From Wenzhouxiangella sp. (lineage in GTDB: Bacteria; Pseudomonadota; Gammaproteobacteria; Xanthomonadales; Wenzhouxiangellaceae): 49,558 bases of DNA. This document shows, in pieces, positions 1 to 49,558 of this stretch. A program made the translations under genes and the position numbers. Under the pieces are notes generated by a model. It was not told where the DNA came from, made no database searches, and saw nothing but the letters and a program-made list of their open reading frames with translations. How positions within the stretch are numbered: the first letter of the stretch is position 1; each line of letters begins with the position of its first letter. The stretch lies in contig SLQY01000263.1 in assembly GCA_007131235.1 (NCBI GenBank), positions 1 to 49,558 on the forward strand. The letters run 5' to 3'.

Positions 1-3000
1 ATGGTGCGCTTCAAGTTGTTCAAGCACGGCCGCCCCATTCTCTTGAGCGACGTTCTGCCGATGCTTGAAAACCTGGGAATGAAGATAGTCTCGGAGCGCC
101 CCTACGAGCTGAAGCTGGCTGATGGCCACCGCATATGGATTCAGGATTTCGATATGCGCCTGCCGGAAGGGCAGGATCTGCGCCTGGAGTTGATTCGAGA
201 AAAATTCCAGACTGCGTTCGAGCAAACCTGGCGTCAGCGCTGCGAGAACGACGGGTTCAATCGCCTGGTGCTGCGCGCTCACCTGGACTGGCGCCAGGTC
301 ACGATGCTGCGGGCCTGCTGCAAGTACCTGCTGCAGACCGGTATTCCATTCTCGCAAAGCTACATGGAGCAGACACTGTCGGCCTGGCCGCTGGTGGCGC
401 GATTGCTGGTGGAGTATTTCGAGGCTCGTTTTGACCCCGCCCGCGCCGAGGCCGGCAAGCCTCAGCGACAGGCCGCGCGCAAGGCGCTGGAGGCTCAATG
501 CCGGGAACTGGCCGACGCCTACGACGATGAGGTCCTGGTCGAGCTGCTTGACGAGCTTTTGAAGCAGCGTGAGCTTCCCGCCAGTGAAACCGACATCATG
601 GTCGTGCGTAAAACCATCCTGCGCGCCATTGACAGTGTATCTTCCGCCGACCAGGATCGTATCCTGCGCGGCTTCTACGACCTGGTGCGGTCCATGCTCA
701 GGACCAACATGTACCAGCAGGATGATCGTGGCGAGTTTCGCGAGTACGTCAGTTTCAAACTTGATTCATCCATAGTGCCCGATCTGCCGCCGCCACGACC
801 CTTTCGCGAAATCTGGGTTTACTCGCCGCGGGTGGAGGGCATCCACCTGCGCGGCGGCAAGGTTGCCCGTGGTGGCCTGCGCTGGTCTGATCGACGCGAA
901 GACTTTCGGACCGAGGTACTCGGCCTGCTGCGCGCTCAGAACGTCAAGAACACGATGATCGTTCCGGTCGGCGCCAAGGGTGGCTTCGTGGTCAAGCAGC
1001 CGCCCGAGGACGAGGGCCGCGACAAGCTCATGGCCGAAGTCGTTTATTGCTACCGTTGCTTCATCAGCGGCCTGTTGGATATCACCGATAACCTCGATGG
1101 CGATGACGTGGTGCCGCCATTGCAGGTATTGCGCGCCGATGATGAAGATGACCCGTATCTGGTGGTGGCGGCCGACAAGGGTACGGCCACGTTTTCCGAT
1201 ATCGCCAACGCCATTTCGACCGAGCACGGTTTCTGGCTTGACGATGCCTTCGCCTCCGGTGGCTCAAATGGCTACGATCACAAGAAGATGGGTATTACGG
1301 CCAAGGGTGCCTGGGAGTCGGTAAAGCGTCATTTTCGCGAGTTGGGGCTGAACACCCAGGCCGAGGACTTCAGCGTTGTCGGCATCGGTGACATGGCCGG
1401 TGACGTGTTCGGCAATGGCATGTTGCTTTCCGAGCACATCCAGCTGAAGGCTGCTTTCAACCACATGCATATTTTTCTCGACCCGGCACCGGATGCAGCA
1501 ACAAGCTTCGCCGAGCGCAAGCGCCTGTTCGAGTTGCCGCGTTCGACCTGGGCCGATTACGACAAAAGCCTGATTTCGTCAGGAGGCGGGGTCTTTTCGC
1601 GCCAGGCCAAAACCATCCCACTTTCACCCCAGGTGCGCGACTGGCTGGGCGTGGAGGCCGACAGCCTGGCGCCACACGAGCTGATTCGCGAGTTGCTGAA
1701 GGCACCTGTCGATCTGCTCTGGAACGGCGGCATTGGTACCTATGTCAAGGGTGCCAGCGAAAGCCACGCCGACGTAGGCGATCTGGCCAACAACCTGGTG
1801 CGGGTCAACGGTGCCGAGTTGCGTTGTCGAGTGATCGGAGAGGGTGGCAACCTCGGCTTGACCCAGCGAGGCAGAATCGAATTTGCCCTCAAGGGCGGAC
1901 GGATCAATACCGATTTCATCGACAACTCCGCCGGTGTCGACTGTTCCGACCACGAGGTCAACATCAAGATTTTGCTCAACCAGGCCGTCGAGGGCGGACA
2001 AATCGACGTGCCAGGGCGAAATCAGTTGCTCAAGGAGATGACCGACGAAGTATCGGAGCTCGTTTTGCGCAGCAACTACTTGCAGACCCAGGCGCTAAGC
2101 ATGATGGAGAATCTGACCAGTGGCCGACTTGGTTCGGAAGCGCATTTCATCGCCATGCTGGAACGCCAGGGTGTGATTGATCGCGACCTGGAACAATTGC
2201 CTGACGAGGAAACCTTGCGTGAGCGTGTCGCTCGCGGCCAGGGCTTGACCCGGCCCGAGCTGTCGCTGCTGCTGTCGTATGCCAAGATTACGCTGTACCA
2301 GGAGCTGCTCGGGTCCGATGTTCCTGAGGATCCTTACCTGTCGCGAGAACTCGAGGACTACTTCCCAACACCGCTGCGCAAGCGGTTTGGTGAACTCATG
2401 CCCGAGCATCGACTGTGGCGCGAGATCATTGCCACCCGGGTGACTAATTCCATCGTCAATCGCATGGGCGCTCACTTCGCAATGCGTATCCGGGAAGACA
2501 CCGGTGCCAATTCGGCGACCATGGCCAAGGCCTATACGGTGGCACGGGAAATTTTCAGTGCCCGGGACTTCTGGCGCGACGTCGAAGCGCTCGACAACCA
2601 GGTACCGGCCGAGCTCCAGACCGAGGCGATCCTGGAAATGTGGAATCTCCTGCGCCAGGTCACGCGACGCTTGATTACCTTGCCAGGCGGCCATGGCATC
2701 GATATTTCCAGCAAGGTGCAGCGTTTCCAGCCAGGTATCGAGGAATACAAGCAATGCCTGGAGAATGTGCTTGGCGAGGAGCTGCGAGAGCGCCTGGATG
2801 AACGCGCCAGCGAGCTGCTCGATGTTGGCTTTCCCGACACACTGGCGCGCCAGATTGCCGCTTTGCGCTACCTGCATTCGGCCCTGGATATCGTCGACGA
2901 AGCACGGTCGAATGAAATGTCAGTCGAGCAGGTCGCCCGGATTTACTTCGAGCTGCTTGATCGCCTGTGCCTGAAGTGGTTGCGGGCGCAGGTGGAAAGC

Positions 3001-3267
3001 CTCCCGGTTGAGCGCCAATGGCATGCCCATGCCCGCGGGAACCTGCGCGATGAGCTCTATAGTTACCATCGCCAGCTGGTCCGCCGCGTGTTGATTGAAA
3101 CCGGGGAAGAACCGGAGCCGGTGGCTGTCTGGTTCCAGCGCTACAGCGCTGAATCCGGCCGGGTATCGGTGATGCTTGAAGAAATGCGCAACACCAGCGC
3201 TGCTGACTATCCGTCGATGCAGGTTGCCATCAAGGGCCTGGGTCAGCTTCTGAACGCCACTGCCTGA
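1..3267 (+). CDS. NAD-specific glutamate dehydrogenase, large (~180 kDa) type; 5' end cut by the window edge
   Basis: 1088-aa ORF open at the window start. Contains GGKVARGGLRWSDRREDFRTEVLGLLRAQNVKNTMIVPVGAKGGFVVK and FNHMHIFLDPAPD motifs typical of large bacterial NAD-GDH; shorter than the usual ~1600 aa, so N-terminally truncated here. Confidence 0.95.
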   Translation: MVRFKLFKHGRPILLSDVLPMLENLGMKIVSERPYELKLADGHRIWIQDFDMRLPEGQDLRLELIREKFQTAFEQTWRQRCENDGFNRLVLRAHLDWRQVTMLRACCKYLLQTGIPFSQSYMEQTLSAWPLVARLLVEYFEARFDPARAEAGKPQRQAARKALEAQCRELADAYDDEVLVELLDELLKQRELPASETDIMVVRKTILRAIDSVSSADQDRILRGFYDLVRSMLRTNMYQQDDRGEFREYVSFKLDSSIVPDLPPPRPFREIWVYSPRVEGIHLRGGKVARGGLRWSDRREDFRTEVLGLLRAQNVKNTMIVPVGAKGGFVVKQPPEDEGRDKLMAEVVYCYRCFISGLLDITDNLDGDDVVPPLQVLRADDEDDPYLVVAADKGTATFSDIANAISTEHGFWLDDAFASGGSNGYDHKKMGITAKGAWESVKRHFRELGLNTQAEDFSVVGIGDMAGDVFGNGMLLSEHIQLKAAFNHMHIFLDPAPDAATSFAERKRLFELPRSTWADYDKSLISSGGGVFSRQAKTIPLSPQVRDWLGVEADSLAPHELIRELLKAPVDLLWNGGIGTYVKGASESHADVGDLANNLVRVNGAELRCRVIGEGGNLGLTQRGRIEFALKGGRINTDFIDNSAGVDCSDHEVNIKILLNQAVEGGQIDVPGRNQLLKEMTDEVSELVLRSNYLQTQALSMMENLTSGRLGSEAHFIAMLERQGVIDRDLEQLPDEETLRERVARGQGLTRPELSLLLSYAKITLYQELLGSDVPEDPYLSRELEDYFPTPLRKRFGELMPEHRLWREIIATRVTNSIVNRMGAHFAMRIREDTGANSATMAKAYTVAREIFSARDFWRDVEALDNQVPAELQTEAILEMWNLLRQVTRRLITLPGGHGIDISSKVQRFQPGIEEYKQCLENVLGEELRERLDERASELLDVGFPDTLARQIAALRYLHSALDIVDEARSNEMSVEQVARIYFELLDRLCLKWLRAQVESLPVERQWHAHARGNLRDELYSYHRQLVRRVLIETGEEPEPVAVWFQRYSAESGRVSVMLEEMRNTSAADYPSMQVAIKGLGQLLNATA

Positions 3268-4037
3268 TGTCATCAACCCCCGCCATGGCTTTTCTTGCCA
3301 GTGACCATCCCGGTTCGGCGTCTGCCCTGGCGGATCTTGAACAGCGCTATGGCCGCGTTTCTCCACGCCACGCCGATGTGTTGGTGGTGCTCGGTGGTGA
3401 TGGCTTCATGCTGCACATCCTGCATGAACATGCTGACCTGGGCTTGCCGGTTTTCGGTATGCGTCTCGGGGATGTCGGGTTCTTGATGAACCGCTACGAA
3501 CCCGACGCGTTGACCGAGCGGGTGCAGGCCGCCCGCCGGGTCGAGCTCAACCCACTCAGGATGACCGCTGGCGACCTGGACGGGCACGAGCACGCAGCCG
3601 TGGCCATCAACGAGGTCTCTCTTCTTCGTCAGACCAACCAGGCAGCGCACCTGAAGATCCTGGTCAACGACCGCGAGCGCGTCGAGAAGCTGGTGGCCGA
3701 TGGGGCACTGGTGGCAACCGCGGCCGGATCGACGGCCTACAATCTATCGGCTCACGGCCCGATCCTTCCGCTGGGCACCGAGGCCGTCGTACTGACTCCG
3801 ATCAGCCCGTTCCGGCCGCGCCGCTGGCAAGGGGCCATTCTTCCGGCCAGCGCGGTGGTAAGGTTCGAGGTGCTGCAACCCGAGCGTCGTCCGGTCAGTG
3901 CAACGGCCGACTACGATGAATTTCGCAACGTGGCCTGGGTTGAAGTGCGTCAACATGAAGAGATCCGCCATCGGTTATTGTTTGATCCCGAGCATTCGCT
4001 GGAAGAGCGGATATTGAACGAGCAGTTTTTGTCTTGA
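3267..4037 (+). CDS. nadK: NAD kinase
   Basis: LVVLGGDGFMLHILHE (GGDG), MRLGDVGFLMNRY, INEVSLLR and GSTAYNLSAHGPILP motifs; start overlaps the GDH stop (TGATG). Confidence 0.95.
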   Translation: MSSTPAMAFLASDHPGSASALADLEQRYGRVSPRHADVLVVLGGDGFMLHILHEHADLGLPVFGMRLGDVGFLMNRYEPDALTERVQAARRVELNPLRMTAGDLDGHEHAAVAINEVSLLRQTNQAAHLKILVNDRERVEKLVADGALVATAAGSTAYNLSAHGPILPLGTEAVVLTPISPFRPRRWQGAILPASAVVRFEVLQPERRPVSATADYDEFRNVAWVEVRQHEEIRHRLLFDPEHSLEERILNEQFLS

Positions 4038-4046
4038 AAGCAGGAA

Positions 4047-4170
4047 CAAGGCGCAAGGAGCAAGGCTCAAGGCTCAAGGAGCAAGGAGCAAGGAGCAAGG
4101 AGCAAGGAGCAAGGAGCAAGGAGTGCGGTTTTCCTTGCTCCTTGAGCCTTGAGCCTTGAGCCTTGATCCT
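4047..4170. repeat. Heptamer tandem repeat (CAAGGNN x11, incl. 7 consecutive CAAGGAG, 4047-4123) followed by a complementary arm of CTTGAGC/CTTGCTC units (4133-4168)
   Basis: Read directly: CAAGGCG CAAGGAG CAAGGCT CAAGGCT (CAAGGAG)x7 TGCGGTTTTC CTTGCTC CTTGAGC CTTGAGC CTTGAGC CTTGATCC; the right arm is the reverse complement of the left units. Confidence 0.97.
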
Positions 4171-4179
4171 AACGAACGA

Positions 4180-5097
4180 ATGAATGAAATGAATAACCAA
4201 GACGCCAGCCTCGGCCCCCTGATGATCGGGATTTCTTCCCGAGCACTGTTCGATCTCGACGCCAGTCACAAGGTGTTCGAGGAGGGTGGGCTGGAGGCCT
4301 ACATGGACTACCAGCGCCAGCGCGAAGACGAGGTGCTGCAGCCCGGTGTGGCCTACAACCTGGCCCAGAAGCTGCTGGCGCTCAACAACGACGGCATGGA
4401 TCACCCCGGTGTTGAAGTCATCCTGATGTCACGCAACAGCGCCGACACGGGCCTGCGGATATTCAATTCGATCGAGCATTACGGGCTGGACGTGCAGCGT
4501 GCCGTTTTCACCAATGGTGCCAGTCCCTCGCAGTACATTGAACCGGCCGGGGTTCAGCTGTTTCTGTCGGCCAATGATGATGATGTGCGCCGGGTGCTGA
4601 TGGCAGGTTATGCCGCGGCAACGATCCTGCCGTCGGCGACCCGCGAAAACCGATCGGGGCAGCTGCGCCTGGCTTTTGATGGTGATGCCGTGATTTTTTC
4701 CGACGAGGCCGAGAGAGTCTACAAGGAACAAGGTTTGGCTGCCTTCTCCGACAGCGAGAAAAAGTCGGCTTCCCGGCCTTTGGCAGCCGGCCCGTTCAAG
4801 CGTGTGCTCGAAGGCATCCAACGCATTCAATCTGCCTACCCGCTGGAAGAAAACCCGATTCGCACTGCGCTGATCACGGCTCGCTCTGCGCCTGCCCACA
4901 AGCGGGTTATTCTGACGCTCAGGGCCTGGGGCATCCGGGTTGACGAAGCGCTGTTTCTCGGCGGGCGCAGCAAGGCACCATTCCTGCGCGCCTTTGGTGC
5001 CGATATCTTCTTCGATGATCAGCAGATGCACTGTTCGACGGCCAGCCAGGAAGTGGCGACCGGCCATGTGCCGCACGGGGTGGCGAATGAGCGGTGA
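4180..5097 (+). CDS. Cytosolic 5'-nucleotidase family protein (NT5C1-like)
   Basis: IGISSRALFDLDASHKVFEEGGLEAYMDYQRQREDEVLQPGVAYNLAQKLL and FFDDQQMHC resemble the 5'-nucleotidase family (PF06189-like). ORF track starts at 4156 (TTG inside the repeat); ATG at 4180 is preferred. Confidence 0.85.
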   Translation: MNEMNNQDASLGPLMIGISSRALFDLDASHKVFEEGGLEAYMDYQRQREDEVLQPGVAYNLAQKLLALNNDGMDHPGVEVILMSRNSADTGLRIFNSIEHYGLDVQRAVFTNGASPSQYIEPAGVQLFLSANDDDVRRVLMAGYAAATILPSATRENRSGQLRLAFDGDAVIFSDEAERVYKEQGLAAFSDSEKKSASRPLAAGPFKRVLEGIQRIQSAYPLEENPIRTALITARSAPAHKRVILTLRAWGIRVDEALFLGGRSKAPFLRAFGADIFFDDQQMHCSTASQEVATGHVPHGVANER

Positions 5098-5117
5098 GAG
5101 GGAAGAGGGAAGAGGAT
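5098..5117. repeat. Short purine tandem repeat (AGAGGGA units)
   Basis: GAGAGGGAAGAGGGAAGAGGATG immediately after the 5'-nucleotidase stop codon. Confidence 0.7.
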
Positions 5118-5197
5118 GCTGGGGAGCGAGCGGGTTGGTTTTGTTTCTTGTTGGTCGACTAAAATTCAAGTGATAACGTGATGGAAAACGCAAGCAT

Positions 5198-8100
5198 ATG
5201 AAAAATAAAGGTATCGGGGTAGTCTCTCTGCTTTTTGCGCTGGCTCTTGCATGCGCGTCCGCTCTGGCCGATGAACAAGCGGAAGCGGGCAATGGCAACG
5301 ATGAAAGCGCAGACAATGGTGACTGGTCGGTGCTGGAACCGCCGGGTGAGTGGCAGTCGGTCAGTATCGATACGCGCTCCTTTACCTGGTCGGATGTCGA
5401 TGTCAGTCCGGATGGCCAGACCCTGATCTTCCACACCCTGGGTGACATCTACCGTGTCTCCATTGACGGCGGCGAGGCCGAGGCGCTGACCGATGATATC
5501 GCCTGGAATTTCCAGCCCCGCTTCAGCCCGGACGGGCGCCATATCGCGTTCATTTCTGATCGTGCCGGGGCCGAGAATATCTGGATCATGGACGCTGACG
5601 GCAACCACCTGGTCCAGGTCAGCGACGAGCGCGAGCACCTGCTGCACAATCCGGCCTGGTCGCCGGATGGTGACTACATCGCCGCGCGCAAGGGCTATGT
5701 GTCGCGCAGGTCCATTCCGGCCGGCTCGATCTGGATGTACCACCGCGGTGGTGGCGGCGGCGTTGAGCTGGTCGAACGTCTGCATGGTCAGCAGTCGCAG
5801 AAAAACATTGCCGAGCCGTACTTTTCACCGGACGGTGAGTACCTGTATTTCAGCCAGGACGTCACCTCGGGCTCGGTCTGGGAGTACAACCGCGACGCCA
5901 ACCGCGGTATCTTCGCGGTGCGCCGCCTGAATCTGAATACTGGCCAGACCGATACCGTGGCCGGTGGCCCCGGCGGTGCCATCCGACCGGTACTGTCGCC
6001 GGACGGCAAGCAGCTGGCCTTTGTGCGCCGCAACCCCACCGAGCTGTCGTCGCGGCTGATGGTGCGCGATTTGCAGTCAGGCATCGAGCGCACCCTGTTT
6101 GAAGGACTGGATCGCGACAAGCAAGAGACCTCGGGAGACATGGGCAATTACCCGGCGTTTGCCTGGCACCCGGAGGGCCAGGCGATCGTGATCTGGGCCC
6201 AGGGTGGTTTCCATCGTGTCGGCCTGGATGGTTCGCACCGGGAAATTCCGGTGCATGTGCGTGCCGAGAAACAGGTGCATCCGGCGCTCAGACGACAGAT
6301 CGAGGTCGCGCCGGATACGTTCCCGGTGCGCATGGCGCGCTGGACCCAGCAGAGCCCGGATGGCCGCCATGCCATTTACCAGGCCCTGGGCTATCTGTGG
6401 CTGCATGATCTTGAGCGCGACAGCCACCGTCGCCTGACCAGCCAGACCGAACATTGGGAGTTCTACCCCAGCTTCTCACCGGACAGCCGCTGGGTGGTCT
6501 ACACCACTTTCGAAGACGAGGCGCTTGGGTCGGTCCGCATCCATCCTGTGGGTCGCGGACGTGGCCGCGTGCTGAGCACCGAGCCGGGTTACTACCTGGA
6601 GCCGTCGTTCTCGCCCGATGCTCGCCAGGTCGTCTACCGGCGCACCAGCGGCGGCTTCCTGTCCTCGCCGGCCTGGTCTGATCGCACCGGCCTGTATCGC
6701 GTCGCCGTCGACGGCGGCGAGCCCGTTCTGATTACCGAGCGCGGTGCCAGCCCGCAGTTTACCGGTGATGGCCAGCGCATCCTGTTCAGCCAGCGCGATG
6801 GCAACCAGCTGTTGCTCAACAGCGTCAATCTTGACGGACACGATCAGCGCGAGCACCTGGTGGGCGACTGGATTACCGAGTACAAGCTCTCTCCGGACGG
6901 TCGCTGGGTGGCCTTTACCGAGCACTACAACGCCTATGTCGCGCCGTTTTTTGCCGCCGGCAAGCCGGTCAGCCTGGGCGCCAACAGCCGCGCTTTCCCG
7001 GTCCGCCAGGTCTCGGCGCGGGCCGGTGACAATCTGCATTTCACGGCCGACAGCCAGACTCTGGCCTGGTCACACGGGGCCACCTTGTACACGCGTTCGC
7101 TCAGCGATGCCTTTGCCTTTCTCGACGGCGCACCGGATGAACTGCCGGAGCCCGTGACGGAAGGCCGCAACCTGTCCATCGAGCTTGAGTCGGATCGGCA
7201 TGATGGTCGTATTGCCCTGGTCGGTGCTCGCGTCGTGACCATGCGCAACGCCGCCGAGGAACAGGAAGTGATCGAAAACGGTGTGATCCTGGTGGAGGGC
7301 CACCGCATTGTCGCGGTGGGTGCCACAGACCAGGTCGAGATTCCGTCGGGTTATCGCCAGTTCGACCTGGCGGGCAAGACCGTGCTGCCCGGCCTGGTCG
7401 ACGCCCATGCTCATGGGCCGATGAGCAATCAGCAATTGCAGCCGCAGCAGAACTGGGCCCAGATTGCCAACCTGGCCTTCGGTGTGACCACGGTCCACGA
7501 CCCGTCCAACGACAATGCCGGGATCTTCTCCATGGCCGAGCTGCAGCGTGCCGGCAAGGTCCTGGCCCCGCGCATCTTTTCCACCGGCCGGATTCTCTAT
7601 GGCGCGATCTTCCCGGGTGTGACCGCGCAGATCAACAGCTACGACGATGCCGAGTTCCATGTCCGGCGCCAGATGGAGCTGGGCGCGATCTCGGTCAAGA
7701 GCTACAACTACCTGCGCCGCGATCAGCGCCAACAGGTGCTGGAGGCGGGGCGCAAGCTCGACGTGATGGTGGTGCCCGAGGGGGGTATGCGCCTGGAGCA
7801 GAACCTGAACCAGATTGTCGACGGCCACACCGGCATCGAGCACAGCCTGTCGATTCATACCGCCTACGATGACCTGAAGCAGCTTTGGAGCCAGACCGAG
7901 GTGGTCTGGTCGCCGACCTATGGAGTGGCCTACGGCGGCATGATGGGAGAGGAGTACTGGTATGACCGCACCGAGGTTTGGAAAAACGAGCGTCTGCTCA
8001 ATTTCGTGCCGCGTTCGGTCGTCTTTCCGCGCTCCATCCGCCGACCGACCGCCCCGGACGAGCTCTACAACCATATCGCCGTGGCCGAAATGACCAAGCA

Positions 8101-8533
8101 GATGAATGCGCTGGGGGTGCCCGTGGTTATTGGTGCCCACGGCCAGTTGGCCGGCCTGGCGGCTCACTGGGAGATGTGGATGATGGAGCAGGGCGGGTTC
8201 ACGCCCTGGGAAGCCCTGCGCGGTGCCACCATCGACGGTGCCCGCTATTTCGGCATGGACGGCGATATCGGTTCGATCGAGGTCGGCAAGCTGGCCGACC
8301 TGTTCGTCGTCGACGGTGACGTGCTGGCAAACATCCGCCTGAGCGAAAATGTCACCCACACCATGCTCAACGGCCGCCTGTATGACGCTGCGAACATGAA
8401 CCAGATCGCACCCGATCGCGTCGAGCGCAAACCGTTCTTCTTTGAACAGGAGGGCGGCGACGCCTGGCAGCCGGCTACCATGCAATACTTCCACCAGATG
8501 GGCCACGACCTCGGCTGGCACTGCCGCCACTAA
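5198..8533 (+). CDS. Secreted TolB-like beta-propeller + amidohydrolase family protein
   Basis: Signal peptide MKNKGIGVVSLLFALALACASALA; many SPDG repeats (TolB/WD40-like PD40); C-terminal amidohydrolase with GKTVLPGLVDAHAHGPM, GVTTVHDPS and GSIEVGKLADLFVVDGD. Confidence 0.92.
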   Translation: MKNKGIGVVSLLFALALACASALADEQAEAGNGNDESADNGDWSVLEPPGEWQSVSIDTRSFTWSDVDVSPDGQTLIFHTLGDIYRVSIDGGEAEALTDDIAWNFQPRFSPDGRHIAFISDRAGAENIWIMDADGNHLVQVSDEREHLLHNPAWSPDGDYIAARKGYVSRRSIPAGSIWMYHRGGGGGVELVERLHGQQSQKNIAEPYFSPDGEYLYFSQDVTSGSVWEYNRDANRGIFAVRRLNLNTGQTDTVAGGPGGAIRPVLSPDGKQLAFVRRNPTELSSRLMVRDLQSGIERTLFEGLDRDKQETSGDMGNYPAFAWHPEGQAIVIWAQGGFHRVGLDGSHREIPVHVRAEKQVHPALRRQIEVAPDTFPVRMARWTQQSPDGRHAIYQALGYLWLHDLERDSHRRLTSQTEHWEFYPSFSPDSRWVVYTTFEDEALGSVRIHPVGRGRGRVLSTEPGYYLEPSFSPDARQVVYRRTSGGFLSSPAWSDRTGLYRVAVDGGEPVLITERGASPQFTGDGQRILFSQRDGNQLLLNSVNLDGHDQREHLVGDWITEYKLSPDGRWVAFTEHYNAYVAPFFAAGKPVSLGANSRAFPVRQVSARAGDNLHFTADSQTLAWSHGATLYTRSLSDAFAFLDGAPDELPEPVTEGRNLSIELESDRHDGRIALVGARVVTMRNAAEEQEVIENGVILVEGHRIVAVGATDQVEIPSGYRQFDLAGKTVLPGLVDAHAHGPMSNQQLQPQQNWAQIANLAFGVTTVHDPSNDNAGIFSMAELQRAGKVLAPRIFSTGRILYGAIFPGVTAQINSYDDAEFHVRRQMELGAISVKSYNYLRRDQRQQVLEAGRKLDVMVVPEGGMRLEQNLNQIVDGHTGIEHSLSIHTAYDDLKQLWSQTEVVWSPTYGVAYGGMMGEEYWYDRTEVWKNERLLNFVPRSVVFPRSIRRPTAPDELYNHIAVAEMTKQMNALGVPVVIGAHGQLAGLAAHWEMWMMEQGGFTPWEALRGATIDGARYFGMDGDIGSIEVGKLADLFVVDGDVLANIRLSENVTHTMLNGRLYDAANMNQIAPDRVERKPFFFEQEGGDAWQPATMQYFHQMGHDLGWHCRH

Positions 8534-8541
8534 GGGATTGG

Positions 8542-8610
8542 AACCACCGAAGACACCGAAAGCACCGAATTGAAAAAAGTTCTTCGGTGTCGTCGGTGCT
8601 TTCGGTGGTT
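8542..8610. repeat. Imperfect inverted repeat of 9-nt ACCGAAGAC/ACCGAAAGC units between convergent genes; possible bidirectional terminator
   Basis: Left arm AACCACCGAAGACACCGAAAGCACCGAA (8542-8569), right arm TTCGGTGTCGTCGGTGCTTTCGGTGGTT (8583-8610); 23/28 positions complementary in register. Confidence 0.9.
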
Positions 8611-8640
8611 ACCGGGTTTGTACGTTTCCCGACCCCGGGA

Positions 8641-9969
8641 TCAATCGAGGCGGTGGGCGAAGAGGTCGTACTGGTCGGTGCCGGTGATTTTGACGTCGAG
8701 GAAGTCGCCGATGGCGGCATTACCGGCGTTTTCGACGACGACGACGCCGTCGATTTCCGGTGCGTCGCCGTAGGAACGGGCGATCGCGGTGGTGCCTTCG
8801 ATGCGGTCAACGACGACCGGCTCCTCGCTGCCGATACGTCGCTTAAGGCGTTCCCTGCTGATATCTGCCTGGACCTGCATGAAACGGTGCCAGCGTTCTT
8901 CCTTGACGTCCTCGGGTACCGGGTCGGGCAGGGCGTTGGCGCGCGCACCTTCGACCGGTGAGTACTTGAAGCAGCCGACCCGATCGAGCTGGGCTTCACC
9001 CAGCCAGTCCAGCAGCTCTTCGAAGTCTGCCTCGGTCTCGCCGGGAAAGCCAACAATGAAAGTCGAGCGGATGACCAGTTCCGGGCACTCCCGGCGCCAG
9101 GTCTGAACGCGCTCCAGGGTGTTTTCGGCCGCAGCCGGACGGCGCATCGCCTTGAGTATCTTCTGGCTGCCGTGCTGAAACGGGATGTCCAGGTAGGGCA
9201 GGATCAATCCCTCGTTCATCAAGGGGATCAGCTTGTCGACGTGCGGATAAGGGTAGACGTAGTGCAAGCGCACCCAGGCATCGAGCTGGCCCAGGGCCCG
9301 GGCCAGGTCCTGGATACGGGTCTCCCATTCCTGACCGGCCCAGAAGTCTTTCTGGTATTTGATATCGACGCCGTAGGCGCTGGTGTCCTGCGAAATCACC
9401 AGCAACTCGGTCACACCGCGCTCGACCAGCTGTTCGGCCTCGCGCATCACCATACCTAGCGGCCGCGAACGCAGCTTGCCGCGCATATCAGGGATGATGC
9501 AAAAACTGCACTTGTGGTTGCAACCCTCTGAAATCTTGAGATATGCGTAGTGCTTCGGTGTGAGCTTCAGGCCGCCTGGCGGGACCAGGTCGATCTTCGG
9601 ATCGTGCGGCCGTGGCAGGTGCTGGTGTACCGAGGCCAGCACCGCATCGGCCTGGTGCGGGCCGGTGACTCCCAGCACCTTGGGGTGAATTGCCGTGATG
9701 TCTTCAGGCTTGGCCCCCATGCAGCCGGTGACCAGTACCTTGCCGTTTTCGGCCAGGGCTTCGCCAATGGTCTCCAGTGATTCTGCCTTGGCCGAATCGA
9801 TAAAGCCGCAGGTGTTGACCACGACCAGGTCGGCCTGGGCATATTCCGGCACCAGATCATAGCCCTCGGCCCGCAGCCGCGAGACGATTTGCTCGGAGTC
9901 AACCAGGGCCTTGGGGCAGCCGAGGGAAATGAGGCCGACGGTGGGGGATTTGGGGGCAGTTGTCGTCAT
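8641..9969 (-). CDS. rimO: Ribosomal protein uS12 (S12) methylthiotransferase RimO
   Basis: [27 protein letters not shown], radical-SAM [42 protein letters not shown]. Start set at ATG 9969 ([17 protein letters not shown]). Confidence 0.97.
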
Positions 9970-9988
9970 CCCGGTATTGTAGGGGAGT

Positions 9989-10013
9989 GGGACAGGGACA
10001 GGGACAGGGGACA
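9989..10013. repeat. GGGACA tandem repeat upstream of rimO
   Basis: GGGACAGGGACAGGGACAGGGGACA read directly in the rimO / BtuF-like gap. Confidence 0.85.
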
Positions 10014-10030
10014 AGCGCGGAAGCGGGATT

Positions 10031-10798
10031 TTACGATCGACATTGATTGACGATCGAGCGGAGCTTCTCGATTCCCTCAAGCAGCCGGGGGCCTGGCCGG
10101 CCCAGCCAGGCTTCGCTGATTGGGATGATGCGTTGATTGCGAACGGCGGGGATGGTTTGCCAGCCTTCGCGTCGGGCGACGATGTGGGGGCGGTATTTCT
10201 CTTCCTTGACCCCGCACCAGCTCATGACGATGGCCTCTGGTGCCGCGGCACAGGCCTGCTCGGGGCTGATTTCCAGGGACTCGGCGGGGCGCTCGCTGAA
10301 CGGATTGCAGCCGCCGGCAAGGGTCAGCATTTCGTTGACCCAGGATCTGGCGCCGGGCACGATGACCGGTTTCGGCCACCATTCGACCAGAATCGGGACG
10401 GGCTTGCCGGCGGGTGGCCCCCGGTCCAGCAAGGCTTCGATGCGCCCGGCCAGAATGTCGGCTTCCGGCACGGCGGCGATCGCCTGGCCGATACGGCGAA
10501 TGTCAGCGGCCACGTCGGCCAGCGAATGTGGCTGGGTCACCAGCAGGGGCAGGCCGGCTTGCTCCAGCCGGGCCAGGCAGCGTTCGTGGCCCGGCACGGT
10601 CAGCGAGGTGATAACAAGATCCGGATCCAAAGCCTTGATCTTGCTGATATCAATGTCGAGATCCGGACCGATCCTGGGCAAGCTTTCAACGACTGCAGGC
10701 GGATGATCGGAATGATCATCCACTCCGACCAGCCAGTCGCTGCGCCCCAGGGCGCAGACAATTTCGGTGTTGGAGCAGGTGTGGGTGACCAGGCGCAT
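10031..10798 (-). CDS. Cobalamin/Fe3+-siderophore-type substrate-binding protein (BtuF-like) without a recognisable signal peptide
   Basis: [65 protein letters not shown] is typical of BtuF-like folds; the N-terminus begins directly with the mature fold. Confidence 0.85.
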
Positions 10799-10802
10799 GC
10801 CA

Positions 10803-12140
10803 TCAAACCTGGCGCGACTCGCGCCATTGGTCGGCCACGGCGGCGCCCCGGGTCTCATCCACCGGCAGCACCGTGATCATGGCGATGACGAACAGGACCA
10901 GGCAGAACAGGATGGCCGTGGCCAGGCCCAGCCAGGCCTGGAGCAGGCCCAGGCCGAGGATGCCGAAGACCGCGGCCAGTTTCGAGGCCGTGCCCCAGAA
11001 GCCGAAGAATTCGGCAGCCTTGCCGTTGGGCGTCAGCACGCCAACCAGGGCGCGACCAGCCGACTGTGACGAGCCCAGGCTCAGGCCAGCCAGGGTGCCG
11101 GCGAACAGGAACACGTACTGGGCTTCCCACTCCACGTCCAGCAGGCTGCGGGCAAGACTGGCCAGCAACGGCGTCTGCCAGATGGCAAGAATGGCGGCCA
11201 GCCAAAGCCCCAAAGTGATCAAGTAGGTAAGGCGTGCGCCGATGCGGCTTTGGATGAAACCAAAAGTCAGGGCGCCGATGGCCGCGGTAATCTGCACGGT
11301 GACAAACATGATGATGCGAACTTCTTCATCCCAGCCAATCACTTGTGCACCATAGATGAAGGAAAAGCTGACGATGATATAGATGCCTGCCATCATGAAA
11401 AAAACCGAGATCAGGAGGTTGCGCAGGTCCCGGAATTCGGCCAGGTGAGCCATTGTATTGCGCAGGCGGGCGAAGCCTGCGCCCACGATGGACTGTCCGG
11501 CAGGCAGTGGCCGCCGGCGACCGCGCTCGCGCAGCCAGACAAAGGTCGGGATGGCGGTGAGCAGAAAGAATACAGCGGCGAACGGCCCGACCCAGCGCAC
11601 CCGGTCGTAGTTCTCGGCACTGACCTCGCCGAGAAAGGCCAGCGCGAAAATGGTCGACACCATGCCGCCGACATAGCCCAGGCCCCAGCCCAGGCCGGAT
11701 ATCCAGCCCAGATCCTTGCGCGGACCCAGTCCGGGCAGAAAGCTGGCAATGAAGGCCTCGCCGATGGCGTAGGAGAAATTCGACAGGATGATCAGGGCCA
11801 TGGCCAGAACAATCCAGCCCGGCTCGACCAGCCAGAGCAGGGCGGTGGTGACCACCGTGGCCAGGTAGCTGACCAGCAGAAAGCGTTTGCGCAGGCGTGA
11901 GTGGTCCATTACCGCACCGCAGATCGGGTTGGCCACCACTACCAGCAGGTAGCTGATCGCCAGGGCGATACTCCAGAGCAGGTTGCCGAGGCGGTAGTCC
12001 GGCCCGTCGCCGACGATGACACGGGTGAACAGGTCGCCGAAGACCACGGTGATGATCAGCAGGGTGTAGGCCTGGTTGGCGAAGTCGAACATCGCCCAGC
12101 CGAAGATTTCGCGCGCCGGTGCGCGTTTCCTGGTGACCAT
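10803..12140 (-). CDS. MFS transporter, UMF1/Atg22-like family
   Basis: FGWAMFDFANQAYTLLIITVVFGDLFTRVIVGD N-terminal signature and ~12 hydrophobic segments; start MVTRKRAP at 12140. Confidence 0.88.
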   Translation of the reverse strand: MVTRKRAPAREIFGWAMFDFANQAYTLLIITVVFGDLFTRVIVGDGPDYRLGNLLWSIALAISYLLVVVANPICGAVMDHSRLRKRFLLVSYLATVVTTALLWLVEPGWIVLAMALIILSNFSYAIGEAFIASFLPGLGPRKDLGWISGLGWGLGYVGGMVSTIFALAFLGEVSAENYDRVRWVGPFAAVFFLLTAIPTFVWLRERGRRRPLPAGQSIVGAGFARLRNTMAHLAEFRDLRNLLISVFFMMAGIYIIVSFSFIYGAQVIGWDEEVRIIMFVTVQITAAIGALTFGFIQSRIGARLTYLITLGLWLAAILAIWQTPLLASLARSLLDVEWEAQYVFLFAGTLAGLSLGSSQSAGRALVGVLTPNGKAAEFFGFWGTASKLAAVFGILGLGLLQAWLGLATAILFCLVLFVIAMITVLPVDETRGAAVADQWRESRQV

Positions 12141-12142
12141 GC

Positions 12143-12481
12143 TCAGCGGCCTTGTTCGCGGGCGCTGGCACAATCCAGGCACAGCAGGGTAGCCGGATCG
12201 ACCTTCAGACGCGCCTCGGCAATGGATTCCGCGCATTCCTGGCATTCACCAAAAGTGCCGGACTCGATGCGCTCCAACGCCGTACGCAGGCGTCCGAGGG
12301 TGTGGACGCGACGTTGCTCGGCTGCCTGGGCCATGGCCTGGCCTTGCAGCGCGTCCATGCGACTCAAGCGCCCCTGGCGAGTCTGGTCAAGTTCCACCGT
12401 GGCGGTTGCCTCCTGGCTGGATTCGGCGATGTCTTCCAGGTCGGTAATGCGTTTTTTGATCAATGCGCGAAAATCGGTCAT
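12143..12481 (-). CDS. TraR/DksA-family zinc-finger protein
   Basis: 112 aa; C-terminal ESGTFGECQECAESIAEARLKVDPATLLCLDCASARE four-cysteine finger. Confidence 0.88.
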   Translation of the reverse strand: MTDFRALIKKRITDLEDIAESSQEATATVELDQTRQGRLSRMDALQGQAMAQAAEQRRVHTLGRLRTALERIESGTFGECQECAESIAEARLKVDPATLLCLDCASAREQGR

Positions 12482-12557
12482 GTCGGATTCCGATGCTGAT
12501 GCCGTGCAGGTTACCGTAGGTATTTCGTTCCCGGGTCAAAAATAGCGGGTTGACTAT

Positions 12558-12574
12558 CGAGATCAGCGATCTCG
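12558..12574. other. Perfect 7-bp hairpin (CGAGATC-AGC-GATCTCG) in the divergent DksA-like / YfcC-like intergenic region
   Basis: Sequence read directly; function unknown. Confidence 0.6.
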
Positions 12575-12721
12575 TTGGTCTGCGCCCGCAGACGGCTGGC
12601 CCGGTCAAACGTAGCCGTCAATCGCGCTCATGAAGCGATTCAGTCAAGGCAATGCTGGCCCCGGCAGGAGTCAGCCGATACAATCAGCCGCTGCTTTGAC
12701 CAAATGCCTGGCGACCTGCCG

Positions 12722-14098
12722 ATGACTTTCCGTGTTCCCAACACCCTGGCGCTGCTGTTTTTCCTGATGGTAGCCGCCCTGATTGCAACCTGGATCATTC
12801 CCCAGGGCCATTTCCAGACCGAAGTCAACGAAGCCGGGCGGGCGGTTGTTGTTCCCGGATCCTACGAGGTGGTGGAGGAACGCCATCGCATCGGTCCTTT
12901 GCAACTGTTCACGGCCGTGCCGAGGGCATTTGCCGCCGCCTCGGACATCATCTTCTTTCTGTTCATCATCGGCGGGGTGCTGGCCATCATCCGCGCAACC
13001 GGCACCATCGATGCGCTGCTGGGTCGCCTGCTGGAACGGTTCAGCAATCGTCCGGCAATGCTGATTTTCGTCGTCATCTTCGTGTTTTCGCTGGCCTCCA
13101 GCGCGGTTGGGTCCTCTGGCGAATACATTCCTTTCGTGCTGATCCTGGTCGCCCTGTGCCGGGCTATGCGCATGGATCCGATGACCGCCGTGGCCATGGT
13201 GATATCGGGCTATGGCGTCGGCTACGGGGTTGCTGCCTTCAACCAGTACACGGTGGTCGTAGCCCAGGGCGTGGCTGAACTGCCGATCTACTCGGGCTGG
13301 CAGGTGCGCCTGGCTTTGCTCGTTCCGTTCGTGCTGATTGCCGTGCATCATGTCTGGTCGTACGCTGACCGGGTGCGCCGCGATCCGGCTGCCAGCATGG
13401 TCTATGACAGCGAGCTTGTCGAGGCGGCAGAACCGCCGCGCGACTACCCTCCCATGAACTGGGGCCATGTGGCCATCGTGATCGGGTTTCTGCTCGCCCT
13501 GGGTATTGCCATCTGGGGCATTGCCCGGCAGGGCTGGTACCTGAATGAGCTGGGCGCGGCCTTTCTGATCCTAGGCCTGGTCGCGGCGCTCATCGGACGC
13601 CTTTCACCGAGCGCTACCGCAGAGAAGTTCATCATCGGCGCGCGCCAGCTGACCGAAACCGCGCTGCTGGTCGGCATCGCCCGCGGTATCGCCCTGATTA
13701 TGGAGGACGGCCAGATCCTGCATACGATTGTGCATTACCTGTCGCTGCCGCTGGGCCTGGTCGGGGCCGAACTGTCTGCGGTCGGTATGCTGATCATCCA
13801 GTCCATCCTCAACCTGTTCATTCCGTCCGGCAGCGGCCAGGCTTTTGTCACCATGCCGCTGATGGCGCCTCTGAGCGACCTGGTCGGCGTCAGTCGCCAG
13901 GTGGCGGTATTGGCCTACCAGCTGGGTGACGGCTTTACCAATATGATCATCCCGACCAATGCCATTTTGATGGGCATTCTCGGCATGGCCGGCATCTCCT
14001 ATGCGAAATGGCTCAGATTTGCCTGGCCGCTGATGCTGAAACTTTTTGTCGCCGCCGCCCTGGTGCTGGTTGGTGCGGTCTGGCTGGGCTTTGAATAA
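12722..14098 (+). CDS. YfcC/DcuC-like integral membrane transporter (paralog 1)
   Basis: Multi-TM; FRVPNTLALLFFLMVAALIATWIIPQGHFQTEVNEAGR, IPSGSGQAFVTMPLMAPLSDLVGVSRQVAVLAYQLGDGFTNMIIPTNAILMGILGMAGI. Confidence 0.88.
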   Translation: MTFRVPNTLALLFFLMVAALIATWIIPQGHFQTEVNEAGRAVVVPGSYEVVEERHRIGPLQLFTAVPRAFAAASDIIFFLFIIGGVLAIIRATGTIDALLGRLLERFSNRPAMLIFVVIFVFSLASSAVGSSGEYIPFVLILVALCRAMRMDPMTAVAMVISGYGVGYGVAAFNQYTVVVAQGVAELPIYSGWQVRLALLVPFVLIAVHHVWSYADRVRRDPAASMVYDSELVEAAEPPRDYPPMNWGHVAIVIGFLLALGIAIWGIARQGWYLNELGAAFLILGLVAALIGRLSPSATAEKFIIGARQLTETALLVGIARGIALIMEDGQILHTIVHYLSLPLGLVGAELSAVGMLIIQSILNLFIPSGSGQAFVTMPLMAPLSDLVGVSRQVAVLAYQLGDGFTNMIIPTNAILMGILGMAGISYAKWLRFAWPLMLKLFVAAALVLVGAVWLGFE

Positions 14099-14111
14099 GG
14101 ACTTCGGTTTG

Positions 14112-14933
14112 ATGAAAAACAACCTGGATATCGGGGCTTCGGCCCCTGGCACGGTGCTTGTTTCCGGCGGCGGTGCCGGGCTTGGGGAAGCCATGGCCCG
14201 GCGCTTCGCGGCAGCCGGATGGCAGGTCATCGTCGCTGATCTGGCCGAGGACCGTGCCCGTGCCGTGGCCGATAGCCTCGATGGGCAGGGGCATGTGCTG
14301 GTCATGGATGTCACCGACCCGGCGGCCTGGGACAAGGCCGCTGCTTTTGTCGCTGATCGATTTGGCAGCCTGGAAGTGCTGGTCAACAATGCCGGTGTCG
14401 CTGTCGGTGGCACCCTGGAAGAGACCTCGATCGAGGACTGGCGCTGGGTCATGGACATCGATCTGCACGGCGTGGTGCTGGGTTGCAAGGCTTTTGCCCC
14501 GGTCATGCGCGCCCAGGGGCGGGGACATATCATCAACGTGGCCTCGTTTGCGGGATTTGCTGCCGCTCCTGGCATCAACGCTTATGGCACGGCCAAGGCG
14601 GCCGTGATCGCCATGTCCGAGATGCTGAGGGCCGAGCTGCACGATGCCGGGGTCGCGGTCTCTGCGCTGTGCCCGGCTTTCGTGCCCACCCGGTTGACCG
14701 AAACCATGCGGGCGCCGGATCAGAGCTATAACCGTCGGGTGGAGCGCTGGATGGAACGTTCGGGGGTCAAGGCCGAGCATGTGGCCGAGGTGGTTTTCAA
14801 GGCCATAGCGCGGCCGCGTTTCATGCTGTTGACCCACGGCAACACGCGCTGGGCCTGGCGCATCCGGCGCTGGTTTCCCGAATTATATTTCCGACTGTTG
14901 ATGCGCAATGCGCCACGGCCCAGTCAATCGTGA
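14112..14933 (+). CDS. SDR-family NAD(P)-dependent oxidoreductase
   Basis: VLVSGGGAGLGEAMARRF glycine-rich motif, LVNNAGVAVGG, catalytic YGTAKAA. Confidence 0.93.
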   Translation: MKNNLDIGASAPGTVLVSGGGAGLGEAMARRFAAAGWQVIVADLAEDRARAVADSLDGQGHVLVMDVTDPAAWDKAAAFVADRFGSLEVLVNNAGVAVGGTLEETSIEDWRWVMDIDLHGVVLGCKAFAPVMRAQGRGHIINVASFAGFAAAPGINAYGTAKAAVIAMSEMLRAELHDAGVAVSALCPAFVPTRLTETMRAPDQSYNRRVERWMERSGVKAEHVAEVVFKAIARPRFMLLTHGNTRWAWRIRRWFPELYFRLLMRNAPRPSQS

Positions 14934-15048
14934 CTTGCCTCGGACAGTGAGATTGCATTGCGATTGAGATTGCAGTTCGACTTGCAGGCAGACTGCTTTG
15001 ATCGGATACTGAGGCCGGTGTGGGGTTCGGCAAAATGGAGTCTTCGCA

Positions 15049-16182
15049 ATGAGGGAACGTTTTTACCTGGAGAGTTCAGACGGTCAGGAGCAGCTGCCGC
15101 GGCGTCTGGACTTGAACGGGTTCCCGGCCACCCTGGGCCGACATCCCGATTGCAGCGTGCAGCTGAACGTCGATAGAATCTCGCGCCTGCACGCGCGCTT
15201 CGATCTGCTGGATGGCGAATTGCGAGTCGAGGATCTCGGCAGCACCAACGGCACTTTCGTCAATCACCAGGCCATCCAGGGCCCTACCGTCGTTGCCGCC
15301 GGGGACGTGCTCCACCTGGCGGACCATGAGTTTCGCCTGATGCGCGACGACAGCGACCGCACGGCACCTGCGCGGCCGGTCGCCTCGGCCGATACCGTGG
15401 TCGGTCTGAACGCCTTGCCCCGGCACTTCCCGCTGCAGATGTCTGCACTGTTCGATTTGCTGGAAAACGAGCGGGTTTGCGCCTACCACCAGGGTATCCA
15501 TACTGCCGATGGTGAACTCTATGCCTGGGAGTTGCTCGGTCGTAGCACGCACCCGGAGCTGGTTGATGGACCGGGCCAGCTGTTCAGCCTGGCTGGCGCG
15601 CTCAATGTCGAGGTGCGTCTGAGTCGGCTGCTGCGTCGCTGCAGCTTCGAGGCGGCGCACCGGGCCGGTCTGCGCCAACCGCTGTTTTTCAACAACCATC
15701 CGGCCGAGTGCGAGGATTTCGACGCCTTGTTGGCCGAGCTGGCCGAACTGCGCGGCTGCTACCCCAATCTGAAGCTCGTATTCGAGGTGCATGAATCAGC
15801 GGTGACTGATCTCAAGGTCATGGCCAAGGTGCGTGACGATCTCAAGCGCATGGGCATCAGCCTGGCCTACGACGACTTCGGGGCCGGCCAGGCCCGTTTG
15901 CTGGAGCTGGTTGACGTACCGCCGGATTACCTGAAGTTTGATATTTCGCTGATTCGAGGGCTCGATAGTCGAGACTCACCCAAGTATCGGCTGCTGTCCT
16001 CGCTCAACAACCTGATCAGTGACCTGGGTATTCGCACCCTGGCAGAAGGCATAGAAACCGAAGTCAGCGCTGCCCTGTGCCGGGAGATTGGCATTGACCT
16101 GTTGCAAGGTTATTACTATTCCCGGCCGAGCCTGATACCGCGTCGATCTCACCACCACAGCGAAACCGACAACGCGCCGTAG
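15049..16182 (+). CDS. FHA domain-EAL domain protein (putative c-di-GMP phosphodiesterase)
   Basis: FHA: LGRHPDCSVQLNVDRISRLHARFDLLDGELRVEDLGSTNGTFVN. EAL: AWELLGR, LVFEVHES, YDDFGAGQARLLEL, LKFD, LAEGIET, LLQGYYYSRP. Confidence 0.92.
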   Translation: MRERFYLESSDGQEQLPRRLDLNGFPATLGRHPDCSVQLNVDRISRLHARFDLLDGELRVEDLGSTNGTFVNHQAIQGPTVVAAGDVLHLADHEFRLMRDDSDRTAPARPVASADTVVGLNALPRHFPLQMSALFDLLENERVCAYHQGIHTADGELYAWELLGRSTHPELVDGPGQLFSLAGALNVEVRLSRLLRRCSFEAAHRAGLRQPLFFNNHPAECEDFDALLAELAELRGCYPNLKLVFEVHESAVTDLKVMAKVRDDLKRMGISLAYDDFGAGQARLLELVDVPPDYLKFDISLIRGLDSRDSPKYRLLSSLNNLISDLGIRTLAEGIETEVSAALCREIGIDLLQGYYYSRPSLIPRRSHHHSETDNAP

Positions 16183-17132
16183 TCCTGTGCTTCCAGCTGT
16201 CCCTCGAATTCGCGGCTGCGCCAGACATGGGTGTAGGCTGCCCTGAAGCGACCCTGGGTATAAACCAGCCCGGCGAACAGCTCGCCAACCATCCGACGGA
16301 CATTGACGCCCTTGCGACCGCCGATGGTATTGCCTTCGATGAACAGGTCGCGACCGACCCATCGTCCCTCGCTGCCGGCATAGACATACCAGTGCCGAGT
16401 CGGCTCGGGACGAAAGTAACCTGAGCCCGAAACGGCAGGCGTGATCCTGGGGGGGCCGAAGTCGTCGGGCAGGTTGTGGCCCACTCGGATGAAGCTGCCG
16501 GCGCTGGCGTGGCTATGCGCGTTGCCCAGGGTCAGACCGCCGAGCAGGCTGATATCCAGACCAAAGCGTTCGTGCTCGGCGCGATCAAAGATCCGCCGAA
16601 AGCGATCGTAGCCGAGCAGCAAGGTCGGTTCGTTCTTGATCTGGGTATTCCAGCCGGTTGGCATATCGGTATCGATGGCGCGATGCACGGCTTTTTGCAC
16701 CTGCTTGCCGAACGCCGCCGGCCCGGCGATACCCAGGCCAACTCGAACCCGGTCGGCACCGCCGGGGTGAATGGTGCCGGTTGCGAACTTGACATGCAGC
16801 CAGGCCGCATAGGGGCGGTCATCGGGTGGAAACTTCGGGTCAACGATATCGGCCGGGGTGTAGATGTTGTGGCCGATCGACAGGCTGTAAGGCAGGGTCT
16901 CAGCCTGTTCGAACCCCGGAAAGCGTCGCGCCACTGACTCCAGCCAGGAAGGTGCTTCCCGGGCCTCTGCGATCCGTGTCAGACGTATGCCGCTGGTGTA
17001 GTAGCGGTCTTCACCGGCAAAGATATCGTTTTCATATTCGACCATCCAGATCGAGACCGGGCTTGTGTCGGCCAGCCCTGGCTGCCCGGCCAGGGCAGCC
17101 AGGGCAACCAGCATCACAAGGGATCGAGTCAT
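16149..17132 (-). CDS. Lipid A deacylase LpxR family protein (DUF2219)
   Basis: Signal peptide; EYENDIFAGEDRYYTSGIRLTRI, SIGHNIYTPADI, DDRPYAAWLHV, GWNTQIKNEPTLLLGYDR. The 3' end overlaps the FHA-EAL 3' end by 34 nt. Confidence 0.9.
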   Translation of the reverse strand: MTRSLVMLVALAALAGQPGLADTSPVSIWMVEYENDIFAGEDRYYTSGIRLTRIAEAREAPSWLESVARRFPGFEQAETLPYSLSIGHNIYTPADIVDPKFPPDDRPYAAWLHVKFATGTIHPGGADRVRVGLGIAGPAAFGKQVQKAVHRAIDTDMPTGWNTQIKNEPTLLLGYDRFRRIFDRAEHERFGLDISLLGGLTLGNAHSHASAGSFIRVGHNLPDDFGPPRITPAVSGSGYFRPEPTRHWYVYAGSEGRWVGRDLFIEGNTIGGRKGVNVRRMVGELFAGLVYTQGRFRAAYTHVWRSREFEGQLEAQDYGALSVSLWW

Positions 17133-17144
17133 GGCTTGAACTGC

Positions 17145-19175
17145 TTACCAGATGCTCACGCGTTCTTCGACCGGTACGTACAACTCATGATCAGGTTGCA
17201 CGTTGAAAGCTTCGTACCAGGCATCAATGTTGCGCACGACCCCATTGACCCGGTAGCGGGCCGGGCTGTGCGGGCCGGTGATCAAGCGAGCGCGCAGCGA
17301 TTCCTCGGTTTCGATCGTCCGCCAGACTTGGGCCCAGGCCATGAAGAAGCGCTGGTCTCCGCTCAATCCGTCGAGAACGGGGGCCTGGCCGTCGTGGTGA
17401 TCTGCCAGGTAGAGTTGGTAGGCATGGTGGGCGATGGAAAGGCCCCCCAGATCACCAATATTCTCTCCCAGCGCCAGTTGGCCATTGATGTTCATGCCGG
17501 GTAGCGGCTCGAAGGCATCGTATTGGGCAATCAGTCTGCTGGTTCGACGCTCGAACTCGGCGCGGGAGTGATCTGTCCACCAGTTGCGCAGTACACCGTC
17601 GGCATCCGAGCGCGAGCCCTGGTCATCAAACCCGTGGCCCATTTCATGCCCGATGACGCCACCGATGGCGCCAAAGTTGACGGCAGGGTCGGCGTTTGGA
17701 TCGAAGAATGGTGGCTGCAGAATGGCGGCCGGAAACACGATCTCATTGCGCGTTGACGAGTAATAGGCATTGACGGTCTGGGGCGTCATGAACCACTCCC
17801 ACTCGCGCACCGGTTCGTTCAACCGCGCCAGGGAGTCGGCACGGAACCAGGCCCCGAGACGGTCGAGGTTTCCAACCAGGTCCGTGGCATCAATACTGAT
17901 TGACGAGTAGTCGCGCCAGCGATCGGGATAGCCAATCTTGGGAAGGAATGCATCGAGCTTGCGCTGTGCCTCGGCGCGGGTTTCGTCATCCATCCAGTCC
18001 AGAACCGCCAAGCGTTCGGCGAATGCGCGGCGCAGATATTCGACCAGTGTTTCCATCTGCGCCCGATGGGCTGGAGGAAAATGGCGCTCGACATAAACCT
18101 GACCGACCAGTTCACCCAACCGACTGCTGACCAGGTTAATCGCGCGGCGATCGCGCGGACGTCGCTCCTCGACGCCGCCGAGGCGACGCTGGAAAAACTC
18201 GAAGTGAGCTTGCGAAAAGGCTTCAGGTAATAGCGTGGCGTGATTGTTGATCCAGTGAAAGGCGTGCCATGAAGCCCAATGCTCGACCGGGATATTGGCA
18301 AAAACGGCAGCATTGGCAATCACGGCGCGGTCGTTGGTCAGAACCAACTCCTCGACATCGTTGACTTCCCGCTCCGTCAACAACGCGCTCCACGGAAATC
18401 CGGGTGCCATTTCTTCCAGTTGCTGACGTTCAATCAGGTTGTAGTTGGCTTGTCGATCACGTTGCTCGACGCGAGTGAAGTGATTGGCCGCCACGGTTGT
18501 TTCCAGGGCAAGAATGTCGGCGGCCCTTTGCTCGGCCTGGTCGATTCCGGCACGCTTGAAGGTGGCCGCAATATAGGCCTGGTAAGCCTCGCGATGGGCT
18601 GGAAAGGGGGCATCCTCTCGATCGTAGTAGTCGCGGTTGGGCAGGCCGAGGCCGCTCTGGGCAAGATGAACCAGGTAGCGCTGGGGATTGCCGGCATCCT
18701 GGGCTATGCGAACCGCAACCAGTGAGCTGGTTCCCGGCTTGCCCATCCAGCGGGCTGCATCCGTGAGCGATTCGATGGCCAGCAGCTGTTGCAGCGTTTC
18801 CTCGATTGGGCTCAAGCCAAGTTGTTCGATGCGGTCGCTATCCATGTAGCTGGCATGCAGATTGGCAATCTGCCCCTGGGCGGAGTCGGGCTCGGGCTGC
18901 GTGGCGGCAGCGTCGGCAATGATTGCCTCGACACGCTCTTCGGCTTCCAGCGCCAATTCGGCAAAGGCACCGAAGCGGGAAAAGCCGGCCGGCATGGTTG
19001 CCGACGCCAGCCAGCCGTCATTGACGAACTGGAAAAAATCGTCTCCGGGGGCAGTGGATTCACTCAAGTGTCGGGTTTCGACACCCCAATCTCCGAGCCT
19101 GGCGGCGTCGGATGCACCTGCGTTCAGGCTCAGTGTCAGAAAAAGAGAAAAAAGTATTGGCTTGCTCGGAGTCAT
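17145..19175 (-). CDS. M13-family (neprilysin-like) secreted zinc metallopeptidase
   Basis: HEMGH (VIGHEMGHGFDDQGSRSDADG), GENIGDLGG, NAYYSSTRNEIVFPAAILQPPFFD; signal peptide from MTPSKPILFSLFLTLSLNAGA. Confidence 0.95.
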   Translation of the reverse strand: MTPSKPILFSLFLTLSLNAGASDAARLGDWGVETRHLSESTAPGDDFFQFVNDGWLASATMPAGFSRFGAFAELALEAEERVEAIIADAAATQPEPDSAQGQIANLHASYMDSDRIEQLGLSPIEETLQQLLAIESLTDAARWMGKPGTSSLVAVRIAQDAGNPQRYLVHLAQSGLGLPNRDYYDREDAPFPAHREAYQAYIAATFKRAGIDQAEQRAADILALETTVAANHFTRVEQRDRQANYNLIERQQLEEMAPGFPWSALLTEREVNDVEELVLTNDRAVIANAAVFANIPVEHWASWHAFHWINNHATLLPEAFSQAHFEFFQRRLGGVEERRPRDRRAINLVSSRLGELVGQVYVERHFPPAHRAQMETLVEYLRRAFAERLAVLDWMDDETRAEAQRKLDAFLPKIGYPDRWRDYSSISIDATDLVGNLDRLGAWFRADSLARLNEPVREWEWFMTPQTVNAYYSSTRNEIVFPAAILQPPFFDPNADPAVNFGAIGGVIGHEMGHGFDDQGSRSDADGVLRNWWTDHSRAEFERRTSRLIAQYDAFEPLPGMNINGQLALGENIGDLGGLSIAHHAYQLYLADHHDGQAPVLDGLSGDQRFFMAWAQVWRTIETEESLRARLITGPHSPARYRVNGVVRNIDAWYEAFNVQPDHELYVPVEERVSIW

Positions 19176-19408
19176 GATTGTCTGTTTGGAGGGGTGGGTC
19201 ACTCGGGGCCATAAAAACACCTGTTGTCTGGCCCGCTGATCGGGCTCAGACATTTGATCGGTTAATTGGTTCTATCCATGCACGTCATTTTGGACCGGAT
19301 CATCCAAGCCGGGGTCGCTGGAAATGCTATGATTTCTGCTACAACGGGGTTTCGATTGCAGGATCTCCAGTATTCCGGTCGGAGATTGTCAGTGAATAGT
19401 CTTTCAAA

Positions 19409-20647
19409 ATGAGCATGTTGTCGGAATACGAGCGCAAGATCCATCCGGATCAGCTGCAGCTCGGCCATTTCGTCATTCGAATGAGTATTCCCTGGCGGGA
19501 CACGCCGTTCCCGCTCGAAGGTGTTCGGGTGGTCGACCGACAGATCCTGGCCTGGATGCGTGAGCACTGCCAGTGGGTAGTGGTTGATCTCGAGCGCAGC
19601 CCCGGCGCCCGCGGGCTGGAACGCTATGGTTTGACTGACGCTGCACCCTCCAAGTCAGCCCGCTCGCCCAAGCTGGATGTCATTCGCCAGACCAAGATTG
19701 ATCCAGAAACACTACAGGCTGCATCGGCGCAATACGAAGCGCTGGACCAGCAGGTGCGCGATCTGGTGGCGAGCATGCGAGAAAGCGAGGTGCTGGATAC
19801 GGGCGCTGCCCGGGAGGTGGTCAGCGAGGTAGCTGCCAGCCTGGAAAGCAATCTGGCGGCGCTGGTGTGGTTGACCCGGATCAAGGACAAGGACCGTTAT
19901 ACGGCCCAGCACTGTATCAACGTCGCCGTGCTTGCCATTGGTCTGGCTCATGCCCTGGACTGGGAACGGGCGGATGTCGAAATGGCCGGTATGGCTGGCT
20001 TGTTGCATGATCTGGGCAAGACACTTCTGGATCCGGAAATTCTCAACAAGCCTGGTCGACTGACCCCCGAGGAATTCGAACACGTCAAGGCTCACACCGT
20101 GCTGGGTTTTGAAATGATTCGTGAGGACGACAACGTGCCCCTGGCCGTTGCTGACTCAATCCTGAGCCATCACGAGCGACCCGATGGCCACGGCTACCCG
20201 GGCGGCAAGAGCGAGCCCGAAATCAAACCCCTGGCCCGGCTGATTGCGGTGGTGGATGCCTACGATGCCATCACGTCGAATCGGGTCTATGACCCGGCCC
20301 GTTCGCACCACGCCGCGCTTGGAATCTTGTGGAAAGAGCGTGGCAAACAGTTTGACGGGCACATGGTTGAAGCCTTCATTCGCCTGATGGGATGGGTGTC
20401 GCCGGGAACGCTGGTCCGATTGAGCGATGGAGAGATAGCGGTGGTACTGGAGAGCAAGTCCGAGCGCGGTCTTCGCCCGTTGGTACGCCGCGTCCAGGCG
20501 CAGGCTGATCATCATGTCCTGGGCGAAATCGTTGACCTGGCGACATTGGAACCGGACGCCATTCAGCCAATGTTGAGAATAGCCGAAGTGCTGCCCGACG
20601 GTGCCGGAGGTATCGATACTCGTGATTTGCTGGCCAGTTTCGGTTGA
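19409..20647 (+). CDS. HD-GYP domain protein with N-terminal DUF3391-like region (c-di-GMP phosphodiesterase)
   Basis: LLHDLGKTLLDPEILNKPGRLTPEEFEHVKAHT and SHHERPDGHGYPGG; N-terminal region upstream of HD. Confidence 0.94.
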   Translation: MSMLSEYERKIHPDQLQLGHFVIRMSIPWRDTPFPLEGVRVVDRQILAWMREHCQWVVVDLERSPGARGLERYGLTDAAPSKSARSPKLDVIRQTKIDPETLQAASAQYEALDQQVRDLVASMRESEVLDTGAAREVVSEVAASLESNLAALVWLTRIKDKDRYTAQHCINVAVLAIGLAHALDWERADVEMAGMAGLLHDLGKTLLDPEILNKPGRLTPEEFEHVKAHTVLGFEMIREDDNVPLAVADSILSHHERPDGHGYPGGKSEPEIKPLARLIAVVDAYDAITSNRVYDPARSHHAALGILWKERGKQFDGHMVEAFIRLMGWVSPGTLVRLSDGEIAVVLESKSERGLRPLVRRVQAQADHHVLGEIVDLATLEPDAIQPMLRIAEVLPDGAGGIDTRDLLASFG

Positions 20648-20746
20648 CGCCGAATTGTTCAGCACGCGTTCTCGATTGGAGTTGAAACCTGCATTGAAAC
20701 GAGCAATGGAGTAAACTTGAAAGATTGACCGAGAGGGAACGGGATC

Positions 20747-21313
20747 GTGAGTCAGCTCGACCGCTTTCGCAAATTGCTGGGCCTGGTTACACCGGACGAG
20801 CGTCGTCAAACCGGTCGCGTGGATGCGCCTGAAGGAACGCGGGTGTTGATCATTGACGACTCACGCACGGTCGTGGCGGCCCTGAGTCATATGTTGCGAC
20901 AGAGCGGCTACGATCCGATTGGGGCAGGGGACGCTGAGCGGGGTCTTGAACTGGCCATCAGTGCCAAACCGCACTTGATCTTTCTCGATATCGTCTTGCC
21001 GGGACTGAATGGTTTTGCCGCCTTGCGCCGCTTGCGCAAGGATGAGAGGACCCAGAACATCCCGGTCATCATGATTAGCGGAAATCCCCAGGCTGCCGAG
21101 CGTTTCTACCTTGAGCGCATTGGTGCCGATGATTTCATGAAAAAGCCATTCGGCCGTGCCGAGGTCTTTACAAGGATTGAAAAGCTGGTCAAGCAGGGTG
21201 ATTTGCCGGCTCGGACTGATGATGCCGGCAAGACCAAGCCCGAGGTCGTCGATGACAAGCAGCGGATCAGTGATGACATGCCTGATCCCTTTGATCTTTC
21301 CCGGCAGCAGTGA
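20747..21313 (+). CDS. Single-domain response regulator (receiver, PilG-like)
   Basis: VLIIDDSRTVVAALSHMLRQ, LIFLDIVLPGLNGF, PVIMISG, MKKPFG; GTG start at 20747. Confidence 0.9.
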   Translation: MSQLDRFRKLLGLVTPDERRQTGRVDAPEGTRVLIIDDSRTVVAALSHMLRQSGYDPIGAGDAERGLELAISAKPHLIFLDIVLPGLNGFAALRRLRKDERTQNIPVIMISGNPQAAERFYLERIGADDFMKKPFGRAEVFTRIEKLVKQGDLPARTDDAGKTKPEVVDDKQRISDDMPDPFDLSRQQ

Positions 21314-21373
21314 TGACTTGTTGCGAAGACAAGGTTTCTTTCCGCTGGGTCCCCCAACACACCGGAGAAGGCG

Positions 21374-21583
21374 ATGACGCGTGATGAACTGATCAAGCGT
21401 CGCGCAGAGTTGCGCGAACGGATCGAGGCGATCAGGCGTGATCTGCGCAGTGGTCTGGAGCATGATCTCGAAGAGCAGGCCCAGCAGTTGGAAAACCACG
21501 ACACCCTGCTGGAAATCGCGCGCGTTGCCGAGGAAGAGCTGCTCAAGGTCGAAGCCGCAATCGCTGCGGCCACCGACGACTGA
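21374..21583 (+). CDS. Small coiled-coil-like hypothetical protein (69 aa)
   Basis: Charged helical sequence MTRDELIKRRAELRERIEAIRRDLRSGLEHDLEEQAQQLENHDTLLEIARVAEEELLKVEAAIAAATDD, compactly placed 5 bp upstream of the next CDS. Confidence 0.65.
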   Translation: MTRDELIKRRAELRERIEAIRRDLRSGLEHDLEEQAQQLENHDTLLEIARVAEEELLKVEAAIAAATDD

Positions 21584-21588
21584 ATAGC

Positions 21589-23394
21589 ATGTTCCAGGAC
21601 CTGCACATCGCCTTGGCGGTGCTGGTGGGGATGTTGTTGCTGTTTGTCAGCAACCGGCTACGGCTGGACCTGGTGGCCGTGCTCGGGTTACTGGCATTGA
21701 CCCTTTCCGGCGTGCTGACCAGTGCCGAGGCACTGGCCGGCTTCAGCGACCCTGTCGTATTGATGATAGCCGGCCTGTTCGTGGTGGGAGCCGGTCTGTT
21801 TCGTACCGGAGTGGCCGATGCGCTGGGGCGCCAGGTCGAGCGCCTGGCGGGGCAGGGGATACACCGACTGACCCTGGCCATCATGCTGGTCACTGCTTTT
21901 TTGTCGGCATTCCTGAGTTCAACGGGCACCGTGGCAGTGATGCTGCCGGTGGTGCTGGCGATCGCTAGACGGCGCCGGATCAGCCCTTCCAGACTGCTGA
22001 TGCCGCTGGCATTCGCTGCCCTGCTGGGCGGCATGCTGACCCTGATCGGCACGCCGCCAAACCTGATCGTCAGCGGACAACTGGAGCAGGCCGGCCTCGA
22101 GCCCCTGGGCTTTTTCTCGTTCACCTTGCCCGGCCTGGTCATGCTTGCGCTGGGCACGGTCAGCATGCTGATACTCGCTCCGCGCCTGGTGCCTGAGCGT
22201 AAGGGGCGGATAGCCGACGACGAACAGCCGGCCTGGAGCGAATTGTTCGAGCAGTACGGCCTGAAGGAGCGGATGGCCAGCCTGCGGGTGCCGGCCAACT
22301 CGGCGCTGGTCTGCTCAAACCTCACCGGCAGCGAGCTGCGCTCGAGCTTTGGTGTGACCGTGATGGCGATCATTTCGCATACCGATCGCGGCGGATTCAT
22401 CCATCGCGCCGGTGCCGATAGCGTGATCCACGCCGACGACGAGCTGATCGTGATCGGGCGCGAGCAAGACGTCGCCGAGGCGGCGACCCGGTATGGCCTC
22501 GAGCGACTGCCGAAGCCGGCCCAGCTGCCGCAACCGCTGGGGCTGGTTGATGCACTGGTACCGCCGCGCTCGGAGTTTATCGGGCGCAGCCTGCGCGAGC
22601 TCAGGCTGCGTAGCGGACTGGGAGTTACCGCCCTGGCTCAGCGCAGTGCCGGTGATGCCGGCCAGCCGGTTGACCTGGATCGGCCGTTGCAGGTTGGCGA
22701 TGCGCTGCTGCTGACCGGCAGCAGTCGCGGCTTGCAGCGGCTGTCGCATAGCCGTGGTCGCCTGGTGTTGCTGGGTGATCCGGAACGAGAGCAGGACCTG
22801 GACTGGCGCAAGGCACCCCTGGCCATCGCGATATTGCTGGGCATGATGCTGGCCATGACCTTTGGCTGGATGGCGAATGTCAGCGCGGTGCTGCTGGCCG
22901 CGGCACTGCTTGTTTTGACCAGGTGCCTGGACATGGAACAGGCCTATCGCTCGATCAACTTCGAGAGTGTCATCCTGATTGCTGCCATTCTGCCGATGGC
23001 CACGGCACTGGACAAGACCGGGGCCATGGCGATGGCCGCGGACGGCTTGATGGGCCTGACCGGCCAGGCCGGTCCACTGATGCTGATGGCGGCCTTGTTC
23101 GTGTTCACCGCCGGCTTGAGCCAGATCGTTTCCAATACCGCGACCACGGTGCTGGTTGCGCCGATTGCCATCCAGGCGGCCCTCACCCTCGGGGTCAATC
23201 CCCAAGCGGTGCTGATCACCGTCGCGATCGCTGCCTCGAGCGCGTTTGCCACTCCGGTGGCATCGCCAGTCAATACCCTGGTGCTCGGTGCCGGCGGTTA
23301 TCGCTTCACCGATTTCGCTCGGGTTGGCATTCCCCTGCAGCTGGTTCTGCTGGCGGCAACCCTGGTGGTCGTGCCCTGGTTGTTCCCGCTATGA
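21589..23394 (+). CDS. SLC13-family permease with cytoplasmic TrkA-C-like (RCK_C) domains
   Basis: FSSTGTVAVMLPVVLAIARRRRISPSRLLMPLAFAALLGGMLTLIGTPPNLIVSG, two regulatory domains in the middle, second permease half. Confidence 0.93.
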   Translation: MFQDLHIALAVLVGMLLLFVSNRLRLDLVAVLGLLALTLSGVLTSAEALAGFSDPVVLMIAGLFVVGAGLFRTGVADALGRQVERLAGQGIHRLTLAIMLVTAFLSAFLSSTGTVAVMLPVVLAIARRRRISPSRLLMPLAFAALLGGMLTLIGTPPNLIVSGQLEQAGLEPLGFFSFTLPGLVMLALGTVSMLILAPRLVPERKGRIADDEQPAWSELFEQYGLKERMASLRVPANSALVCSNLTGSELRSSFGVTVMAIISHTDRGGFIHRAGADSVIHADDELIVIGREQDVAEAATRYGLERLPKPAQLPQPLGLVDALVPPRSEFIGRSLRELRLRSGLGVTALAQRSAGDAGQPVDLDRPLQVGDALLLTGSSRGLQRLSHSRGRLVLLGDPEREQDLDWRKAPLAIAILLGMMLAMTFGWMANVSAVLLAAALLVLTRCLDMEQAYRSINFESVILIAAILPMATALDKTGAMAMAADGLMGLTGQAGPLMLMAALFVFTAGLSQIVSNTATTVLVAPIAIQAALTLGVNPQAVLITVAIAASSAFATPVASPVNTLVLGAGGYRFTDFARVGIPLQLVLLAATLVVVPWLFPL

Positions 23395-24137
23395 GTCGCA
23401 AGCCCGGCAAGCACGACCCGATCGAGTATCAGCCCCAGGAGAAATTGAAATTCCCGCAGTTCATGCTGTTTCTCGTCGGCATGCCGGTCAAGGCCCGGCA
23501 GAGCGTAATCCACACTACACCGTGGTTGACCTGGAGCCTGGCGAGCGCCATTGCCTTGACAAGCTGCCTGGTGTGGTACGCGCCCAACCACGAAGCGCTG
23601 GCCGAATGGCTGGTTTACCGGCCCGATGCGGCCGGACTGCGTTGGTGGACCGGTCTGCTCTGCCATCCCCTCGTCCATGGCAACTGGCTGCACCTGGCCG
23701 GCAACTTGTACTTCCTGGTGCTTTTTGGCCGCAATATCGAGTGTTGCTTTGGTCGACGGCGCCTGTTCGGGCTGTTTTTGATCTCGGCTGTGACCGGCGC
23801 ATTGCTGCATGGGGCTGTCAGCGGCACTGGCCTGATCGGGGCCAGTGGTGGCGTGTTCGGCGTGCTGGTTTTTTACGTGTGCCGATATCCGCACGCACGT
23901 GTCATCTGGTTGCCTTTCGGATTCATTGCCCGAGCCGCGATGCTGGTCTGGGCCCGGCAGTTTCTCAGCAAGGGCTTTCCCGTGACCATTTACCTGGCGA
24001 TATACGGCGGTTTCCAGTTGCTCGTGCTCTACGAGCAGCTGTTCCTGGACGGGCGCGTGTCAGCCCTGGCCCATCTCGGCGGCGGGTTGGCCGGCCTGCT
24101 GATCTGGTTAGCCTGGCGAAAGGATTGGCTGCCCTGA
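23391..24137 (+). CDS. Rhomboid-family intramembrane serine protease
   Basis: HPLVHGNWLHLAGNLYFLVLFGRNIE, catalytic GASGGVFG, LAHLGGGLAGLL; start overlaps the SLC13 stop (ATGA). Confidence 0.9.
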   Translation: MSRKPGKHDPIEYQPQEKLKFPQFMLFLVGMPVKARQSVIHTTPWLTWSLASAIALTSCLVWYAPNHEALAEWLVYRPDAAGLRWWTGLLCHPLVHGNWLHLAGNLYFLVLFGRNIECCFGRRRLFGLFLISAVTGALLHGAVSGTGLIGASGGVFGVLVFYVCRYPHARVIWLPFGFIARAAMLVWARQFLSKGFPVTIYLAIYGGFQLLVLYEQLFLDGRVSALAHLGGGLAGLLIWLAWRKDWLP

Positions 24138-24138
24138 G

Positions 24139-25017
24139 CTACAGGGTGCGTCCGCGGTGCCTTTCCCTGTCTGTTGCGCCGATATCCGTGTCCAGCTCGA
24201 TCACGTTGTCGCGGCCTTCGTGCAAGTAGCGGATCGACACTTTCTCGCCAGCCGGCGTGTTGCTCACCAACTCCAGGAAAGTCAGGGGTGTGGGTGGAAC
24301 GCTGCCGTTGACCTCCACGATCAGGGCGCCGGGCTGAATGCCCGAAAGTGAGGCCATGGTATTGACCGAACTGACCAGCACCCCCGGCTGGTCAGAGAGT
24401 TGAAGGGCTTCGCGCAGCTCGCGACTGGCCGGCATGACCGTGATGCCCACAGCGGTGACGACGTCGTCATCGCCCAGTCCTTCAAAGGGAATGTCCTCGC
24501 CGGCTTCGAGAATGTCGGGAGCAACGAGGATGGATGCCCCGGTACGCACCGCCATGGCCAGGCCGTCACTGGGCCGGGTGTCAATGCGCTTGATCTCGTC
24601 GCTGCCGCTGACAGAGATTTCCAGTGCCCCCAGGTAGGTCCCGTCTCGCAGTTCATCGACGATTACCCGCTCCAGGGTTCCTCCGAGTCCGTCGAGCAGG
24701 TTGACCAGCAGGTCGTGGGTCAGCGGTCGGGGTGACTCGACGCCGCGCTGGGCCATGACAATTGCCCGGGCCTCGTTGGGTCCGATGAAAATCGGCACGA
24801 TACTGCCGGATTGTGGCTCGCGCAGCAGCACAACCGGAGTGCCGGTGAACGGTACGATGCCGACCGAGGCCAGCTCCACAGGAATCAGTTGATCGCTGTC
24901 GACTGCCAGGCTGCGCGCCTGAACCGCAGGCGTACGACCCGTCAGGGTGGAGGCCAACATGAGCGTTGCGACCAGCAGCAGGCCAAGGATGAAGAAGCGG
25001 TGCGCGCGAGATGCCAT
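24139..25017 (-). CDS. Membrane-anchored/secreted bifunctional nuclease (DUF151) domain + PDZ domain protein
   Basis: N-terminal hydrophobic FFILGLLLVATLMLAS; DUF151 core PVVLLREPQSGSIVPIFIGPNEARAIVMAQRGVESPRPLTHDLL...IDTRPSDGLAMAVRTGA; C-terminal PDZ-like GVLVSSVNTMASLSGIQPGALIVEVNG. Confidence 0.85.
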   Translation of the reverse strand: MASRAHRFFILGLLLVATLMLASTLTGRTPAVQARSLAVDSDQLIPVELASVGIVPFTGTPVVLLREPQSGSIVPIFIGPNEARAIVMAQRGVESPRPLTHDLLVNLLDGLGGTLERVIVDELRDGTYLGALEISVSGSDEIKRIDTRPSDGLAMAVRTGASILVAPDILEAGEDIPFEGLGDDDVVTAVGITVMPASRELREALQLSDQPGVLVSSVNTMASLSGIQPGALIVEVNGSVPPTPLTFLELVSNTPAGEKVSIRYLHEGRDNVIELDTDIGATDRERHRGRTL

Positions 25018-25122
25018 GGCAAAAATCCTGTTCGATTATCAACAGACTAACGCGCCCGAGGTGAAATTTGGCGAAAACCGCGTTACGCTGCCGACTCCTG
25101 CGCTCGCCCCGGACTGGAATCC

Positions 25123-26508
25123 ATGGTTGCCTTGACACTGACTTTGTATCTTGTGGCCTTGCTCGGCATCGGCATCTGGGCCCAGCGCCGGGTTGGCGAC
25201 AGTGAAGATTTTCACCTGGCCGGGCGGCGTATGGGGCCGGTCATTGCGGCCCTCAGTGCATCGGCCAGCTCATCTTCTGCCTGGACACTGCTCGGCATGA
25301 GCGGAGCAGCCTATGCCTGGGGCCTGCAAGCGATCTGGCTGGTTCCGGCGGTGGTATCCGGGTTTTTCATCAATTGGGTGTTCATTGCGCCGCGCCTGCA
25401 GCCGGCCAGTCATGCCAGTCAGGCGCTCACTCTGGTCGAGTTTCTGGGGCAGGGCACGCGTGCTCAACATGAGTCGGCCCTGCGGATCGTGGGTGCTCTC
25501 ATCATCCTGTTCTGTTTCACGCTCTACGTGGCTTCGCAGTTTCAGGCGGCAGGAACAGCCATCAGTACGGCCTTGCCGATAACATCGACCGTGGCCATGG
25601 TGGCCGGCGCGATGATCGTGATCGCCTATGTGTTCATGGGCGGATTCTGGGCTGCCAGCGTGACTGACGCATTGCAAGGCCTGATGATGCTGGCCGTGGC
25701 CTTGATTTTACCGGCTGCCGCCCTGGCCGCTGTCGGCGGTCCTGCTGCCTTGTGGCAGGGGCTGGTTGCGCTCGACGATCCGGGCCTGTTGCGCCTGGTC
25801 GACCAGCCCAGCTTGTTGCTGGCCATGGTATTCGTGGCCGGGTTGTTCGGGATCGGTCTGGGTTATCCCGGCCAGCCCCACGTGGTCAATCGTTTCATGG
25901 CGCTGGCGTCGGCTGACCAGGTTCGATTTGCCCGCAACGTGGCCCTGGGCTGGGCAGTGATGATCTACATCGGCATGGTCATCGTGGGCTGGTCCGGACG
26001 CGTTCTGCTGCCCGAGCTGGCTTCGGGTGAATCGGCCTTGCTGGTGCTGGCGGTTGATTTGCTGCCGGCCGTAATGGGCGGCTTGATCACCGGTGGAGTC
26101 CTGGCAGCCATCATGTCAACGTCCGATAGCCAGTTGCTGGTGGCCGGCAGCGCGGTCAGTCACGACCTCAGGCGGGGGCGGATCTCGTTGTTCGCCGATC
26201 GCCTTGTCATCGTGCTGCTGGGAGTGGCGGCGCTGGGTCTGGCCCTGTTCTTTCCGGCCACGATCTTTGACCGGGTACTGTTTGCCTGGCAGGTGCTTGG
26301 CAATGCCTTCGGTCCGCTGCTGATCGTGCTTTTGTTTGTCGGGCCAGTGGATGGTCGCTACCGGCTTGCTGCCATGCTGACCGGGGCGTTACTGACGGTC
26401 CTGATCAGTTTCGCGCCGCAGGCCCCGGGCAACGCCGTTGAGCGGCTGTTGCCCTTTTTCCTGGCCCTGGTGCTGGCCTGGTTGGGGGCTCGGCCAGCTC
26501 GGGCTTGA
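25123..26508 (+). CDS. Sodium:solute symporter (SSS family, PutP-like)
   Basis: DFHLAGRRMGPVIAALSASASSSSAWTLLGMSGAAYAWGLQAIW, GLGYPGQPHVVNRFMAL, MSTSDSQLLVAGSAVSHDL. Confidence 0.92.
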   Translation: MVALTLTLYLVALLGIGIWAQRRVGDSEDFHLAGRRMGPVIAALSASASSSSAWTLLGMSGAAYAWGLQAIWLVPAVVSGFFINWVFIAPRLQPASHASQALTLVEFLGQGTRAQHESALRIVGALIILFCFTLYVASQFQAAGTAISTALPITSTVAMVAGAMIVIAYVFMGGFWAASVTDALQGLMMLAVALILPAAALAAVGGPAALWQGLVALDDPGLLRLVDQPSLLLAMVFVAGLFGIGLGYPGQPHVVNRFMALASADQVRFARNVALGWAVMIYIGMVIVGWSGRVLLPELASGESALLVLAVDLLPAVMGGLITGGVLAAIMSTSDSQLLVAGSAVSHDLRRGRISLFADRLVIVLLGVAALGLALFFPATIFDRVLFAWQVLGNAFGPLLIVLLFVGPVDGRYRLAAMLTGALLTVLISFAPQAPGNAVERLLPFFLALVLAWLGARPARA

Positions 26509-26511
26509 TCG

Positions 26512-26536
26512 CCAGGCCCCGCTGAGCGGGACCTGG
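26512..26536. terminator. Hairpin between convergent symporter and flotillin genes; probable bidirectional terminator
   Basis: CCAGGCCCCGC-TGA-GCGGGACCTGG, 10/11 bp stem in a 47-bp convergent gap. Confidence 0.55.
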
Positions 26537-26555
26537 TGCTTTCTGCCCTGTTGGC

Positions 26556-28346
26556 TTACTCGGATCCGTCCTTGTCAGGATCTTCGCGTCGACGGCGACT
26601 CGATGCCTTGTTCGCGCTCGCATCGTTTGATCTTGACGGCTTTGCCGCATCGGATGTTTTCTTGTTGCCGCCATTATCCGCCGCGCTCCTGGTCTTGGCC
26701 TGGCCCTGGCCGTTTCCGCCGACCATGCCGCTGAGATCGGCCAGGTCGCCCAGTCCGACTTCGCTGAGCAGGGAGTCGACCAGCGGACGCTGGGCCCGGT
26801 AGCGCAAGGCCTGATCGACAACCGAGCGGGCCAGATTGCCATCGCCGCCTGAACCGCTGCCGCCGTCATCGCCACCCGAACTGTGCTGGTTCATGCCACG
26901 CACATCGATGATCTTGATGCCGTCGATACGCTCCATCGGCTTGACCGACTGTTCGATGATGGCCGGCAGATTCTTGAGCATCTCCAGTCGAATCTCCAGG
27001 GCGATCTGGTCGGGACTGAGTGCGTTGCGGGCCTCGTTGATGGCGCGCTGGCCTTCTGCTTCGACCCGGTAGCGTTCTTCATCAGCCTGGGCGCGGATGC
27101 GAACGGCATCGGCTTCACCGGTAGCCGCTACGCGCATCGCTTCGGCCCGGTCGTCCGCGGCCTGCTTCTCGGCTTCGGCAGCGACGGTCAGCTTGATGGC
27201 ATCCTTTTCGGCATCCTCGCGAGCCTGGACCAGTCGAACCTGGCGAGCACGTTCGGCCGATGCGGTTTCGCGCACGGTCTTGACTTCTTCTTCGGCGCTG
27301 ACTGCCTTGGCTCGGGCCAGGTCGGCCTCGGCACGGGCCGCGGACTCCTCGCGCGACTTCTCGGAAACGGCAATTTCACGTTCCTGTTCGGCGATTCGCA
27401 CCATCCGCTCGCGCTCGATCTGGCGTTGTTCGATCTGGCGTTGCTGCTCGATCTCGGCTTCACGAATGGAGCGATCGGCCTCGATCGTCGCTTCTTCGGC
27501 CTCCCGGCGACGTTCGGCTTCCTGGCGGGCGATGTTGGAACGGGTCTCGGCCGCTCGAACCTTGACCTCCTGGTCGCGGGACAACTGGGCGTACTCGTTG
27601 TCACGGTTGATCTGCAGCGACTTCTGCTTGGTTTCCAGGTCCTTCAGCTCGATCTGGATCTTGGTGTCGCGCTCGATGTCGTTACGTTCCTTGCGCCGAC
27701 GTTCGATCTCCTGGGTCAGCTTGGTCAGACCCTGGGCGTCAAAGGCATTTTGCGGGTTGAAAAAGTCCGAAGGGGTCTGGTCAAGACCGGTCAGCGAGAC
27801 CGATTCCAGCTCCAGACCATTCTTGTGCAGATCTTCGGCAACGGCAACCTGGACTTTCTGGGCAAAGTCGACCCGGTTCTCATGCAGCTCCTCCATGCTC
27901 ATGCCGGCGGCCACGGCGCGCAACGCATCGACGAACTTGCCTTCGACCAGTTCCTTCAGCAGGGTGGGCTCCATGGTCCGTCGGCCCAGGGTCTGGGCTG
28001 CAGTGGAAATGGCCTCGGCATCCGGTTTGACCCGGACGTAGAACTCGGCCTGGACATCGACGCGCATCCGGTCTCGGGTAATCAGCGCGCCTTCGCGCTG
28101 CCGCACGACCTCGAGCTTGAGGGTGTTCATGTTGACCGGGATGATGTCGTGCAGCACTGGCAGCACCAGTGCGCCGCCATCACGAACTACCTTTTCACCG
28201 CCCATGCCAGTGCGCACAAAGGCGACCTCCTTACTGGCCCGGTTGTACAGACGGGCAAAGATCAGCCCAAGCAGGAACAGTCCGCCGAGAACAACGATTA
28301 CGGGCACGGCCAGTGCCGTGAGATTCAGATCCATTACTGTATTCAC
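26556..28346 (-). CDS. Flotillin/SPFH-family protein (YqiK-like)
   Basis: N-terminal TM, band-7 domain (EVAFVRTGMGGEKVVRDGGALVLPVLHDIIPVNMNTLKLEV), long E/A/R-rich coiled coil, C-terminal Gly/Ser-rich tail. Confidence 0.92.
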   Translation of the reverse strand: MNTVMDLNLTALAVPVIVVLGGLFLLGLIFARLYNRASKEVAFVRTGMGGEKVVRDGGALVLPVLHDIIPVNMNTLKLEVVRQREGALITRDRMRVDVQAEFYVRVKPDAEAISTAAQTLGRRTMEPTLLKELVEGKFVDALRAVAAGMSMEELHENRVDFAQKVQVAVAEDLHKNGLELESVSLTGLDQTPSDFFNPQNAFDAQGLTKLTQEIERRRKERNDIERDTKIQIELKDLETKQKSLQINRDNEYAQLSRDQEVKVRAAETRSNIARQEAERRREAEEATIEADRSIREAEIEQQRQIEQRQIERERMVRIAEQEREIAVSEKSREESAARAEADLARAKAVSAEEEVKTVRETASAERARQVRLVQAREDAEKDAIKLTVAAEAEKQAADDRAEAMRVAATGEADAVRIRAQADEERYRVEAEGQRAINEARNALSPDQIALEIRLEMLKNLPAIIEQSVKPMERIDGIKIIDVRGMNQHSSGGDDGGSGSGGDGNLARSVVDQALRYRAQRPLVDSLLSEVGLGDLADLSGMVGGNGQGQAKTRSAADNGGNKKTSDAAKPSRSNDASANKASSRRRREDPDKDGSE

Positions 28347-28420
28347 TCCCTAAGGTTGGTTGATATCAGGCTGATCAGCGTGCAAGCCACTCGGATGCAG
28401 CCAATGCTAGTCAATCGGTT

Positions 28421-29146
28421 TCAGCGCTCATTCTCCGCCACCAGGGCGGCGTTGGGGTTGGGTATCGCGGTGAAGCGACCGTTGATTCTTCGAACCAGGA
28501 GAACCAGGCTGCCCCGTTCCAGCACCTGGTCATCTTCCTCCGGCTCCACCATGACATAGTGCGTTGTTCGGAAGCGGTCGGCCAGGCGTGCCTGGGCAGG
28601 CAGATCGCGCCGGGCGTTGCCACCAACAATCACCGCGGTCTTGCCAATGAAGGTGGCGGTGCTGACTGCGCTGGTTTCTTCCTTTGGCAACACTCGGGCC
28701 AGGGCACCGGTGCACCAGCGCACCAGTGGCAGGGTCAGGAAAAACACCGCGGGTGCGGCAACAACGCCTGGTGCTGCCATGCCAACGGTCTGCCGCAATA
28801 TCGACTGGCCGATCAGGCCGCACAGGCCGAATATCATCAGGAAGATGACCAGTACCATCAGCACGGGTACCTTGCCGATATACAGCCACGCCAGCACGCG
28901 GCCGATCATGCTGCCGTCCGGCGAGCCGCTGCCCTCCAGCCCGCTGGTCGTATCGCCGGTGGTCAGGTCGCCGAAATCGATGATGTCGTCGGGCATGTCA
29001 ACGCTGGAAATGACAAAGTCATCGACAACGTCGTTGACACCCAGCCCATTGAACAGGGCCACGATTTCGAAAACGAACAGTCCGGCCATGACCAGCAGCG
29101 CTGCCGTGAAGGGCAGGCTGCCGGGGGCCAGGAAGTACTCGATCAC
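28421..29146 (-). CDS. YqiJ/OB-fold-like membrane protein
   Basis: MIEYFLAPGSLPFTAALLVMAGLFVFEIVALFNGLGVNDVVDD, several TMs, C-terminal OB-like GKTAVIVGGNARRDLPAQARLADRFRTTHYVMVEPEEDDQVLERGSLVLLV; adjacent to flotillin. Confidence 0.85.
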   Translation of the reverse strand: MIEYFLAPGSLPFTAALLVMAGLFVFEIVALFNGLGVNDVVDDFVISSVDMPDDIIDFGDLTTGDTTSGLEGSGSPDGSMIGRVLAWLYIGKVPVLMVLVIFLMIFGLCGLIGQSILRQTVGMAAPGVVAAPAVFFLTLPLVRWCTGALARVLPKEETSAVSTATFIGKTAVIVGGNARRDLPAQARLADRFRTTHYVMVEPEEDDQVLERGSLVLLVRRINGRFTAIPNPNAALVAENER

Positions 29147-29817
29147 GAGTCGTCGGACTTGAGTCGGGCCAGCCGCTCCTGAATGCGGTTCTTGCGGGCC
29201 AGTTCTTCGAGCTCGGCGAGCTTGGACTCCTCGCTGGTGCTGGCGCCGCTGGCACCGGCAAGCCCGGTCTGGCGACTGAAGACACGGTCAAAAGCCGCCG
29301 TGGCCCGCTCGGCGCGATGGTCGGCGCCTGCAGATCCGGTGCCATCACCCTGGCCGGCACTCTGGCTGGCCTGGCGCTGAGATTGGCGGAAGCTGTCCAG
29401 GGCTTCACGCATCTCCCGCTTCTTGGCCTTGAGTGCATTGATGTAGCCTTCCAGGCGCGCTTTCTCATCGGCGAGGTCGGCGAGGCGAGATTCCAACACC
29501 GGAATCTGCGCTTCCAGGTCAATCTGGCGAGAAACCGCGGTTTCGGCCAGGTCGTCACGACCTTCCTGCATGGCCAGTCGGGCCTGGTCCGACAGCTCAT
29601 CGTGGCGCTTGTTGTCCTCGGCCAGGCGCTTGGCGGTCAGGTGACGCTGTGCTTCGACGACCCCAAGCTCCTTGCGTACCTCGGCGGTGGCGGTATCCAC
29701 TTCCCGGATGGCCTGTTCCATCACGGCCTCGGGTGCCGCGTTCTCCACCGCGTCGACCAGGGCATTGAAGCCCCCGGCGACCAGCCGTCCAACGCGCTGT
29801 TTCAAAGATTCACTCAT
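29143..29817 (-). CDS. PspA/IM30 family protein
   Basis: RVGRLVAGGFNALVDAVENAAPEAVMEQAIREVDTATAEVRKELGVVEAQRHL... DLEAQIPVLESRLADLADEKARLEGYINALKAKKREM. Confidence 0.92.
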   Translation of the reverse strand: MSESLKQRVGRLVAGGFNALVDAVENAAPEAVMEQAIREVDTATAEVRKELGVVEAQRHLTAKRLAEDNKRHDELSDQARLAMQEGRDDLAETAVSRQIDLEAQIPVLESRLADLADEKARLEGYINALKAKKREMREALDSFRQSQRQASQSAGQGDGTGSAGADHRAERATAAFDRVFSRQTGLAGASGASTSEESKLAELEELARKNRIQERLARLKSDDS

Positions 29818-29935
29818 GTCGTGCTCCTCCAGTTGAATGCCAGTATTCGTTGGGTCCCTTGCTTACGCCAGGACTGAAATCTGTTGATACGGGCCAGCTG
29901 ACACCGGTCAAGCCGCTGTCGCCTGCGAGCGGGTG

Positions 29936-30430
29936 TCAGTCATCGTCCCCCGACACGCTTTTTACCTCAAAACCGGCCCTGCTGGCCAGTGCCTTGGGTC
30001 GATAACAGCCGCGAAAGCCTCCTTGCCCAAGCTGCCGGATCGACTCGCTCAGGCTGAAGCTGCGCTCAGCCAGCCCGGATTCCAGGCGCTGAAGGCTGGC
30101 GCGCACGTCCTGCTCTGTGTCTTGACCGCGACAGGCCGACAGCGCAAAGGCGGTGATATCCGGCAACCAGGCCATGACCCGGTGAACCAGCTCGGAGCGC
30201 AGCCCATGTGCCATCTCCGCGGCGTGGATTTGACGATCAACCCGGGCAAACAGGCGACGGGCGAAATCGTGCGCCGCGGCAGGATCTTCCATCCCCTCGC
30301 GCTGGGCGCGGGCCTCATTGATCAAGGTGCGGATTTTTTCACTCAGGTTCGCCGCGCCGCTGATTTCAACCTGGCTCAGGAAAGTCAGGTCATCTTCGTC
30401 GAGCCTGAGGGTAACGGTCTGCTTGGGCAA
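29936..30430 (-). CDS. Ribbon-helix-helix-like N-terminus + ~110-aa C-terminal region; putative regulator of the pspA/flotillin operon
   Basis: MPKQTVTLRLDEDDLTFLSQVEISGAANLSEKIRTLINEARAQ fits an RHH fold (beta strand TVTLRLDEDD + two helices); TTG start; first gene of the operon. Confidence 0.7.
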   Translation of the reverse strand: MPKQTVTLRLDEDDLTFLSQVEISGAANLSEKIRTLINEARAQREGMEDPAAAHDFARRLFARVDRQIHAAEMAHGLRSELVHRVMAWLPDITAFALSACRGQDTEQDVRASLQRLESGLAERSFSLSESIRQLGQGGFRGCYRPKALASRAGFEVKSVSGDDD

Positions 30431-30460
30431 CGTCGCGGTTTCCGTGTGATGCGAAAACTG

Positions 30461-30500
30461 AGTTTAGCACAAAAAAATACAAACGCAATACGAATGTATT
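30461..30500 (-). promoter_or_regulatory. Candidate promoter/operator of the RHH-pspA-yqiJ-flotillin operon
   Basis: Minus strand: TTGCGT-16 nt-TGC-extended TAAACT (plus 30461-30488). Half-sites AATAC at 30476-30480 and 30487-30491 and inverted GTATT at 30496-30500. Confidence 0.5.
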
Positions 30501-30616
30501 AATTTGCTTTCGGCCAGTTCAGAGCACAGGATACAAACAACCTTTCGCAGGCCGGGTAGGGCTGAACAAAGTCTGAGTGACAGCGGCCGGTGGTCTTGGC
30601 AGCCGAGACGCTTGGA

Positions 30617-32260
30617 TCAGAGTCGCAGGCGTCGCCGCTGGACGTTGCCCGGCAGTGCATCGTGGCTGATCAGGATCGCGGTGCGGCCTTCCAGCCATTG
30701 ATTGATGCTGGCCATGACGGTATCGGCGCTTTGCCTGTCGAGACTGGCAGTCGGCTCGTCGAGCAGCACAATGTCAGGGTCGGTCAGAAGCAGACGGGCC
30801 AGGGCCACGCGCTGACGCTGTCCGCCGGACAGGTTGGCGCCGTCTTCGTCCAGCCAGGTCGCCAGCCCGTCGGGCAGTTCGTCGAGCAGCGTATCGAGCC
30901 CGACCGCAGTGAGTGCCGCAGCCAGCGCCTGGTCGCTGGCGCTGGACCGCGCCAGGCGCAGGTTGGTAGCCAGGCTGTCGCGCAGCAGCACGGGGCGCTG
31001 CGGTAGCCAGGCAATCTGGCTGCGCAGAAGGTCGGGATCGTGCTCGCGAAGATCACGGTTGCCCAGCAGGATTCGGCCATGATCGGGATCGAACTGGCGC
31101 ATCAGGAGCAAGGCCAGGGTTGTCTTGCCTATGCCGCTGGCCCCGGACAGCAATACCTGCTCGCCATGCTGGATCGAGAGGTTGATGCCGGCCAGCACTG
31201 GCGGCAGGTGTGCAGCGTAGCGAAAGTGGACATCCTCAAGCTCGATCGACGGTTGCTCCGGCCAGGGTGCCGGATGGCTTGGCTGCGCCAACTGGCCGGG
31301 CTGTGCTGCCAGGGCTTCGACCCGCCTGGCCGCTGCCATGCTGTGGCCAAAACGGCGCCAGGCGCCCGGGATTGCCAGCCAGGCTTCGCCCAACCCCAGC
31401 ATGGCCAGCACGATCAGGGCCACCAGCGGCGCACCGATCTGGCCTTGCTCCAGCAGGTACAGACCACCCACCAGGGCCAGCCAAAGACCGAGCCAGGTCA
31501 GCAGCAAGGCGACTGATTGACCCATTGCATCCATGTCTCCCAGGCGTTGCTGCAAGCGCCCCAGGCGCTGCGATAGCTGGCTGATGGCTTGGGCCTGGGC
31601 CTCGGTGCGATCGAATGCCCGTAGTTCGTTCATTCCTTCTAGTCCATCGGCTGCACTGGAGCGAAGTTCGGGAACGATGGCCACGGCTGCCACGCCGGGG
31701 CGCTGGCCCAGGCGAAACAGGATTGCAGCAGTCAGGGGTAGCAGCACGAACACGGGCAGCAGGATGGCCAGGCTCAGGGCGGGATGAAGCAGGGCGAACC
31801 CGGCACTGGCCAGCAAGGTCAGGAACACGGCGGCCAGGGTGGGGCCGAAAATCCCGGAAAACAGCCCGTCAAGGGCGTTGACGTCCCCGGTCAGGCGATT
31901 CAGCGTATCGCCGCGGCGCAGGGCGGCCAGCTGGGCGTCGTCAAGATTGAGCATGCGCTCAAGCAGGTGCAGGCGCAAGTCGGTCAGCAACCTCAGGGTG
32001 GCGGCGTGGGTTGCCAGTCTTTCCCCGTACCGGGACACGGTGCGGGTGATAGCGGCGAGTCGAATGCCGGCGCCCGGGGTAAAGATGTCCAGCCCGATCA
32101 GCAATCCCAGGCCGGCCAGGGCGCTGGCGGTAATGAACCACCCCGACAGCGCCATCAGCACGGTACTGGCCACCAGGGACAGCAGCATCAGGGCGAGCCC
32201 GGCCAGCAGCCAGCGCTGGTGGCGCCTGGCCAGGTGCAACAGGGTGCGCAGCGGGCTCAT
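30617..32260 (-). CDS. cydC: Thiol reductant ABC exporter subunit CydC
   Basis: ABC TM + ATPase: LSGASGIGKTTLALLLMRQF (Walker A), NLSGGQRQRVALARLLLTDPDIVLLDEPTASLD; start MSPLRTLLHLARRH at 32260; paired with cydD. Confidence 0.92.
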   Translation of the reverse strand: MSPLRTLLHLARRHQRWLLAGLALMLLSLVASTVLMALSGWFITASALAGLGLLIGLDIFTPGAGIRLAAITRTVSRYGERLATHAATLRLLTDLRLHLLERMLNLDDAQLAALRRGDTLNRLTGDVNALDGLFSGIFGPTLAAVFLTLLASAGFALLHPALSLAILLPVFVLLPLTAAILFRLGQRPGVAAVAIVPELRSSAADGLEGMNELRAFDRTEAQAQAISQLSQRLGRLQQRLGDMDAMGQSVALLLTWLGLWLALVGGLYLLEQGQIGAPLVALIVLAMLGLGEAWLAIPGAWRRFGHSMAAARRVEALAAQPGQLAQPSHPAPWPEQPSIELEDVHFRYAAHLPPVLAGINLSIQHGEQVLLSGASGIGKTTLALLLMRQFDPDHGRILLGNRDLREHDPDLLRSQIAWLPQRPVLLRDSLATNLRLARSSASDQALAAALTAVGLDTLLDELPDGLATWLDEDGANLSGGQRQRVALARLLLTDPDIVLLDEPTASLDRQSADTVMASINQWLEGRTAILISHDALPGNVQRRRLRL

Positions 32261-33957
32261 GGTCCGTGCGCCGACAAGTGACCGTCGTGCAAGCTCAGAA
32301 TGCGCCCCGCCCAACGCTGAGCCAGCGCGCTGTGACTGGCGCAGATCACGGTCATGGGACGTTGTTCCGAGACGTGCCGAATCGCGTCCCAGATCAGCGT
32401 TTCGCTAAGCTCGTCGAGGCTGGTTGTCGGTTCGTCGAGCAACAGCAGGGGGCGCGGATCCAGCAGCACGCGAGCCAGGGCCAAGCGTTGCGCCTGGCCG
32501 CCGGAAAGCCCCAGGCCCTGCTCGCCGATCCGACTGTTCAGGCCCAGGGGTAGATGCCTGGCGAACTCGTCGACGCCGGCCAGTTCGGCGACTTTCTGAA
32601 TCTCGGCTGCACTGGCGTCGGTCTTGCCGATGGCAATGTTGCTGGCCAGCGTGCCGGCAAAAAGCACCGGCCGCTGGCCGAGCCAGCTGCGCGACCTGGC
32701 CAGGCTTTGTTGATCCAGTCTGCCAAGGTCGATCCCGGCATAGGTAATGTTTCCCGCGCTTGGCGAGATGAAGCCGGCCAGCGCGCTGATCAACGTGGAT
32801 TTGCCGCACCCACTTGGCCCGTTGATCAGCAGATGCTCGCCGGCATCGACCCGCAGATCGAGATCTTCCAGGATGCGCTGGCGACCGGGCCAGGCGTGAC
32901 TCAGCCGGGAGGCTTCGACCGGGTAGCTGCGATCCGGCATTCGGGGCGGCCGTCCGGCTGGCACGGGACGGGCCGGGGGCAGGTCGAGCAGGGCCCGAAT
33001 ATCAGTAGCAGCTGCCAGCGCGTCGGCGCGATCATGCCAGTGTTGTGCGAGCTGGCGCAGCGGATTGAAGAACTCCGGAGCCAGCAGGAGAACGAACAGT
33101 CCGCTGGCCAGGGTCAGCTTGTCGGCGGGGCCGAAAGTGATGAAGCCAAGCAGGCCCAGGCCAATGTAGATGGCCAGCGAGGCAATGGCCACCGCCGCGA
33201 AGAATTCCAGCACGGCCGATGACAGGAACGCCAGGCGAAGCACGCGCATGGTGCGGTCGCGAAACTCCTCGCTGTAAGCGCGCAGCCGTTTCAACTCGGC
33301 CGGGCCGGCACCGAGGCGGCGAATCTGGGCCAGTGCGCGCAGGCGGTCGTGGAAGAGGCCGGACAGTCGTCCCAGGGCTTGTTGCTGGCGTTGGCTGGCC
33401 TGTTCCGCGCCCCAGCCGACCAGAATCATGAAAATCGGGATCAGCGGTGCGGCCAGGGCCAGCAGCAGACCTGCCAGCCAGTCCACGGTCGTCACGGCAA
33501 CCAGGATCAAGGCCGGGATGAGCGCCGCGGCGACGGCCTGGGGTCGATAGCGTGCAAAGTAGGGGTCCAGTGCTTCCACCTGGTCGACCAGGCTGGACAG
33601 TAGATGACCGCTGTCCTGCTTGTGCTGCGGTCCCGCCAGGCATAGCACCCGGAACAGCCTGACCCGGAGCTCGGTCCGGACCAGGCGCGAGGCGCGCGCA
33701 GCGATCATGCCGCGCAGCGCCGCGGCCGCGGCCCGCAGACCCATCGTTGCCAGCAACCATGCCAGCGGTATCCACAGGGTCGCCAGCGGCCGGAGATCGA
33801 CCACCGCAGCGTGAAAGATCCATGCCAGCAAGCCCGCCTGGGCCAGCAGGCAGATGGCTTCGAGCAGGGCAACGCCGAAGCTCGCGCGTCCGATCCAGGC
33901 CGGGACGAGGCTTTCCAGCCAGCGTCGCGGGCTGCTGGCCTGGGCCTCAGTGGCCAG
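32257..33957 (-). CDS. cydD: Thiol reductant ABC exporter subunit CydD (N-terminus extended to a candidate CTG start; ORF track begins at TTG 33831)
   Basis: INGPSGCGKSTLISALAGFISP, LSGGQAQRLALARVLLDPRPLLLLDEPTTSLD. In-frame upstream codons encode TEAQASSPRRWLESLVPAWIGRASFGVALLEAICLLAQAGLLAWIFHAAV, matching the expected CydD N-terminal region. Confidence 0.88.
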   Translation of the reverse strand: MATEAQASSPRRWLESLVPAWIGRASFGVALLEAICLLAQAGLLAWIFHAAVVDLRPLATLWIPLAWLLATMGLRAAAAALRGMIAARASRLVRTELRVRLFRVLCLAGPQHKQDSGHLLSSLVDQVEALDPYFARYRPQAVAAALIPALILVAVTTVDWLAGLLLALAAPLIPIFMILVGWGAEQASQRQQQALGRLSGLFHDRLRALAQIRRLGAGPAELKRLRAYSEEFRDRTMRVLRLAFLSSAVLEFFAAVAIASLAIYIGLGLLGFITFGPADKLTLASGLFVLLLAPEFFNPLRQLAQHWHDRADALAAATDIRALLDLPPARPVPAGRPPRMPDRSYPVEASRLSHAWPGRQRILEDLDLRVDAGEHLLINGPSGCGKSTLISALAGFISPSAGNITYAGIDLGRLDQQSLARSRSWLGQRPVLFAGTLASNIAIGKTDASAAEIQKVAELAGVDEFARHLPLGLNSRIGEQGLGLSGGQAQRLALARVLLDPRPLLLLDEPTTSLDELSETLIWDAIRHVSEQRPMTVICASHSALAQRWAGRILSLHDGHLSAHGP

Positions 33958-34954
33958 CGTAGCCCTCGCCGGACTTTACCTTGCCGCGGAAGACCCAGTA
34001 CGTCCAGGCCGTGTAGCCAAGGATGATGGGGATCAGGAACAAGACCCCGATCAGCAGGAACAGCTGGCTGCCAGGATCGGAAGCAGCGTCCCAGAAGGTA
34101 TGGTCCGGGGGCACGGCGTATGGCCACTGGGTGATCAGCAAGCCAAGGTAGAACAGCGCGAAAAGCAGCATGGAGCCAATGAATGGTGCGGCTTCGGCAC
34201 GCATGCGGATACGCCAGAACACCCAGGCAGCCGAGGCCAGAGTCAAGGCTGGAAACAGCCACAGCCAGCTGAGATTTTCAAACCAGCGCGTCATGACTCG
34301 TTCGTGGGCAAGTGGTGTCCACAGGCTGACGACAAGAAAGAACCCAATGACTGCGGCCAGCAGCCACGGTGCCAGGCGAAACGCCCACTCCTGGGTTCGG
34401 CCCTCGGTTTTCAGAATGGTCCAGGTAACACCGAGCAAGGCATAGCCGGCGACCACCCCCAGCCCGGTCATGACGGTAAACGGTGTCAGCCAGTCAAAAG
34501 CGCCGCCAACGTAGCTGAAGCCATCGGTTTCAAAACCCTGGATGTAGGCACCGACGACCGCGCCCTGGGCGAACGAGGCGACTGTGGAACCACCGAAAAA
34601 GGCGCGGTCCCACCAGTATTTGCGGGCCTGGGCCTTGAACCTGAATTCAAAGGCGACACCGCGAAAGATCAGCCCGGCCAGCAGCAGGAACACGCCGATG
34701 TAGAGGGCGGGCAGGAATACCGCGTAAATCAGCGGGAAAGCCGCCAGCAGGCCGGCACCGCCCAGGATCAGCCAGGTTTCGTTGCCGTCCCAGACCGGTG
34801 CGACCGAAGTCATCATTTCGTCGCGCGCCTCGTCGCTCGGGGCAAATGGAAACAGAATGCCCACGCCCAGATCGAAGCCGTCCATCAGCACGTACATGAA
34901 AATGCCGATGCCGATGATGACCACCCATATCAAGGTCAGATCGATCAGTTCCAT
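33947..34954 (-). CDS. cydB: Cytochrome bd-type ubiquinol oxidase subunit II
   Basis: LTLIWVVIIGIGIFMYVLMDGFDLGVGILFPFA, DGNETWLILGGAGLLAAFPLIYAVFLPALYIG. Confidence 0.95.
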   Translation of the reverse strand: MELIDLTLIWVVIIGIGIFMYVLMDGFDLGVGILFPFAPSDEARDEMMTSVAPVWDGNETWLILGGAGLLAAFPLIYAVFLPALYIGVFLLLAGLIFRGVAFEFRFKAQARKYWWDRAFFGGSTVASFAQGAVVGAYIQGFETDGFSYVGGAFDWLTPFTVMTGLGVVAGYALLGVTWTILKTEGRTQEWAFRLAPWLLAAVIGFFLVVSLWTPLAHERVMTRWFENLSWLWLFPALTLASAAWVFWRIRMRAEAAPFIGSMLLFALFYLGLLITQWPYAVPPDHTFWDAASDPGSQLFLLIGVLFLIPIILGYTAWTYWVFRGKVKSGEGYAGH

Positions 34955-34957
34955 GCC

Positions 34958-36367
34958 TCAGCTCCTGCCTGCTTGCGCGGCTTGCTCGACCTTGAACGGG
35001 ACCGCCGACCAGGGTCGCTTCGGTCGCGCCGTCTTGTCTTCCGGTGCATCATCGAGCGGATCGGGTCCGGCCTGGATGACTCGGCGCAGGTAGATCACGC
35101 CGGCTGTAAAGACGATCGCGTAAACGCTGATATATCCGATCAGGGTAAACAATGCCATCCAGCCGGTGATCGAAGGTGTAACTCCTTCGGAGATGCGCAG
35201 GACACCCTGGATGATCCAGGGTTGGCGACCAACTTCGGTTACGAACCAGCCGGCAAGCACGGCGACAAAGGGCAGTGGAATCATCCAGGTCAGCAGCCTG
35301 AGCAGACGGGGGGAGTCGTACAGGCGGCCTCGCCACAGCTGCCAGGCCGAGGCCAGGGAAACAGCGATGAACAGCAAGCCCAGACCAACCATGATGCGGA
35401 AGCTCCAGAACACGACGCCCACCGGTGGCCGGTCTTCCGGTGCGACCTCCAGCAATCCGGGCACCTCGCCATCGAGGCTGTGGGTCAGCACCAGGCTGGC
35501 CAGCCCGGGGATGGCGACTTGGAAATGGTTGGTTTCGTTGGCGGCATCGGGAATGGCGAAAAGAATCAGCGGCGTCCGCGACCTGGTCTCCCAGGCGCCT
35601 TCCATGGCCGCCACTTTCATCGGCTGATGTTCGAAGGTATTGAGCCCGTGCATGTCGCCGACAACCAGCTGCAGGGGGGTGGCGATTGCGAGCATGACCA
35701 CGCACATGGCCAGTGCCTTGCGACTGGTGTTCGGGTTGCGCCCCTTGAGCAGGTACCAGGCGCTGACGCCGGCGACCACGAAGCCGCCGGTGATGAACGA
35801 GGCCAGGGCCATGTGGCCGAAGCGGTACGGCATCGATGGATTGAAGATGGCCTGGGTCCACGAGGTCATCTGGACGATGCCATCCTGGAACTCCACGCCG
35901 GCCGGCGTGTGCATCCAGCTGTTGGCCGACAGGATCCAGAATGAAGAGATGAACGTGCCTATCGCTACCATGCAGGCGGCAAACAGGTGAACGCCGCGCG
36001 GCACCTTGTCGCGACCAAACAGCAGCACCCCGAGGAAGGTGGCCTCGAGGAAGAACGCGGTTACGACCTCGTAGCTGAGGATGGGGCCAAGGAAATTGGC
36101 TGCCGAGTAGGAAAAAACGCTCCAGTTCGTGCCGAACTGGAATGCCATGACGATGCCTGACACCACGCCCATGCCAAAGACGATGGCAAAGACCTTGATC
36201 CAGAACTTTGAGAGCTTCTCGTAGACCGGGTTGTCTGTCTTGTAGTGCAGGGCTTCCAGCAGCGCAATGTAAGACGCCAGGCCGATGGTAAAGACCGGAA
36301 AGATGGCGTGGAAAGACACGACGAAAGCGAACTGGATACGTGATAGCAGCAGCGGGTCGAGATCCAT
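34958..36367 (-). CDS. cydA: Cytochrome bd-type ubiquinol oxidase subunit I
   Basis: LDPLLLSRIQFAFVVSFHAIFPVFTIGLASYIALLEAL, GRQPWIIQGVLRISEGVTP, FWSFRIMVGLGLLF. Confidence 0.96.
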   Translation of the reverse strand: MDLDPLLLSRIQFAFVVSFHAIFPVFTIGLASYIALLEALHYKTDNPVYEKLSKFWIKVFAIVFGMGVVSGIVMAFQFGTNWSVFSYSAANFLGPILSYEVVTAFFLEATFLGVLLFGRDKVPRGVHLFAACMVAIGTFISSFWILSANSWMHTPAGVEFQDGIVQMTSWTQAIFNPSMPYRFGHMALASFITGGFVVAGVSAWYLLKGRNPNTSRKALAMCVVMLAIATPLQLVVGDMHGLNTFEHQPMKVAAMEGAWETRSRTPLILFAIPDAANETNHFQVAIPGLASLVLTHSLDGEVPGLLEVAPEDRPPVGVVFWSFRIMVGLGLLFIAVSLASAWQLWRGRLYDSPRLLRLLTWMIPLPFVAVLAGWFVTEVGRQPWIIQGVLRISEGVTPSITGWMALFTLIGYISVYAIVFTAGVIYLRRVIQAGPDPLDDAPEDKTARPKRPWSAVPFKVEQAAQAGRS

Positions 36368-36400
36368 GGGAAAAACCCTTCAGAGGTAAGCCACTGAAAC

Positions 36401-36406
36401 ATTATA
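36401..36406 (-). promoter_or_regulatory. Candidate -10 element (TATAAT) upstream of cydA
   Basis: Minus-strand GATAGTTATAATGTTTC ~35 nt upstream of the cydA ATG; no strong -35 recognised. Confidence 0.35.
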
Positions 36407-36440
36407 ACTATCTAATGTGAAGCTGGTGACGTCTCCCAAG

Positions 36441-36851
36441 TCAGTCAAGAAAGGTCAGGCGGATGTTGCGCCGATGGGGTCGATAACGATGTTCCCACAG
36501 GTAGATTGCCTGCCAGGTGCCAAGGGCGAGACGACCTGAACTCACCGGCACGCTGAGGCTGGTCTGAGTCAGGGCAGTGCGCACATGTGCAGCCATGTCA
36601 TCGGCACCTTCGGCGCGATGGCGGAAGCGTGCATCGCCGTCTTCAACCAGGCCGGAAAAGAAGGTTTCCAGGTCACGCAGCACGTCCGGATCGGCATTTT
36701 CGTTGACCAGCAGCGAGGCCGAGGTGTGCTGTATGAACAGGTGGCACAAGCCATTGACAAGCTGTGACTGGGAAAGCCTTTCGGCGACCTGCCCGGTGAT
36801 GTCGATCAGGCCACGCCCGCTGGTCTGAATGGTCAGGGTGTCCTGTTTCAT
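36441..36851 (-). CDS. YjbQ family protein (UPF0047, secondary thiamine-phosphate synthase-like)
   Basis: [65 protein letters not shown]. Confidence 0.92.
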
Positions 36852-37930
36852 CGGCTCATTTCGGCAAGCAGTTCGGCCTGGTGGGCCTCGAGCAAGGGTT
36901 CCAATACCGGGTCGAGCTCACCGGCGATGATGTGGTCAAGGTCGTACAAGGTCAAGCCGATGCGATGATCGGTCACCCTGCCCTGGGGGAAGTTGTAAGT
37001 GCGGATTCGCTCGGAGCGGTCGCCAGAGCCTACCTGGAGCTTGCGATCGGCGGCGCGCTTGCTGCGTTGCTGCTCGCGCTCGGCCTCCAGCAACCTGGCG
37101 CTGAGCAGGCTCATGGCCCGGGCCTTGTTCTTGTGTTGCGAGCGCTCGTCCTGGCATTCAACCACGATGCCTGAGGGCAGGTGGGTGATGCGAATGGCCG
37201 AATCGGTGGTATTGACGTGCTGGCCCCCGGCTCCCGAGGAACGGTAGGTGTCAATGCGAAGGTCCGCGGGATTGATGTCAACCTCATCGACGGTCTCGAT
37301 CTCGGGCAGGATGGCAACCGTGCAGGCCGAGGTATGGATACGCCCCTGTGACTCGGTGGCTGGAATGCGTTGAACGCGATGGGCCCCGGATTCGAATTTC
37401 AGGCGCGAGTAGGCTCCGCGCCCGATCAGCCGGGCGATGACCTCCCGGAATCCCCCCGCTTCGCTTTCGTGGGCCGACATGATTTCAACCTGCCAGCCGC
37501 GCCGTTCGGCATACCGACTGTACATCCGCAGCAGGTCTCCAGCAAACAGGGCCGCTTCCTGGCCGCCGGTGCCGGCGCGAATCTCGAGGAAGATACTGCG
37601 TTCGTCGTTGGGGTCCTTGGGCAGCAGCATGCGCTGCAACTCCAGGGCAAGACGGGTAAGTTCATCGTTGAGCCCGGCGATTTCCTCCTCGATCATGGCG
37701 CGCATCTCGGCATCGTCCTGGGACCCGAGCTCATGGGCGTCATCGCGGGACTGCTCGGCCGCCTGGTAAGCGTTCCAGATGCGAATAATGGGTTCGAGGT
37801 CGCCGTACTCTCTCGACATCGACTGAAAGCGCTCCCTGTGACCGATCACCTCGGGATCGGCGAGAAGCCGGGATAGCTCCTCGAATCGTTCCTCGACCTG
37901 GGTCAGTCTTTGTCGAATTCCAGGATTCAT
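36848..37930 (-). CDS. prfA: Peptide chain release factor 1
   Basis: [44 protein letters not shown] (GGQ), [18 protein letters not shown]. Confidence 0.97.
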
Positions 37931-39183
37931 CCTTCGTCTTCCAGAAAGTAGTAGCGAGCCGCTTCGAGCAAGGCTTCATCGGCGCTCTCGGCGGCCTGGC
38001 GCAGGCGAATGCTGGGGCCGTGCAAGAGCCGATTGACCAGCCGATGACTCATGCGCTGGATGACATCGTCCGGATCATGGCCAGCCTCGAGTTGGGCCCG
38101 GGCCTGGGCCAGCAAGGCATCGCGCTCGGCCTGGGCCCGACGCCTCAGTACGCGCAGGGTGGTGGTGGTGTCCTGCAGGCGCAGCCAACGTTCGAAGGAC
38201 TGCACTTCGGACTCGATGATATCAATGGCATGCTTGAGCGCGTCAGCCCGCTTCTGCTGATTGGTTTCGATGATCGAATGCAGATCGTCGATGGTATAGA
38301 GAAACAGGTCATCAAGCGAGCCGGCATCGGCGGCGATGTTTCTCGGTACCGAAAGATCCACGGCGAACATGGGACGTCTGCGTCGTTGCAATAGCGCGGT
38401 CTTGAACATCGCCTGGTCGAGGATGGGCTTGGGGCTGGCCGTGCAGGCAATGACCAGGTCATGCCGGGGAAGCAGTGAGCTGATTTCCTCGAGGCCATGG
38501 CCGCTTGCCTGGAAGCGCGCAGCCAGCGCCCGCGCGCGATCCGGGTTGCGATTGGCGATGCTGATACCGCCGAGGCCGGCTTCGCTGAAGTGCACCGCGC
38601 AGTCCTCGATCATTTCGCCTGCACCGATCAGCAGGGCGTGCAGGCTTCCCAGCGATCCGAAAATCTGACGGGCCAGGCGCAAGGCGGCAAAGGGCAGGGT
38701 GACCGGGTCGCGTCCAATGCCGGTCTGCGAGCGGACCCGCTTGGCGCCGGCAAAAGCATGCTGGAACATCCGATCAAGCCTGCTGTCCAGCACTTGCTGG
38801 TCATGCGCGCTCTGCCAGGCCTGCTTGACCTGTCCGGCAACCTGGGGCTCGCCGATGATCATCGAGTCAGCACCGGAAATGACCTTGATCAGGTGAAACA
38901 TGCAGGCCGACTGCTCAAGCTGGTACAAATGCTCGCGAAACTGGCCGGGGGGCAGTCCATGCCAGGCATGCAACCACTCGGATGCAGCCCGCATGATAGG
39001 CTGTCGTCCGGACAAATACAGCTCGGTTCGATTGCAAGTGCTGACAATGGCACAGCCCTCGATGCCGGGTACGGCAGCGAGGCTCGACAGGGCCTCGGGT
39101 ACTGAATCAGCCGTAAACGCCAGGCGCTCCCGAATCGTGATCGGGGCGGTCTGATGGCTGATTCCCAAGGCGAAAAGTGACAT
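37927..39183 (-). CDS. hemA: Glutamyl-tRNA reductase
   Basis: [68 protein letters not shown]. Confidence 0.97.
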
Positions 39184-39232
39184 GCAGGACAAATTTAAGG
39201 ACAAACTCCCCATTTTCGTATGCGCTGCTCAT

Positions 39233-41011
39233 ATGCGCAAGTTTCTCGGGGCAGGCATTTTGATTTCGATGCTTGCCGGCTGTGCAACGCAGCCGCAAGT
39301 GGATAGCGATCAGCAGCGGTCTGATACCGCGTCGACATCGGAAGAAGCCGGCCCGCCGCGGTCAGATGCGCCGTCGGATGAGCATAGCGACTCCCGTGTC
39401 ACGGTGCCGTTGGCCGAGGGCGGTGTCGATGCTGACTTGCTGTTTCATGTGCTAGCGGCCGAGCGGCTTGGCCGGGTGGGCGACTTCGAGGCAGCCATGG
39501 AACATCACCTGGAGGCCGCGCGCCTGGGCGACGACCCGGACCTGGCGCGCCAGGTGGTGAGTATGGCGCTCAACCTCGAAGACTGGTCTGCACTGGTCGA
39601 TGGCGCGGTGCGCTGGCAGGAGCTGGCGCCCGATGATCCCGGCCCGGGTCGTTTTCTTGCCTTGGGCTTGATCAACCTGGGCGAAACCGAGCGGGCCGCC
39701 GCCGTGCTCGCTGAGCGGCTTGCAGACAGTGATGAGCCTGGCCCGGCCTGGCGTGAGACGACCATGCTGCTTGCCGCGGCCGAACGCGAGGAAGATGCGA
39801 TGGCCGCCATGGATATCCTGGTCCGGGAGGCCGGTGAGGATATCGATGCGGGGCTGGTGCTCGAAAATCGCAGCCTGTTGTTGTGGCAGCTTGGCCAGAC
39901 CGATGAAGCGCTGGATCTGGCCTTGCAGGCTGCTGAACAGGGTGACAGCACTCGGCGTTGGGTGTGGGCCGCGCAGTTGGCCTCGGCGGCCGACGAGCAG
40001 GAGCTGGCCCTTTCTCACTACCAGCGGGCGCGCCGCATCGACCCGGAAGATGTCGGTCTGGCGCTGTCGGAAGCCGAGATCCTGCGTCAGCTCGATCGCC
40101 TCGACGAAGCCATTGCAAGCCTTTCACAGCTGCCTGAAGACAGCGAGTCGCTCTACAGCCTGGGCACTTACCAGTTTCAGGCCGGGCAGCTGGATGCTGC
40201 GCGAGAAACCTGGGACCGGCTGGCCGCGCTAGATGTTGTCGATGACAGGATGCAGCATGCGTTCCTGACCGGTTTCCTGGCCGAGTTGCTCGATCTCGAT
40301 GAGCAGGCGCTGAGCTGGTATGCCCAGGTCGACACGGGTCCCCGGGCTGATCGCGCGCGCCTGCGGCGTGCAGTCATTGAAGGCGAACGCGGCAACCTGG
40401 TCGTTGCCCGCAACCTGCTGCGCTCGGTTCGCATGGCCGGCGGCATGGAGTTGAGCGAGCAGGCCTGGTTGATCGAGGCTGACCTGCTGCGCGTTGCCGG
40501 ACGCGCCGAAGAGGCGGTCGACCTGCTGTCTGGTGCCCTGCGCGAGCGACCCGACAGCGTTGCGCTGCTCTACACACGCGGTATTTGCGCCGTGGCAATG
40601 GATGACCTGGAGTTGGCCGAACAGGACTTCCGGCGCATTCTCCAGATTGACGACGACAATGCAATGGCGCTGAACGCGCTGGGCTACACACTGACTGACC
40701 GAACTGATCGGCACCAGGAAGCCTATCGTCTGATTCGGCGCGCGCTGGCCCTTGAACCGGACTCGCCGGCAATACTGGATTCCATGGGCTGGGTTTATTT
40801 CCGCCTGGGCGAGCCGGAACAGGCCTTGCCCTACCTGGAGCAAGCGCTGGCCGGTGAGGACAACCCGGAAATTGCCGCCCACCTGGGCGAAGTCCTGTGG
40901 GTCCTGGGTCGCCAGGCAGAAGCAACTGAAGTCCTTTTCGATGCCCTGGAACGGTTTCCGGACGATGACTATCTGCTCGACACGTTGCGGCGCCTGGAAC
41001 TGGTGGAATGA
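39233..41011 (+). CDS. TPR-repeat lipoprotein
   Basis: Lipobox MRKFLGAGILISMLAGC; multiple TPR-like helices including MALNALGYTLTDRTDRHQEAYRLIRRALALEPDSPAILDSMGWVYFRLGEPEQALPYLEQAL. Confidence 0.9.
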   Translation: MRKFLGAGILISMLAGCATQPQVDSDQQRSDTASTSEEAGPPRSDAPSDEHSDSRVTVPLAEGGVDADLLFHVLAAERLGRVGDFEAAMEHHLEAARLGDDPDLARQVVSMALNLEDWSALVDGAVRWQELAPDDPGPGRFLALGLINLGETERAAAVLAERLADSDEPGPAWRETTMLLAAAEREEDAMAAMDILVREAGEDIDAGLVLENRSLLLWQLGQTDEALDLALQAAEQGDSTRRWVWAAQLASAADEQELALSHYQRARRIDPEDVGLALSEAEILRQLDRLDEAIASLSQLPEDSESLYSLGTYQFQAGQLDAARETWDRLAALDVVDDRMQHAFLTGFLAELLDLDEQALSWYAQVDTGPRADRARLRRAVIEGERGNLVVARNLLRSVRMAGGMELSEQAWLIEADLLRVAGRAEEAVDLLSGALRERPDSVALLYTRGICAVAMDDLELAEQDFRRILQIDDDNAMALNALGYTLTDRTDRHQEAYRLIRRALALEPDSPAILDSMGWVYFRLGEPEQALPYLEQALAGEDNPEIAAHLGEVLWVLGRQAEATEVLFDALERFPDDDYLLDTLRRLELVE

Positions 41012-41667
41012 ACGGAGCTGTGCTGCCGCGTCCTTTGTGCCTCGGCTCGGTGCGAGCGATTTTACTGCTTGTTCTCTGCGCCAGCCTGAGCGTTGGTTGC
41101 GCGGTTCGTGAGCAACGTGAAGCCGGCGCATGGCTGGATGACCGGGAGGCGTTGTTTGCCCGTCATTCAAGCTGGTCGGTCAGCGGCCGGATGGCACTGT
41201 CCGACGGCAATCGCGGCGGCTCCCTGGCCTTTGACTGGCGCGCCGAAGGCGATCGACACGAGGTGAACCTGCGCACCGTGGCCGGCGGTCGCCAGTGGCG
41301 GCTCAGTTTCGGCCCCGACGGTGCCATGCTGGAAGGCAGTGGCATTGAACGAATGTGGGCACTTGATCCAGACCCGCTGGTCGAGGCCGCCATTGGCTGG
41401 CCGGTGCCTGTGCGGGAAATGGCCTGGTGGATCAGAGGCTTGCCACCGCCGCATAGCCAGGCGGTGATGGCGTTTGCCAGCGATGGCGCACTGGCCCGCG
41501 TCGAAAGTGAACCATGGATCATGGTCTACCAGCGTTTCGAGCAAACCCAAGCAGCATTACTTCCCAGTCGCCTCCAGGCCGATAGTGACAACTATCGAGT
41601 CCGCCTGGTGTTGCGTGACTGGCAGTTGCGCGCTTCTCAAACCCATCCTGTTTCAAAGTCGTTATAA
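41008..41667 (+). CDS. lolB: Outer-membrane lipoprotein localisation factor LolB
   Basis: Lipobox LSVGC; WSVSGRMALSDGNRGGSLAFDWRAEGDRHEVNLRTVAGGRQWRLSFGPDGAMLEGS; syntenic upstream of tRNA-Gln and prs. Confidence 0.88.
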   Translation: MNGAVLPRPLCLGSVRAILLLVLCASLSVGCAVREQREAGAWLDDREALFARHSSWSVSGRMALSDGNRGGSLAFDWRAEGDRHEVNLRTVAGGRQWRLSFGPDGAMLEGSGIERMWALDPDPLVEAAIGWPVPVREMAWWIRGLPPPHSQAVMAFASDGALARVESEPWIMVYQRFEQTQAALLPSRLQADSDNYRVRLVLRDWQLRASQTHPVSKSL

Positions 41668-41668
41668 T
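41663..41668 (+). promoter_or_regulatory. Candidate -10 (TATAAT) for tRNA-Gln, overlapping the lolB stop codon
   Basis: CGTTATAATGCCGG ~62 nt upstream of the tRNA; -35 weak or unrecognised. Confidence 0.4.
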
Positions 41669-41730
41669 GCCGGCCTGAAACATGCGGATGCCACGGTGAA
41701 ATTCGGTATTCGCCAGATTTAGGTTTCTGC

Positions 41731-41807
41731 AGGGACGTCGCCAAGTTGGTTAAGGCACGGGGTTTTGATCCCCGCATTCGCAGGTTCGAGTCCTGCCGTC
41801 CCTGCCA
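41731..41807 (+). tRNA. tRNA-Gln (anticodon UUG), CCA encoded
   Basis: Acceptor AGGGACG/CGTCCCT, anticodon stem CGGGG-TTTTGAT-CCCCG (TTG at loop positions 3-5), T-arm GCAGG-TTCGAGT-CCTGC, terminal GCCA. Confidence 0.95.
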
Positions 41808-41848
41808 TTCTTCAAGCCCATGCCAGCTAAAGCGGATCAGGTGCCCAG

Positions 41849-42802
41849 TTGACTCAGTCCTCCCTGATGGTCTTTTCCGGAACCGCCAATCCGGAGCTCG
41901 CCCAGTCAATCGCCGAAACGCTTGGCGTACCGATGGGCCGAGCGAATGTCGGCCGCTTCAGCGACGGCGAAGTGATGGTCGAAATCATGGAAAACGTCCG
42001 CGGACGGGACACCTACCTGGTGCAACCGACCTGTCAGCCGGCGGCCGAGAACTTCATGGAAATGCTGGTCATGATAGACGCCCTGAAGCGTGCGTCGGCC
42101 TCGCGCGTCACCGCCATCATCCCGTATTTCGGCTACGCCCGCCAGGATCGCCGGCCGCGCTCGTCGAGGGTGCCGATCACGGCTAAGGTGGTCGCACGCA
42201 TGATCAGCGTGGTTGGTACTGACCGGGTCGTCACGGTTGATCTTCATGCCGACCAGATCCAGGGGTTTTTCGACGTGCCTGTCGACAACGTGTATGCCTC
42301 ACCGCTGACGCTGGCCGATATATGGAAGCACTACACTTCTGATGAAATCATCGTGGTTTCGCCCGACGTCGGCGGCGTGGTGCGGGCGCGCGCCATTGCC
42401 AAGCGTCTGGATGCGGACCTGGCCATCATCGACAAGCGGCGGCCGCGCGCCAATGAAGCCACGGTAATGAACCTGATTGGTGATGTCGAGGACAAGATCT
42501 GCGTGCTGGTGGACGACATGATCGATACTGCCGGAACGCTGTGCGCCGCCGCCGCTGCCTTGAAAGAAAAGGGTGCACGGCGGGTCGTCGCCTACTGTGT
42601 CCACCCGGTATTGTCGGGGCGGGCAATCGAGAACATCAGCCACTCCAAGCTTGACGAAATCGTCGTCACCGACACCATCCCGCTAAGCCAGGCAGCCCTC
42701 GACTGCGGCCGCATTCGCCAGCTCTCGGTCGCCCAGATGCTGGCCGAAACCATCCGCCGGATGTCGGAAGGAGAGTCGGTCAGTTCCTTGTATGTCGATT
42801 GA
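41849..42802 (+). CDS. prs: Ribose-phosphate pyrophosphokinase
   Basis: [107 protein letters not shown]. Confidence 0.97.
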
Positions 42803-42817
42803 AGCCGCGCGGCGAGG

Positions 42818-44197
42818 TCAGGAATAGCCTGTCCAAACCGCGACCATCAGCGCCAGGGCGCCGACCACCATCAGCTTCAGTATCAGCGGAAAGATGAACC
42901 GGAACCAGCGGTCGTAGGGGATGCCGGCCAAGCCGATGATGCCCATCAGAACCGGGTTGGTGGGCACAATCATGTTCATGAAGCCGTCGCCGAACTGGAA
43001 AGCCAGCACGGAAACCTGGCGGCTGACGCCGACTAGGTCGCCGATCGGGGCCATCAGCGGCATGGTGACGAATGCCTGGCCACTGCCTGACGGGATGAAC
43101 AGGTTGAGCACGCTCTGGATCAGCAGCATGCCGACGGCCGATATCCAGGCGGGCACCAGCGATAGCGGCGTGGCCATGGCATGGACGATCGTGTGCAGCA
43201 CCAACCCGTCTTCCAGCAGCAGCGCGATGGATCGGGCAAAGCCGATCAAGATGGCCGTGCCAGCCAGCTCGGCTGCGCCCTTGGAAAATGTTTCCGCCAA
43301 CTGATCCAGGCGCAGGCCTCCGATCAGCCCGGCGACGATAGCCAGACCAAGGAATACTGCGCCCAGTTCGACAAGGTACCAATCGTACCGGGCTATGCCA
43401 ACGACCAGGACAACCAGCGCCAGCAAGGTGGCCAGCAGCACCAGCGCTCGGCGCCAGTCAAGCGGCGGAGGCGTCGTCGCCTGCGGCGGCTGGGCGGCGG
43501 GTACATCAGCCACCAGGCTATGGGATGGATCCAGGCGTACACGACGGGCATAGGACCAGACATGATGAAAGCCCACGGCAAAGAACGGCAGCCATAGCAG
43601 CAGTCGGTAGCCCATGCCGGACCCGGGTTGCAGTTCCGCCACTTCCTGCGCCACCAGGAGCGTGAATGGGTTGATCACGGCGACCCCGTAGCCGATGCCG
43701 TAACCGACCACCATGATGCCGATAGCCGTAACGGTATCCATGCGCATGGCTACGCACAGCGCGATCAGGATGGCGGCGAACGGGATATATTCCTCGGCCA
43801 TGCCCAGCGTAGCTGAAGCAATACCGAAGGACGCCATGCCGATGAAGATCAGCAGGGCCGGTGCGTGGGCAAAGCGCTCGATAACCTTGCCGAGCAGGGC
43901 ATCAATGGCACCGGTGCGTCGAATCACGGCCAGTGCCCCGCCGATGATGAGGACGAAGAAAATGATCCCCTGGGCATCTGCCAGGGCCCGGGGCACCACC
44001 GTGAGCAAGGACCAGACCGGCAACCGGGGGGCTTCTTCCAGTGTTGTGTAGGTGCCCGGTACGACCATCTCGCGCCCGGCTTCGTTAGGCTCGGTCTGGA
44101 ATTCGCCGGCCGGCAGAATCCAGGTCAGGACCAGGGCCAGCATCATCATGCCGAACATGAGTACCAGCGTGTGTGGAACGCGGAAACGGTCCGGCAT
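42818..44197 (-). CDS. YfcC/DcuC-like integral membrane transporter (paralog 2)
   Basis: FRVPHTLVLMFGMMMLALVLTWILPAGEFQTEPNEAGR and IPSGSGQAFVTMPLMAPIGDLVGVSRQVSVLAFQFGDGFMNMIVPTNPVLMGIIGLAGI; clearly paralogous to 12722-14098. Confidence 0.88.
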   Translation of the reverse strand: MPDRFRVPHTLVLMFGMMMLALVLTWILPAGEFQTEPNEAGREMVVPGTYTTLEEAPRLPVWSLLTVVPRALADAQGIIFFVLIIGGALAVIRRTGAIDALLGKVIERFAHAPALLIFIGMASFGIASATLGMAEEYIPFAAILIALCVAMRMDTVTAIGIMVVGYGIGYGVAVINPFTLLVAQEVAELQPGSGMGYRLLLWLPFFAVGFHHVWSYARRVRLDPSHSLVADVPAAQPPQATTPPPLDWRRALVLLATLLALVVLVVGIARYDWYLVELGAVFLGLAIVAGLIGGLRLDQLAETFSKGAAELAGTAILIGFARSIALLLEDGLVLHTIVHAMATPLSLVPAWISAVGMLLIQSVLNLFIPSGSGQAFVTMPLMAPIGDLVGVSRQVSVLAFQFGDGFMNMIVPTNPVLMGIIGLAGIPYDRWFRFIFPLILKLMVVGALALMVAVWTGYS

Positions 44198-44292
44198 TTC
44201 GAGCTTCTCCCTGGCCGATGCCGATGGCGATCATGCAACCGGCGTAATGGATTCAGAGGCGCGGCGAAACAGCTCGCCGCGCCCGGGTATCG

Positions 44293-46269
44293 TCAGTTCC
44301 GGCCGTTGCGTTCCGGACCGATATTGCGATTGAAGAATGCCAGCATTTGCTCGGCCAGTTCGACTCGGTTGTCGACGCTGTAGAAGCCGTGTCCCTCTTC
44401 TTCCTTGAGCATCCACTCATAGGATTTGCCGATCCGGTCAAGCGATTCGCGGAGGCGGTGGGCGTGACCAACAACCACACGTACATCGGCACCGCCGTGG
44501 ACGATGAACAGATCGGCCTGGATCTGGTCAACGTTGTGAACCGGGGAGTTCTGGCGCAGGAACGACTCATCGTCGCCGACATGGGCCGAGAACCACTGCT
44601 CGCGTTGTTCGCGGCTACGTCGATCGCGCTGGCGGGACCAATCATTTCCGTCGCCGCTGCGGAACCAGGGCAGATCGTAGACGCCAACGATGGCAACCCC
44701 ACACTGGTACAGCTCGGGTTCGCGAATCACGCCCATCAAGGTGGCATAGCCACCGTAGCTGCCGCCGTGAATGCAGATGCGGTCCGGGTCGGCGATGCCT
44801 TGCTCGATTGCCCAGCGGGTAGCGTCGGTGACATCGTCCTGCATTTTGCCGCCCCATTCGCGCCGTCCCTTGCGAACGAAGTCCTGGCCCCGGTTGCCCG
44901 AGCCGCGGAAGTTGATCTGCAGGGTTGCATAGCCGTGCTGGGCAAAGAACTGGGCGTCGCGGCGGAAACCCCAGGTGTCGGCAACCCCAAACGGGCCGCC
45001 GTGAACTTCGACAAGCAGCGGAAGATTTTCTGTCTGGCCCGCCGGACGGGTCAGGAATCCGTGCAGTTCGACGCCGTCGCGAGCGGTAACCCGGATCGGC
45101 TCCATGGGTACCAGGTTTTCAACCGGTAGTTCCGGCATGGCCGCACTGATGAAACGGGCTTGCATGGTTTCCAGGTCGAACAGGAAGAATTCACCGGGGT
45201 TGCTGTCTCCGCGAACGAAAACAATGGCCCGGTTGCCATCTCGCGTAAACGATGTGATGCCGACGTCATTACCTGGAAAGGACAGGGCCAGTCGCTGCAG
45301 CAGGATTGCTTCATCGTTTTCAGCTGCATCTTCCAGGAACGTGTAGGTTGCCGGTCCTGACCTGGTCAACAAGCCCAGTACGCCGCCATCGGAACCGGTG
45401 ATGATTCCGCTGATGTCGACCTCACTGTCACGATGGAGCAGTTCCGTACGCTGGCTTGAGAAGTCATGGCGGAACAGGCCCAGAGTATCGCCTTCGGCCA
45501 CATCATGGTTACTCAGGAAGTACGCGCGAGAGTTGTCGGCAGAAAATCCGGCTGGTCGAACGGTGACTGGCTGACGCTTTGCATCCAATGGCAGTACCTG
45601 CCACTCGTCTCTGTGTCTGACATGCAGGTTCAACTCCGAGTCATCGAAAGTGCGACCTCTCTTGGCTTCCACAGCGACGCGCAATTCGCCACTGTTATCG
45701 GGAATCAGGGCGATAATGTCGCTGCTGGCCGGCTGATCTCCAACGTAGTTTCGGGTCCGTCTGAATGTGTTGATTCGATGAGCGCGCGGGGTACCGCCAT
45801 CTGCCCAGTGATAACGAGCCACCAGGATATTGTCGGGATCGTCGGGTAGCGGGTGCAAAAGCTGCACAAAACCGCCGTCGCCATCGTGCAGCTGCTCTCT
45901 TCTCGAGCCATCGACGTTGCCGGCATACATGCGTGAGGCGCGACCCATGTTGTCGAGGTAGCCGGTGACTTCGCCGACTGTCATCACCACGCGGATGTCA
46001 CTGCTCCACCAGAAATCGAAGACATGCTGGTTTTTACCGAGCCCGAATACCGCGGTCAGTTCCTGGCTGTCGAGGTTCATGATCGCCAGCTTGACTTCGC
46101 TGCCTTCGGGAAAGGTGAAAGCGACATGTTCACCGTCTGGCGCGATTTTCATGTTCGTCACTCGCGCGTCGTCGTAGAAAAGTCGCGTAGGTACCTGATC
46201 TCCCATGGCGGATAAACAGCCGGCAAGGAAAGTCAGAGCGAGAGATAGTTGAACCAGGCGATGCAGCAT
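44293..46269 (-). CDS. S9-family (prolyl oligopeptidase-like) secreted peptidase
   Basis: Signal-like N-terminus; CIHGGSYGGYATLMGVIREPELYQCGVAIVGVYDL; DLFIVHGGADVRVVVGHAHRLRESL; GHGFYSVDNRVEL. Confidence 0.94.
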   Translation of the reverse strand: MLHRLVQLSLALTFLAGCLSAMGDQVPTRLFYDDARVTNMKIAPDGEHVAFTFPEGSEVKLAIMNLDSQELTAVFGLGKNQHVFDFWWSSDIRVVMTVGEVTGYLDNMGRASRMYAGNVDGSRREQLHDGDGGFVQLLHPLPDDPDNILVARYHWADGGTPRAHRINTFRRTRNYVGDQPASSDIIALIPDNSGELRVAVEAKRGRTFDDSELNLHVRHRDEWQVLPLDAKRQPVTVRPAGFSADNSRAYFLSNHDVAEGDTLGLFRHDFSSQRTELLHRDSEVDISGIITGSDGGVLGLLTRSGPATYTFLEDAAENDEAILLQRLALSFPGNDVGITSFTRDGNRAIVFVRGDSNPGEFFLFDLETMQARFISAAMPELPVENLVPMEPIRVTARDGVELHGFLTRPAGQTENLPLLVEVHGGPFGVADTWGFRRDAQFFAQHGYATLQINFRGSGNRGQDFVRKGRREWGGKMQDDVTDATRWAIEQGIADPDRICIHGGSYGGYATLMGVIREPELYQCGVAIVGVYDLPWFRSGDGNDWSRQRDRRSREQREQWFSAHVGDDESFLRQNSPVHNVDQIQADLFIVHGGADVRVVVGHAHRLRESLDRIGKSYEWMLKEEEGHGFYSVDNRVELAEQMLAFFNRNIGPERNGRN

Positions 46270-46334
46270 GCGGTACTCCGTTGCATTTTTTGCGGATAAC
46301 TCCCGATTTTCGCAGATTGCAGGGGTGATGTCAG

Positions 46335-46405
46335 CCCCGACGGCTTACTATTCAGCCGGCAATCAATGGGATTGCCGGGTGAATGCCCGGCCGGTACGGT
46401 CGGGG
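46335..46405. other. Strong imperfect palindrome/stem-loop in the divergent S9 peptidase / Crp-like intergenic region
   Basis: Inner arms ATTCAGCCGGCAATC (46350-46364) / GATTGCCGGGTGAAT (46370-46384), 14/15 paired with 5-nt loop; outer CCCCGAC (46335-46341) / GTCGGGG (46399-46405). Confidence 0.8.
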
Positions 46406-46583
46406 TCGCAAAGCGCGAGCAACAAATAGCGTAGGAATTTCGTTGCCGGGTTGATATTGACCACGTAACCTGCTTGATTGCACGCTTCATGGATCGGTCG
46501 TGGTGGTTGGTGTCATGATCGTCATGGCCGCGCTCATGCTATCTTGGCGACTTTAAAAACTCAGCATTGTTGCAGGAGAATTC

Positions 46584-47057
46584 ATGAACGCCGATGACAT
46601 CAGCCGATACTTGGCCGACCACGACTTGTTTTCGGGGCTTGACGAGCAGCAGAGGACTTTTTTGGCTAACCATGCCACTGAGCGGCACTTTGATGACGGA
46701 ACGATCGTAAGTCGGCAGGGGACCGCCGCTGATCGCTTCTACATTGTCCTGGAAGGGGAGTTGACGGTACAGGTGCCGGCCATTGCCGGTCCCACCCTCG
46801 AGGTCACCCGTCTCGGTGTCAACCAGGTCCTCGGCTGGTCCTGGTTGATCGAGCCTTATCGCTGGCACTTCAATGCCCTGGCCCAGGGGCGTACGCGCGC
46901 GATCGAGTTTGATGGTCGGGCCATTCTGTCACGCTGTGAACAGGACGCCGAGTTTGGCTATGCGCTGTTCAAGCGTTTCTCCGCGCTGATGGGAAAGCGC
47001 CTGGAAGCCGCGCAGCGCAAGATGATGGACCAGTGGAGTCCTGCGGGTTTTGCCTGA
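46584..47057 (+). CDS. Cyclic-nucleotide-binding (Crp/Fnr sensor) domain protein without an HTH domain
   Basis: LFSGLDEQQRTFLANHATERHFDDGTIVSRQGTAADRFYIVLEGELTVQV; ends after the cNMP beta-roll and dimer helix, no C-terminal HTH. Confidence 0.85.
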   Translation: MNADDISRYLADHDLFSGLDEQQRTFLANHATERHFDDGTIVSRQGTAADRFYIVLEGELTVQVPAIAGPTLEVTRLGVNQVLGWSWLIEPYRWHFNALAQGRTRAIEFDGRAILSRCEQDAEFGYALFKRFSALMGKRLEAAQRKMMDQWSPAGFA

Positions 47058-47071
47058 GCATCGGTTTCCGG

Positions 47072-48262
47072 TCAGGCCGCCTGCCGACCAGACAGGCAGG
47101 CCTGGGTCAGCGCCTGGTCGAGGTCGTGCCAAAGGTCATCGAATTCTTCCAGGCCAACTGACAGGCGAAGCAGGCCAGCGCTGATGCCGCAGTCCTGGCG
47201 GTCTCCTTCTTCCATGACCCGGTGGGTCAGAGCCGCCGGATGCTGGATCAGGGAGTCGACGGAGCCGAGGCTGACCGCCGGCGTTATCAGCTGCACGCTG
47301 GCCATGACGGCAGCTGCAACGGCATGACCGCCGTCGATCTCGAAGGCTAGGACGCTGCCAGGGCCGCGCATCTGGCGATTCAGGGTGTCTTTGGCCTTGC
47401 CCTTGGCCAGCCCTGGGTAATGCACCGCGCTGACCCTGGGATCCTTGGACAGTCGATGCGCCAGGGCAACAGCGCCGGCCTGGGCTTGTTCGACCCGCAG
47501 CTTCAATGTGGGCATCGAGCGGTGCAGAAGATATGCCGCCCACGGGTGGAGCAGGGCGCCGGTGGCGATACGAACCTGGCGCAGGCGCTGAGCCATCTCA
47601 TCGGAGCAGGCCACCACCCCCGCCATGACATCGCCGTGCCCGCCGAGAAACTTGGTGGCCGAGTGCATGACCAGGGCTGCGCCTTGTTGCAGGGGACGCT
47701 GCAATACCGGGGTTGCGAAGGTTGAATCAACCAGCACTGGAACGCTTCGCGCCTGGCGCACCACCGCTTCGATATCGACCAGTTGCAAGGTGGGGTTGGC
47801 GGGCGTTTCGATCATGACCAGGGCCGTGTCGGACCGAATCGCGGCGCCAACCTCATCGGCGCTCACCCAGGTGACCTCGTTGCCCAGCAGTCCCGAGGCC
47901 AGCAGATGGTCGCTGGTGCCGTAAATCGGTCTGACCGCGACAACGTGCGTGCCGTGTTCTCGCAAGGCCAGCAAGCAGGCCGTCAGCGCTGCCATTCCGG
48001 AGCTGAAGGCCACGCCCGCCTCGGCACCTTCGGCTCGGGCAAGGCTTTGTTCCCAGCGGTCGACCGTGGGATTGAACAAACGGGCATACACCGGGTTGTC
48101 AGCCGCCTTGTGCCCTTCCACCAGCGCATCCAGGCTTGCCGTACCCTGGTCGAGATCGGGCAGGGGATAGGTAGTGGAAAGATCAACGGGCAGGGCATGC
48201 ACGCCGAGACGGCGCAGATCCTGGCGGCCAGCGTGGACGAGGTCGGTGTTTTTGATGCTCAT
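47072..48262 (-). CDS. Cys/Met-metabolism PLP-dependent enzyme (cystathionine gamma-synthase/lyase or methionine gamma-lyase family)
   Basis: [82 protein letters not shown] (PLP lysine). Confidence 0.92.
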
Positions 48263-48354
48263 GGGCTAGGTTCATTCGGTAATATAGCGCCATGATAAAA
48301 GAATGTTCCTTCATGCTTGGCTGTGCCGTAAATAATTTGGTGGAGGGGTAAATC

Positions 48355-48831
48355 ATGCGCCTGGATCCGACAGATATTCAGATCATTCGCTGGCTGCGAA
48401 AGAATGCTCGGATATCGAACAAGGAGTTGGCCGCCAAGGTTGGCCTGGCACCCTCATCCTGTCTTGAGCGAGTGCGTCGATTGCGGATTTCCCGGGTGCT
48501 GACCGGCTACCACGCCGATGTGGATCCTGACGCCGTTGGCATCGGATTACAGGCTATGGTTGCTGTTCGCCTGACCCGACACGCCCGGAGCGAAGTCGAA
48601 TCCTTTCAAGGCCATCTCGAGTCACTGGCCGAAGTGGTGACGATTTTTCATGTGGCCGGCGCCAACGATTACCTGGTTCACGTGGCCGTGCGCGATGCAT
48701 CGCACTTGCGCGAGCTGGCCCTGTCGGCCTTTACCGAGCGGCCAGAGGTTGCCCATATCGAAACCCAGCTGATCTTTCAGCACACACGCAACCATGAACT
48801 GCCGGTCTACCTGGCCTATGAAGAGGATTGA
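48355..48831 (+). CDS. Lrp/AsnC-family transcriptional regulator
   Basis: LDPTDIQIIRWLRKNARISNKELAAKVGLAPSSCLERVRRLRISRVLTGYHADVDPDAVG; divergent from the PLP enzyme. Confidence 0.95.
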   Translation: MRLDPTDIQIIRWLRKNARISNKELAAKVGLAPSSCLERVRRLRISRVLTGYHADVDPDAVGIGLQAMVAVRLTRHARSEVESFQGHLESLAEVVTIFHVAGANDYLVHVAVRDASHLRELALSAFTERPEVAHIETQLIFQHTRNHELPVYLAYEED

Positions 48832-48857
48832 GATTGTTTTCCGAAGCGGCCTTTGCT

Positions 48858-49538
48858 TCAGCCAGCGCCAAAAATCTCGCGTAGCAATGCGGTGGTGCGT
48901 GCTGCCGGGTCGCGGCGAATGCGGCGCTCTTCGTCGGCAAGGGCCTGGAACAGCCCATCCAGCGCGCGCTCGGTGACATAGTCTTCGAGGTTGAAGTCCA
49001 GCGGGCGACCAGTCGGCAGTCGGTTCCAGCGCTCGGCCAGTTCGCGGTAATGTTGATAGGCCTGGACCTGGTCCAGCGCGTTGGCGACGATGGGCTGATA
49101 GCGCCGGGTGAGTGTCGGGCTTGCTGTGTGACGCAGAAACTGGGTGGCGGCATCGTCGTCGCCGTTCAGTATGGCCCGCGCATCGGAGGGTCTGAGTTGA
49201 CGGATGGTCTGGGTGAATACGATCACGGCTTCGCTGGCCGCCTGCTCGGCTGCCCGATTCATGGCCAGTTCCAGCTCATCGAGCTGACGCGAAAGGCCCA
49301 GGCGGCGCAGCTGGCTTGCTGCCGGCTCGATGGCCTCCGGCAGCGGGATTCTCAGCCCGGGGTCGGCAAAGTAACCATCGATGCGTCCGACCCGATCCGC
49401 GGCGCGCTGGCTACCCACCTCCAGCGCCTGCTTGAGCCCAGCCTCAATACGCCCTTCGGCGCCCGAGTCGGCCATACTCCCGGGCCAGTCGTCGATGCTG
49501 GCGCAGCCTTGCAGCAGCGCCAGCAGCATCATGACCAC
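48858..49538 (-). CDS. DUF4197-family lipoprotein-like protein
   Basis: MMLLALLQGC lipobox; IEAGLKQALEVGSQRAADRVGRIDGYFADPGLRIPLPEAIEPAASQLRRLGL, AILNGDDDAATQFLRHTASPTLTRRYQPIV. Confidence 0.88.
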   Translation of the reverse strand: MVMMLLALLQGCASIDDWPGSMADSGAEGRIEAGLKQALEVGSQRAADRVGRIDGYFADPGLRIPLPEAIEPAASQLRRLGLSRQLDELELAMNRAAEQAASEAVIVFTQTIRQLRPSDARAILNGDDDAATQFLRHTASPTLTRRYQPIVANALDQVQAYQHYRELAERWNRLPTGRPLDFNLEDYVTERALDGLFQALADEERRIRRDPAARTTALLREIFGAG

Positions 49539-49558
49539 CAGCAGCCTGGTTGACCGCG

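Follow-up and report, generated by a model that had tools for sequence, protein, structure and literature searches.

How is a PspA–flotillin operon controlled when it lies outside the PspF and Lia models? This question is raised by four genes within the window (the whole 49,558-nucleotide stretch of Wenzhouxiangella sp. DNA analysed here), the first of which encodes a regulator with an RHH-like N-terminus. Operons that combine PspA, YqiJ/YuaF and flotillin have been reported, with a proposed role in membrane dynamics (Ravi et al. 2024, PMC11237479), and band 7/FloT and NfeD proteins have been reported beside PspA (Popp et al. 2022, PMC9239133); as the preliminary description of the locus had said, the genomic association was already noted. 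The main texts of these two papers, as searched, assign neither an RHH regulator nor an operator to PspA–flotillin operons; their supplements may list the family. The operon is of a known type, while neither the regulator family nor its operator appears to have been described. We propose, with a probability of about 0.77, that the product of the first gene is an autorepressor dedicated to the PspA–YqiJ–flotillin membrane-maintenance operon, and that this protein would bind its operator as side-by-side RHH dimers and use its helical domain as the input.

Operon Layout and Member Genes

The four minus-strand genes are co-directional and closely packed, as described previously, and form one operon in the ORF listing of the window (26556–30430), in the order RHH regulator, pspA, yqiJ, flotillin (Table 1). 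All four ORFs are present, and the identities of PspA, YqiJ and flotillin were confirmed by Pfam. The yqiJ and pspA genes overlap by 4 nt. The PspA_IM30 domain spans residues 7–222 of the 224-residue PspA protein (E = 5.9e-20), and so covers essentially the whole protein. The protein is divergent, however: it lies above the Pfam family cut-off, but its score with the model for the classical PspA equivalog (NCBIfam TIGR02977) is 45 bits, well short of the 243 bits required. A second, more classical PspA, adjoining a PspC-domain gene, is encoded on contig C309 of the 3.3-Mb host draft genome, to which Wenzhouxiangella MAGs are the nearest named relatives.

The YqiJ protein contains YqiJ_N (E = 7e-28) and YqiJ_OB (E = 1e-24) domains, and the flotillin contains Band_7 (E = 1e-19) and Flot (E = 9e-44) domains. 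The flotillin gene is located directly 3' of the yqiJ gene, the arrangement of an SPFH2 flotillin with its NfeD2/YqiJ partner. For its start codon, the ATG at 28334 is more likely than the GTG at 28346, because the latter overlaps a Shine–Dalgarno-like AGGGAG. No pspF, pspB or pspC was found in the operon from its ORFs and their Pfam matches. We also considered a defence system, a reading that was dropped when PADLOC matched no family to the RHH, YqiJ or flotillin proteins and gave only weak coiled-coil matches to PspA.

Table 1. Genes and predicted control elements of the operon, in window coordinates.
Feature	Position	Strand	Remarks
RHH + helical-domain regulator, 164 aa	29936..30430	-	TTG start; GTG or ATG at the same position in relatives
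PspA/IM30 paralogue (ESCRT-III-like protein for membrane remodelling), 224 aa	29143..29817	-	Pfam PF04012, 72 bits
YqiJ-type (NfeD2-like) membrane protein, 241 aa, C-terminal OB fold	28421..29146	-	GTG start; PF21001 + PF07290
Flotillin (SPFH/Band 7 + Flot domain), about 592 aa	26556..28334	-	PF01145 + PF15975
Tandem operator (predicted), TACATTCGTATTGCGTTTGTA	30478..30498	-	CRWWYG hexamers at 30496-30491 and at 30485-30480, with a spacing of 11 bp
Extended -10 element (probable), TGCTAAACT	30461..30469	-	The nearest relatives have TGnTAnnnT at this position (read by eye)
Weak -35, TTGCGT	30488-30483	-	Inside the operator

The Regulator Protein

The regulator family is covered by no Pfam or NCBIfam model. 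Taken as single sequences, its members have an RHH N-terminus that falls under the Pfam and NCBIfam cut-offs, with marginal matches to DUF6290 and NikR. The RHH part comprises residues 4–48, approximately, and is followed by a helical C-terminal domain at about 50–152. By profile comparison, family residues 4–44 matched the RHH_1 profile with 89% probability, compared to ≤5.8% for 30 column-shuffled controls; the source of the profile was 15 distinct RHH sequences from related genomes together with the NikR N-terminal segment. The C-terminal part of the regulator gave no match to this profile. NikR was the best PDB sequence match of a 15-member family profile (E = 0.019), and was not retrieved by the 47-member family profile. 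In two AlphaFold monomer models (pLDDT 84 and 89), residues 1–11 are extended and are followed by RHH-like helices at 12–20 and 29–48. The profile comparison, the NikR match of the 15-member profile and the helix pattern all correspond to an N-terminal strand–helix–helix of RHH type, and support the RHH fold postulated for this protein. Four residues of the RHH part are invariant in the 47 members: R9 in the strand, and S30, K32 and R34 at the N-terminal end of the second helix. These would be the likely DNA contacts, with Arg9 on the DNA-facing strand.

The C-terminal domain, previously listed as unrecognised, still has no name: the Pfam and NCBIfam matches of family members are scattered, with one or a few members each, and Foldseek searches gave nothing significant, either against the PDB (two models) or against viral models. 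It consists entirely of helices (50–75, 80–99, 106–136 and 145–152), with S79 and E117 invariant among the 47 members, and is the likely site of signal input. A CesT/Tir-like chaperone gene has been linked to pspA in this class of operon, in which an AAA+ ATPase may also be present, according to the main text of Ravi et al. (PMC11237479). The regulator has no Pfam match to a CesT/Tir model, and its C-terminal domain is all-helical.

Conservation of the Gene Neighborhood

A scan of 84,980 species genomes yielded 44 homologues of the regulator, distributed over Gamma-, Alpha- and Zetaproteobacteria, Azospira, Desulfobacterota, Verrucomicrobia and Bdellovibrionales. In 41 of these, the gene is located directly 5' of pspA (39 loci) or of yqiJ without pspA (two loci); in a few of these 41, the contig stops short of flotillin. 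The remaining three homologues come from Pleionea-like bacteria and make up an orphan branch, in which the gene sits between osmC-like and coq7-like genes. The orphan-branch genomes contain no flotillin domain anywhere, but have PspA homologues elsewhere in the genome. Flotillin is thus not a universal partner, since this branch keeps the regulator without it.

The same linkage was found at closer range. The regulator gene is present in 15 of 61 genomes (the host and its relatives), and in all 15 it lies directly 5' of pspA–yqiJ–flotillin or, in three of them, of yqiJ–flotillin without pspA; yqiJ or flotillin lies alongside in 14/14 relatives that have the gene. An operon-borne pspA is therefore not needed by the regulator, which is kept in operons that lack it, and the genomes of the three pspA-less loci keep PspA homologues elsewhere. 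All 15 RHH genomes are nested within the 21 of the 61 that have a YqiJ OB domain (P = 8e-10). A phylum-wide sample showed the same pattern, with the regulator in 6 of 398 genomes, all of them within the 50 that have YqiJ (P = 3e-6). Among the YqiJ loci of the sampled genomes for which the neighborhood was fetched, every one with pspA beside yqiJ also carried the RHH gene.

This last association, together with the adjacency of the RHH gene and pspA in most of the 44 loci, raises the question of whether the C-terminal domain binds a partner and is titrated by PspA, such that free PspA either relieves or enforces repression. The PspA–PspF circuit of E. coli provides a parallel for a PspA-titrated regulator, and PspA homologues are retained elsewhere in the pspA-less and orphan genomes. 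On the other hand, three relatives have RHH–yqiJ–flotillin with no pspA at the locus, the orphan branch lies outside any psp operon, and the pairwise identities of the RHH proteins correlate no better with those of PspA (0.62) than with those of YqiJ (0.66) or flotillin (0.61). Titration by PspA is compatible with autorepression, but we consider it rather unlikely; the suggestion in the preliminary description that the C-terminal region could be the PspA-binding part is weakened, and PspA binding is not demanded by the comparative data.

Operator and Promoter

The predicted tandem operator TACATTCGTATTGCGTTTGTA is the sole zero-mismatch match to the full tandem pattern in the 3.3-Mb genome and is located at the regulator promoter; a wider regulon in this genome is not indicated, as there is no second zero-mismatch tandem site. 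In Wenzhouxiangella and its near relatives, the distribution of hexamer spacings has its peak at 11 bp, with 6 pairs where 0.04 would be expected. Outside this group, the main peak is at 10 bp, with 19 pairs against an expectation of 0.15, and another lies at 20. Motif discovery in 40 non-Wenzhouxiangella upstreams returned TGTATtCATTTGTATACA, an 18-bp near-palindrome. This motif from other phyla scores poorly in the Wenzhouxiangella group, because the spacing there is 11 rather than 10 bp. Since the 1-bp difference prevented a clean transfer of the motif, spacing statistics were used instead.

A strict hexamer pair was present in 22/48 upstreams of RHH genes, compared to 28/2569 background tiles (P = 1e-27), 2/109 upstream segments of other genes in the same operons and 0/30 upstreams of yqiJ without the RHH gene. 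Twelve other genomes have one or a few matches each to the operator pattern, mostly only that at the RHH gene. The upstreams of loci L033, L040 and L049 had no clear operator, perhaps as a result of wrong start calls. Taken together, the 10- and 11-bp peaks, the motif and the controls describe a palindromic or tandem operator with one-turn spacing, as in several RHH proteins. The CRWWYG tandem is conserved across phyla and is probably the operator bound by the RHH regulator.

A sigma70-like -35/-10 pair overlaps the operator in 14 of the 22 strict cases. The sigma70-like promoter suggested earlier for the window itself stands only in part: it is a poor match to the consensus and was not picked up by a simple sigma70 consensus scan, while an extended -10 of the form TGnTAnnnT, read by eye, follows the operator in the window's group and is shared by the relatives. 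Sigma54 control was dropped, since no -24/-12 site was present upstream in the window and none occurred above chance overall; lacking such a site, as well as pspF, pspB and pspC, the operon does not conform to the classical PspF/sigma54 scheme. The proposal that the RHH protein controls its own operon, unlike that scheme, is well supported at the sequence level by the conserved linkage, the tandem operator and the absence of a sigma54-type site, and the preliminary interpretation as a whole is partly supported.

The placement of the operator also bears on the sign of the regulation. If the RHH protein were an activator or dual regulator, its binding to the operator during stress would help RNA polymerase to engage a weak promoter. 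The window and its near relatives, with their poor -35, extended -10 and an operator at or just 5' of the -35 region, would suit such a role. However, other phyla have good promoters of the TTGACA-17-TATAcT type (L028, L032, L051, L053 and L058 are examples), in which the operator occupies part of the spacer and covers the -10. This is the placement of a repressor, and we regard activation as improbable. That the RHH gene neighbors the operon by chance, as a passenger of an antitoxin-like or mobile-element kind, might be suggested by the frequency of RHH domains in antitoxins and the patchy distribution among relatives and in the phylum sample, but can be rejected with near certainty given the near-perfect linkage over several phyla, the conserved operator at the regulator promoter, and the lack of a toxin partner and of any plasmid, viral or PADLOC match for the regulator protein.

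Proposed Mechanism

RHH proteins such as NikR, MetJ, CopG and Arc act as dimers, whose two-stranded ribbon enters the major groove and which occupy adjacent sites cooperatively; in several of these proteins, the operator sites come in tandem or in pairs, at a spacing of about one turn. Cooperative RHH dimers on adjacent sites would fit the present operator, because its tandem hexamers lie one turn apart. In the model that we favor, the N-terminal RHH domain dimerises, and the tandem CRWWYG operator would be occupied by two (sometimes three) adjacent dimers, spaced by one helical turn, which would block RNA polymerase at the overlapping sigma70-type promoter. We infer repression rather than activation because the operator overlaps the promoter, and autoregulation is favored by the position of the gene. 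The C-terminal four-helix domain would take up a membrane or envelope signal, leading to release of the operator, whereupon the regulator, PspA, YqiJ and flotillin would be produced together. PspA, YqiJ and flotillin may then work as a complex that remodels and scaffolds the inner membrane; flotillin and YqiJ would form a platform to which PspA is recruited.

The recurrence of the regulator, the gene order and the matching site across lineages points to a real mode of membrane-repair control, as far as can be judged from comparative genomics. More tentatively, and at somewhat less than even odds, the new helical domain of the repressor might sense the state of the membrane directly (lipid, or the PspA or flotillin assembly) and gate the module via the tandem operator, which would represent an undescribed, cross-phylum class of envelope-stress circuit. 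In either case, a nameless protein family gains a testable function in several phyla, and the conserved operator provides a direct handle, through a reporter fusion for finding the inducing stress and deletion of the repressor for turning the module on.

Comparison with Known Systems

The regulator resembles NikR, MetJ, CopG and Arc in its N-terminal RHH domain, and several of them in its one-turn tandem sites. In NikR, the RHH is likewise fused to a C-terminal input domain, but that domain is an ACT-like nickel domain, whereas here it is all-helical, without a structural match, and the target is a membrane-repair operon. The E. coli Psp system (PspF, sigma54, PspABCD) also has a PspA-family effector for envelope stress. 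In contrast to that system, the present locus has no PspF, PspB or PspC and no sigma54 site, but an RHH regulator and a sigma70-type promoter.

In B. subtilis pspA–ydjGHI, PspA is brought to the membrane by an SPFH protein that has membrane partners (PMC8581546). By analogy, this system may be the best model for the action of PspA, YqiJ and flotillin here, although its membrane partners and regulation are different and the operon, as described, encodes no RHH protein. The YqiJ–flotillin pair is shared with the SPFH2/NfeD2 operon yqiJ–yqiK of E. coli (PMC2636767, in which PspA is unmentioned), but that operon has no pspA. The operons described in the main texts of PMC11237479 and PMC9239133 have the same three effector genes in one operon, which in the present case is led by an RHH regulator with a predicted operator. 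An RHH factor does occur in the main text of Ravi et al. (PMC11237479), but in a PspA operon of another, spermine-synthase type, where its gene comes last.

Predicted operator and N-terminus of the RHH protein

The hexamers of the predicted tandem operator upstream of the RHH gene are spaced 11 bp apart in the Wenzhouxiangella group, compared to 10 bp in other phyla. In the same group, the N-terminus of the RHH protein is two residues shorter (MPKQT--VTLRL). Together, these two differences raise the possibility that protein and operator have co-evolved. Two genomes hold a second operator-like site elsewhere than at the RHH gene, which may mark additional members of the regulon.

An orphan branch of the RHH family was observed in Pleionea-like gammaproteobacteria, where the genes are flanked by osmC-like and coq7-like genes. 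The same predicted tandem operator is shared by these orphan genes, and no flotillin domain was found in the genomes that bear them.

Features outside the window
Feature	Location	Positions
Second operator-like site	G806, C32	816590-816607
Second operator-like site	G805, C24	39340-39357
Orphan-branch RHH genes	loci L052, L053, L058	about 4980-5519 in each locus
Second PspA, then PspC-domain protein	G000 (genome of the window), C309, locus L090	4481-5800

Flotillin and PspA genes

Judging from the sequence at 28331-28352, the window flotillin probably starts at ATG 28334 rather than at GTG 28346, since the latter overlaps a Shine-Dalgarno-like AGGGAG.

Two sister Wenzhouxiangella genomes (G018 and G007) contain a distinct YqiJ/NfeD-flotillin operon (loci L091 and L092), which includes neither pspA nor the RHH gene; further predicted proteins are encoded after the YqiJ/NfeD-flotillin genes. 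The genome of the window also encodes a second, more classical PspA, with a PspC-domain protein next to it.
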